NCBI GenBank assembly: GCA_030144725.1
Contig: JASKMD010000012.1
Span: forward strand, 6,681,095-6,745,094
Direction: 5' to 3'
DNA length: 64,000 nucleotides
DNA from: Haematococcus lacustris
Lineage: Eukaryota > Chlorophyta > Chlorophyceae > Chlamydomonadales > Haematococcaceae
The notes beneath the pieces were generated by a model. The model had not been told where the DNA came from and did no database searches. It saw only the letters and a list, made by a program, of their open reading frames with translations. The translations under genes were made by a program, and so were the position numbers. Every line of letters starts with the position of its first letter. The stretch's first letter is position 1. Below are positions 1-64,000 of this stretch, piece after piece.

Positions 1-755
1 ATCAAACCATGTCTCCCAGCCTGAGCCATCACCACACATCCAGCCCACCAACCCTTGACCTGTACTCAACTCGCCCTGCCCTTGACCTGAGGTTTCATAA
101 AGACGGACCACCAACCCCTCGAGAACTAACCCTGACCTGTACTCCTCCACCCCCCCCCTCCTGCCCACGGCCCTCGGCCCACCCCCCTGCCCTGCTTACT
201 GGCGTGTGAGGAGGCCACGCTGCCCTCCACCGAGCTCCTCATGCTGGCACTGGACGCATGGCTGGCAGGCTGGCTAGCATGCGACCTGGGCGCGGGCGAT
301 GAGGGCGGAGTGGGCATGATGTCCCTGCGCCACTGGGGGGCGGAGGGGCTTGCGTAGCTGACTCGCAGGGGGGTGGGCGGCAGCAGGGGAGGGCTCAAGG
401 GGAGGGAAGGAGGTGGGGCCCCACTGCGTTGTGGGGCAGGGGCTGGTGAGGGGGTGGCAGGGGCGAGGGGGGGGGGGCGCAGAGAGGGAGGTGGCAGGGG
501 GTGCTGGGGCAGGTGCTGGGGTGGGGTGGGTGAGTGATGGGATAGAGGCGGGTGGTGGGGCAGACGTCATCCCAGGGGGTGGGTGGGAGGGGGTGGCAGC
601 GGACTCGAAACGCTGCGCCTGTGGACAGCCAGCAGCAGCAGCTCAGCAGTGTCAGCCATGGGCACACTACATGTCAGCTACTGTTCTGTGACACAAGTGC
701 GCCCACGGGTTGAAAGTGGGGACATGTGACGGGCAGATCATTGTGTTGGTTCTGA
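1..755. other. C/G-rich flank with no confident gene
   Basis: The stretch is strongly strand-biased in composition: C-rich, then G-rich after about 360. A Ser/Ala/Pro-rich minus-strand reading frame at 126-398 could be a further 3' exon of the membrane-protein gene that begins near 2552. I see no splice pair that proves it and no recognisable domain. Confidence 0.3.
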
Positions 756-2552
756 TCAGCTGCCTGGACGGTGGAATGTTGCTTGCCTGCAGTCAGCACG
801 CACCAGAGAGGCGACCAGTGCCTGTCCTCCGCTGGGCGCGGGAGGCGGAGCGTTCGGCAAGATGACTCCGTGCGCTTCCCCGCTGCCAGCCGCCCCGCGC
901 TGCACATATGAACTTGGTATGTTGCTTTGCTTCACGGCCAACATTGCGCTGCGCGGGGCGCTGAGTAAAGTGTTTCGGAAGCTGGCGACGTTGGTAGGCG
1001 GTTTGAACACAGCCCTTCTTGCAGCGACGGAGCTGGACGGGAAGCTGCCGCTACGGTGGTGACTGGGCCGCACCGCTGCCGCCGCTGCCGCCGCTCTGGT
1101 GCTACCCGCCGGGTTTAGATACCGGCCGGCGGGCCTTGCCGGAGTCGCGACGAAGCCTCCGACGCTTGCATCTCGATGGCGAGGGCTATCGTCACCCGCA
1201 GACATCAGCTCCACGCCAGTGAAAGGTGGCGCGCCTTCGTTGTCCTGACTGGCTGCGCTGCGCTGGGCTGAGTTGACTGTGACCACCCGGTGTGCTGGGG
1301 TAGCCACTGCCTCCACCTCAGCGAACCCTTGCCGGCCTAGGCTGCCCCTCTCCGCTGTGCTGGCAAGTGCTGGCAGCTCAGGCGGAGCAGTGGAGCAGGC
1401 TGTGAGGTCGGATGATTGGAGTTGCGGGGCACCAGGGCCTGGGCCCGGCTGTGGCTGAGAAGCTGCTGGGCTGGGCGGTGGGGGGGCGAGGGTGGGCAGT
1501 AGCAGCTGTGACTCCCGTGGCTGCCAGGAGGCCTGGTGTGGGGCAGGGCTGAGCTGCACACTGACCACAAAGGGCAGGGGCAGGGGCAGGGGAAAGGTAG
1601 GCCACCTCCCCTGCACCTGGCCCTGTTGCGGCAGCGGTAGCGGCTGAGGGGGAGGGGGCAGCGGCAAGTGAGGCAGTGCGTCAAGGGGCGCCCCCATGCC
1701 ACCACTCCCTGCAGACCGGGCCAGGTGTGAAGTCTTCAGGGAGGACTCCAGCCATGAGGGTGACACGGGAGAGGCCACTGAGGAGCCGGTGCTGCCCATC
1801 CTGCCCATGGCGGAGCTGTTGACACGAGGCGTGGGGATGATCTCGGAGGTGGTGGTGGGAAGGCGCTGCGGCTGCCCAGCCCTGCGGCTGCCCAGCTCCC
1901 CGGCCAGGTCCAGCTGGATGTTAATGCTGGCGTGGCTGGGATCTTGCCCTGAGTGTTGGGTGGAGGGCGTCAGAGAGCTAGCCTGGCTGCTGGGCCCAGC
2001 GGGGGGGCCTGGGGCCCCAGGCTTGGCAGGGTCAGCGGGAGCAGTTGGGTCAGGGGCAGGGCCAGTGGCCAGGGGCACCAAGGCGGAGCGGGTCACTCGT
2101 GGGGCAGTGCGGGTGGTGGGGGTGGTGGAATGCACGGTGCGTATTGACAAGCGAGGGGGCAGGGCGCCTGGGGCATGCAAGCCGTCAGGTAGGAAGAAGC
2201 GGTTGGAGGAGTAACGGGGTAGATGGCTGGAGGTGCTGGGAGCGCCAACAGGTCTGGCTGTGGTGGCTTGTGCCTGAGTGGGGTGCTGTGCTGCAGGCTT
2301 GCTGGGCTTCAATGCCCTTGCTGCAAGCCGGGCTTCAATGTCAGCTGCATTTGCCTCGTCTATGGACTTGAGCCGGTACCGAACAGCACATGCAGTGATA
2401 CACAGCATCAGGAACAGCCCTGCATGCACAGCAAAACACTGCAGAGTAGTAAGCCAGTACCAGATTAAGAACACATCACTAACCTCCCAGCGACTAGGAG
2501 TCATGAATGACAGCCGTCCACTGCCAGCAGCAACCCACCTCCGCAGGAGCAT
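756..2552 (-). CDS. Hypothetical membrane protein with long disordered tail
   Basis: An open frame of 598 codons starts at ATG 2552. The first 20 or so residues are basic. Residues about 28-60 form a hydrophobic, Trp/Phe/Leu/Cys-rich segment (around WLTTLQCFAVHAGLFLMLC) that fits one membrane span, followed by a basic stop-transfer stretch and a short charged helix (SIDEANAADIEARLAARAL). The remaining 500 residues are Pro/Ser/Ala/Gln-rich and look disordered. A second reading starting at ATG 2677 encodes a signal-peptide-like start (ALAWLFLQNAMAQ) in another frame, so the true first exon may lie there, joined by an intron I could not place. Some of the tail may be intronic. I recognise no family. 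The gene lies downstream of, and on the same strand as, the 4969-8637 gene. Confidence 0.45.
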   Translation of the reverse strand: MLLRRWVAAGSGRLSFMTPSRWEVSDVFLIWYWLTTLQCFAVHAGLFLMLCITACAVRYRLKSIDEANAADIEARLAARALKPSKPAAQHPTQAQATTARPVGAPSTSSHLPRYSSNRFFLPDGLHAPGALPPRLSIRTVHSTTPTTRTAPRVTRSALVPLATGPAPDPTAPADPAKPGAPGPPAGPSSQASSLTPSTQHSGQDPSHASINIQLDLAGELGSRRAGQPQRLPTTTSEIIPTPRVNSSAMGRMGSTGSSVASPVSPSWLESSLKTSHLARSAGSGGMGAPLDALPHLPLPPPPQPLPLPQQGQVQGRWPTFPLPLPLPFVVSVQLSPAPHQASWQPRESQLLLPTLAPPPPSPAASQPQPGPGPGAPQLQSSDLTACSTAPPELPALASTAERGSLGRQGFAEVEAVATPAHRVVTVNSAQRSAASQDNEGAPPFTGVELMSAGDDSPRHRDASVGGFVATPARPAGRYLNPAGSTRAAAAAAAVRPSHHRSGSFPSSSVAARRAVFKPPTNVASFRNTLLSAPRSAMLAVKQSNIPSSYVQRGAAGSGEAHGVILPNAPPPAPSGGQALVASLVRADCRQATFHRPGS

Positions 2553-2679
2553 CCAACGACGAGACCAAACTGCAATGTCGACATCGCCGACGTGCTGCTC
2601 ACTGCGGAAGAGGGCTGAGCCATCGCGTTTTGCAGAAAGAGCCAGGCTAACGCCCAGTGTACTGCAGGTCTCGACATCT

Positions 2680-4960
2680 ATGCCTTCCAGTTAGACAGCA
2701 ACCAGCAGTGCAGTGAAAGATGTAGCTTGGTGGGTGCCACGAGTTGCGTTGACAGTAAGCTCCAGCTCAACTCTTCAAATCGCTGAACCCAATACTATGC
2801 AAAATTAGAGCTGTGCTGGGTCTCCCCGCAGATTGGTAGTCCCAGAAATGTCGAAGTGGGTGCGATGCGGGCTCGCAGGAGATTGCGATATAAGAGTGCC
2901 GTAGGTGCCATAGGTCAAAGCCAGCGCAAGGGGCGACAAGCGAAATCATGCGTAGTAGTGCCATCTATTTTTCATAATGCAACAGTGCCATGCTGCAATG
3001 CTGTGGGGGTGGGTGCAGCTGTCAATAATGCATGACACCCCACACATGAGTGCTGCCCTAGCTGCAGTCTTATACTGCTAGCGCTTGCCTGCAGTCAATA
3101 GGTACCACAGGCAGCAGCAGCAGCAGCAGCAGCAGCAATATTAGTTGGGGGAACGCGGGGGGAGGGGGGGGAGGGGTCTGCATCAGGTGCTGGAGGGGGC
3201 TGCACAACTGGAGGTGTGGGGGGGGGGTTTTCGGGCCCTGCTTTTGCTTGGCGGAAACCTTCCGCTTCTCACGAGACATTGTGTCGCTAGGTGCTATGCT
3301 ATGTGACGTCCACGGCTATTCGAAGCAACGTAGGAGCTACTCACAGCGAATTCCGCGGAGTGGTACATGACGTGGTACTTCACGGCTCAGTTTCAGTGAT
3401 GGTTCAAGGAGTAGTCACGGGCTGAGTGGCATCGCGACCAGTTGCAACGAAATAGCAGCAGTAACGAAATAGCAGCAGTGTAATGTCGGGCACAGACAGG
3501 GAAGATATGCATGATGTAGTGTACACACACTGCAGCACTACAGGCAACGCGTGCACAACACCACAGCACATACTTTCCCTGAAACCAGAGGGGTTGTTTT
3601 TCTAGGATGCGGATTAGCTGTCCGGGCCCGCTCTTACTAAGAGTCTTAGTCCCCTGCCCCCAACCCGAACTCATCCACTGTCACCACCTTGCCCCGCAGC
3701 TTGTACATTGGCTTGGCGCTGCTGAGCCTATCCACCTCCTTGCGGCAGGCCTGAAGATTTGAGCTGGTAGATCAGATCGAAAAAGAGGGCCGCATCTTAC
3801 ACTTTTTTTACGTAGTTATTTACTTAGTAGTTATTTATTTTACGTTGATCGAACACTCCCTATTCAAACTGCTCCGAGTCATGAGTGTGTTCACTACAGA
3901 AGCTTCAAGTCATAGGACGGCCCTGGCCCTGGCTCTAGGGCTGCTGGCTGTGTGGCTGCCTGACTGCTGCATGGGGCCTGTGGTCGCCATTGCTGGCTAC
4001 GTGCCACATCAGGCCCTGCACTGGCTGGTCACGCTGCTGGCTCCAGGCTGAAAACTCCTTCGCTAGCATGCTCTCACAGGGTCAAACATGTTGTTCCCCG
4101 TTGAATGAGTCCTAATTGACTGGCATCTGAAGTACCCAGAGACGCGGGCCCTGGAAGGTTTAAATATACAGTCCCGTACGGGGAGTCGAACCCTTATCTC
4201 ATCTTGCTCCACCGCCACACCAGCGCACTGCATCACAGCACTGCTACATCTACGACCAGCACCTTCCTCTCCTGCCCCCATACCCGTGGGAAGTACCACG
4301 AAAAGGCAAAACCATAAGACCCCTCACTAGGGGTGGTGTTCTGTCTGTGTGGAGACATATAATGTCAGTGACACCTGCACCTGGCTCAGCTCAGTTCCAG
4401 AGCCAGCCAGCCAGTCATGTCTGGTCCTCACCGGCTGTCAGTCGTGGCTGAGCAGTGCACCCAACAACAACAAACTCAACGACAACATATGTCAGCATTG
4501 GCACACTACGGAAACATAATTTGTTTTCTCGCAGCCGCCCGTACCGTAGGTCGTAGGTAACCCCTGCCCCTGCTGCTCTGGCCACCAACACACCTCCGAC
4601 ATGTCGTTGTCATCATCCAGCCCCGTTGTGCGGTCGGTGGCTCAGTTGGTAACGCCCTCTTGGCTGCGCCTACCGCAGCTGCATCAGACGCATCAGGCTG
4701 GGTGTGGGAGTGCAGCGACGCTCAGCTGAGCTGCCTGACGCCCTTACTGCCATGGAGCGGCAGCTGTGCCAGAAAGTTGTGCATGGGTGATAGGTATGCC
4801 AAGGAGGAAAGCCAAGCAGCCATACCAGGTTGTAGTAACAGTTGTAACCGCGTTATTACGGGGGGGCCACAGGAGCAGGTTCAAGCAAGCCAAGCAGCTG
4901 GCTTGTTAGCGGCGGTGTGTGGCTTGTCCCTGTCCTCTCTATGTCTGATCTGAGCCTTGA
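2680..4960. other. Intergenic region with no gene seen
   Basis: Only short frames without coding character occur here. There is a short CAG run near 3114-3136. On the minus strand near 4172-4196 there is a tRNA B-box-like stretch (GGGTTCGACTCCC) without a matching acceptor stem. The segment 3790-3845 is AT-rich. Confidence 0.5.
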
Positions 4961-4968
4961 CCCCATGG

Positions 4969-5036
4969 CTACCAAGCCTGACCCCACAGCTGCCCCTGCC
5001 GCCCCTGCTGCTGCTGGCCCTGCTGCTGCTGCTGGC

Positions 5037-5074
<38 letters not shown>

Positions 5075-8000
5075 CCCTGCTGCTGCTGGCCCTGCTGCTG
5101 CTGGCCCTGCTGCTGCTGGCCCTGTTGCTGGTGACGCTGGCGTTCCCACTGCTCCTGGTGGCGCTGGAGGTGTCGAGCCACACGGGCACTGCTCTGCGAC
5201 AGCAGCAGCAGGCCCCCCGCCCCCTCCCCCTCCCCCTCATGGACCCCACCCTCACCCAGGTGCACATGCACAGGGCCACCCCCCCCCTGACCCACCTGCC
5301 TCCCCCCCCACCCAGCGACCCCCCCGCCTGCAGTGGGTGCCTCAGCCAGCAGTCCCGCCCCCCTCTCCCCTCCACCCTCCCCGTCACCCGGCCTGCCCCA
5401 GCTGCCCTTGCTTTGAGTGCCTGGGACATTAAGGGGCTGGGGGGAAGGCAAGCCAACCTCCCTTGGGGAGGCTGCTGCTGCTCCAGCTGGCCAGCTGCCC
5501 GGCTGCTGCTGGGCTGGGGGGGTGGTCACCCCTGGGCATGGGGTTGAGGGGGCAGGTGGGGTCACTGCCTGCAGGGCCAGCTGCCCTGCCAGCTTTCCGC
5601 CCAGTTTGTGCAAGGCAGTTGGCTGGATCTCCCCTGAGGTAGGAGCATCCCACCCCTGGCCTGCTCTGCTGCTGAGCTGCCCCTGCCCCTGCCCCTGCCC
5701 CTGCCCCTGCCCCTGCCCCTGCCCCTGCCCCTGCCCCTGCCCCTGCCCCTGCCCCTGCCCCTGCCCCTGCCCCTGCCCCTGCCCCTGCCCCTGCCCCTGC
5801 CCCTGCCCCTGCCCCTGCCCCTGCCCCTGCCCCTGCCCCTGCCCCTGCCCCTGCCCCTGCCCCTGCCCCTGCCCCTGCCCCTGCCCCTGCCCCTGCCCCT
5901 GCCCCTGCCCCTGCCCCTGCCCCTGCCCCTGCCCCTGCCCCTGCCCCTGCCCCTGCCCCTGCCCCTGCCCCTGCCCCTGCCCCTGCCCCTGCCCCTGCCC
6001 CTGCCCCTGCCCCTGCCCCTGCCCCTGCCCCTGCCCCTGCCCCTGCCCCTGCCCCTGCCCCTGCCCCTGCCCCTGCCCCTGCCCCTGCCCCTGCCCCTGC
6101 CCCTGCCCCTGCCCCTGCCCCTGCCCCTGCCCCTGCCCCCCTGCAGCCCCCGGCTGGTGCCTAGCCCTCACCACCCCTGGCGCCAGGGGGGAGGCCCAGG
6201 GTGCGCAGCGGCCAGTCAGGATGTCAGCAGCGCTGCAGCCCGGGGCGTACGGCAGAGAAGACAGGCATGGCTGCCCCGCCCCGATCCGCCCGGGGGCTGT
6301 GCCAGTGCTGGCTGTCTGGCCCTGCAGCAGCACTGGCCACTGCCCCCCAGCCTCCCCCCCACCTCCCCCCGTACCCAGGGCCAGCACCTGGTAGGGGGTG
6401 CCTGGCCAGCTCGCCTTGAGGGGGTGGGTGGGCATGGTCACTCCTTTGCAGCCCTGTGTCACTCTAGGTGGCGAGCCCGGGGTGTGACCAGTTGGAGGGT
6501 GAGGGTGGGAGCCGGGGGGGGTGGAAGGGTGCGGCGGCTGGGGCAAGCTGCTGCTGCTGCTCCTGCTGCTACTGCTGGCTTTGGGGGTTGGGTGTGATGG
6601 GGGCAGCAGGGGCTGCTGGATCTGGGGCAGGTAGCTGCTGCTGGCTTCACCTGCAGCTGCGGCTGCCGTGGCCTGGTGTGGGGTGGTGGCGGCAGCAGTG
6701 GCCAGCCTGGCCTTGGCTGAGGGGCTGCTGCAGCCACTAGGGGGGCAGGGGCCCTGCCAGGGGCAGGGGGGGCGGCCTTCCCTGTGTCCCCCCGCCCCTA
6801 CACAGGTTGAAGCCCAGCTGCTGCCAGCGCTGGTGATGTGGGCACCAAACAGGGCAGCAGAGGTGGCAGGGGTGGTGGTGGCAGGGTAGGGCCAGCTGCT
6901 GCGCAGCCCCTCCGCCAGCACCTGCCTGAGCCGCACCTCCCTCAGGGGGTCCGGCTCCTGAGGCCGCAGCACCCACCAGCTGGCCTCCTGCATGGCCCGC
7001 ACCCCCCCCTGCCCCTCCGCACTGCAGCCGCCAACCCCAACATCACCCTCCCCTGCTGCTGCTGCTGCTGCTGCCCCTACCCCTGTTGCTGCTGCTGCTG
7101 AAGTGCTGCCCGCTCCATTGCCTGCGGCGGTGTCGTGGCCAACCTGTGCTGCTGCTGCTGCTGCTGCTGCTGCCCCTGGCTCCATGAAGGCAGCTTGCCT
7201 CAGGGCCTGGCCCCTACCCCTGCCGGCCGCTATGCTGCCAGTGACCTCACTGCCTGACCCCGGCACCTGGGACAAGAGCCCCCTCCCCTCCTCCCCTGCA
7301 CCCAGGCTGACGCCAGGCTGGCAGGGGCAGGGGCTCTGGGCAGCGTTCACCTCTGGTGAGGGGCCATGGCCGGAGGGGGAGGGGCAGGAGGTGAGTGGGC
7401 ATGCCAGGCTGCCCCCCCACCCCCCAGATGGATCAACTTGGGGGTAGCGGGGGGGAGCTGTTGTGGCTGCACAGGTTGTGGGGGTGGATGTGATGGCGGG
7501 GGGGGTGGCGGCAGGTGGGGTAGCGGGGGGGTACCGCGGCGTGATCAAGGCTCCACTCCCCTCCTCCTGCTCCCCCTGCCTCTCCTCCTCCTCCTGCTGC
7601 TGCTGCTGCTGCTGCTGCTTGAACAAGAGGGGGCCATGGTGAGATGTCTGGCATGGCGGCTGGTCTGCCTGCATTCCCTGATCCCCGGCTGGACAGTAGC
7701 GCAAGGAGCAGGTTGGGGCGCTGCCACTGCTGGCAGAGCTGGACAGGCTGAGCTCCAGGTCCAGGTCCTACAGCAGCCATAGGCAGGTGGAGGGCACATC
7801 GGGTACAGGGCGCAGGGCAGTGGCAGGGTCAGAGGCGGAGGTAGGGCAGCGGCAGGGCCAGCGGCAGTGGCAGAGGTAGTGGAGGCAGAGGCAGAGACGG
7901 GCAGGGTCAGAGGCAGCGGCAGAGGCAGGGGCATGGACAGCGGCAGGGGCAGCGGCAGGTCTTATGGCAGGGGCGGGTCAGGGTAAAGACAGGGAACACA

Positions 8001-8637
8001 GGGTTGTCCCACCCACCAATAAAGAGGGTGTGTGGGCATGCCTTTGCCAGTGTGTGGCCACCCTTAAGCTGTGGTTGATGGGGGCCTGGCAGGGGCCACC
8101 TCTCATCCTCCCACCAGTGCCTACTAATGCTGCATGGCCTCCCCCATCCACAACCCCAGTCCCCTCCCACCCTAAAGGAGGCAGGGGAAGAACAGGCTTG
8201 AAGCAGAGGCCCTAGTCAGCACCACCATCACGACCACTATAGCCACCCTGCCTCACCTCCTTTGCCCCATGCTTGCATGGGGTCAGGTCTGACAGCAGCT
8301 CCTTCATGGGTGCCGGCCCAAGCAGCTGCTGTCGGCTGGGTGCATGCCGTCGCCAGCGATGCAGCACATACGCCACAGCTGCCAGCACCAGCAGCAGCGC
8401 CACGCCTGCTCCTGCCAGCAGGCCTATGCGAACCGTCTCTGACTCTCCTGGCAAGAGCCAGACACCACCATCGGGCAACATGTGCCAAAGAGATGCCAGG
8501 GTTCCATCCCTCACGATGCCGCAGCTATCGCTGTGACATTTTGAAGGCCTCGCAGTTGTGACGTGGTCTGCTGAGCCGACGAAGTGCTGGATGGTGGAAA
8601 CCGTGTCGCAAATGCGCGTGCTACCTCGGACTCCCAC
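4969..8637 (-). CDS. Hypothetical type I membrane protein with Gln/Gly-rich tail
   Basis: The 5' exon (from about 8637 or higher, ending near 8258) encodes an extracellular segment and then a clear membrane span (IGLLAGAGVALLLVLAAVAYVLH). A basic stop-transfer stretch RWRRH and a short juxtamembrane region follow. It ends at a donor, GCAAAGGAG then gtgagg. A good acceptor near 7769 (ctgctgtag before GACCTGGACCTG) continues in the same phase into a frame that stays open down to 4969. That frame is low complexity: poly-Q, poly-A, Ser-rich, and a Gly-Gln dipeptide run encoded by a CCCCTG hexanucleotide array. A short Arg/Gln helix (SSARVARHLQRHQEQWERQRH) lies near its end. No kinase, cyclase or other domain is visible. 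Start, end and some exon limits are uncertain, because GC-rich introns stay open in this frame. Confidence 0.4.
4990..5130. repeat. CTG-rich trinucleotide array
   Basis: CTG triplets interrupted by CCCTG units. On the minus strand the array would code for glutamine runs at the C-terminus of the preceding hypothetical protein. Confidence 0.85.
5681..6141. repeat. CCCCTG hexanucleotide microsatellite, about 77 copies
   Basis: An essentially uninterrupted hexamer array of about 460 bp. On the minus strand it reads as an alternating Gly-Gln polymer of about 150 residues that keeps the frame of the surrounding gene. On the plus strand it reads as Pro-Cys. Whether it is translated or intronic cannot be decided here. 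Confidence 0.95.
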
Positions 8638-8868
8638 CTACCAGGCAACCCTGCATCCCCTACCTCGGGAGCCCCTACACCCAGGTGGTGACCGCGAGCG
8701 CACTTACCAGGAAGCCACCACCGTAGTGCTGCTGGCCCGGCTGGCGGGGATGACATGCTCGCCCGCACGTCAGGGGTAGTCCCCGTGCGCCGCTCCAAAT
8801 GTCACTTGACCTCGGACTACTGTTCCTGGCGTTAAACCACCTATTCGCGACTCCGTCCCTATGCTCAG

Positions 8869-9668
8869 CTACTTAGTAGCCATCCTGCTACGAAACTCAT
8901 ATACCAGCACCACACGCCCGGGGAACTGCTTGCATGCCTCCCGGTGCATCTGCTTGACAGGCACACCTTTGCTGCCCATGGTGCCGCTGCCGCTGAAGCG
9001 TGCTGTCCCATAGGCCAGGGCCAGGGGGTGGCCTGTGGCAGCCGAGTTGCAGCGTACCCTGGCACCCTTGACGGTCGGCAGCCAAGGCACACAAGGAGAA
9101 ACACAATGTGAGCTCTGGTCAAGGCATGGTATAGGCAAGCATGTGGCACACATACTAGCACACATACTGGCTGGGTACGGCCTACTCACCTCAGCCCAGA
9201 ACTTGGCCACCGTGCGCTGCTTGCCTCCGTACAGCCGGAACCTGGCGTTGGACCAGCGCGGCTTGGACAGCTCGGCCCACATGTCGGGCCAGGTGGCCAG
9301 CACCGTGGCAGCGTACTGTCGGTACCGCTGCAGCGAGACGGTGTAGCTGGTGACTTGCGACAACACATCATCTTCGGGCTGGATGCCGGCCATCCAGGCC
9401 TTGGACGTCTTGGCTTGGTCTGTGATGCCGCTCTGCCGGTAGGTACTGCGCCGAAGTGAGGCTCCGATGCCACACGGACTTCACGGCGCCGGAGGGGTAC
9501 CGCTCCTCGTGGGCCGCTGTCGCCATGTTGGTCTTCCCGGGGTCGCAGCCCAGCCAATCGGCGTCCAGGTGCGCCAGCGGGTTGACAGCGCCCTCCTCCT
9601 TGCCATGCAAGGCAGCTGGCCGGGCGGCTTTGCACGTGAACAGCACGCTTCGTCCCTCTGCCATACAA
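8869..9668 (-). pseudogene. Fanzor/TnpB-like nuclease fragment, copy 1
   Basis: The minus strand encodes the central part of a TnpB/Fanzor-like protein. Residues around HLDADWLGCDPGKTN match the RuvC-I block with its Asp. A helical segment follows (YRQYAATVLATWPDMWAELSK), then FWAEV and an intron with donor GAG/gtgagt at about 9190. After the intron comes the RuvC-II block VVLVYEF with its Glu. The copy is broken in three ways. A one-base insertion near 9441-9443 shifts the frame relative to copy 2. The N-terminal ~400 residues are absent. It ends just after RuvC-II, so the RuvC-III block is missing. The AG expected at the 3' splice site is also absent where copy 2 has tgcag. It is a dead relic related to the gene at 11824-14760. 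Confidence 0.75.
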
Positions 9669-9834
9669 CTTGTATGACAGTAGATATGCCTACATATGTA
9701 TATAGGTGGATGTATCTACATCCCTGTATCCCTGTCCTCCTGTGGAGCCCCTACACTTCTCCAAAACAGGAAGTGACCGGTGTTACTGTGCTCCTAACCT
9801 AGGTGTGACCCTAGGAGTGCTCGAGCCCTACCCC

Positions 9835-9882
9835 ATGCATGCTCTTGCCCACACACATCCCCTCTGTAACGAGCCACTTGTT
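9835..9882 (-). other. Conserved Fanzor 3'-end hairpin motif, copy A
   Basis: On the minus strand the stretch contains GGGGATGTGTGTG preceded by a partial hairpin, and then GAGC...GCTC arms. It aligns over about 48 bases with the segment just 3' of the Fanzor gene at 11824. Here it lies 5' of copy 1 and 3' of APC10, so it is probably the severed end of another element. Confidence 0.6.
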
Positions 9883-9919
9883 TAGTTCGTGGGATAGCAG
9901 GTAATAAATCGTCTTGGGG

Positions 9920-9924
9920 TTACA
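9920..9924 (-). terminator. Putative TGTAA polyadenylation signal for APC10
   Basis: TGTAA on the minus strand lies 277 bases past the APC10 stop. TGTAA is the established polyadenylation signal in Chlamydomonas-type algae. Assigning it to APC10 rests on position only. Confidence 0.4.
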
Positions 9925-10200
9925 CCGGTTATTGCACACAGGCCAAATCACCGGTTATTGCACACCGTCAGCAACCATCAGTCGCAGCCAGTCCGATCAT
10001 TATGAGAGGCAATCCCGCAACAGTGTCCGCAACCGCCTTCCCACTGCCTACCCGATATGCAGCACAATGCACAAGTTATGCGCCTGCAGTGACCAGCAGT
10101 GGGCCACTGCTTAACTGTTGCTTCACCCCAGGATTCCGCATGCCAGACTCAGGTGTTCCATGCGCTGCCAGCCTAAACGACGTAGCGCTGTGTCGCAACG

Positions 10201-11530
10201 TCAACGAAGAGTGGAATACAGCGTCACCTGCTCGGACCTTGCAGGCAGCTCCACCGCTTCCCGCTGCAACGCGAACACCTTGACCTCTCGCACGTGCGAG
10301 TCTCGCCCGTTTTGATGATTCGACAGAATGGCCAGCTGCAGGCAAAACACCTGCAGCGGCTGCAGCTCTGACGGCGCGCCAGCCAGGGGATCCGCGTCGG
10401 CGCCTGACGCCGGCAGCGCCGCGCTCAACGGGACAACCACCCAGCCGCTGGGCTCCAACAACTCCACTACCCGCACCTCCTGGGCGTACAGGAGCCAGCA
10501 GCAGATGCTGAAGCGGCCAAGCGACACAAACACAGCAGCCGCAACCCAGCATCACCGCTGCTCTCCCAGTCAGCTTGTCCTCTGCATGCACGTCTATAAT
10601 CCAGCTGCTCTGCTGCTGCCACGATGCCCGTAACACTCGCTATGCTACAGCCAAATGGTGCTGCAGGGGCACCTTGAAGACCCAAGTAACCAGAGGAGCA
10701 AACCCAGTGGGTGGAGGGACACAGAGCTAGCATCCCTACGCACACGCTGTTGTTGCAGTGGTTGTGGTTGCAGTTACGGTGATGTACTGGTTATGGTGGC
10801 GTGAGGGGGAGGGGTGGCGCTGACTGCCACTCCTCACTTCCCTATCGAGCTACAGGCTGCTTGGCTTGCGGTGTGACCCAGTCAGCAACCTGGCAGTGCA
10901 ATAAAAAGGGATAACAAAAGTGTCACTCCGTGCACCCTCACCCGGACATCGTGGATGCTGCAGCCCGCCCTCACAGACAGCTTGCCGGGAGTATAGCTTT
11001 CATCCAGCTTGTAGTCCAGATGCAGGTGCAGCTCCTGCAGCCAGCATGCCCCACTGCCAGGGGTCTGAACAGGGGACATCCAATGCTGGGGGCTGGGAGC
11101 TTGGCTGAGGGTGGCTTCATACTAGGGCTCCTAGGGATGCATATTGATGGCCACAGGTAATGCCTTCTTGCGCAGTGCTTGTCTGCCTGCTTGAGCTGTA
11201 CCGAACGTTGTTCCCACCGTTCTTGCTTTGGGTGCAGCTGGTGTAGGTTCCTTGCAGCAAAGGTGACAATACACCTCACCATCAATTGCATGCGTTGAGC
11301 GAACTGCATGTTGATGAAGTGAGGTTGTAGTCCATCAGACCTGCCGGTCAAAGCACACGACAGCTGGCACGTCGCTATGAGCCTGGCACGCTCATGCACT
11401 TCGCATTTGAAAACGCGACGCACTGCCAAAAGGTATCGCTGCGCCCATCCCTCAACAACTCGATGCCGTTGCCGGGTTTCGCACTGGTCACGCTCCACGA
11501 CGCCAGGTGCCCCACTTCACGTAGCTGCAT
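10201..11530 (-). CDS. APC10: Anaphase-promoting complex subunit 10 (DOC domain)
   Basis: Four exons join in phase: 11530-11424, 11340-11280, 11034-10942 and 10479-10201. They give 179 residues, close to the roughly 185 of animal APC10. Donors are gtgcgt, gtgagg, gtgagg; acceptors are cag. The DOC (galactose-binding-like) domain is continuous: WSVTSAKPGNG, LLRDG...TFWQ across intron 1 into SDGLQPH, then LDYKLDESYTPGKLSVR, VELLEPSGW, and LAILSNHQNGRDSHVRE. The protein ends in Leu-Arg (YSTLR) where the family has the Ile-Arg tail that binds the APC3 scaffold. Family role: APC10 acts with the co-activator as the D-box degron receptor of this ubiquitin ligase in mitosis. The start at 11530 lies 38 bases from the TIR of the Fanzor transposon. 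An upstream non-coding or coding exon cannot be excluded, since tgcag occurs directly before the second codon region. Confidence 0.93.
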
Positions 11531-11567
11531 CGGCTACATTGCTGCATCGGCTACATCGTTGCTATTT

Positions 11568-11596
11568 ACAAGTTTAGATCACTACAGCCCTCATGC
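11568..11596 (+). repeat. Left TIR of the Fanzor transposon
   Basis: Pairs with 14849-14877 in inverted orientation, with three mismatches. TTACA at 11565-11569 spans the left edge of this TIR, giving a minus-strand TGTAA about 255 bases past the Fanzor stop. It could end the Fanzor transcript. Confidence 0.8.
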
Positions 11597-11735
11597 AACA
11601 CCAAAATAAAGCATGAGTTGTAATCAAACACAGGCTGCGAGATCGCTGTTGTAAAGGCTACTGCTAGTGTGCCTACTGCCCACTTAAGCTCAGCCTTCTG
11701 GTGTGTGTGCCTCCAGGCTACTACTAGCAAGAGCT

Positions 11736-11790
11736 CTACCCTACTCTATAGCTCTTACTCACACACATCCCCTTTGTGAGGGGTTTGGTA
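11736..11790 (-). ncRNA. Candidate structured 3' RNA of Fanzor (fRNA/omega-RNA-like), copy B
   Basis: The segment starts about 35 bases past the Fanzor stop. The minus strand folds into two simple hairpins: CCCCT-CACAA-AGGGG, then the linker ATGTGTGTGAGT, then a 7-bp stem AAGAGCT...AGCTCTT. The motif recurs at 9835-9882 and 36118-36152. In the first of these the second stem pairs differently (GAGC with GCTC). TnpB and Fanzor guide RNAs are typically encoded at the 3' end of the nuclease gene and reach the element end. Calling this a guide RNA is inference; a terminal transposition signal is the alternative. Confidence 0.4.
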
Positions 11791-11823
11791 TCTTGGTTTC
11801 TTGGATTGTCTTGCTGTAGCTGG

Positions 11824-14760
11824 CTATTGCCGCCACTTGCGCCGCCACTTGCGCAGCAGGGCCTTGTCACGCAGGTACACCCACTCCTGGCCTTGCCGGC
11901 CTGGCTTTGGCATGGCTGGGCGGCCATCCCAGTAGCACAGCTCAGTGGGGCGTGGGCCTGGGCCAACTGCGCAGCGGCGGATGTTTAGCGCGGCAGAGAC
12001 GTCCCGGTCATAGAACCTGCACATGGGTGTGAGCGATGCATGAAGTCAAGTCATGTGCCATGTCATGTGTCACTGTCATGTGGGATATGTTGCGGCCATG
12101 CACATGTGCAGTGTCTGGCCATTGCTTACCTGATGTTGTTGCTTGTTGAGCACATCAAGCCCCTGACTTGGGAACGCTTTGCTTCGCTGTACACTGGCCG
12201 CAGCCACCTGCATGGACACATGGGGCAATGCACATTTGTAAGATTTTTCCTTACCTTCCCTACCTTGACCCTACCCTGCCACCTTGACTCCACCACCTCC
12301 CAGCACTACCCTGACCCCTCCACGACCCTCCCACTGACCCTCTCACCTGAAGGACTCAGGCGGCTGCCCAGGGAGGGCCTCACTGGGGCTGCTGTAGGCT
12401 GAGCTGACCCGGCTGGTGCGGAACTCCTCCACCAGCACCACACGCCCTGCCCCGAACTGCTTCACTGCCTCCTTCCGCATCTGGCTGACTGGGACACCCC
12501 TGCAGCCAACGCTGCCGCTGCCGCTGAAGCTAGCTGCCCCATAGGCCAGGGCCAGGATGCGGTCCGGCCACCGCTTCTGTGCCTGCTTCTTGACCTGCAT
12601 CCACACATGGTACAGCACACAATGACACACATGTGTAAGGTCAGGTAGCAGCAGCAACAGAGGCAGCAACAGCAGCAGCTGGCCAGGTGAGCTGACTGTG
12701 GTTGGCTGCTGCCTAGCTCGTGGCTAGCTGCTACTGGGCCTTACCTTGGCCCAGAACGAAGCCACCACGCGCATCTTGCCACAGTACAGCCTGAACTTGG
12801 CGTTGGCCCAGCGTGGCTTGGAGACCTCGGCCCACATGGCGTCGTACGTCGCCAGGACTGTGTCGGCGAACTGCCGGTACGAGGCCAGCGAGCTAGGCTT
12901 GCTGCTGACGTGCGACAGGGCGTTGAGCTGCGGCTTCATTTGGGCCTGCCACGTCTTGGTTGCCTGGGCCTGCCGTGTGATGCCGCTGTCGCGGTAGTAC
13001 TGCCCGGCGGTTAGAGATCTCTGCCACACGGACACCACTGTGCCGGCAGCGCTGCGCTCCTCGTGCGCCACAGTGGCCATGTTGGTTTTGCCAGGGCTCC
13101 ACGCCCAGCCACTCCGCGTCGAGGTGGGCCAGCGGGTTGACTGCGCCCATGTGCTTGCCCATCCGCGGCGGCTCTGCGGGTGGAGCGGCAGGCTTGGGCC
13201 GCAGGAACATCACGCTGATGGCGACTCCATCGGTGTGCACGATCTGCGCGAAGCTGTGCTTGGGGCTGGCGAGCTTCTGGCGGCGAGGGTCAGGCAGCAA
13301 TGCATCCCATCGGTTGGCCACCTGTAGCCACCATATGCACATACCAAGGCATTTCAATCAGCTGTGTGGGCTCACAAGGCAGGCACAAGGCAGCTGACTG
13401 CAGGCTCACACGGCACTTGAAAGCACACATGGCAGTTGACGGAGCACCCAAGGACTGGCTGGCACCTGACTGCAAGGATCACTCACATGGCTGTCTTTGG
13501 GCCCTTCAATGTAGTGGCCCGGCCTCGCTGGGTCAGGTAGGGCACCGTTCCTGAACTTCGCCAAGGAGGTGACCCCCTGCTCCGTCAGCACCCCCAGCAT
13601 GCCGGCGTCACGCATCATGCCATATAGGCCCCGTGTGTCGATGAAGACATGCCGAGCCTGGCACTTGCTGGTGGGGGTGATGGCATAGGGTGTGGGGGGG
13701 CGGGGGGGCCTGGGCAGCAGCCCTGGGTTGGTGAGCTCAGCCTGCTGCCAGGGCACCATATCCAGCTGCCAGGCTGCCATTGCTGCCTCCATCTCTCTTG
13801 TGGTGTGCACCGCATGGCGCAGCAGCCGGCCCCGGTTTGCTGGATCTTCCACCCAGTCATCATCCACCCGCTCCCCCTCCTCAAGCCCCAGCAGGCCCCG
13901 CTGCAAAGCCACCTCAGCCTGCATGGCTGCAGTCGGTACCACCCCACCCTCCCCCACCAGCCAGCTGACGTCCAGGCCGCACACCATGCGGCGCACATAG
14001 GTGCACTGCCGCTTTGACCAGGCTGGCAGGTGCCCACCACCCAGCCCCCAGAATCCAAATCTGCGCCGGTGTTCCTCAGTGCCCAGCAGGACCTTTGCCC
14101 CAGCCAGGGACACAGACTTCTTGAGCCTGCCAGCGAAGAGGACAGTGAGCATGTTGCTGAAAGCTGTCTTCAGCTGCTTCCCGACGTGGTCCACCATGTT
14201 GGTGTCAGAGGGGTGACGAGGGATTGCTGCGAGGCGGGCGCGGAGGTCGGGGTGCGCTGCCAGCACGGCAGCCACTGCCGCGTTGGGCCGAGTGTTCGCG
14301 CCATTTCCGGGCAAGCCCCGGACCAGCTGCAGGAACAGGTTCCTGCAGCTGAGGTCCGGGATGGCTGCCTGGGAGACTGGGATGTCTGTGTACACGGGCT
14401 GGTCGTGCAGGCCGAGCGGGTCGGCTACGTGAATGGTAAACAAGCCGCGCACGAGTAAGCCAAACAGCAGGCTGGCGAGCACCGCCCGCTCGCTGATGGC
14501 CTCCACTCGTGGCTGCACCGCGTCGTCCAGGAAGGCATCCCAAAGTTCTTGCGGCAAGTGGTCGATGAGGTGGGCTAGCTTACACTTCCTGCCGTGGTAT
14601 GTGTTGTCCCTATCGCGGGCAGCGCGGGCCTCTCCGGAAGCCTTTCTATTTTGCTGCGCCTCGGTGAGGTCCGGCTGTAGTGCCTCGTCGCGGTCCTCAA
14701 TGTCACTGTCCGGGTCCTCCGGCACTAGTCTAGGCACGGTTCGTCTTTTTTCTTAGCCAT
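11824..14760 (-). CDS. Fanzor/TnpB-like RNA-guided nuclease, copy 2 (two frame disruptions)
   Basis: Five exons fit in phase: 14760-13487, 13321-12745, 12594-12347, 12207-12130 and 12016-11824. All introns are GT-AG. The long N-terminal region (about 417 residues from 14737) precedes KHSFAQIVHTDGVAISV, RuvC-I at LGVEP/GKTN, a helical region, RuvC-II at VVLVEEFRTS, and RuvC-III at FYDRDVSAALNI; the protein ends KWRRKWRQ. Two defects are visible. The ATG at 14760 (MAKKK) is one base out of frame with the long exon, at an A6 tract. An extra base at 13091-13102 breaks RuvC-I, where copy 1 reads DPGKTN and this copy has Glu (GVEP). The Cys pairs of the usual zinc ribbon between RuvC-II and III are mostly gone. 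Apart from these points it looks well preserved, so assembly errors in homopolymers are possible. Confidence 0.8.
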
Positions 14761-14848
14761 AGAAAACAGCAACGTGAAGCCATCACAAATACTAGGAATT
14801 ATCGGTTTTGTTTGTTTAGGTTACTAGCACACTAGCACACTAACAGCA

Positions 14849-14877
14849 GCATGAGGGCTGTAGGGATTTACACTTGT
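14849..14877 (-). repeat. Right TIR of the Fanzor transposon
   Basis: Inverted counterpart of 11568-11596. It lies about 90 bases upstream of the putative Fanzor ATG. Confidence 0.8.
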
Positions 14878-16017
14878 GATCTGTTCGCGTCTACATGGGA
14901 CAGCCGCGGGCAAAAACTACGATAGCTTGCGCTGATGGGCAGAAACTCAGCTAGGCTTGTCCCGTTCTATGTACAACAACCAGCGACGGCATGGAAGTGG
15001 CATTGGCAGTTATCATTTCCTTGATCGGTTTACTGTGTTTAATCTGCACAAGTTTCTATAGTGAGCCAGGAGTGAGCAAAGTAGGTCTGCTGTGACTGCT
15101 GTACACAACCCCATCCACATCCACGGTAAACCCATCAAATCACACACCATCACATATAAACGCCAGGATGTACATGCGTAAACTGCAGCACTGATGGCAA
15201 CCTATCACACATCTATGCAAGCCACACCAACCACTATGATGAGATCCAGGTGCCCAGAATTGAAGGCAACCATACAGCCAGCACTTGATGTGCCACTGCA
15301 TGTCACATTGTTCATGCGTGGCTGTGCTTGCACCGTTACGCTGCTGTGGCGGGCCAAACCAGTGCATACTACTGGTGCAGCAACCCTGTTTGGTCCTACT
15401 GGCCATTCTACAACCCCAGGGGTATGTCCTCAACTCCTGCTGCTGCCCTACATGCATGCCAACATGCCATTGCATGCACCTTGCATGCAGTGCTGGCCAG
15501 ATGCCACTATTGGCGTGCATGGAAAGCAACAGGGGTAGTAGTTCTGCTGCCTTGTGTCACAGGCCCTTATGCATCAGCATGAAAGGGGGCCTACCTTGCA
15601 TGGGGTCCATGCGTTGCAAACCACCTAACTGCCACAGGCGCCCTTATGGAACCTCGACAAACAATGCCCTCTACGCTGCACTGCGTTGCGCTGCTAGCTG
15701 GTCACTGCGCATGCATCCACTAGGCAAGGCTACAACAGGCATGCTGGACAGCCTACGTCCTTGCCCACCCCCTCCCACCATGGCACCGCCTGAGATGTGA
15801 CCCCACAATGGGAAGTGTGAGAGCAAGGCAAGGCAGGGCTCAGCATGAACGCTCTACACTATGCCGGGCTCAGCCACGGCCAGCCCAGCTCTCTGCGTTG
15901 TACCCCCTGTGCAGCCTGCTTGTCTGCATCCCCAGCTAGAACTGACCCGCCCACTGCTGCGCCCCACATCATGCAGGTCACACATAGCTGGGTCTCACAT
16001 CACACCTGCTGTATCCC
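14878..16017. other. Intergenic region with no gene seen
   Basis: Between the Fanzor transposon and the histidine kinase stop. Open frames of up to 171 codons on the plus strand (15285-15800) are Cys/His-rich with no recognisable domain and no splice logic. I treat them as chance. Confidence 0.5.
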
Positions 16018-22396
<6,379 letters not shown>

Positions 22397-22896
22397 NNNN
22401 NNNNNNNNNNNNNNNNNNNNNNNNNNNNNNNNNNNNNNNNNNNNNNNNNNNNNNNNNNNNNNNNNNNNNNNNNNNNNNNNNNNNNNNNNNNNNNNNNNNN
22501 NNNNNNNNNNNNNNNNNNNNNNNNNNNNNNNNNNNNNNNNNNNNNNNNNNNNNNNNNNNNNNNNNNNNNNNNNNNNNNNNNNNNNNNNNNNNNNNNNNNN
22601 NNNNNNNNNNNNNNNNNNNNNNNNNNNNNNNNNNNNNNNNNNNNNNNNNNNNNNNNNNNNNNNNNNNNNNNNNNNNNNNNNNNNNNNNNNNNNNNNNNNN
22701 NNNNNNNNNNNNNNNNNNNNNNNNNNNNNNNNNNNNNNNNNNNNNNNNNNNNNNNNNNNNNNNNNNNNNNNNNNNNNNNNNNNNNNNNNNNNNNNNNNNN
22801 NNNNNNNNNNNNNNNNNNNNNNNNNNNNNNNNNNNNNNNNNNNNNNNNNNNNNNNNNNNNNNNNNNNNNNNNNNNNNNNNNNNNNNNNNNNNNNNN
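22397..22896. other. Assembly gap, 500 N
   Basis: Exactly 500 N, the usual placeholder for a gap of unknown size. It separates the histidine kinase from the 3' end of the LINE. Confidence 0.99.
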
Positions 22897-22915
22897 CAAA
22901 GAAGAGGCGTCCCCC

Positions 22916-23491
22916 CTACCCTCCCCCCCCTTTGGTAACCCTGAGTCTGTAGCTTGTCTTTGCAATAGAGTGGGCTGCCTCCATAGCGTGTCTAGTTAAC
23001 TTGTTGAGCAGCTTGGTAGTGTTGGCTTGTGTGATCCCGAGGGTCAAGAGGTGTTGCCGTGTGTGCGCTTCGTAGGTTATGCCCCCTATGCCTAGTAGGA
23101 TTGGTATGATAGCGACCATATGGTCTTCCTTGCGTATGGTCTCGGCTAAGTGGGTGTGTTGAGTGAGTGCCTTGTTCAATTGGTCCTTCCACCGTGAGTC
23201 CGAGCAGTATTTGATTTCTATGATACAGACCCGCTTGGTGTCTTTGCCGTCCTTGCTTGCCTTCTTATGAGGGAGCACCATGCACTCGTAGGAATTAGCA
23301 GCCAGGCGCCCATCAGTAGCATGTAATGAGAGCATTGCAACCAAAAAAAAAACAGGCCAAAAAAGTGAAAGGGCATAGCAATGAACACACTGAACATAGC
23401 ACTGAACACACTGAACATAGCACTGAACACACTGAACAATACCACCCAGCCTCAGCCTTTGACTTTTTCGACATGGTTTCTTTCGGGTCAT
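22916..23491 (-). CDS. LINE C-terminus: end of restriction-like endonuclease
   Basis: The true LINE frame begins at about 23282, after the inserted element. It reads MVLPHKKASKDGKDTKR and then VCIIEIKYCSD, which supplies the E-x-K part of a PD-(D/E)xK nuclease core. It is followed by an alpha/beta tail (VAIIPILLGIGGITYEAH) and ends TKGGGG-stop. The part above 23282 is inserted sequence. The matching PD residues (RPDI) sit at the end of the 23502-31019 frame. Confidence 0.75.
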   Translation of the reverse strand: MTRKKPCRKSQRLRLGGIVQCVQCYVQCVQCYVQCVHCYALSLFWPVFFLVAMLSLHATDGRLAANSYECMVLPHKKASKDGKDTKRVCIIEIKYCSDSRWKDQLNKALTQHTHLAETIRKEDHMVAIIPILLGIGGITYEAHTRQHLLTLGITQANTTKLLNKLTRHAMEAAHSIAKTSYRLRVTKGGGG

Positions 23492-23581
23492 GTTTTTTAC
23501 ATTACAAGCTACAAATGAGCCAAGTTTCAGCCCAAACGGCCAAAGTCGGTCTAGGGGCCTGGCTGCTAATTCCTACGAGTG
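23283..23581. mobile_element. 299-bp TIR insertion in the LINE endonuclease
   Basis: Bounded by perfect 25-bp inverted repeats (23283-23307 and 23557-23581). The interior holds an A-rich stretch and three copies of a 21-bp unit (GAACACACTGAACATAGCACT). Removing it with one copy of a flanking TG/CA dinucleotide rejoins RPDIL to MVLPHKK in frame. It is a non-autonomous insertion of unknown family; the short duplication is inferred. Confidence 0.75.
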
Positions 23582-26500
23582 TGAGGATATCCGGCCTGGT
23601 GGTGTGTTTAGTATCTTCTGGTTTCAGTCCGAGTGTTTGGAGTGTTGTGTGTAGCGTGTCGCTCGGGAGGTCCAGGCTTTCCTTTGCGCCCTTCTCCCAG
23701 CTGCCGGTGTCCGCAAAGCTGATGTACCCGCCTAGGGTTCCCTTGCTTATAGCTTTAGTGATGAGGCGGCCCGCCCCGTTGTGCCTTTCCTGCACCATCG
23801 GTAGTGTCTCGCTGCAGCCCGAGAGGAGGTGAGTGGCACTATCCGCTTCCCCGCAGAGTGGGCATCGGTCATCCGTCGCCCGTTTCCAGCGCATAGCTAG
23901 TTTTTGGTTGTATAGCCCCCCGGTGCGGTAGAGTAGGGCAGTGCGTTGCGCGTGGGTGGAGATGTTCGTGTCGACCATCACTCTTTCGCCCGCTCCTGTT
24001 GCTGCGACCTTCGTAATTTCTTGGGACATTTGGTAGTAGATGCTGTCCTGGTTTGCAAGGCCAAGCTTGTGTTTGCGGTGTATGTGTGCTCGCACGCTTT
24101 GGCGGCAATCCGGCAATGGGGCGGGGGATTCGCCGTCGGTTGCGTTGCTGAGCCAGTTCTTCGTCTCTTTCCGTGTGGTTGGGCTGTAGGCCGGGGTGTT
24201 GGCGAGCTCTGGGTGTAGCGCCGCGTGCTTGGCGAGGACATCGGCGCCTTCGTTGCCGATGATGCCCGAGTGGGCCCTGACTTTGAGGAATTGGATTGTT
24301 ACGGGGCTGTCGATGATAAGGGTAGCGATGGCTGTCAGGATGTCGTTGTGTCTGTGGGTGATGAGCGACATCGGGTTAGCGAGGGCTCTGCGGATCTGGT
24401 AGAGGGAGCAAAGGCTATCGGTGGCGATGCGTTTGGCCCCTGCTTTGAGTGCCGCGTGTATCGCTGTGAGTTCTGCCTTGTTGATGGTGTTGCTTTCTGG
24501 GTCGTTCAGGGCGGCTGTGATGAGGACGTTGTTCTCCGGGATATAGACCCCCGCCCCGACGCTCGCCGGGGCTGCCCCCGAGGTCTTAATGCAGCTGCCG
24601 TCCGTGTACGCGATCGTGGCCCATTCGGTGATGGCCATCCGTGGCTGCGTCGTGGAATGGTGCGTGAGTTGTTCGTGGCTGCGTTGGTGCCCCGAGGTGG
24701 GGAGGTCCCTGTCCAGCGGCAAGCGCATATGTTGTTTGTGACCGCTAGGGGGTGTGGCTGGCTGGCTTTGATTCGTTGGTCTGTTGCGGATTGGGTGTGT
24801 GTCTCGTTGAGGGTGGAGGGCAGTGGCAGTGCTAGCCAGCCAACCTTGGGGGTTGCCTTTGGTGACGAGTTGTTGTCCTGCTGCATTCCAAATGACGTAG
24901 ATGTGGAGTTTGGCGTGCTTGCCTGGCTTGGGGCATCTGGTCTTGGTGGGGGGTATGCTAGCCAGGTGCTGGCAGTACTCAGGGTAGCGCCGCAGGGTGT
25001 CAATGTGTTTAGGGTAGGAGATGCCCTTTTTCCCAGGGATCAGCATGATGGTTGCCATGGCCTCCTCTTGAGTAGCTGAATGTATAGCATGGTTGACGCA
25101 TTTTAGTGCCACTGCATCATCTGCCGGTACGTTCCATGTGGATAAGCCAGTGTGGCGTACCAGTAGGCAGTTGTGGTGTGCCCCAAAGGCCGTGTCGTTG
25201 GTGTCAGGGCTCCAATAGGTGGTGGTTTCTGGTCTAACTGTGAGTGGATCAGCCCATCTTTGCACGGTGCTTGGAAAGCTTCGTGTGGTGTGTAGGGTGT
25301 TAAGGGCTTTGTCTTGTGCCCCTCTCATGGGGTGGTGGCTGCTCTGTGCGTCCTGTCTCCTTAGTAGGGCCACTACCTCTGTGGCCAGGTTGCGTGTGTG
25401 TGGTGTGTGCTGTAACCAAGCGTGTAGATGTTGGTGTTGGTCTTTTGTCAGGAGGCCAACTGTGCGACCCGACTCGTCGTGGACCGTTACGTGTTGCACT
25501 AAGTCGTGCCGTGGCATAATGGGCTCCCCCGTGCTGAGGCTCATCGCGGGGGCGGTCATGTGAGGGTGAAGTTGGAGGAAGGTTTCGCAGCTGCCCGTCC
25601 CGACGATGTCCGTCTGCGGGTTGATGGGGTAGGTGTGAAAGGTGGCCTTCGAGTGCAGGTTGGTGCACCGGGGTAGCCAGGTGTGCGGGTCCGGTAGTCC
25701 CTGTCGGGTGTGGGCCGGCAGGTGCGCGTCGGGTCTCGCATGTCTGGCCTCTTGTATCTGCCTGTTTTCCTCGTCGTAGTCGTTGCGCTTTGCCATGTAG
25801 TCCAGGTGTGCCGTGATGAGCGGCGCCGGTTCGAGAGTGGGGTGCCAGTGTACTCGTATGAGGTCCGAGTGCGCTGACTGGCGCATGGTTGTCTTGAAGT
25901 CATTGCTGCCGAACTTGCATATAGGGCACAGCCAGTATCCTGGTTCCTTGTGTCCTGACAGGTGGGCTTCCTCTAGGCAGGCTGGGTGGTAGGCCCTCTT
26001 GCAGTTGTGGCACGTTGGGCTGTCTCCTCTTGGTAGCCAGCACAGCTCACAAGTGCATACGTCCTTAGCCTCTTCCCTGCTGATGGTCTCTATGTGTGTG
26101 GGTGTATAGCCTTCTTCTGCACATAGTGGTAATGCCCATCTATCTATGACTGTGGGCTTCCAATGCACCTTGTAGTAGTTTTCCTTGTTGATGCCGTCCC
26201 ATTGCCAGCCATCTATGCTGGTTATGGCCTCTTGGTGGCCGTACATGGCCCCTAGTATGCAGCCTAGGTTCTTGGGTTTACATCGGCAGGCTTTATCCAC
26301 CTTCCAGCTGGAGAGTCCTGGGAGGTCAAGGCCTACTATGCGCACTATATCCTGCGGGATAGTTTGGGTCTGCCTGCCCTCATTGTTCCGTTTCGTGCCC
26401 GCCTTGGGTGGCGTGGGCTTCGTTGGGGCCGATTGTGTTGCTCGTTGCTCTCGTTTCAGCAGTCGTGAGCTCGTCCTAGTGGCATCATGGGCTGCGGGTG

Positions 26501-29500
26501 CCGCTGCGGCCCGGTCCGCCGTTGCTGGTTGCGTTGCGTGCATGGCCGCATACGCTTTCATATCCATATAGCGAGTTCTGGTGTCTGGCACTGCGGGTGT
26601 GGGCGCAAGTTCCGTGAGGCCCGCGGCCCATGTAGTGATTTTGCGTTGGTCGGGCGGGAGGTCGAGTGATGTGTTGCGGCTGTCTCGGATGGCACGCGTG
26701 GCGGTCGCGTCTGGGCATGAGGGTTGGGCCGCCATGGCCGCAAGTTTGTTGAGGGCGATGATGTGCTTCTGCTTGACCTTTTTTCCGTACTTCGATGTGA
26801 GCATGCTACCGGTGATAATGTGTGTGTTGTCCTTGCAGCTGAGTTCAGAAGCGTGCTGGATGCCTAGGCTTTTGAGGCAGGTGATGCTGGCGCTGACGAC
26901 ATCGTGTGCTTGAGAGCTGCTGGCCTGTGTGATGAGGCGGCCGAGTGTTTGGCATTCCTCATGATAGAGAGGTAGCCCCTCTTCCGTGGCCGATAGCCCG
27001 GATATATAGGCATAGACTAGCTGCCGTGCCCTAAGGGTGTGATGAAGGAGGGTGAGCATGCGGTGTCCTTGTGTGCTAGCCTGGGTATTGAGCCATGTGA
27101 TTTGTTTGTGCAGCATGCTCCTCGAGATGTGGGCGTGTGCCACATCTGTGGACTGGAGGCTGTGTGTGAGGGCTGTCGTGTTGCGGGCGTGATATTCTTG
27201 GGCAGTGGAGCTAATGCCTATGCCTAGTTTGTCAGCGTCTTCTCTGATGATGGCATTGGGCGTTCCCAGGGGGAGTCTGAGTTTGAGCTTCACGCATTGA
27301 TTGATGGACCTGTCGTACAGCTCAAGGTCCCCTGGGGTGCAGGGCACGGCGCAGAAGCTGTAGGCTAGGCTGGGTATGATGGCCGTGCGGATGATGTGTA
27401 TGGCCTGCCTAGCGCTAGCAAAGGAGCGTCTGAGTCTCTCGAGTTTTTGGCGGAGCTGGGTGATCATAGCGGTGTGTTGTGGTTTCCAGTCCAGCGTCAT
27501 GGTGATGAGCACACCCAAGTAGGTGAAAGGTGAGGTCGGGCGGTGGTAGGTGACGGGTTTCCCTTGTAGGCTGACGGTTTGGAGTTGTTGGCGGGCCCGC
27601 TTGTCCGCTTCGGCCGCGTTGCTGCACATGCCAGTTTCGACCGAGTGGTGAAGCGCCGCTGTAGCGAGGGTTTTACTGTGTGAGATGATGAGGTGACCCC
27701 AGTCCGAGAAGGCTGAGAGTTTGTCCGCTTGGCATCGGAGGTTGCGAAGGGTGTTGCAGAGTATGGCTATGTCGTCAGCATAGTCGATGCTGCTGACGGT
27801 GGCGCGTTCCCCGCTGTCGGGCGTTGCTGATTTGAATTTATAGCCCCTCGCGCCCACTTGCAGCCATCGCAGGAGGGGTTCAATGTAAATGAGGAATAGG
27901 AAGGGCGAGAGAGAGTCGCCTTGTATGGTGCCCCGGTTGACGGGTACCGGGTCAGTATGGCCGTACGGGGTTTTAAAGCGCGTTGTAGCGCCCGTGTATA
28001 GGTCCTTTACAGCGTCAGTCGCGTCCGTGGGGAAGCCTAGGTCATGCATGATCCAGAGTAGTTTGTCTTGGCACGTGGTGTTGAACGCACTGGTGAAGTC
28101 GACCAGGAGTGCGTAGATATCTGCCTTGGCCAGTTTAGCATCCTCAAGGGCCATGACAAGCATCTGCAGCTGTTGTGTGGTGTTCCTGTGGGAGCGGAAC
28201 CCAGCCTGGTTCTTGCTGAGCATCCCATTAGCTTCAGCATACTCAGCCAGCGTCTTGGTAATGAGGCTGGTCCACAGCTTGTAAACGGTGTTGGCTAGGC
28301 CCACAGGTCTGTAGGAGTTGAGGTCCGTTTCTTGCCCCTTGTCCTTGTAGAGGAGGCATGTGTCACTAGTTTTCCATGCTGTGGGTGTGCAGCCTGTTGC
28401 CCACATGATGATGAAGAGCTGGTGGATGGTTTCCCGCATCTCCCATGGCAGCATCTTGATGATCTCGTTCTCCACCCCGTCTGGTCCCGGGGCCTTGCCT
28501 CCTGACAGCCTGCTGATGCATTCCTGGAAGCCTGCCTTGTCCATGATGGCTGTGTGCAGCCAGTGTATGTTTTGGCATGCGTGTAATGCGAAGGCGTCGT
28601 CGGCTTTGGCGCGAGCCCACGGGTAGTTTCGTGTCTGTGTGTTAGTGTAGTGGCCAGTCTTGGGGGTCGGGGCCGCCAGCTTCTGCCCATATGCGGCAGT
28701 GATTATCCGGTTGAGGTCGGCAGGGGCTGTGCATATGGTTTTGGTGTCAGGGTCAGCTAGCGCCTGTAGGCCTTTGTGGTCGGTGCGGGACGGGCGCAGG
28801 ATACGTTTGTTAGCCTTCTTGGGCTGGGTGCTGATCAGTTGTTGCATTCTGACGCGAGCTTGTGCGATGGCGAGTGCGGAGTCATCGTCGTCTAGTTGGT
28901 GGATTTGGTCGCGGTACGTATTGGTCAGTTGGGCGAGCGCGGCCTGCACGTGATTTTCGGTTGGGTCTTCACCCTGTCGCGCTTGCACCGCGTCCCTGAT
29001 CTCTTCGTTTATCGCATCTGTCCCTAGAATGAGTTCGTCGATTGTCGGATGCACGTTGGTTTGCTTAAAGAGGGAGTTAGCCTTCCGGCTGAGGTCTCTA
29101 GCGGTCTTAAGCTTTCTGCCCAGTGCCAGTCTAATCCTGCACATGGTCCTGCGTTGGTAGTGCTGGCCTCCCCTTGTGAGGGTCTTAGTGTTGCATGTCT
29201 TTATAGCTGCCGTCCTGCAGGTTTGTAGGAGGTTTGTGAGCATGGTGGCTGCGGTGTCTACGGCTTCCCTGGCCGGGCGTCCTGCCACTGATGTCAGACG
29301 CTGTGGTTGTTGAGGGTTGGTCTTGCCAAGTGTAGCCAGGTGGTGGGTAGCCTCTGTGTATATGGGGGCTAAGAAGGCTGTCAGTTCTGCATGCAATTGT
29401 GGGACGCCTGAGCTGGGTTGTTGCACTGCCAGGCGGTAGGCTTCCCTGTCCTTGTTGGTAATGGGGGTGGTGAGGATGGTGTGGCTGTGCTTCGGTGGTT

Positions 29501-31019
29501 TGTGTGGGGCTGCCAGGTCTATGCCCAGGCGGGCTGTATTCAATGTGGCGGTGAGTGGCCTGTGGTCGCTCAGATAGACGTTGGTATCGACGTGCGTGCG
29601 GTGCTCAGGGCCGTGTCTTGCGTCGCGTGTTAGAATAGCGTCGATGCGGCTGTTGCAGTGCGGTTGCTGGTAGGTCCAGGCCCGGTCGCCGGGGTCAGCT
29701 TCCTTCAGGTGCATTTCTGCGGCGAACCCCCTCATCATGCTGTCTTGTGTGTATTCGGTGTGCTCGGAACGATCCTCTGTTTTCATCGTGGCGTTGATAT
29801 CTCCCGCCAGGATGAGTGAGCCGGGCAGGTGCCCAGTGGCTGTTCGTATGTGTTCTTGCATTTTTCCTCGCATTAACAGCGCGTCCCCGTTGTTTCCCGA
29901 CGGCCAATACGTGGCGATGATGGTAAGCTGTTCGCACTGGTGTTGGTTGAGGGTCAGGATGACGCATCGTGCGTTCACCTCAGCGTCGATGCTCGGTGGA
30001 AGCATAGTGGTTTTCATTTGGATGGCTAAGTGGTGTTTGATGCCTATTAGTACGTCACTGTGGCCTCTGTGTCGGTGTGTCGTATAGTCTGGCATGACTC
30101 TCCTCAGCCAGCCAGAGCCTGGATTGTTGCTCTTGGGCTGGGTCATGGTTTCAGTTAGGATCAGGATGTCCGGGCTGTGTTGATGCACAAGGTTCAGGAC
30201 GTCGTTCCTGGACCTATGGAGGCTTCTGACGTTCAGGGTCGTTAGTGTGATATGCTGTCGATTGTGTGTTGGTTGTGGCTGCCGGGTTGGCAAGGTGCTG
30301 TGTTGTGGGTGTGGTCCTGGGTGTTCAGGTAGGTTATCGGTGGGGGGTGGCGGTATTGTGGGGTTGGCGGCGGGGGGTGGGGTGGGGGCTGTGTTTAGGT
30401 ATCTGTACATCAGGGTCTGCGTGTGCGGGTCCTTGGTTTGCGCTCTTGGCTTGGTCCGTCTTTTGTCTACGATGGTGCCCGATGTCGTGGGCCGTTTACT
30501 GCTTGACCGGTCTTGTAGAGTGGGAAGAGTGACTGTGGGGGCGACCCGGCGCAGTCGCGGCCGGGCCTGCTTGTCTGTCGGGTGGGTGTCTGCTGTGGCT
30601 GTTAGTATGCGCTTGTAACTCGCTGGTTGTGCAGTGGGTAGCGGCCGGTCTGTTCGGGGGGTGTGCGCGGGTTGTGTGCCCAGGTCTTGGGTAGTAAGGT
30701 CGATGTGGGTGGTACGTAGATGTTGTTCCAGCTGCTCCGTTGTGGCGCGCCTTGTAGGGTCAGCTAGCCAGCATAGTGGGTGGATGAGGTTGGTATCAGC
30801 CGCGTCGCCCTTTTTAATTTGAACGAGTGTACCCTTCAGCTGAAGCCAGTCTTCCGGGGTGTCCAATCGGCATGGGCGGCCTTGTTCCGAGTCCAACCAG
30901 TGCCATGCGTTGTTAATGTGGCGGATGGTCAGGGCCTCCCAACCCCCTTGAAAAGGGGGTGTGTCCGTTTCACGCGGTTTATTTCTCGTACAGTTTGCGG
31001 ATTGATCAACGAAGCACAT
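23502..31019 (-). CDS. LINE polyprotein main part: APE-RT-PHD-RNase H-CCHC-RLE
   Basis: LINE sequence proper runs from about residue 33 (30922) onward; the first residues are inserted DNA. APE endonuclease at about 255-500 (TLNVRSLHRSRNDVL, LILTET, AGDIN, SRIDAI, LSDHRP). RT at about 840-1150, with KAPGPDGVENEIIK, LVDFTSAFN, IQGDSLSPFLF and catalytic YADD near 27773-27784. PHD finger (C4HC3) at about 1655-1705: CELC, CHNC, HPAC, CPIC. A domain at about 1930-2060 (FGAHHN...TWNVPAD) is unassigned. RNase H at about 2135-2270 (YTDGSC, NKAELTAI, ATDSLCSL, AHSGIIGNEGAD). A CPLC...THLLSGC zinc motif at about 2390 leads into RHN and RPDI of a restriction-like endonuclease. The stop at 23502 lies inside the 299-bp insertion's downstream reading and is not the native end. 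Catalytic motifs are intact. Confidence 0.92.
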   Translation of the reverse strand: MCFVDQSANCTRNKPRETDTPPFQGGWEALTIRHINNAWHWLDSEQGRPCRLDTPEDWLQLKGTLVQIKKGDAADTNLIHPLCWLADPTRRATTEQLEQHLRTTHIDLTTQDLGTQPAHTPRTDRPLPTAQPASYKRILTATADTHPTDKQARPRLRRVAPTVTLPTLQDRSSSKRPTTSGTIVDKRRTKPRAQTKDPHTQTLMYRYLNTAPTPPPAANPTIPPPPTDNLPEHPGPHPQHSTLPTRQPQPTHNRQHITLTTLNVRSLHRSRNDVLNLVHQHSPDILILTETMTQPKSNNPGSGWLRRVMPDYTTHRHRGHSDVLIGIKHHLAIQMKTTMLPPSIDAEVNARCVILTLNQHQCEQLTIIATYWPSGNNGDALLMRGKMQEHIRTATGHLPGSLILAGDINATMKTEDRSEHTEYTQDSMMRGFAAEMHLKEADPGDRAWTYQQPHCNSRIDAILTRDARHGPEHRTHVDTNVYLSDHRPLTATLNTARLGIDLAAPHKPPKHSHTILTTPITNKDREAYRLAVQQPSSGVPQLHAELTAFLAPIYTEATHHLATLGKTNPQQPQRLTSVAGRPAREAVDTAATMLTNLLQTCRTAAIKTCNTKTLTRGGQHYQRRTMCRIRLALGRKLKTARDLSRKANSLFKQTNVHPTIDELILGTDAINEEIRDAVQARQGEDPTENHVQAALAQLTNTYRDQIHQLDDDDSALAIAQARVRMQQLISTQPKKANKRILRPSRTDHKGLQALADPDTKTICTAPADLNRIITAAYGQKLAAPTPKTGHYTNTQTRNYPWARAKADDAFALHACQNIHWLHTAIMDKAGFQECISRLSGGKAPGPDGVENEIIKMLPWEMRETIHQLFIIMWATGCTPTAWKTSDTCLLYKDKGQETDLNSYRPVGLANTVYKLWTSLITKTLAEYAEANGMLSKNQAGFRSHRNTTQQLQMLVMALEDAKLAKADIYALLVDFTSAFNTTCQDKLLWIMHDLGFPTDATDAVKDLYTGATTRFKTPYGHTDPVPVNRGTIQGDSLSPFLFLIYIEPLLRWLQVGARGYKFKSATPDSGERATVSSIDYADDIAILCNTLRNLRCQADKLSAFSDWGHLIISHSKTLATAALHHSVETGMCSNAAEADKRARQQLQTVSLQGKPVTYHRPTSPFTYLGVLITMTLDWKPQHTAMITQLRQKLERLRRSFASARQAIHIIRTAIIPSLAYSFCAVPCTPGDLELYDRSINQCVKLKLRLPLGTPNAIIREDADKLGIGISSTAQEYHARNTTALTHSLQSTDVAHAHISRSMLHKQITWLNTQASTQGHRMLTLLHHTLRARQLVYAYISGLSATEEGLPLYHEECQTLGRLITQASSSQAHDVVSASITCLKSLGIQHASELSCKDNTHIITGSMLTSKYGKKVKQKHIIALNKLAAMAAQPSCPDATATRAIRDSRNTSLDLPPDQRKITTWAAGLTELAPTPAVPDTRTRYMDMKAYAAMHATQPATADRAAAAPAAHDATRTSSRLLKREQRATQSAPTKPTPPKAGTKRNNEGRQTQTIPQDIVRIVGLDLPGLSSWKVDKACRCKPKNLGCILGAMYGHQEAITSIDGWQWDGINKENYYKVHWKPTVIDRWALPLCAEEGYTPTHIETISREEAKDVCTCELCWLPRGDSPTCHNCKRAYHPACLEEAHLSGHKEPGYWLCPICKFGSNDFKTTMRQSAHSDLIRVHWHPTLEPAPLITAHLDYMAKRNDYDEENRQIQEARHARPDAHLPAHTRQGLPDPHTWLPRCTNLHSKATFHTYPINPQTDIVGTGSCETFLQLHPHMTAPAMSLSTGEPIMPRHDLVQHVTVHDESGRTVGLLTKDQHQHLHAWLQHTPHTRNLATEVVALLRRQDAQSSHHPMRGAQDKALNTLHTTRSFPSTVQRWADPLTVRPETTTYWSPDTNDTAFGAHHNCLLVRHTGLSTWNVPADDAVALKCVNHAIHSATQEEAMATIMLIPGKKGISYPKHIDTLRRYPEYCQHLASIPPTKTRCPKPGKHAKLHIYVIWNAAGQQLVTKGNPQGWLASTATALHPQRDTHPIRNRPTNQSQPATPPSGHKQHMRLPLDRDLPTSGHQRSHEQLTHHSTTQPRMAITEWATIAYTDGSCIKTSGAAPASVGAGVYIPENNVLITAALNDPESNTINKAELTAIHAALKAGAKRIATDSLCSLYQIRRALANPMSLITHRHNDILTAIATLIIDSPVTIQFLKVRAHSGIIGNEGADVLAKHAALHPELANTPAYSPTTRKETKNWLSNATDGESPAPLPDCRQSVRAHIHRKHKLGLANQDSIYYQMSQEITKVAATGAGERVMVDTNISTHAQRTALLYRTGGLYNQKLAMRWKRATDDRCPLCGEADSATHLLSGCSETLPMVQERHNGAGRLITKAISKGTLGGYISFADTGSWEKGAKESLDLPSDTLHTTLQTLGLKPEDTKHTTRPDILTLVGISSQAPRPTLAVWAETWLICSL

Positions 31020-31716
31020 CAGTATGTAGAGGGCTCGCTTGGCTACACGCTACGGCTGTCCTGAGCGTCCATGACTATGTATATGATGCACTGTTTAGGC
31101 GTGAACCCGGCCTATATTTTGTGGGCAGATATCACCATGCACGCCAATGGTGCTTGGGCTCCTGCAATTGACAATCCATGGCTCACTGAGCTTTTTGAGT
31201 AATATTGCTTCTTCTGACACAGCTGGGCATATGAGTATAGTAGTCTTTGAAAGTGCGGTCAGCACAAAAATATGACATCTCTCTGAGTTTTGGCTGGATT
31301 TGCTGCTTAGGCTGCAAATCCTACCTGCTCAGCGGAGCCGCAGCTGAAGCTTGGATTAGCCATTTACGTATGCTGTGGTGTACTCGGAAACTCCTGCATC
31401 ATCAGATGTTCGTCGGGTAACCTGTGCTGGCGCAGGATAGGTGGCAACTGCTGCGTGCACCTCACCTCGCGGGCTGGCAGCAGCGCCTATGCGTAGAGCA
31501 CCAAGAGCACGCCTGCACTGCGCGATGTCTTGAGGGTGGCCGGCGGATCCCAACCACCCTGCCGACCACAATCGAAGCAGCTGCCGGTTGCTGCCAAAAC
31601 TAGAGTCCGCGTTTATGCCATGCCGCGCGGGGCTAAAGCCATAGGCCTGCTCCCGGAGCAATCGGTTGCATGTGACGGTCTTACATGCCAAAACATCAGA
31701 GTTGGGAGGCCCTGAC
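30928..31716. mobile_element. 789-bp GTCAGG-family TIR element in the LINE
   Basis: Perfect 16-bp TIRs, GTCAGGGCCTCCCAAC at 30928-30943 and its complement at 31701-31716. Flanking 5-bp duplication GGATG at 30923-30927 and 31717-31721. Removing the element and one GGATG restores the LINE frame across TTIR/HINNAWHW. No coding capacity that I trust. It shares TIR form and duplication length with the elements at 36524-38594 and 50970-56275. Confidence 0.9.
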
Positions 31717-34700
31717 GGATGGTGGTAGCGTGATTGTGAGTAATGAGGACGGCGGCTGTGTTAGTGTAGCTGTCCGTCTTGCCCATGAGCGTGGTGAGGA
31801 GCTCTGGTGTGATGTTGTTGTTGGTGGTGGTTGTGGCGGTAGGGCATAGGTGGAGGTCCTTGTGGTGGTGGTATAGGTAGTGGTTTATGGTGGAGATGGT
31901 GAAGTTGCCAGATTCCTCGTAGATGTGTGGGAGGCTGCTACGTAGTGGTATTATCCTGTGCTCCTGCCTTGCCTGGTTGGCTAGGCCTTGGATGTGTGTG
32001 TCGAGTGATTTGCAGTGGGTGATGACGTCTTCGGGCCAGATCATGGGTTTCCCTATGGCCATGTTGATGGCGTGCACAAGACAACATTGTTTGTATTGCC
32101 TTTCCATGTAGCATTGGGACGGGTCCTGGTTGTCTTCCTTGTGGCTGATAATGTGACTAATACCCTGTCGGGTGGTGGCCATTGTTTGGGCTGGTGTGGC
32201 GGCCGGGTCGGGTGCAATGACGAACACCTCGTGGAAGTGGTTCGTGTAAGAATGCGACAGCTCACAGATGGCTATAGCTGATTTACTGGAGCTGTCGGAA
32301 TCTAGGAGCTTCCACTGCCCACCCAACTTCCTGAGCGCCATGCTGTGGCCGTTCGTTTTGCACAAGAAGTTGAGTGTGGCATACTCTATCGCTATGGTGT
32401 CGAGGTTGTCGTCGTTCCAGTCGTCTGTGTTGCGTAGGTGAGCGACCCTCGTAAGAGTGAGGCCGTATTTGGTCCTAAGGTATAGGTGAATGACCTCGTC
32501 GCTGAAGGCGCCCCCGTCCCCTCGTGCGGTATGCCACGCCTTTTTGTCGCCTTCGTCTTGTAGGGTTGTATCCCAGGTTGTCCAAAAGTTATGCAGGTCC
32601 TCAGGCTTCACCCATTCCTTTCCAGCTGCATTGTTGAGGGAGTGGGCCTGGCAGTTGCGATTCACCTGCGCTTCGAAAAACAAGGGGTTAGGGTTGACTT
32701 CTGGGTGATGCTCCTCATTGTGGGATGGGCCTGGGTTCGCTTCAATATCACCTCCTGCTAGCAACAACCAGCCTATATAGAGCAAGTAGATAGCACTGTA
32801 GCAGGGGGACATGACGCCAAGGCAATGGGCTAGCTTGGTTGATAGGGCTGGGATGCTCATGCGGGTAGGCAGATCAGGCATGCGGTTGATGCGCAGAATG
32901 TATATTGTGTACCGTTGCAAAGTCGTGTTGTATTGGTGAACTAGGATGCTGGTGCTTTCTGGGTTGGATGTATAGTGGCCATGCGACTGCCAGCTAGTGA
33001 GGGCTGTTGACAGGTGCATCAAGGCAGTGTGACGTTCCACTGAGCCATCAAGGTAGAGGTACAGGGTGTTGGCAGATCCAACAGAGACCGCTCTCCATCT
33101 CCTGATTTTCTTAAGGTGTCGTCGGAGGCAAGCTCTAGATTGAAAAGGGGTAATAGCAGGGGGTGGGGGGGTGGGGGGGTAGCCCCTAATTAAAGCGATG
33201 CTGGCGATAGCAATGGCGATGTGTGCCATCCAGCTGAGTGTCTCGTGTCCGTAGTCATAGTTGGGCATGGTGCTAGTGTCTATAGTGTCGGCTGTCTGGG
33301 ATTGTCGCGGGGTGCCTCCCCTAACTCGTTGGTGTAGTTGTCCATCCTCTGCCTTGTTGTTGTAGGCATGAGGGTACCTGATGCGGGGCAGCAGGCCAGC
33401 ATGGGCAGCATGCGTGGCTGCTCCTGGCAGCGTAGTGAGCTGAGTACACCGCTGCACACTCTCTGACTTGTTGTTGTAGGCATGGCGGTACCTGCTGCGG
33501 GGCAGAGCACCAGCATGGGCAGCATGCATGGCTGCTCCTGGCAGCGTCATGGGCTGAGTACACCGCTGCACACTCTCTGACTTGTTGTAGTAGGCATGAG
33601 GGTACCTGATGCGGGGCGGCAGGCCAGCATGGGCAGCATGCATGGCTGCTCCTGGCAGCGTCATGGGCTGAGTACACCGTTGCACACTCTCTGACCTGTA
33701 ATTGTAGGCATGAGGGTGCCTGATGCGGGGCAGCAGGCCAGCATGGGCAGCATGCGTGGCTGCTCCTGGCAGCGTGGTGGGCTGAACGCACCGCTGCACA
33801 CTCTCAGACTTGTTGTTGTAGGCATGGCGGTACCTGCTGCGGGGCAGGAGGCCAGCATGGGCAGCATGCATGGCTGCTCCTGGCAGCGTCATGGGCTCAA
33901 CCCACCCCTGCGCACTTTCTGACTTGTTGTTGTAGGCATGAGGGTACCTGTTGCGGGGCAGCAGGCCAGCATGGGTGGCGGCAATAACATGGGCTGGCAG
34001 GTGGTGGTGGGGCGGAGCGCCATGTACCATGTCGACCTGCATGTCAACATGGGCAGCTTGCATTTGTGAAGTGGCCGGCTGATCATGCCAGGCTGCAGCA
34101 GGGCGGTCTGGTAGGTGGTGGTGAGGCTGAGCGCCATGGGTTGTGCATTGGGGTATAGCCCCTAGGGATGTGTGTTGGGGTATAGCCCCTAGGGATGTGT
34201 GTTGGGGTATAGCCCCTAGGGATGTGTGTTGAGGTATAGCCCCTAGGTATGTGTGTTGGGGTATAGCCCCTAGGGATGTGTGTTGGGGTATAGCCCCTAG
34301 GGATGTGTGTTGGGGTATAGCCCCTAGGGAGTAGGTCGCTGGTGAGTAGGGGGGTGCGTTCCCATCTCTCTTGCCTCGGGGTTGTTCCCTCAGCTCTCCA
34401 ACCTGACCTCGGGGTTTTTCCCTTGGCATTGTGTGTTGCCTAGGGGGTTTTTCCCCCGGCGTGTAGTGTTTGTGGCAGTCAAGGCAGGCCAGGACTCCTG
34501 TCTGTCTGTCTTTAACACCTGTCTGTCCAAGCGCCGTCTCGGCCATTCCTGCGCTGTGTCTAGCGCTATATCTTGCCGTCTCGCCGCCACCCTGTTGGAG
34601 CCTTGTGTTGTCGCAGCAATAGTGCAGCTGTAACAGCAATATGAAGACGAGTCTGGCTGCCTTGTTGGGCTTACCAGGCATTCGGCTAACGCGATGTCCC

Positions 34701-34747
34701 AGTGCGTGGATGGGGCCCACGGTTCGAATGGTATCGTCGTTCCACAT
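31613..34747 (-). CDS. LINE polyprotein N-terminal part: repeats, 2A motif, two Josephin-like proteases
   Basis: ATG at 34747; native LINE sequence to 31717. Residues about 145-205 are eight nonapeptide repeats (GAIPQHTSL type). About 260-480 are six 38-residue repeats (AHAGLLPR...HAYNNKSESVQ). A hydrophobic segment (AIYLLYIGWLLLAGG) leads into DIEANPGP, residues 667-674, a canonical 2A motif. Protease domain 1 has C699 (NRNCQAHSLNN), H801 (GHSMALRKLGGQW) and D816 (LLDS). The H-to-D/N spacing of 15 and the motif RKLG-x-QW match the Josephin deubiquitinase family. Domain 2 has C889 (QCCLVHAINMAIG); its His and Asp lie across the insertion (NHATTIRHINNAWHWLD after excision, again spaced by 15). 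With 2A skipping, residues 1-673 would be released from the enzymatic part. The last ~35 codons are inserted DNA. Confidence 0.85.
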   Translation of the reverse strand: MWNDDTIRTVGPIHALGHRVSRMPGKPNKAARLVFILLLQLHYCCDNTRLQQGGGETARYSARHSAGMAETALGQTGVKDRQTGVLACLDCHKHYTPGEKPPRQHTMPREKPRGQVGELREQPRGKRDGNAPPYSPATYSLGAIPQHTSLGAIPQHTSLGAIPQHTYLGAIPQHTSLGAIPQHTSLGAIPQHTSLGAIPQCTTHGAQPHHHLPDRPAAAWHDQPATSQMQAAHVDMQVDMVHGAPPHHHLPAHVIAATHAGLLPRNRYPHAYNNKSESAQGWVEPMTLPGAAMHAAHAGLLPRSRYRHAYNNKSESVQRCVQPTTLPGAATHAAHAGLLPRIRHPHAYNYRSESVQRCTQPMTLPGAAMHAAHAGLPPRIRYPHAYYNKSESVQRCTQPMTLPGAAMHAAHAGALPRSRYRHAYNNKSESVQRCTQLTTLPGAATHAAHAGLLPRIRYPHAYNNKAEDGQLHQRVRGGTPRQSQTADTIDTSTMPNYDYGHETLSWMAHIAIAIASIALIRGYPPTPPPPAITPFQSRACLRRHLKKIRRWRAVSVGSANTLYLYLDGSVERHTALMHLSTALTSWQSHGHYTSNPESTSILVHQYNTTLQRYTIYILRINRMPDLPTRMSIPALSTKLAHCLGVMSPCYSAIYLLYIGWLLLAGGDIEANPGPSHNEEHHPEVNPNPLFFEAQVNRNCQAHSLNNAAGKEWVKPEDLHNFWTTWDTTLQDEGDKKAWHTARGDGGAFSDEVIHLYLRTKYGLTLTRVAHLRNTDDWNDDNLDTIAIEYATLNFLCKTNGHSMALRKLGGQWKLLDSDSSSKSAIAICELSHSYTNHFHEVFVIAPDPAATPAQTMATTRQGISHIISHKEDNQDPSQCYMERQYKQCCLVHAINMAIGKPMIWPEDVITHCKSLDTHIQGLANQARQEHRIIPLRSSLPHIYEESGNFTISTINHYLYHHHKDLHLCPTATTTTNNNITPELLTTLMGKTDSYTNTAAVLITHNHATTIRQGLPTLMFWHVRPSHATDCSGSRPMALAPRGMA
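32726..32749 (-). other. 2A ribosome-skipping motif DIEANPGP
   Basis: Matches the D-(V/I)-E-x-N-P-G-P consensus exactly and follows a hydrophobic Leu-rich stretch (GWLLLAGG), as in active 2A sequences. The skip would fall between Gly673 and Pro674, directly ahead of the first protease domain. Confidence 0.88.
33350..34000. repeat. 114-bp in-frame tandem repeat, six copies
   Basis: Units start at 114-bp steps (33379, 33493, 33607, 33721, 33835, 33949 at an internal landmark). Each encodes a 38-residue unit of the LINE N-terminal region. Confidence 0.9.
34145..34332. repeat. 27-bp hairpin-forming in-frame repeat
   Basis: About seven copies of a 27-bp unit that contains GGGGTATAGCCCC, able to form a 4-bp stem, followed by TAGGGATGTGTGTT. 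Each codes for nine residues (GAIPQHTSL) on the minus strand. Confidence 0.9.
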
Positions 34748-34750
34748 ATG

Positions 34751-36117
34751 ACTCGGGCTGAAATGAGGCGTAGATTGCAGTGGTATACAGCGTTATGGCA
34801 GGAGGTGGAAGGATGTTCGCCAAAACTTCTTCGGTTTTCGCAAACCGAAAAAGTCGTGGCAGAAGAAGAAGGGTCATGCATGACGAACAAGATCAAGGCA
34901 AGGTTGAGGGCTGAAGGTGTTGTTTGTTGTAGCCCTTCTCTACCAGCTGCCGTACAAGCTGGACGTTGTATAGTATTAAAGAGCTTTGTAAGTACCAACC
35001 TGTCGCTCAGCTTGGGTGTCGCCCCCTGCCCAAAAATAGCATGCACCATGGGGCATGCACCCTAAACTAAGGATCTGCAACAAGGAGGTCTACAGGAACA
35101 TGTGATGCAAACAAACATATGATGCATGGCCACTAACCTCCAGCAGTGATTGTGTGGCAGGCCCCTCGCTGCTGCCGGACACCGGGCGTTGTGCGGCAGT
35201 TGCAGTTGGAGCCACATGCGCCAGCCCAGCCCCCTGCCCCTGCAGCCCTGCCCCTCCCTGCCCCTCGCTGCTGCCAGCTGCCAGGATGGTGGGTGGACGG
35301 CGGGCAGGACCTGCAGCCACATGCGCCAGCCCAGCCCCCTGCCCCTGCACTAGACCCATGATTGCCATCACACACCTCAACATAGACACCTTGGCATGCC
35401 TTCCTGCAGCCAAATAGGATGGCACATGGTGGTAGTGAGAGGACATGAGGTCGGGGGGCTGCATACCCATGTTAGTGCTGAACGCATCGTCACTGCCACA
35501 TGAAACTTGGGCTGTAGTTTCATTGGGGTGATAACAGGCCACTAGCAAAGTGGCATACGATTTTATTAGTTCTCATGGCTGTGGCATGGCTGGGCGTGCC
35601 ATGGGCTTGCTGTGAAGCTGTCACTCACACCTCACTTGCATGTTGCAGCAATCTTACCTATTATGTAGATGTGCTTGCTACGGACACATGTGTGTGACAA
35701 GGGTCGCGGATGGAGCCCTGGCTAGTGCCTGGCGCCAGTCACAGGAACACCGAATTCCGGTCGGTCAAGGCATGGGGCATGTCGCGTTTGATGGTGCTGC
35801 GCCACTTACTGGATTTAACTAGGACTATAGATGCACCTCCAGCCACCGTCGCGCTCGACTGGGCAGTCACGTGACAGTGCACGGTGCTGCGATAGGCATT
35901 CTGACCCGTGCGACCTTACAACTACAAGCCTCCAGTAGCAAGCTTGCGTCTCAAGCACATTCAATGTGGAGGGCGCCACAGGCTTCGGGCCAGGCACAAC
36001 CATCAGCGGGATACAGCGCAAAATGACGATTGCAACGCTCCAGGCGCAACTGCTATCCGTGGCCTATGGGCTCCGTTCGTCAAAATTTGAATTTTCCTCA
36101 GGGCGTGTCACAGCTGA
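34751..36117. other. LINE 5' flank and intergenic DNA
   Basis: 34751-35050 may be the LINE 5' untranslated region; the boundary is not visible. A C-rich block (CCAGCCCAGCCCCCTGCCCCTG type) is duplicated at about 35220-35260 and 35325-35350. No gene recognised. Confidence 0.4.
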
Positions 36118-36152
36118 GCGCCACACACATCCCCTTTGTTAGGGGTTCCTTG
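36118..36152 (-). other. Conserved Fanzor 3'-end hairpin motif, copy C
   Basis: CCCCT-AACAA-AGGGG followed by ATGTGTGTGG, at the same place relative to the RuvC-III exon as in copy 2. Confidence 0.6.
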
Positions 36153-36523
36153 TTTTTTTTTGTGTCGTACTTCTTGGTACGCTCAGGGGTGCGGCCTGCG
36201 GTGAGGTGCGAAACAAATGTAAGTGACACGAGATGTTCACGACATGTTCACCTAATGCACTCGGTGTAGCGCGGTGTACCTGATGCTGACTGCACAGCGG
36301 CGAATGTTCAGCGCTGCTAACAAGTCCCGGTCACCCGGCCTGCGGTGCAAGAAATGTAAGTGGCATGTCATGCAGGACATGTTCACCAAGCAAATGCTTA
36401 CCCAAGCAAATGCTTACCCAATGGCTTTGGTAAAGCGCAACGAGCTCCTGGTGTTGGGGGAATGTTTCACTTTGCTGAACATTGTTCGCTGCAAGTCCGC
36501 CTTCGAAGGTCTGCAGCCGTTGG
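36118..36523 (-). pseudogene. Fanzor/TnpB-like C-terminal fragment, copy 3
   Basis: On the minus strand an exon reads SKVKHSPNTRSSLRFTKAI and ends at a gtaagc donor near 36421. After a short intron and a cgcag acceptor the frame continues as DRDLLAALNIRRCAV, the RuvC-III block, near 36300-36350. A further exon after ctcaccgcag reads RTPERTKKYDTKKNKEPL. It ends in the conserved hairpin motif. The sequence differs from copies 1 and 2 upstream of RuvC-III, so it comes from another subfamily. Its 5' part is cut off at 36523 by the transposon 36524-38594. Sequence beyond 38594 could continue it, but I could not confirm that. Confidence 0.6.
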
Positions 36524-38594
36524 GTCAGGCGTTCCCAACATGGGGTTGGTAATCTTCATGCAACTGCGGCCCATCTACTCCATCATTTGATGTAACGTTT
36601 GCTGCGTCTGCTGCAATGCGATATTGCGCGTTTAATGTTCGACTGGAATTGCCATCGGAGTCTTTCGATGCGGGCAGCCACATGTGACCCCGGATGTGTC
36701 CCAATCGCAGACCGTGGTTAGCTACACCGGTAAGCTACGTCCTTGGCTATCCGTTAGCGATGCACGACATGTCGGTGACGCACACCACTGAAGTCCGGCA
36801 AACATGGCTGCGCGAGGTTCCTGATGGTGCAGGCCGCTTGGCGAGGATGTGAAGGAACCCGGGTTTGTGTGTGGCAGCGTTGTATCGCTGTAATGGTGGG
36901 CGGCACAGTAGGGACTAGTCACCCCCTCCAGCTATGATCCGCTTTATGTTTTGCACCATTGAACAAACAGCCTGACCTCACACATACCATTTGTAGCATA
37001 CTCATTAACGCGTGACACTATGCAACTCATGACACTATGCAACTCAATCATTGGGTTTGTATGTGACAAGTTATACCGCTTACAAGGTACACATGCTGAT
37101 GGCTACAGGTGCACGAGGAGCCGACTGAGCTTGGCTTACCACTCCGCCACGTGGCCACCACCAACACATCCTAACCCACCACCTCCCAACCTGGTCTACC
37201 CCGCCCAGCTCCCAGTAGCCCCTCCTCCCAGCCTGCCATCAGCCTCCTGCCCCCTAACTCTCCTACCTCTCCCCTACCTCTCCCCTACCTCCGCCTCCTA
37301 CCTCTCCCCTACCTCTCCTTCACCCATCTCCCCCCTACCTCTCCTTCACCCATCTCCGTATCCATCACCCCCCATCACCCTGACCACCGAGCCAAGCCCG
37401 TAGCCCCGCTCAGCCACCTCTTGATCCCAAACCATGAAGAAGAAGAAATTAAGCAAGGCAAAGAGTGCTCATCTCCATGCACTAAACAAGTCGCCAAGGG
37501 CTGGCTATCTGCATTGCCCTAACAACATCAAGGCTGCAGCTTGTACGGCACAAGCGACAAACCGTGACCTGCAGGCTGAGGTGCAGCGGCTGCAGGATGT
37601 GGAGCAGTCCCTTGTGGGCACCGTGGATGGGTTGCAGGGCGACCTAGACGACCTGCAGGCAGCACACCAACGCCTGCAAGATGAGCATACGGCTTTGCAG
37701 CAGGTGGCATCCAGAACAGCAGCTACCAATCACTCCCTACGGGCTTCTCGACGCAGCCTCAAGTGTCAGGTGCATAACTACCGGCACAAACGCCGCCCCC
37801 ACTCACCTTCAAGCAGAAGCAGCAGCTGCTGGTTTTGGAGCAGCACCCCGTCTCAGTGGAGGTGTTGAGGCGGTGTGCAGAGGCTGGCTACGGAAGGCTG
37901 GATAGCCATGGCCGGCCCATGGGCAGCATGGCAGAGCAGCTCAGCCCAGCCGGCCTCGCACCCTCACCAACAGACATCTTCATTCCAACTCAAGAGGGCT
38001 AGGGCTGGGGCTGGGGCTGCACCTGGGGCTGGGGCTGGGGCTGGGGCTGCACCTGGGCTGAGCACCCCCTCAGCAGCAGCAACAGCTGGCAGCGGCAAGC
38101 ACGTCACGTAAGCGTGAGGCACCTGCAGCTAACAAGTCGAGGGCAGCAAAGCAAGGTGAGACAACACCACGTACTGCACCTAGCACCTTGTTAAGCGTAG
38201 TAGAGCAGCCGGTAATGCACTTGCGCCAGCAGCAGCTCCCAAAGCTCATAGTGGTATCCAGTCGTCACGACTGCCGTCGTCGCGTCCACATGCCAAAAGC
38301 AAATCATGTTCCGACGGATGCTGCGCGTTGCAGGTGCCAGCAACAACGGTGTGGCGAAGCGTGCTAGTGTGGCGCGCCTCGCATGAGGCAAAATCGCATG
38401 AATTCAAATGTCGATCTTTGGGCAGGCACTGAGCACCGCTGAGAGCGAGATAGTTTTTGCTGCGTCGGCCATCTCGTAGTTTTGAGTCTCCTCTGTTTAA
38501 AGCACTGTTTACATGTAACTTTGACTGAGTGGGTGCGGAGATACGGGCTTCCTATCACAGGGGGGTGGTTTTCAGGTAGTTGGGAACGCCTGAC
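36524..38594 (+). mobile_element. 2.07-kb GTCAGG-family transposon inserted in Fanzor copy 3
   Basis: TIRs GTCAGGCGTTCCCAAC (36524-36539) and its exact complement (38579-38594). 5-bp duplication GTTGG at 36519-36523 and 38595-38599. It carries one plus-strand gene remnant (37434-37991) related to the coiled-coil gene of the 5.3-kb element. The 3' half (from 38072) recurs inverted at 39857-40373. Confidence 0.92.
37434..37991 (+). pseudogene. Transposon coiled-coil protein, frameshifted copy
   Basis: ATG at 37434 starts a basic N-terminus (MKKKKLSKAKSAH). A conserved block follows (LNKSPRAGYLHCPNNIKAAA), then a heptad-rich Gln/Leu coiled coil (DLQAEVQRLQDVEQ...LQDEHTALQQ). After RHKRRP one base is missing near 37800 compared with the paralogue at 54668-55240. 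In the other frame the similarity goes on: FKQKQQLLVLEQ, VSVEVLRRCAEAGYGRLDSHGRP. The frame with this tail runs to about 37991. Function unknown; the tail resembles a short DNA-binding-like helical motif in layout only. Broken by the deletion. Confidence 0.7.
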
Positions 38595-39856
<1,262 letters not shown>

Positions 39857-40373
39857 GTCAGGCGTTCCCAACTACCTGAAAACCACCCCCCTGTGATACG
39901 AAGCCTGTATCTCCGCAGCCACATAGTCAACAATATATGTAAACACTGCTTTGAACAGAGGAGAGTCATAGCTACGAGATGGCAGACGCAGCAAAAACTA
40001 TCTCGCTCTCAGCGGTGCTCAGTGCCTGCCCAAAGACCGACATTTGAATTCATGCGATTTCGCCCCATGCGAGGCGCGCCGCTCTAGCACGCTTCGCCAC
40101 ACTGCTGTGAGTGGCACCTGCAACGCGCAGCAGCAGTCGGAACATGTTTTGCTTTTGGCATGTGGACGCGACGACGGCAGTCGTGACAGCTGGATATCAT
40201 TATTAGTTTTTGGAGCTGCTGCTGGCGCTAGTGCATTACCGGCTGCTCTACCACGCTTAAAGAAGGTGCTAGGTGCAGTACATGGTGTTGTCAGCTGCAG
40301 GTGCCTTGTTAGCTGCAGGTGCCTCACGCTTACGTGACGTGCTTGCCGCTGCCAGCTGTTGCTGCTGCTGAGG
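39857..40373 (-). repeat. Inverted partial copy of the 2-kb GTCAGG element
   Basis: Begins with the same TIR (GTCAGGCGTTCCCAAC at 39857) and mirrors 38072-38594 for about 520 bp with scattered differences. The other end is missing, so it is a truncated copy of the element's 3' part in opposite orientation. Confidence 0.85.
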
Positions 40374-40669
40374 AACTGCAGCTCAGGGAAGCGCTCTGGG
40401 AAGCGCTCCCGTCGGCAACCTTTCTTCCCTACGGCTCCCCTCTTTCCAAGAGGCTTCTCTAGGCTTACACCTTACAAGGTTGTTTGAATACACCCAAACC
40501 CTGACTCTTTCGTGTCAGGCACCGAGGCGTACAAGCAGATAGATCACACCGTTAAAATTCTCCACGGGGTTGCGATTTTGCCACACAGTGGGAGGGAGAA
40601 TTTGCTCGACCCCTTTCCCAGGCGTTCTGCCGCACCCACCTCGTCGGCTTAATGTGGGATGTGCGGCAC

Positions 40670-40928
40670 TGATGAAAGTTGAGCCTTCCCGGTGCAGTTG
40701 TTTTAAGCACCGGGATAATAGGGCGTGATTGCCAGCGGCCTGCCCGCGGAGTGTACGAGTGTGACTGCTGTATTTATGGCAGACACCTGGTAGATGACGG
40801 CACCCTGATCTGGTGTCGTCGTCTGCCCGTGCATTTCCAACAGGTAGGCGCATGCTATGCGCAACCTGTTGTGGTAGATCTGTGTAAACCCTGATCTGGT
40901 GTCGTCGTCTGCCCGTGCATTTCCAACA
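40670..40928 (+). repeat. copia 5' LTR
   Basis: Starts TGATGAAAGTTGAGCC and ends TTTCCAACA. It contains an internal 40-bp direct repeat ending in that same sequence. It appears identical to 45979-46237. Confidence 0.95.
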
Positions 40929-41015
40929 GGTTATGGGCCCACGCCCAGACGTGTACAAACGACGCCAGTGAGTTGCCGGTTAGGGGTCGTGCAATTAGCT
41001 CTAAGCTGATTGGCG

Positions 41016-43746
41016 ATGGCAGCTCCCAGCTTCAGCTCAGGATGTCACGTACCTGATCTCGATGATACCACCTATCGTGACTGGAGTATGCGCGTTGAAG
41101 GATTCCTCGTTGAGAACTCCCTTTGGGAGATCGTCGACTCCGGAGTCACCGCTCTCCCCTCTGCGCCTGGGTCGTCAGCTAGCGCAGACGCGCGCGCTGC
41201 CTATACAGCAGCTCAGATCACTAATCGTGCAGAGCTCGCAGCTGATGCCAAAGCCAAGGCGCTAATCAAGCGCTATACCTCCAAACCCTACCTGCAGCTC
41301 GTCCATGATTCAGCCTCTGCCAAAGATGCCTGGACCAGTCTCGAAAGCGAGTTCACTCAGGTTTCCGTGGCCAGGCAGACACAGTTGCAGCAGCGACTCA
41401 GCCTACTGCGTATGCAGCCTGGTGAAACAGTCGCCAATTTCTTCAGCCGCATTTACCAGCTCAAGTCCGATCTCGAGGCTTGCAACTGCAGCATCTCTGA
41501 GTCCAACATCGTGCTTACTGTCCTCGCCAATCTCACCTCAGACTACAAACCCTCAGCTGTGCAGCTGCGGTATGAGCAGACCGGTCCTACGGGGCTAACA
41601 CTCAGCCGAGTGAAGCGCGTCATGCAGTTCCGCGAGGCAGACCTGCTGCTGGAACAGCAGCAGGAGCATGCCTCATCTCCCTCCTCTCTCTTTGCCTTCT
41701 CCTCCTCATCCTCACGGGGACTGGGTAGTTCAGGCGGGGGGGGAGGTAGGGGCAGGGGCAGAAGCCTGGGGCCCAGGCAGATCTCTCCGACCAGATCCAG
41801 TGAACATGGCAGTAGCAGCAGCAGGCAGAGTCAGCATGCTGATGCTCTGTGCCACTACTGCAATAAGACAGGGCATATCATGGCTGAATGCTTTACCTTT
41901 GACAAGCACATGCGACAGCGTCTAGCAGGGCAGCGAATCAGCTCTGTCAGAAGTCCCAGCCCAGGTCAGAGGAACAGCCCAGCCAGGGGTGCCAGCCCAG
42001 CCAGGGGTGCCAGCCCAGCCAGGAGCAGCAGCCCACGCAGAACTAGCGTCCCAGCTAGGGGTCGTGCTCAGACCCCAGGCAGGTCAGCCGCAGTTGATTC
42101 TACTGACACCTATGACCTGTTCACAGCCAACGCAGATGATGATTATCTTATGCCCCTGCAGACATACAACACTGATCTCTATGAGCCGTTCTACATTGAC
42201 TCTGGAGCATCGCAGCACATGATCACAGACAGGGAACACTTCAGCAGCTATACAGCCTTCAGGCCTGATGAGCACAAGGCAGTCAGACTAGCAGCTGATG
42301 GACATGTCATCTATGCTGTAGGTCAAGGCACTGTTTGGCTGAACACTCAGCGTGGCCCATGGCAGCTCAGCAAGGCACTGCATGTCCCTGCCAGCAGACA
42401 CAGCTTCATTTCTGTCTCAGCTGCCACAGATGATGGGGCCAGCTTCACTTTTACAGATAACCAGTGCATCATTCGAGACACTAGACTCAAAGTCAAAGCT
42501 CGCAAAATCAGAAGCAGCTACATTCTAGCTGCAGTACCTCTGCCAGCTGATCCTTATGACATGCAGCAGCCCCATTTGCACAGCTACTCAGCAGCTACTC
42601 CCAGCAGCAGCAGCTCAACTGCAGCTACTCAGACTGATGCTTCAGTGACTGGTGGTGCGTCAATTGCAGCAGTGCCCGAAGCTGCTCAACCAGCTCCGAC
42701 GGGACTCAGCGCCACCTCTGCTCAGGTGTGGCATCAGCGCTTATGTCATGCTTCTTACTCCTCCTTAGCTCTCATGCAGGAACGGGGCATGGTGACAGGG
42801 GTCGATGTTACAGCCAGTCAGTTTAGAGCAGCAGCTAAGTGTCCTGGACCTGTTTGCATAGGCTGCATCAAAGGCAAGCATCATAGAAATGTAGCTTTTG
42901 CCCAGCCCTCTTCAAATGCAGCCCCTGTCACTGCTCCTCTAGGACTAGTGCACATGGATGTGTGTGGTCCTATCAGCCCGCCAGCCAGGGATGGCAGCCT
43001 TTACTTAGCCACCTTTCTTGATGACTTCACCAGGCTATCTGTAGTCATGCCAATGCGCAGCAAAGCCCAAGTGCCCAGCATAGTCAAACAGGTCATTGAG
43101 CAGCTTGAGACTCAGTCGGGTCAGCGCTGCAAGGCTATCAGGACAGACAATGGCACTGAGTATGTCAACCAACAGATGCAGCAATACTGTAGCGACAAGG
43201 GCATCATTCATCAGCACTCAGCGCCCTACAGCCCAGAGCAAAATGGAGCAGCTGAGAGATTGAATAGGACCATCATGGAGAAGACCAGAAGCATTCTGCA
43301 TGCAGGTCGTATGGGTCTACATCATTGGGCAGATGCAGCAAAGCTGTCCAACTATGTCAGATGTGTCTTACCTGTCACAGATCAGCCACTCACCCCGTGG
43401 GAGTCCTTCTTTGGTGTTAAGCCAGATCTGTCAGGACTCAGGGTGTTTGGCTCAGCTGTCTGGGTTCATGTGCCAGCCCAGAAACGCAGCAAACTAGAGG
43501 CTAAGGCAGTCTGGGGGGTCTTCATAGGCTACCAGCTTGGATCCAAGTCGTACAGAGTTCTAGTAGATGGCAAGGAGTATCAGAGCAAGGATGTAGTCTT
43601 TGATGAGCAGCTAGTTCAGCACATGCCGACAGGACCAGCGACACAGCTGCAGTATCCTGGTGCTCCCAAAGCCCCCACTCTCCCAGTCCACCTAGGTCTC
43701 CTTGTCCCTCCCGTCCCTCCTGGGGGGGACACAAGTCAGCAGCAGC

Positions 43747-43797
<51 letters not shown>

Positions 43798-45761
43798 CCA
43801 GCAGTAGTGACTCCAGGGACAGTGGGAGCTCCTCAGACAATGTCAGCAGCAGTGACAGTGATGACGGCAACAGCAGAGCCCCAGTCAGACAGCACATACT
43901 CAGCCTGCCCTCAGGCATTGGCAGAAACAGAATCCCACATGCTGATCCCAGCCAGAGCCAGGCTGCAGTAGGTGCCCCAGCTGAGAGCCCTCAGAATAGG
44001 TCAGCAGGCAGACCAGCTCGTGCACCTTTGCTCAGAGCTCAGGTTGCTCCTCCTGCTCAAATGCCCGATGATCAGCTGCAAGGTGCTCCACTGCCTGCTG
44101 CTGTTGTGGCACCTGGTGCTCCTATGCCACGACGCAACCCACACAGGGAAAGGAGGCCTCCTGCTAAGATTAGGCAGCCAGAGCTCTATGCCATGAATGT
44201 CACTGACTCACAAGCAAATGACAATCCAACTGTCGCTGAAGCACTGTCTGGTCCCCAAGCGGACATGTGGCTCCAAGCCATGCATGTTGAACTTGCATCT
44301 CTGCATGAGAATCAGACATGGTGCCTGGTTGACAAGCCTGCTGGTGCACGCGTTCTGCCCACCAAATGGGTACTAAAGATTAAACGTGATGCTGCAGGGG
44401 CCATTGAGAAATTCAAGGCTCGGCTAGTGGCTAAAGGCTACATGCAAGTGTCAGGTGTGGATGTGGGCGATGTCTATGCCCCTGTTAGTAAGCACACCAC
44501 CCTGCGCACTCTGCTAGCCAAAGCAGCTGCAGAAGACATGGAAGTTCATCAGGTAGACGTAGACGCAGCTTTCCTGAATGGACAGCTTGAGCCCAATGAG
44601 ATCATTTATGTACAGCAGCCTGAAGGGTTTGTTGAGGGCAGCCGCAACACTGTGTGCAAACTGCAGAAGGCGCTCTATGGGCTTAGGCAGGCTCCACGAG
44701 CTTGGCATGCTAGGTTGAAGCAGGTGCTAGAGGGCATGGGGTTTAGGGCTTCTGAGTCTGACCCAGCGCTTTTCACCATGCAGCGCCAGGCAGGCATGGT
44801 CTACCTGCTTGTCTATGTTGATGACTGCCTCATCTGCACTGAGAAGGGTGACACTGACAGCCTTGACTATGTGAAGCAACAACTGTCTGCAGTGTTCGGC
44901 ATCAAGAACCTGGGTGACACCAAGTGGTTTCTGGGCATGAAGGTAACTAGAGATAGGGCTATGGGCACCTTGAAGCTGGATCAGCAGCAGTATGTGCATG
45001 AGCTGCTGAACACGTATGGTATGATAGCAGCCCACAGCAAGTCGGTGCCCATGGCGCCAGCAGTTAAGCTAGAAAGGGAAGGTGTTGCTTTGGACACTTC
45101 AGAGCACAGCTATAGTGGTTTGGTAGGCAGCCTGCTGTACTTATCCTGCTGCACAAGGCCAGACATCACATATGCAGTGGGAGCTCTTGCACGTTACATG
45201 TCCTCACCCACACAGCAGCACTGGACTGCAGCCCGAGCCATTCTTAGCTACCTAAAGGGCACAGCTGATCAGGGGCTTGTGTTTGGAAGGACTGCTGAGT
45301 TGCAGGGCTACTGCGATGCTGATTATGCTGGGGACAAAGACACAGCCCGCAGCACCACAGGCTATGTGTTTACCATGAATGGTGCAGCAATCAGCTGGTC
45401 CAGCCGGCTACAGCCTACCGTGGCCATGTCAACTGCTGAGGCAGAATACATGGCAGCATCCAGTGCTGTGAAGGAAGGACTGTGGCTCCGCAAGCTTATG
45501 CAGGATCTGCAGCTGCCAGGTGACTGCACAAACATCCTGTGTGACAATCAGGCAGCCCTGCAGCTGTTGCATAACCCCATCGCCTCTGCTCGCGCCAAGC
45601 ACATCAATGTGCACCACCATTTTGCTAGGGAAAGGGTAGCCAGGGGGGAAGTGTCCTTTGACTACTGCAGCACAGCCAGCATGGTAGCCGATATCATGAC
45701 CAAGCCGTTGGCTCTGGTTAAGTTTAGCCAAGGAAAGCATGGGTGTGGGGTGTCTGATTGA
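41016..45761 (+). CDS. copia gag-pol polyprotein
   Basis: ATG at 41016, 1,581 residues in one frame without breaks. Gag (copia UBN2-type, DDTTYRDWSMRVEGFL) is followed by a zinc knuckle CHYCNKTGHIMAEC. The protease has DSGASQHM. Integrase shows HQRLCHAS with CIGC, then the DDE core: HMDVCGP, IRTDNGTEY, and PYSPEQNGAAERLNRT. A poly-Q stretch (CAG array, 43735-43796) lies in the integrase-RT linker. RT carries VDVDAAFLNG and LLVYVDDCLIC. RNase H has CDADYAGD, STAEAEYMA and CDNQAA. All catalytic residues expected for the family are present, so the element could be active. The domain order (integrase before RT) defines copia. Expression would start in the 5' LTR. Confidence 0.97.
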
Positions 45762-45978
45762 AGCAGTCACAGGCTACTCACAGTCTGAACAGATTGCTGT
45801 ACCCAGCCTGTGATGTGTCCAGGACTGGGGCATGAGAGCACAGTCACAGGCCTGCCTGCCTGCAACAGACTGTAATGCCCAGCCAGAATTCCTATCTGGA
45901 CTGAGAGGTTGCTCTGCAGTTTGTTTCAGTTGCTTGCTACTTTAAGTTGAACGCTGTAGTCAGGCCACTGAGTGGGAG

Positions 45979-46237
45979 TGATGAAAGTTGAGCCTTCCCG
46001 GTGCAGTTGTTTTAAGCACCGGGATAATAGGGCGTGATTGCCAGCGGCCTGCCCGCGGAGTGTACGAGTGTGACTGCTGTATTTATGGCAGACACCTGGT
46101 AGATGACGGCACCCTGATCTGGTGTCGTCGTCTGCCCGTGCATTTCCAACAGGTAGGCGCATGCTATGCGCAACCTGTTGTGGTAGATCTGTGTAAACCC
46201 TGATCTGGTGTCGTCGTCTGCCCGTGCATTTCCAACA
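45979..46237 (+). repeat. copia 3' LTR
   Basis: Same length and, by eye, same sequence as 40670-40928, which indicates a very recent insertion. Confidence 0.95.
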
Positions 46238-46619
46238 GGCACCCGCACCATTGCGCCTCAAACGGGCAGGTGGCAAAGGTGTGACCGCTCATTGCGTTGA
46301 ACCCCGCGTTGAACATGGCCGTCTCCTGCGGTCGCACATCGCCATCTGCACAGGATGATAGAGCTGAACATGAACCACATTTATCATGCTATGCTCGTTG
46401 TTGAGAGCCCGCCCCCAGCCCAACGCTGAACGCTGCTCCACCACGCAATGCAGCCAGGTAACCCACGCCGAGAGCGGGTCGCAGGCCACACCGTGTAGTT
46501 CAGCACGAGCGGTGCTGCCCCGCAGCCAGCCCAGCCTATGCGAAGGCGAAGCCGCCCAGGTCAGCCTGCTCCCCTGCGTGCATCTCAACGTGCAACCCAC
46601 GACCAGCCGGAGCTCTAGG

Positions 46620-47080
46620 ACCGCAGCATCCCAGCCCTGCCCCACCCCCACCCAGCCCTGCCCCACCCCCTCCCAGCCCTGCCCCACCCCTCCCCAGCCT
46701 TGCGTTGCCCCTCCCCTCCCTGCCCAGCCCTGCCCCACCCCCTCCCAGCCCTGCCCCACCCCCTCGCAGCCTTGCGTTGCCCCTCCCCTCCCTACCCAGC
46801 CCTGCCCCACCCCCTCCCAGCCTTGCGTTGCCCCTCCCCTCCCTGCCCAGCCCTGCCTACCCCCTCCCAGCCCTGCCCCACCCCCTCGCAGCCTTGCGTT
46901 GCCCCTCCCCTCCCTACCCAGCCCTGCCCCACCCCCTCCCAGCCTTGCGTTGCCCCTCCCCTCCCTGCCCAGCCCTGCCCCACCCCCTCCCAGCCTTGTG
47001 TTGCCCCTCCCTGCCCTGCCCTGCCCTGCCCTGCCTTGCCTTGCCCTGCCCTGCCCTGCCCTGCCCCTCCCTGCCTGTAG
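46620..47080. repeat. C-rich minisatellite, left foldback arm
   Basis: Degenerate units of the type CCCAGCCCTGCCCCACCCC, often with CTTGCGTTGCCCCTCCCC. The mirror image is at 49070-49805. Pro/Ala/Leu-rich frames across it are compositional. Confidence 0.85.
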
Positions 47081-47549
47081 GTGTGTGGCAGTGCAGGCTG
47101 CAGGTAGCTACAGTGTGCTGCAGTGCATGAGCAGCAGCAGCAGTAGGCTGCAGTGCATGTGTTACAGTGCAGCAGCAGCAGCAGGCTGTAGTGCATGAGC
47201 AGCAGTGCAAGGACAGCAGCAGCAGCAGGCTGTAGATTTGTAGCAGTGCAGGTAGCAGCAGGCTGCAGGTGTGCTGCAGTGCATGAGCAGCACAGCAGTA
47301 GCAGGCAGCAGTGCATGTGTTGCAGTGCATGAGCAGCAGCAGCAGGCTGCAGTGCATGTGTTTTAGTGCATGAGCAGCAACAGCAGCAGGCTGTAGTGCA
47401 TGAGCAGCAGTGCATGGGCAGCAGTAAGCTGTAGGTGTGCGGCAGTGTAGGTAGCAGCAGGCTGCAAGTGTGTTGCAACGCATGAGCAGCTGCAGCAGCA
47501 GGCTGTAAGGCATCAGCAGCAGTGCAAGGACAGCAACATGTGCGGTGTG

Positions 47550-48420
47550 TGTCTGGTTGCATGCAATGGCATACATCTGGCATGGTCTGCGGTGGTCTTG
47601 GTTGCTCCATGCAAATAAAAGCATGCAATTTGGGGTTGTTCAACCGTGCCATTGGTTGTGTAACCGTGTAACTTGTGTAAGACGAATCCTCCGGTTATGG
47701 GCTATTGCAACTTGCATATCAAGGTCTACAACAGACCGTGCCAGTTGCAGCGTCGATGTAATACCGCATGGTGGCATATGGTTGGGTTTGGTGCGGATCA
47801 CTGCCAACGCCTGCACTTGCTTAAGCATGACCGTGATGCATACATGCAAAGGGGGTATGTAGCAGGTGGCTACCACGTTTGCGGCCTTAGCGCATCACCG
47901 CGTGGTGGTGGTGTCCATACAAGGGGCATGTGGCGCACCACACCCTAGCATGTGGCTGGATCTAGTGAGCCTCCACTATAGGTACCATCCGTGGTCCAGC
48001 TAGCTGCGACACATTGAGTGTGGATCACTGCCAGGCTTACACTTGCTAAGCATGACCGTGATGCATACATGCAAAGGGGGTATGTAGCAGGTGGCTACCA
48101 CGTTTGCGGCCTTAGCGCATCACCGCGTGGTGGTGGTGTCCATACAAGGGGCATGTGGCGCACCACACCCTAGCATGTGGCTGGATCTAGTAAGCCTCCA
48201 CTATAGGTACCATCCGTGGTCCAGCTAGCTGCGACACATTGAGTGTGGATCACTGCCAGGCTTACACTTGCTAAGCATGACCGTGATGCATACATGCAAA
48301 GGGGGTATGTAGCAGGTGTCTACCACGTTTGCGGCCTCAGCGCATCACCGCGTGGTGGTGGTGTCCGTACAAGGGGCGTAGGTAGCATGTGAGAAGAGGA
48401 TACACGGCTAATGACCACAA
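47550..48420. repeat. About 225-bp tandem repeats in the foldback centre
   Basis: Three copies share a block around AAGCATGACCGTGATGCATA at about 47823, 48048 and 48274. The unit also holds GCATCACCGCGTGGTGGTGG. This is the spacer between the inverted arms; no gene is seen. Confidence 0.85.
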
Positions 48421-49069
48421 CCGTTTTCTTCATTACATCTTGACCATTCACAACTTACAAATCACGTTGCGTAGCATGGAACTGAACGGAAGCTCAGCAC
48501 AGCCATGCTTTTTTACCATGCAACAATCTTCTTAGATGAGCTCAAAGTTGCTGCTGATTGCTATTACAAGACTGCACTGCCACACACCTACAGCCCGCTG
48601 CTGCTGTCCATGCACTGCTCATGCACTACAACCTGCTGCTCTTGCTGCAGCTCATGCACCGCAACACACCTACAGCTTGTTGCTGCTGCTGCTCATGCAC
48701 TGCAGTCTGCTGCTGCTGCTCATGCATTGAAGCACACCTGCAGCCTGCTGCTACCTGCACTGCCACACACCTACAGCTTACTGCTGCCCATGCACTGCTG
48801 CTCATGCACTACAGCCTGCTGTTGTTGCTGCTCATGCACTAAAACCCATGCACTGCAGCCTACTACTGCTGCTCATGCACTGCAGCACACCTGCAGCTTG
48901 CTGCTACCTGCACTGCTACAAATATACAGCCTGCTGCTGCTGCTGTCCTTGCACTGCTGCTCATGCACTACAGCCTGCTGCTGCTGCACTGTAACACATG
49001 CACTGCAGCCTGCTGCTGCTCATGCACTGCAGCACACTGTAGCTACCTGCAGCCTGCACTGCCACACAC

Positions 49070-49805
49070 CTACAGGCAGGGAGGGGCAGGGCAGGGCAGG
49101 GCAAGGCAGGGCAGGGCAGGGCTGGGCAGGGAGGGGCAACACAAGGCTGGGAGGGGGTGGGGCAGGGCTGGGCAGGGAGGGGCAACACAAGGCTGGGAGG
49201 GGGTGGGGCAGGGCTGGGCAGGGATGGGAGGGGCAACGCAAGGCTGGGAGGGGGTGGGGCAGGGCTGGGTAGGGAGGGGAGGGGCAACGCAAGGCTGGGA
49301 GGGGGTGGGGCAGGGCTGGGAGGGGGTAGGCAGGGCTGGGCAGGGAGGGGAGGGGCAACGCAAGGCTGGGAGGGGGTGGGGCAGGGCTGGGTAGGGAGGG
49401 GAGGGGCAACGCAAGGCTACGAGGGGGTGGGGCAGGGCTGGGAGGGGGTAGGCAGGGCTGGGCAGGGAGGGGAGGGGCAACGCAAGGCTGGGAGGGGGTG
49501 GGGCAGGGCTGGGTAGGGAGGGGAGGGGCAACGCAAGGCTGCGAGGGGGTGGGGCAGGGCTGGGAGGGGGTGGGGCAGGGCTGGGCAGGAAGGGGAGGGG
49601 CAACGCAAGGCTGGGAGGGGGTGGGGCAGGGCTGGGCAGGGAGGGGAGGGTCAGCGCAAGGCTGGGAGGGGGTGGGGCAGGGCTAGGAGGGGGTGGAGCA
49701 GGGCTGGGCAGGGAGGGGAGGGGCAACGCAAGGCTGGGGAGGGGTGGGGCAGGGCTGGGAGGGGGTGGGGCAGGGCTGGGTGGGGGTGGGGCAGGGCTGG
49801 GATGC
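49070..49805. repeat. G-rich minisatellite, right foldback arm
   Basis: Inverted counterpart of 46620-47080 with more units, so the two arms have diverged in copy number. Confidence 0.85.
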
Positions 49806-50345
49806 TGCGGTCCTAGAGCTCCGGCTGGTCGTGGGTTGCACGTTGAGATGCACGCAGGGGAGCAGGCTGACCTGGGCGGCTTCGCCTTCGCAAAGGCTGG
49901 GCTGGCTGCGGGGCAGCACCGCTCGTGCTGAACTACACGGTGTGGCCTGCGACCCGCTCTCGGCGTGGGTTACCTGGCTGCATTGCGTGGTGGAGCAGCG
50001 TTCAGCGTTGGGCTGGGGGCGGGCTCTCAACAACGAGCATAGCATGATAAATGTGGTTCATGTTCAGCTCTATCATCCTGTGCAGATGGCGATGTGCGAC
50101 CGCAGGAGACGGCCATGTTCAACGCGGGGTTCAACGCAATGAGCGGTCACACCTTTGCCACCTGCCCGTTTGAGGCGCAATGGTGCGGGTGCCGCACATC
50201 CCACATTAAGCCGACGAGGTGGGTGCGGCAGAACGCCTGGGAAAGGGGTCGAGCAAATTCTCCCTCCCACTGTGTGGCAAAATCGCAACCCCGTGGAGAA
50301 TTTTAACGGTGTGATCTATCTGGTACAAGCAGCTGAGCAAGCGGC

Positions 50346-50960
50346 TGTGTGACCGGTCACTCTAGATCAAGCTCACTATCATATCGTCATGACAGTTGCT
50401 TTAGCTCGCACTGTGAAGCTGCCATAACTCCCATTACCGCCAGTGAGCGTGTTGACTTCGAAGTGTACTCATTTGGCTATATTTGGCTAGACCACGCTTG
50501 GCCATATTTAGCTATATTTGGCTGCTCGTCAGCTGCGTGTTGCTGCCTGCCCGCCTGCCAACATTCGGTTCTGGCTATACAAATATCGTAATCCATGTGC
50601 TCTGTGTAAGCTTCGCCTCGGACGCCATTGCTTTCATGACAAATTTGGCCTGGGTCCCATAACTCGCCAGTGAACGTGTTGACTTCGAAGTGTACTCACA
50701 ACACAATTTGGCTAGACAGTCTCACACAGTCAGTGTAACCCGCTGTTCAATTGTGGTAAACATTCCCCCCCTACATCTGGCAATTGTAGTCCTTGATGTC
50801 CTTGACAGACCATCCAATGGGTGTAGAACCAAGCACTGTGTCAACGTCTCCGGATCCTGATTTTGTGGGAGCCACACCGCAAGCGGAGCACTCACATGAG
50901 CGAATCGCGTCAGAGCTAGACTTGGAGCGCTTCTCTACTCTCCCGATTGAGCAGAGGCAG
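50346..50960 (+). repeat. Upstream copy of a 615-bp duplication of the PP4R2 5' end
   Basis: Direct repeat of 56276-56891 with only a few differences. It covers the PP4R2 promoter region and the first part of its exon 1. Each copy also contains an internal shorter repeat around GTGTTGACTTCGAAGTGTAC. Confidence 0.92.
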
Positions 50961-51005
50961 CGGCTGTGTGTCAGGTGTCCCCAACTAACAGAAAATGACA
51001 GGTAA
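50796..51005 (+). pseudogene. Truncated duplicate of PP4R2 exon 1
   Basis: ATG at 50796. It matches the first ~55 residues of PP4R2 (MSLTDHPMGVEPS ... IEQRQ) and then runs into the 5.3-kb transposon (from 50970) and stops. It keeps the duplicated upstream region, so it may still be transcribed into the transposon. Confidence 0.85.
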
Positions 51006-51691
51006 CTGGTCACCCCTCCCATTGAACCACCACGTAAGGGACATTTGACTTTGCGGCGTGCCTGGTGAGAGTTGAGTTGTCATTTTAACGCGAAATGCCT
51101 TATCTCTGTGCCGCGCTTGCGCCTGCGCGCCCGAGCTGCTGGCACCCACGGTGACCGGCAGCCTGCCAGGCACGCGAACGGTTCCGCTCTGCGCGATGGG
51201 CCTTTCAAGTGCTGCCTAACAACACCCACAACGCGGGATTTAGAGTTCTCCGCTGCGGTACACTGCTGTACACTTTATGCATGGAGCCCAGTTTTATGAA
51301 CGTCATCTTACACAGCCAGCTCAATCCCACTCTGCCTGCTCATTCAGATGTTGCAGTACCATGTACCGTAGGTCAGCACGCAAGGTGTTGGCTGGCACAC
51401 ACAACCCTACCGCCTTGCAATACTCGTTTAACATTTTCACGCTCAGCTTCTTGCCCAAGGTACACAGCTGCTTCACGCTGTCTGGTGCATGCTTGGGGGC
51501 ATGCTTGGGGGCATGGTCTGCTCGTCCTGCTCCTCAGTGGTGTGTCTGCATGACATCACACACAGGAGTGTGACGAGTGGTGCTGCCACCAGGGTGCTAG
51601 GTGGAATGGGCTCAAACAGGCTGCAACCTGAGTGTGCAACTGATGCTGTGCAGCTGGCTTGCCATGTCAGCCCATCATCCAGCTGGGGCAC

Positions 51692-52345
51692 TCACATGAT
51701 GGGCTGTTGCTCCTTGGCAGGTGAGGTCACAGGGTTGGTGGCAGGCCTGGTGAGGATGGAGAGCCCCGGTAGGTGCAGCGGTGCTGACAGGGCCTGGTGG
51801 TGCTGGCTGGACCCCTGCAGCTGGGACTGTGATGGGTGCGAGGGTGGTTGGTCTGGGAGATGGTGGGGGCAGGGCGCATGGGCTGGCCCAGGCTGTGCAG
51901 ATGCTTGCGTGGGTGAGGAGCAGAGACGGGGCATGGGCTGGAGCTGGCTGACTGGCTCCTGCCCCTGCAGCCGCTGGCCCACAGCATGCGCAGCTGCAGC
52001 AGCCTCAGCGCAAGTCCTGTGGGCTAGTGGAATCAGTGCGGGCTTCAGGTTGTCGCAAGCCGTGATGACTTCAGACATCTGGGCTGTGACCTGGCCGATG
52101 GCTAGTAAACTCTGTCCGGAGCGGTAGGCGGCTGCCTTCCCCTCCACATGGATTTCCACCCATCCAGTGCTGCCAGCTGGGGCAAACTTCACACAACACG
52201 CACAGCGGGCAGCATTGCCCCCCCTCCATTTGTAGGGGTGGGATCTGGAGGACAAACCCATGCCTGCAGGCATGTGCACACGCCGCCTTGTAAAACACCT
52301 CTTGGGATAACTCAGGATGAGTTGAGACTTTGGTAGGGGGTCCAC
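51692..52345 (-). CDS. Hypothetical basic protein within the 5.3-kb transposon
   Basis: The frame is open above 52345 (no ATG there; internal ATGs occur at MPAGMGLSS). It reads a basic stretch (YPKRCFTRRRVHM), a Cys group (RCACCVKF), a compact part (GWVEIHVEGKAAAYRSGQSLLAIGQ), then Pro/Gln/His-rich disorder. It is probably one exon of a larger gene. No family recognised. The composition and its place between subterminal inverted repeats leave open that it belongs to a nested element. Confidence 0.35.
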   Translation of the reverse strand: MDPLPKSQLILSYPKRCFTRRRVHMPAGMGLSSRSHPYKWRGGNAARCACCVKFAPAGSTGWVEIHVEGKAAAYRSGQSLLAIGQVTAQMSEVITACDNLKPALIPLAHRTCAEAAAAAHAVGQRLQGQEPVSQLQPMPRLCSSPTQASAQPGPAHAPCPHHLPDQPPSHPSQSQLQGSSQHHQALSAPLHLPGLSILTRPATNPVTSPAKEQQPIM

Positions 52346-53145
52346 AGTGAGTTCCCTAGCCAGTGACGCAAAGCTGGAGAGTTCGATTGAGTTCGATGGT
52401 CGTCATACGGGCATCAGCAGGTTGAGCAGCATGGAGGAGGGTTTGCCCACCTTTTGGAGCCTAATCAACAAGGGATTGATGCAGCTGCCACTGCTGTGCT
52501 CCTACTGTGGTCTCCTCCAAGTTTCAGAGCCCCTGAGCCAGCGCATGTTGGTTATCATGTTGGACATGGGGTCGGGCTCCTAACACATCGCGCACTAGCC
52601 ATCGCGTTAAATTGGGACTCACTGCTATTGGGTCAGCGTACATCAAGTCCGCAGGCTCGGTAGGGTCGGATACCCGGCAACATGCCCGACCAGCTCGGCG
52701 CGTGCCTCAGCGCGGCCGCATTCCGACGCTTCAATCCGCGTGTAAACCCGTGCAGAGATGAGTCCGGAAAAGCCGTTGTCCCTTATCGTTAGGGGGGTTG
52801 GTGGTTCAATGGGAGGGGTGACCAACTGACCCCTGGTAATCAAAACGACGCCGCGTCTCAGCCACGTGGTTTCTATTTATGTTTCGCACATCCCTGGATA
52901 GAGGACTCTTTCAGCTATGCGGTGCAGCTTGTATCATTAAATACTGTGCAGTGTGCTGGGTGCTATGGCGGCTCAAATCTTCACATTCAAATCCGTGCAC
53001 TTTTTGCTCATGCGGGCCTCGCCGCGAGAGACCGCCGCGACCGACGTGGCCCAGGAGCACCTGCACATAGTGAGGGACAGTCGCCGCTGTCAAAACGGCT
53101 CACATGGCATGCCAAACCGATGTAACAGCGCCCCTCCACCCATGC

Positions 53146-54621
53146 TCAGAAATATGCAAGGTTGCTGCGATGCTTGACCCCTTCGTGAGCAGTACTGTTG
53201 GCCTGGCCACTCTGCAATGCCTCACAAGGTGTGTATGCCATTGCTATGTTACCTTCCTCGACATGTTGGGTCCGATCCCTCCCGCCCGCCCCCCGCTTGC
53301 GTGTCGAGCTCGTGTTCAGCTCCGCTGTGGCCCCCTGCTGCTCAGATGGAGGGGTGAGCATGCCAGGGGCGGCACCAGCACCAGCTGCCAGCTGCTGCCA
53401 AGGGGGGGCAGCAGGAGGGGTGGGCAGCCCAGGAGCGGCACCAGCAGCAGCTGCCAGCTGCTGCCAGGGGGGGGCAGCAGGAGGGGTGGGCAGCCCAGGA
53501 GCGGCACCAGCAGCAGCTGCCAGCTGCTGCCAGGGGGGGGCAGCAGGAGGGGTGGGCAGCCCAGGAGCGGCACCAGCAGCAGCTGCCAGCTGCTGCCAGG
53601 GGGGGGCAGCAGGAGGGGTGGGCAGCCCAGGAGCGGCACCAGCAGCAGCTGCCAGCTGCTGCCAGGGGGGGGCAGCAGGAGGGGTGGGCAGCCCAGGAGC
53701 GGCACCAGCAGCAGCTGCCAGCTGCTGCCAGGGGGGGGCAGCAGGAGGGGTGGGCAGCCCAGCACCAGCACCAGCACCAGCACCAGGACCTGCACCTGCC
53801 CCCTGCTCATCCCCATGCAAGCCGGCCACTGTGTTGCGAATGTGGGCCATGACAAGACCCTTTAGCTTGGGCTTCAACCACCCTTTCATGACCTCCTGAT
53901 GGTGGAAGCGGAGGTAAGCTTGCAGCTCCCTAACTGATAGCTTCTGAGCCTCCTCAAGAGTGGTGTGGCTGTAATCGCGCCCATCGTAGGTCAGAGCATA
54001 AGCTGCTTGCAGTCTATGCTGCCCCTCATGGTCCCCCACATCAACCACCACCTGCCCCACCCTATGAGTTGCAGCTGCTGCTTTCATCTCCGCCTTTGCT
54101 GTCCGTCGTTCCCTAGCTGCTGCTGCCTCTTCACGCCGCACTTCCTTGCGTAGCTCCGGCAGCCGCTGTGCAAAGTCTAGCACGTCCACGCCGTCAACGG
54201 CATCGCTGTGGGTACGCATGGACATGAGCTCAAGCAAAGCTGGCAGCTCCATGAACATGCCCGTCCCATGCTTGAGTAGCTGCAGCAGGGACTCCACAGG
54301 GGCATTGAATATTGGGCAGGCAAGGTAATACACCTCCAGATGCGCTTGCAGTTGTAGCCCAGCCCAGCCCAGCCCAGCCCAGCCCAGCCCAGCCCAGCCC
54401 AGCCCAGCCCAGCCCAGCCCAGCCCAGCCCAGCCCAGCCCAGCCCAGCCCAGCCCAGCCCAGCCCAGCCCAGCCCAGCCCAGCCCAGCCCAGCCCAGCCC
54501 AGCCCAGCCCAGCCCAGCCCAGCCCAGCCCAGCCCAACCCAACCCAACCCAACCCAACCCAGCCCTTACCTAGGGTTCGTTGCCGTATGTATTTGCAGAC
54601 CACACGCTGCTGCCGGCCCAT
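53146..54621 (-). CDS. Transposon protein with SAP-like segment, satellite-filled intron
   Basis: ATG at 54621 begins [17 protein letters not shown]. The exon ends at 54570 (CTAG/gtaagg). The acceptor tgcaag at 54345 resumes in phase as [20 protein letters not shown]. The intron is almost wholly a TGGGC pentamer array. Then comes an acidic/basic coiled stretch ([27 protein letters not shown]). Next is [18 protein letters not shown]...[12 protein letters not shown], which has the L-x-V-x-E-L ... K-x-x-L pattern of SAP DNA-binding motifs. Six 22-residue repeats ([20 protein letters not shown]) and a basic tail follow. It could be one gene with the coiled-coil frame just upstream. No catalytic motif is seen. 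The SAP assignment is inference. Confidence 0.5.
53400..53770. repeat. 66-bp in-frame repeat, six copies
   Basis: Landmark TGGGCAGCCC at 53421, 53487, 53553, 53619, 53685 and 53751, so exact 66-bp spacing. Encodes the 22-residue Pro/Ala repeat of the preceding protein. Confidence 0.95.
54357..54560. repeat. AGCCC/TGGGC pentanucleotide array forming an intron
   Basis: About 36 AGCCC units and then five or so AACCC units. They lie between the donor at 54569 and the acceptor at 54345 and make up nearly the entire 225-bp intron. Confidence 0.9.
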
Positions 54622-54667
54622 AGTTGTGTGCTCAAGTGGGCTCAGGCTCAAGTGGGCTCAAGTGGGC

Positions 54668-55240
54668 TCAAGTGTGCTCAGGTGGGCTCGGCCCCGGTGT
54701 GGGCTCAAGTGGGCTCGGCTCCGGTGTGGGCTGCACTGTTGTGCCACCAGGTCTGCCATGCGTGTCAAGCCGGCTGCAGTTGCTGTCAGCCCACCGCCGC
54801 AGGACCTCAATAGAAACACCTGTTTGCTTTAAGATCTGTAGTTGTTGCCTCTGCTTGCGGGTTAGCTGGGGCCGGCGCTGATACTTGCGCAGCTGGGCCT
54901 CTAGGCGGTGCACATCACGCCTTGCAATTGTAATAGCCAGGTTGCACTGCTTGATGACTGCCTCAAGAGACTCGTTATCCAATCTCAGCTGCCTGTGTGC
55001 TGCCTGTAGGTGCTGGTGCTTCTCCTCAAGGTCGAGCATTTTGGCAGCAAGGACCTCCTCAATAGCATGTAGCAACTGAGCCTCGGTCATCAACAGCTCA
55101 TTCTCTGCCTGCACCTCCTTTGCGATAGCCTCAGCCTTCCTTGCTGTGGCTTTCAGGCCATTGGGACTGTGTAGATACGCAGCCCTAGGTGACTTTACAA
55201 GTGCTGCAAGATGAGCACGCTGCCACCCATGCCGACCCAT
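54668..55240 (-). CDS. Transposon coiled-coil protein
   Basis: ATG at 55240; 190 residues. A conserved N-terminal block ([19 protein letters not shown]) is followed by about 90 residues of coiled coil ([20 protein letters not shown] ... [20 protein letters not shown]). Then a conserved tail reads [40 protein letters not shown], and a Pro-rich end. The broken paralogue in the 2-kb element (37434) conserves the same N-terminal and tail blocks but not the coil residues, which suggests selection on those blocks. The frame stops 47 bases before the ATG of the SAP-like gene; the two may be cistrons or exons of one unit. Confidence 0.6.
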
Positions 55241-55261
55241 GGGTTTGCGTCTTGCAATGAC

Positions 55262-55640
55262 TTGCTAGGGCCAAGGGGGGCGGGGTGGGGGTGGCGGGGT
55301 TGAGAGGGGCTGGGAGGGGGTGGGAAGGGGTGGGAGGGGGTGGGAGGGGGTGGAGGGGGTGGGAGGGGCTGGGAGGGGCTGGGAGGGGCTGGGAGGGGGT
55401 GGGAAGGGTTGTCGGGGCAGTGAGGGGCTTAGGGGGGGGTGGGAGGGGCTGGGAGGGGGTGGGAGGGGGTGGGTGGGGGGTGGGGAGGCTGGGAGGAGGT
55501 GGGAGGGGGTGGGTGGGGGGTGGGAGGGGCTGGGAAGGGGTGGGAAGGGGTGGGAGGGGGTGGGAGGGGGTGGCGGGGCAGTGAAGGGGCTGGGAGGGGG
55601 TGGGAGGGGCTGGCAGGCTTCTGCGGGGGCTGGGAGGTGG
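55262..55640. repeat. GGGAGGGGCT/GGGAGGGGGT minisatellite
   Basis: Degenerate 10-11 bp G-rich units, about 35 of them, between the coiled-coil gene and the right TIR. This could be the promoter-proximal region of the element. Confidence 0.85.
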
Positions 55641-56275
55641 TGGGGCTGCAAGGGGGTGCGAGGGGGCAGGGTCCAGGCGGTCGGAGTAGGCTAGTCAACT
55701 CTGCAAGGCAGAGTCGGGTCACGCCAAAGTCAATTACGGCGGGCCTGATTGATGAACTGCGGTGCTTTCTTTTCCAGCAGCTGTGTCGTAGAGTTACGAA
55801 CAGTTTAATAACTCGATATTCTAAAAAGTCACAGTGGTCAGCTTACAACATGCCGGTTTGTGCAAGGAGGTACTTTTCTGTGACTGGCGTGAGAGAGGAA
55901 CGCACCTCCCACATAACCCTGCGCGTTTGATGCAATGTCCAGTTATCACTGGCCCCACGACGGTCTTCCGACACCGCCTGCAGCAATGAAAGGCTCGCGG
56001 AGCAAGCCTGGCGGGCTGAATTTAGATTGTACTTCTGGCTCGACAGCTCCATCACTGATGCCGTTACATACCACTATAGCATTCGGTTGTGAGCAGCTGA
56101 GGTGTGTCCGTGCTCGCTTGCGCCGGCACGGACTCTGATACAAGGATTAACGCGCCGCTTGCCAGTAGATGCGGAGTTATTCGCAGGTGCCAATGCAACA
56201 AACGCTACCGAAATCGGTGCACTTCGTAGCGAGTACTTGCATGAAGATTACCAACCCCTGTTGGGGACTCCTGAC

Positions 56276-56891
56276 TGTGTGACCGGTCACTCTAGATCAA
56301 GCTCACTATCATATCGTCATGACGGTTGCTTTAGCTCGCACTGTGAAGCTGCCATAAATCCCATTACTCGCCAGTGAACGTGTTGACTTCGAAGTGTACT
56401 CATTTGGCTATATTTGGCTAGACCACGCTGGGCCATATTTAGCTATATTTGGCTGCTCGTCAGCTGCGTGTTGCTGCCTGCCCGCCTGCCAACATTCGGT
56501 TCTGGCTATACAAATATCGTAATCCATGTGCTCTGTGTAAGCTTCGCCTCGGACGCCATTGCTTTCATGACAAATTTGGCCTGGGTCCCATAACTCGCCA
56601 GTGAACGTGTTGACTTCGAAGTGTACTCACAACACAATTTGGCTAGACAGTCTCACACAGTCAGTGTAACCCGCTGTTCAATTGTGGTAAACATTCCCCC
56701 CCTACATCTGGCAATTGTAGTCCTTGATGTCCTTGACAGACCATCCAATGGGTGTAGAACCAAGCACTGTGTCAACGTCTCCGGATCCTGATTTTGTGGG
56801 AGCCACACCGCAAGCGGAGCACTCACATGAGCGAATCGCGTCAGAGCTAGACTTGGAGCGCTTCTCTACTCTCCCGATTGAGCAGAGGCAG
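56276..56891 (+). repeat. Downstream copy of the 615-bp duplication (with functional PP4R2 start)
   Basis: Direct repeat of 50346-50960. It starts exactly at the TGTGT target duplication of the 5.3-kb transposon. Confidence 0.92.
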
Positions 56892-58415
56892 CTAACAGAG
56901 CCGCTGAGAGGTGTGTTAGCAGAAACGGCATTGTCAGGCGTGATACGCTACAACTGGACGCTCCTGCGGCCCCTTGTTGAGTTTGGCTTGAGCCAGGTGG
57001 GCAGTGCGTCCCACAGGTGCAGACATCTCCATTCTAACCTTTGCTGGGCCAAGCAATGCCTGCCAGGCCTGGTCTAGCAGCAGCAGCAGCAGCAGCAGAA
57101 ACAGCACCACATCATCCACGCCTCACTGGACCTGGTCCCCACAGCAGCCCTGGCCTGTTGCAAAGCCTGAGCTGCAGCCCCTGGCCAGCTACGCATGCAG
57201 CCATGCCCAGCACAATTGGCCCGCCAGTGACGACTTGCCACCCCAGCAGCAGCACACAGCCAAGCCCACCACACAGCCTCACTCTTGACAGCTGCTAGCC
57301 GGACAGCATAGCCCTGGGCTCTGTCCAGCACCGCTCACCCTGCCCCAGCACCCTCCTCAGTCACTGCCATGCGGCCAGCGCTGAGCGCATGCACCCCTGC
57401 CATGCCGCTGACACGCTGGCCTGGCTGCCCCCCTTGCTGCTGTGCAGGTGCTTGAGGAGTACGAGGCGCGTGCCGCAGAGGAGGGGGCGGGGCCCACCCG
57501 GCCAGCCTTCCCCGGGGAGTCCCTGGCGTGCACCCAGGCCAGGTTCCGGCGCTGCCTGCACCGCTTTGCCCGCGCTCCCTGGACGCTGCAGCGGCTGTGC
57601 GAGCTGCTGCTGGCGCCGCGCACACAATACCTCAAGCTGCACAAGGTGGGCAGCCAGCGGCGCACACAGTGCCCGGGGCCAACCTCCAAACCCCACACCT
57701 CACTCCTCACACCTCACTGCTTGAGCAAGGGAGTCACACCCAGAGCTGCGTATGCCTGGCAGCTAGCCAAGGTTAGGCGCAGCGTGTTATATGAGGGTCA
57801 GCAGCACCAGCATGCAGCAGCAGGGGCCGGAGGGCAGGGGTTGGAGGGGCAGGGGGCTGGGGGGCGGGGGCCTAGGGGCCAGCGTGGCTCCTTAGGGCAC
57901 ACTGAGCAGCCGCTGATTAGGGTTGAGGCTCAATAGGGGTTTAAGGCTGAAGGTGGTACTTTGCCCAGGGGTTCAGGCTGAACAGCTGTCTAGGGTGCTG
58001 CAAGGCAATGTCAGGCAAGGCATTGACAGCGGGCTGCAGGCGGAGGAGGCCCCCCTGCTTGGTCAATGCCGCTCCCGGCGCCCCTTGGTGCAAAGAGCTG
58101 TGTTGTTGGTGATGCTGGTGATGCTGGTGATGCTGGTGCCGGCACAGAGCTGTGATAATAGTGGTGGTGATGGTGATGATGATGATGGTGATGATAGTGG
58201 TGGTGGTGATAGTGGTGATAATGGCGGTGGTGGTCACAGCTTGTAAGGCATGCCAGGTGGCAGCTTGCCATGGTGGCGCAACCAGAGTGCCAGAGGGATG
58301 TTGTCTGAGATGAGGTCAGCCAGCATGGCCCGGGGCCAAGGGGGGTGCGGCAAACCAACCTGCTCTGCCCTCACTCCCTGCAGCTGCTGGTGGCAGTGCG
58401 CTCATTATCATCATT

Positions 58416-58477
<62 letters not shown>

Positions 58478-59500
58478 GATACGGCATCCGCCTGTGCACA
58501 GCCTAACAGACTCAACATGTGTCACTTCAAGCTCATTTCATGCGGGCACGCCACCCCTGCTGGTGGTGATGGGGGTGGTGGTGCGGGCACGTCACACCTC
58601 ACGTTTCCCGTAGTGGAGTTGTGACCTGCTGTAACCAGTTGTGTGGGCAAAGCGGCGCGCGCCGGTCCAGCCTCCAGCCCCTCCCATCTGCGGCTGGTGG
58701 TACTGATGATGGTACTGTGGTGTGATGTGGCGAGGTGATGGTGGTGTGGTGAGGTGAGGTGCCCAGTGGGTTGCCTGGTGCAGGTGGCGCTGGCCATAGA
58801 GAAGTGCCTCATGGTCACCAGTGAGGTGCCCACGCTGCCTGACCCGCCCCCTCCACCAGCCCTGGCTGACCTGGGTGCTGTGAACGTCAACCCGCCGCCA
58901 GTGCAGGCCAAGGTAGCGCGGCTGCCCCTAGGCACCCTACCCTATGCCATGATGGGGTCACATGTCACCCGCCATGGGGTCACATGTCACCCACCAACAA
59001 TCTAAAACGATTCTTTTGTCTAATGTTTGCGTCATGTCGCCTGCCTCCACCCCCACACTGCCGGTGCTGGGTAGGGGTGGATGGGGCTAGGGTGGATGAG
59101 GCATAGGGTATAGCCCTCCCCCCCCTCCTAGTGTCTTCCTACACCCACCCCTACCCCCCTCAGCCAGGCCTGGCCACCCAGCCACCCCTCCACCCCCTCA
59201 CCCTAGCCACCTACACCCACCCCTACCCCCTGGCCTGGCCTGGGGTGTTGTGTGTGCAGGAGCGTGACAGTTGGGGTCAGGACAGCTCCCGCAACGGGGC
59301 CCGCAGCCCCCCCCGCCACGCTGCAGGCCTGGCCGACCCCGACCTTGACAGCAGCATGGCCTTCACCAGCACCCTGCTCACCGTGCAGGAGGCAGGGCCC
59401 AGGCCTTCACACTCACCGCCCGCCAGCCCCACTGCGGCGGGCGCTGGAGCGGCCAGCAGCCCAACCAAAGCAGGGCAGATGGACTGCAGCAACAACAACA

Positions 59501-59549
<49 letters not shown>

Positions 59550-59751
59550 GGGCGATGGGGAAGCAGGAGAGTCAACCACAGGTGGTGCAGCAGCAGGCGC
59601 TGCAGCTGCTGCTGCTGCTGCTGTTGCGTCAGTGCTGACAGAGCAGACCAGCAGTGCTGGGAATAGCGGCGGCAGCGGAGGGGGGGGGAGGGGGGGAGGC
59701 AGGGCGGGGGGGGACTGGGAGCCCAGGCCTCCCCTCCCCCTCCTCCACTGA
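56727..59751 (+). CDS. PP4R2: Protein phosphatase 4 regulatory subunit 2
   Basis: Exons 56727-56996, 57448-57645, 58784-58912 and 59260-59751 all join in phase 0 with GT-AG ends, giving 362 residues. Exon 1 has the helical part LTEPLRGVLAETALSGVIRYNWTLLRPLVEFGL. Exon 2 contains the family hallmark PWTLQRLCELLLAPRTQYLK. Exon 3 continues AIEKCLMVTSEV. Exon 4 is disordered with a poly-Q run (CAG array, 59502-59546) and Gly-rich stretches. In the family, R2 links the PP4 catalytic subunit to R3 and works in DNA-damage and splicing-related dephosphorylation. After the poly-G run near 59680-59715 another frame stays coding-like to 60013 (SPTRRAASPVKSHYHSPHAG), so the real C-terminus may be that frame, with a homopolymer error or indel. 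A TGTAA at 60130 fits the 3' end. Confidence 0.88.
57030..57262 (+). repeat. About 230-bp repeat in PP4R2 intron 1
   Basis: Repeated in the same orientation at 60203-60432, downstream of the gene. The shared core includes AATGCCTGCCAGGCCTGGTC and CTGGCCAGCTACGCATGCAG. Possibly a short interspersed element; no ends or duplications found. Confidence 0.8.
58424..58472. repeat. CAG array in PP4R2 intron 2
   Basis: About 16 CAG units after an ATT/ATC stretch. A GGTGAT-type microsatellite lies nearby at 58150-58235 in the same intron. Confidence 0.9.
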
Positions 59752-60129
59752 AGCCCCCCCCGCCATGGCCTCGCCCACCCGCCGTGCTGCCTCCCCTGTG
59801 AAGTCACACTATCACTCCCCGCATGCTGGTCACACGTCCGGTGTGGAGCACATGGAGGAAGACCACTGGCCGGATGCGCAACAGCTGAGCATGCACGGCC
59901 GTGGTGGCCTGGCATTGCACCCAGCCTTGCCCCATGCCCTCAACAGCCACAGCCTGCGAGGCAGCAGCCCGCCCAGCGGGGCCCTGCTCTCGCCACCCCG
60001 GCCTGCGGGATAGCCCGTGCAAGGAAGGCGCAAGCAAAACAGACAACGCCAGCCCTGACTAGAAACAGGGTGTCCATGTGCATGTTTGGTTGGGAGTTTC
60101 AATAGGACGCGGTCCGTCTGCCTCAGCTG

Positions 60130-60134
60130 TGTAA
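60130..60134 (+). terminator. Putative TGTAA polyadenylation signal for PP4R2
   Basis: The first TGTAA after either candidate stop (59751 or 60013). Confidence 0.4.
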
Positions 60135-60202
60135 ACATGTTGAGGGGCTGTGGCACCTGCTAGGGTCACACTGACACCTGTGTGACACCGGTCGGGTCGG
60201 GT

Positions 60203-60432
60203 CACTCTGACCTTCACTGGGCTGAGCAATGCCTGCCAGGCCTGGTCTAGCATCAGCAGCAGGAACAGCACCACATCAGCCACGCCTCACTGGACCTGGT
60301 CCCCACAGCAGCCCTGGCCTGTTGCAAAGCCTGAGCTGCAGCCCCTGGCCAGCTACGCATGCAGCCATGCCCAGCACAATTGGCCCGCCAGTGACGACCT
60401 GCCGCCCCAGCAGCAGCACACAGCAGCCACCC
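60203..60432 (+). repeat. Second copy of the 230-bp repeat
   Basis: Direct-orientation counterpart of 57030-57262 with scattered differences. Confidence 0.8.
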
Positions 60433-60860
60433 AACTCAGGTCGACCACTCGCAAGCCCATCAAGATCGCCAAACAGGGGCAGGGGCAGGGGCAAGCGCAC
60501 ATCGTATCTGCGTGTTCCGCCTGCATATCGAAGCCCGCACTGGGCATGGTTTTCCGACAGGACGCTAATGTGAGCTCCGGCAGATGGGAACACAAACACC
60601 AGTCCCAACCAACTTACCGCCTTCGCCTTCGCTTCCCGAACACAGATTGGTTAAACTCGTTGGGCTTACTTTCACCCAACTATTTCGCTGCCAGTAATCC
60701 GCAAATAGGACACGAGATGTACATACCTGGAGCTTTGTGCGTGCCACACGTTGCGATGGTACGATACGAGTTGGCGCATCGCAGATGGAGATATACGCAG
60801 TGACCCACCATAACATCTGTTCCGCCCGTCTGTTCCATCGCAGCTTTGCACACACTGCCA

Positions 60861-62740
60861 ATGAGAGCAGATGCGGCGTGCATGAGGCCAGCAGCGCTGC
60901 TTCTTACAGTGCTGCTGGCCGGGTCAACATGCGGTCATGTGCAGCCCCCGTCAGGTGAGAACATGCGTATGCACCGAGTAGCGACACAGCAAGGCAATTT
61001 GGCAACGAACCCCAAACATCTCCACACCCTCACAGCTGTCGGACCCAAGGGCCTGCCGCTCAGGCCAGTGCTCCTCTAGGCACTGCAGCTGTTGCCTGAC
61101 CCCTGTGGGGCGGCAATGACTGACGTAGTGGCAGGACACACACGATCAGGGGAGCCAGGGTTCCAGCTGGCACGGTGTCATGGCGCAGTGGTGCAGCTGT
61201 GGGCAGCAGCTGTCAGGCAGCTCTCCAACACCTCTCAGCTGGTGTGGTGCTGTTGTGCCGCTGTGGTGCACACATAACGGGGCCAGTGTGGGGCCCAGCT
61301 CACGCAGCCGCTTGTAGCCTGGCTGCCCTCGCATCCTGTGAGAGGGCCAGGGGGCGGGGGGCGGGGGGCGGGGGGCGGGGAGCGCTGCCAGGTGTGTTAC
61401 TTGAACGGCAAGACGGGTGGTGGGTCCAGTTGCCCCCGTGCCCCAATGCAGGCAGTCAGGCTGCTTGTTGCAACAGCAGGCTGCAGGCTGAGGGGCAGCC
61501 ACCAACAGCTGCTGTGGGGCAGCCGCTGTGGGGCAGCCCTGCCACACCTCACAGCTGGGTGCAGGGGGGTCTCTCACAGCCTGGCCAGCCAGGCCCAGTG
61601 CTGGGCCTGCGCTGGACCTGGACAGCCTTCATAGGCAGGGCAGGCTGGCCTGACTAAGGCGGCAAGGGTTGGGCAGGCGCAGGGTGGGTTGGGGGTGCGG
61701 CCTGCTGCTGGTGTGCTAGCTGCTGGGCGGCCTGAGCTGCGTGGCCTTGCACGGTCAGCTGCCCCCCCCTTCCGCACCCCTTGATTGTATCCACTGGCCC
61801 CCCCCCCTTCCCTGCAGCAGGTAGCGGTGCAGCCCTGATGCGGGCACCTAGGCCCCCGGCCCCCCCTGGCCCCCCCTGGCCCCCCCTGGGCCCCACTCGG
61901 GCCCCCTCTGGCCCCCCTCAACCCCTCAAGGCCCCACCCAGGGCTCCTTGTAAGCAAGGCCCCGTCACGCCTGGCTGCTGCTGGCACCCACCCCATCTGC
62001 GGCTGCGTCCCTGCCAGCCCAGCCCAGCCCAGCTCAGCCCAGCCCCCCCGGCTGCCCCCCCAGTCTTGGGTTGAGGAATCAGTTGATGACATGGCCTTGC
62101 CCCAGCCTTACACCACCACCACCACCTCCCCCCCTCCCCCCTTCCCCTCCCCTTCCCACCTCCCCCACCCACACCACCGCCTCCCAAGCCAACACAGCTT
62201 CACCCCCTGAGCCTGACAGCCCTCCCCTGGGTGGGCTAGCCAGCGGCGGTGGCGGGGACACATGCAGCCTGGTGTGCCACGCAGGGTGGGCCATGTGGGT
62301 GATGTCCAGCTGCCTGGCAGTTGACTGACAAGCTCCATCAGCCGCAGGCATGCAGGGCATGAAGTTGCAATGCTCTGACGGTGTGGCTGCTTTAGTACCG
62401 TCTGGCTCCCCACCAACCCTGCTTTGGCTCAGGGCCAGGCCACCCACCACCTCCAATCGCACCAACCAAACATATTGATAGGGGGGGGGCAGCGTGGTGC
62501 CTGGCTTGCTGCTGGCTAAACTGTTGGCACCTGGCTACGCACCCTGACACAGGTTGGGCACACTGTGACCCTGGGTGGACACTGTCATCACCACCAGTCA
62601 GCCTCCCCCTCCCCCTCCGCCTCCCCCTCCCCCTCCCTCTGCGAACCCTGGCAGATGTCAGCCAGTGTCCAGCCAGCTCAGCAGTCAGCGCTGTCCGCAC
62701 CATCCCACAGGCTTGACTCCAACACCGAGCTGAAAGTGAC

Positions 62741-62771
<31 letters not shown>

Positions 62772-64000
62772 ATTGGTATGCTGGCATCTGACTGCTGACT
62801 GCTGACTGCTGACTCAACTGCCCAGGCTAATCAGACAGGCTCATCAGGCAGGCTAATCAGGCAGGCAGGCAGATCAGAAGGAGAGGATCATGCTCTCACT
62901 CGCTTGACCAGTCAGAAGGCCGGGTTCTGTTCAGTGGTCCAGCCAAGGTCAGGTAAGAGGCGGTGGGGGCAAGACAGGGGTGACTGTGCAACGTGCAGTC
63001 AGAGACAAGAGGTAAGACTCTGAAAGACTGTGCCGAACAAGCTCATGCTACCTGTATGCTGTGCTCAGGCCCAAGCGCACGCTCAGCTACAACAAGCGGT
63101 ATACGTCAGCGGGGGCTGTCCACAGACTACCACGCTACATTTCCCCCACCCTCCCCTGACCCACCTCCACCCTCTCCTGAACCCCCACCTCCCTCCCCTT
63201 ACCCACCTCCACCCTCTCCTGAGCCCCCACCTCCCTCCCCTGACCCACCTCCACCCTCTCCTGAGCCCCCACCTCCCTCCCCTGACCCACCTCCACCCTC
63301 TCCTGAGCCCCCACCTCCCTCCCCTGACCCACCTCCACCCTCTCCTGAGCCCCCACCTCCCTCCCCTGACCCACCTCCACCCTCTCCTGAGCCCCCACCT
63401 CCCTCCCCTGACCCACCTCCACCCTCTCCTGAGCCCCCACCTCCCTCCCCTGACCCACCTCCACCCTCTCCTGAGCCCCCACCTCCCTCCCCTGACCCAC
63501 CTCCACCCTCTCCTGAGCCCCCACCTCCCTCCCCTGACCCACCTCCACCCTCTCCTGAGCCCCCACCTCCCTCCCCTGACCCACCTCCACCCTCTCCTGA
63601 GCCCCCACCTCCCTCCCCTGACCCACCTCCACCCTCTCCTGCCCCCCCACCTCCCTCCCCTGACCCACCTCCACCCTCTCCTGCGCCCCCACCTCCCTCC
63701 CCTGACCCACCTCCACCCTCTCCTGCGCCCCCACCTCCCTCCCCTGACCCACCTCCACCCTCTCCTGAGCCCCCACCTCCCTCCCCTGACCCACCTTCAC
63801 CCTCTCCTGCGCCCCCACCTCCCTCCCCTGACCCACCTCCACCCTCTCCTGCGCCCCCACCTCCCTCCCCTGACCCACCTCCACCCTCTCCTGCGCCCCC
63901 ACCTCCCTCCCCTGACCCACCTCCACCCTCTCCTGAGCCCCCACCTCCCTCCCCTGACCCACCTCCACCCTCTCCTGCGCCCCCACCTCCCTCCCCTGAC
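60861..64000 (+). CDS. Probable secreted Ser-Pro-rich (HRGP/pherophorin-like) protein, partial
   Basis: Exon 1 (60861-60954) encodes a typical signal peptide (MRPAALLLTVLLAGSTCGH from the second ATG at 60882) and ends at CCGTCAG/gtgaga. At the far end a plus-strand frame from about 63060 reads LSTDYHATFPPPSPDP and then stays open to the window end as PPPSPEPPPPSPDP repeats. These are the Ser-Pro motifs of hydroxyproline-rich wall glycoproteins and pherophorins of volvocine algae. A coding-like segment at about 61393-61449 (CYLNGKTGGGSSCPRAPMQ) may be an internal exon. Linking the signal peptide to the Ser-Pro frame across 2 kb is inference: no complete exon chain was established, and they could be two genes. 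Confidence 0.35.
63140..64000. repeat. 42-bp minisatellite, about 20 copies, continuing past the window
   Basis: The unit CCTGACCCACCTCCACCCTC plus TCCTGAGCCCCCACCTCCCTC is repeated without length change; GAG/GCG/CCC variation occurs at one codon. No stop in the Ser-Pro frame. 42 bp equals a 14-residue protein repeat. Confidence 0.95.

Follow-up and report, generated by a model that had tools for sequence, protein, structure and literature searches.

Introduction

Among LINE retrotransposons, the Dualen (RandI) type is reportedly described in its founding paper of 2005 as carrying a cysteine protease. Excerpts of later papers state that Dualen/RandI codes for both kinds of endonuclease, APE and restriction-like (RLE; PMC3636483), that it has an RNase H (PMC4640811), and that Chlamydomonas and its relatives (PMC8226300) as well as cryptophytes (PMC12747079) harbour Dualen families. 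Two further lines of description, again taken from excerpts, bear on the element presented here: 2A-like sequences are known in LINEs, namely L1Tc of Trypanosoma and APE-type LINEs of multicellular organisms (PMC4981915), and NeSL/Utopia LINEs have an N-terminal Ulp1-like protease (PMC4640811). As far as the listings of our literature search show, no treatment of the LINEs of Haematococcus lacustris was found.

Here, we analysed a stretch of 64,000 nucleotides of H. lacustris (contig JASKMD010000012.1, positions 6,681,095 to 6,745,094), referred to as the window, which contains a LINE with the domain order N-domain, 2A, Josephin, Josephin, APE, reverse transcriptase (RT), PHD, PCIF1-like, RNase H and RLE. 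Like Dualen/RandI of Chlamydomonas, this element joins APE and RLE to one RT and has an RNase H and a cysteine protease, the last of which is a reported Dualen feature. It differs from Dualen/RandI, as far as the excerpted descriptions in later papers allow the comparison, by a 2A motif before tandem Josephin domains and by a PHD finger and a PCIF1-like domain between RT and RNase H. Compared with the 2A-bearing LINEs, the Haematococcus 2A precedes two deubiquitinase-type domains, and the element has both APE and RLE. It resembles NeSL/Utopia, as excerpted from PMC4640811, in placing an N-terminal protease of a ubiquitin-like-deconjugating family in an RLE element, but the protease is Josephin rather than Ulp1, and APE, PHD, PCIF1-like and RNase H domains are present in addition. 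Taking the identification jointly with the functions proposed below, we consider it highly probable that the element is a Dualen/RandI-type LINE of H. lacustris or a very near relative.

Results

The coding region of the LINE runs on the minus strand from an ATG at 34747 to a stop at 22916-22918, and a gap of 500 N (22397-22896) adjoins the stop and conceals the 3' flank. Most of the frame is held in two open pieces, 31613-34747 (1044 aa) and 23502-31019 (2505 aa). All parts named in the original prediction, which had been made from the sequence of the window, were located on the minus strand by Pfam matches and motifs, and a PCIF1-like domain that it had overlooked was found between RT and RNase H. 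The features are as follows.

22916..34747, minus strand: full coding region of the element, broken by insertions 1 and 2
34091..34357, minus strand: 27-nt tandem repeats (9-aa repeats) of the N-part
33223..34089, minus strand: 114-nt tandem repeats (38-aa repeats) of the N-part
32762..33229, minus strand: fast-evolving N-domain ahead of the 2A, with HMM matches
32726..32767, minus strand: 2A (StopGo) motif LLLAGGDIEANPGP, residues 661-674 of the first open piece
32219..32701, minus strand: Josephin domain 1, with Cys, His and Asp present
31716..32131, minus strand: Josephin domain 2, first part, with catalytic Cys and His, before insertion 1
30929..31715, unstranded: insertion 1, 787 bp, with inverted repeats TCAGGGCCTCCCAA and a 7-bp duplication, CGGATGG
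30810..30928, minus strand: Josephin domain 2, second part, WHWLDS (Trp/Asp), placed from residue numbers
29523..30263, minus strand: APE endonuclease, Pfam 2.4e-11, upstream of RT
27042..28379, minus strand: reverse transcriptase (YADD), RVT_1 2.6e-25
25908..26072, minus strand: PHD finger, C4HC3 zinc ligands intact
24873..25448, minus strand: PCIF1-like domain (cap m6Am methyltransferase fold), without the NPPF motif
24207..24635, minus strand: RNase H, Pfam 1.5e-15
23582..23867, minus strand: RLE, first part, with CCHC knuckle, RHN and RPD (RPD at 23586-23600)
23283..23581, unstranded: insertion 2, 299 bp, with 28-bp terminal inverted repeats
22919..23282, minus strand: RLE, second part, with EIKYCSD (E-x-K) and the C-terminus

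Without the two insertions the frame comes to 10734 bp (3032 + 7347 + 364 bp, minus one copy of each duplication), or 3578 codons, a figure that agrees with the single frame claimed in the original prediction by length arithmetic alone, no joined sequence being involved. The inverted repeats of insertion 1, which we take by its look to be hAT-like, are terminal and at least 14 bp long, and the duplication at insertion 2 is 2 bp at most. H. lacustris proteins run uninterrupted over the site of insertion 1 (for example P0003 and P0023) and that of insertion 2 (for example P0037 and P0039), these being gene models in which splicing by the predictor may explain the continuity. An apparent loss of the His of the second Josephin domain was dismissed as an artefact of insertion 1, as this His sits ahead of the insertion.

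The closest proteins among the matches listed were H. lacustris gene models with up to 99% identity across the RT; one of them, P0023, showed 98% identity over 2455 residues. The sequences counted below as the H. lacustris set are the protein ids below P0089 together with P0097 and P0126 (later also P0143 and P0149), and they take in the window's own P0001 and P0002 as well as P0007 and P0014, which are filed under Bosea sp. Because members of the set are gene models, some of them fused with other elements, they are not independent loci. Both Bosea sp. entries, assigned to a bacterium, are pieces of LINEs from this same family, with 53% (P0007) and 42% (P0014) identity to the query, and carry a 2A; they are apparently algal contamination of a bacterial assembly. 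Outside H. lacustris, 80 relatives were drawn from the best 120 of 189 and the best 120 of 155 matches, and among these PHD and RLE were common and 2A sporadic. The catalytic residues of Josephin, the zinc ligands of PHD and the motifs of the endonucleases were kept in almost all rows counted. One scan each of viral contig and genome contig collections for DNA copies elsewhere found no relative.

Three other features of the window were recorded. An open frame of 1583 aa at 41010-45761 on the plus strand has Ty1/copia domains (gag, integrase and RVT_2 at 3.9e-61) and is a copia retrotransposon whose main frame is uninterrupted. At 20710-21639 on the minus strand, a weak match to HATPase_c (histidine-kinase ATPase; 1.6e-4, below the cut-off) perhaps marks an exon of a host gene beside the LINE. 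The match of an open frame at 53146-54651 on the minus strand to Lamprin (9.9e-11) is probably a low-complexity resemblance.

The presence of two endonucleases on one element, as originally predicted, was borne out by the APE match and by the C-terminal RLE motifs, of which the knuckle reads CPLC-x7-H-x4-C and the E-x-K lies at about 23218, past insertion 2. The RLE profile matched R2 protein structures modestly, at 8.6e-4 and 1.5e-3, with 0.016 for the best stretch alone. A search of the PDB placed the RT of the window closer to R2 (6.1e-25) than to LINE-1 ORF2 (1.1e-9), and among the matches listed this RT belongs to one family with other APE- and RLE-bearing elements. In an RT tree of 60 rows, built from the first list of relatives only (best 120 of 189) and without P0082, one of ten chosen sequences, which dropped out for short coverage, nine RTs of the H. 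lacustris set formed one fully supported group within the wider family, and Josephin was found on either side of the midpoint. The domain set, with APE and RLE on one RT, an RNase H and a cysteine protease, accords with the Dualen/RandI type to which the element had been assigned. The assignment is supported by the union of APE and RLE on one RT, since this is the stated feature of Dualen in the excerpted text of PMC3636483.

Pfam matched Josephin in two stretches (3.4e-12), and the catalytic Cys, His and Asp are kept in both domains, so that the prediction of two Josephin-like proteases after the 2A was upheld. The Josephin profile matched ataxin-3 at 2.4e-7 and Josephin-2 at 6.7e-7; the predicted structure of an H. 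lacustris Josephin pair (P0036; pLDDT 75.8, pTM 0.51) likewise matched the ataxin-3 Josephin, at 3.4e-6. A Josephin match was present in 28 of the 33 listed relatives that have a long N-part, defined as an APE at residue 500 or later. In two relatives on separate RT-tree branches, P0112 and P0139, Ulp1 is present and Josephin gave no match. The Josephin and Ulp1 folds both act on ubiquitin or its relatives, and for this reason action on host conjugates is favoured. A literature search for Josephin together with retrotransposons returned, as far as its listings show, matches apparently made through the name Josephine.

The 2A core in the window, GDIEANPGP, fits the motif D[VI]ExNPGP and precedes the first Josephin domain, and the break would be expected between Gly673 and Pro674. 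The 2A and protease region, whose absence from other copies had been named beforehand as counter-evidence, is widely kept: GD[VI]ExNPGP was found in 37 of the 38 junctions from N-domain to first Josephin in the H. lacustris set, and the single junction without it, that of P0012, looks like a gene-model skip. Among 19 H. lacustris representatives less than 85% alike, mean pairwise identity was 0.85 in the 2A core, a value partly inflated because the representatives were selected for having the motif, which leaves the count of 37/38 unaffected. In these same representatives it was 0.17 in the N-domain, 0.14 in the 20 residues after the 2A and 0.47 in the rest of Josephin 1. The residues WLLLA, which were not a selection criterion, stand directly before the 2A in 16 of the 19.

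Outside H. lacustris the N-part is less constant. In the first survey, the N-domain HMM had matches in 37 H. lacustris-set proteins and in none of the 51 listed relatives. A 2A upstream of the APE was seen in 4 of the 33 listed relatives with a long N-part (P0105, P0112, P0132 and P0142), the first three of which fall on distinct branches of the RT tree, with P0142 outside the tree. P0145 has an imperfect 2A, and an earlier count gave a 2A in 1 of 12 listed Josephin-bearing relatives with at least 100 residues upstream. The frequencies of 37/38 junctions in H. lacustris and 4/33 listed relatives thus indicate near-fixation of the 2A in H. lacustris, and that across the group it recurs without being obligatory. 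Both P0105 and P0112 carry two consecutive 2A motifs, 66 and 82 residues apart, and this double 2A stands before the APE and the protease, or between parts of the protease.

The N-part of the window is repeat-rich, as had been predicted, with its 27-nt and 114-nt repeats. The membrane association suggested at the same time rests on two marginal hydrophobic segments, with mean Kyte-Doolittle values of 1.64 and 1.58; the segment just before the 2A exceeds 1.4 in three of five other copies, P0043 and P0063 being those in which it does not.

The PHD finger lies between RT and RNase H as foreseen, and its C4HC3 ligands are intact, with a Pfam score in the window (E 0.023, 15.1 bits) below the cut-off of 24. 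Four of nine homologues scanned (P0095, P0100, P0102 and P0105) pass this cut-off, with up to 35.4 bits. Of 55 H. lacustris-set proteins, 53 have a PHD according to an iterated profile, which also places one between RT and RNase H in 50 of the 71 listed relatives having both domains; these counts need the profile, as the window PHD alone matches 2 of 80 relatives at 1e-5 and 5 at 1e-3. The PHD finger had been regarded as an addition by this element; it is present but not peculiar to it, as the 50/71 listed relatives show it to be common in the group, and in the rest it was lost or is too diverged.

The most surprising part of the element is the PCIF1-like domain, which was found in all 71 listed relatives spanning the stretch from RT to RNase H. 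It is similar in fold and sequence profile to the cap-specific adenosine methyltransferase PCIF1/CAPAM, a match obtained through relatives and a predicted structure, and it differs from PCIF1/CAPAM in being without NPPF and in forming part of a polyprotein. The Pfam PCIF1 model was above the cut-off in three of nine homologues scanned, with nothing in the two from H. lacustris, and a single-sequence search of the PDB with the window stretch alone found no PCIF1. A PCIF1 profile match to a Protein A construct at 2e-5 was set aside as spurious. The catalytic motif (NPP[FYW]) occurs in 0 of 74 listed rows outside H. lacustris, 72 of which have letters at this position; of these 72, 20 read NPEY, and P0170 reads HPPF. 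At the same place, the H. lacustris set has TWN[VI]PA. Judged by profile and predicted structure, the domain is a degenerate PCIF1 fold shared across the group surveyed. No report of PCIF1 in a retrotransposon was found in the literature, as far as the search listings show.

Discussion

Building on the domain order and conservation seen in the sequences, and with all functions predicted from fold and motif, we propose the following model. One RNA would be translated from the ATG at 34747, and some or all ribosomes would skip the Gly-Pro bond at the 2A, so that a single RNA could yield two products, an N-protein and a large enzyme protein with Pro and the Josephin domains at its start. The N-protein would comprise the repeats, the fast-evolving N-domain and perhaps a hydrophobic tail, and the enzyme protein, of about 2900 residues, would hold all of the enzymes. 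The Josephin pair may act as a deubiquitinase on host proteins or on the RNP of the element itself, thereby shielding the RNP, which the PHD finger may keep on chromatin. The PCIF1-like module, which has no methyl-transfer motif, may bind RNA, perhaps at the capped 5' end, or may bridge RT and RNase H. APE, RLE or both would nick the target strands, the RT would prime on the nick, and RNase H would clear the template.

It is extremely improbable that the locus is a chimera, with several elements rather than one joined during assembly or because one element landed inside another. The locus does contain two insertions and a gap, and fusions to other retroelements are seen in several of the H. 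lacustris gene models, but an identical domain order is found both among H. lacustris proteins and among relatives of other origin. The 2A could instead be a relic, or a hydrophobic signal or tail anchor, with the products not separated; in the window, as in three of five other copies, a marginal hydrophobic stretch ends right before the 2A, and an excerpt of PMC4981915 reports that 2A-like sequences in sea urchin also serve as signal sequences. We regard this as very unlikely, given that the residues kept are the D[VI]ExNPGP core and WLLLA (16/19) while the flanks drift, and that a 2A stands upstream of the APE in four relatives too, three of which are in the tree, on different branches.

A rather unlikely alternative is that the Josephin pair cuts the element's own polyprotein, the 2A providing only the first cut. 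The product after the 2A would still have about 2900 residues, and in viruses the polyprotein is cleaved by papain-fold proteases with additional activity on ubiquitin. Moreover, all 63 of the 63 APE-RT linkers in the H. lacustris set contain a ubiquitin-tail-like site (LxGG or RGG; the printed cases are TRGG with LSGG or LAGG), where 14.6 would be expected from shuffles. This uniformity may, however, reflect shared descent, and in the listed relatives, with linkers above 900 aa left out, such sites are not above shuffles (APE-RT, 9/37 versus 10.3 expected; RT-PHD, 7/43 versus 11.2; the next three linkers, 0/41 versus 5.2, 2/44 versus 3.2 and 1/43 versus 5.7); the Josephin-APE linker gives 3/16 versus 1.9. 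Self-processing at these sites was accordingly rejected, and the occurrence of Ulp1 without Josephin in P0112 and P0139 points to ubiquitin-like deconjugation rather than to one cleavage site. As to the PCIF1-like domain, it is quite doubtful that it works, through a changed motif, as a methyltransferase of cap adenosine or of nucleic acid: the predicted structure retains the fold, and NPEY, which is close to NPPF, occurs in 20 of 72 listed rows, with HPPF in P0170, but NPP[FYW] itself is found in 0 of these 72 listed rows and H. lacustris reads TWN[VI]PA.

Under the reading of a degenerate fold, a host PCIF1 might have been captured between RT and RNase H early in Dualen-type LINEs and have turned from an enzyme into a reader of the element's own RNA cap, alongside a PHD chromatin reader and a deubiquitinase guard, a scenario that we consider unlikely as a whole. 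If true, cap reading would select full-length transcripts or finish cDNA synthesis at the cap, and readers of chromatin and of the cap would be combined with ubiquitin erasers in one LINE protein, with the 2A setting its ratio to the N-protein. Domains of ubiquitin-cutting type, histone-reader type and degenerate cap-methyltransferase fold stand here in one polyprotein, so that single-domain mutations can probe how LINEs choose full-length RNA of their own, withstand proteolysis by the host and locate chromatin, and a relative of a host cap-modifying enzyme is carried by every one of the listed relatives that span the stretch (71/71).
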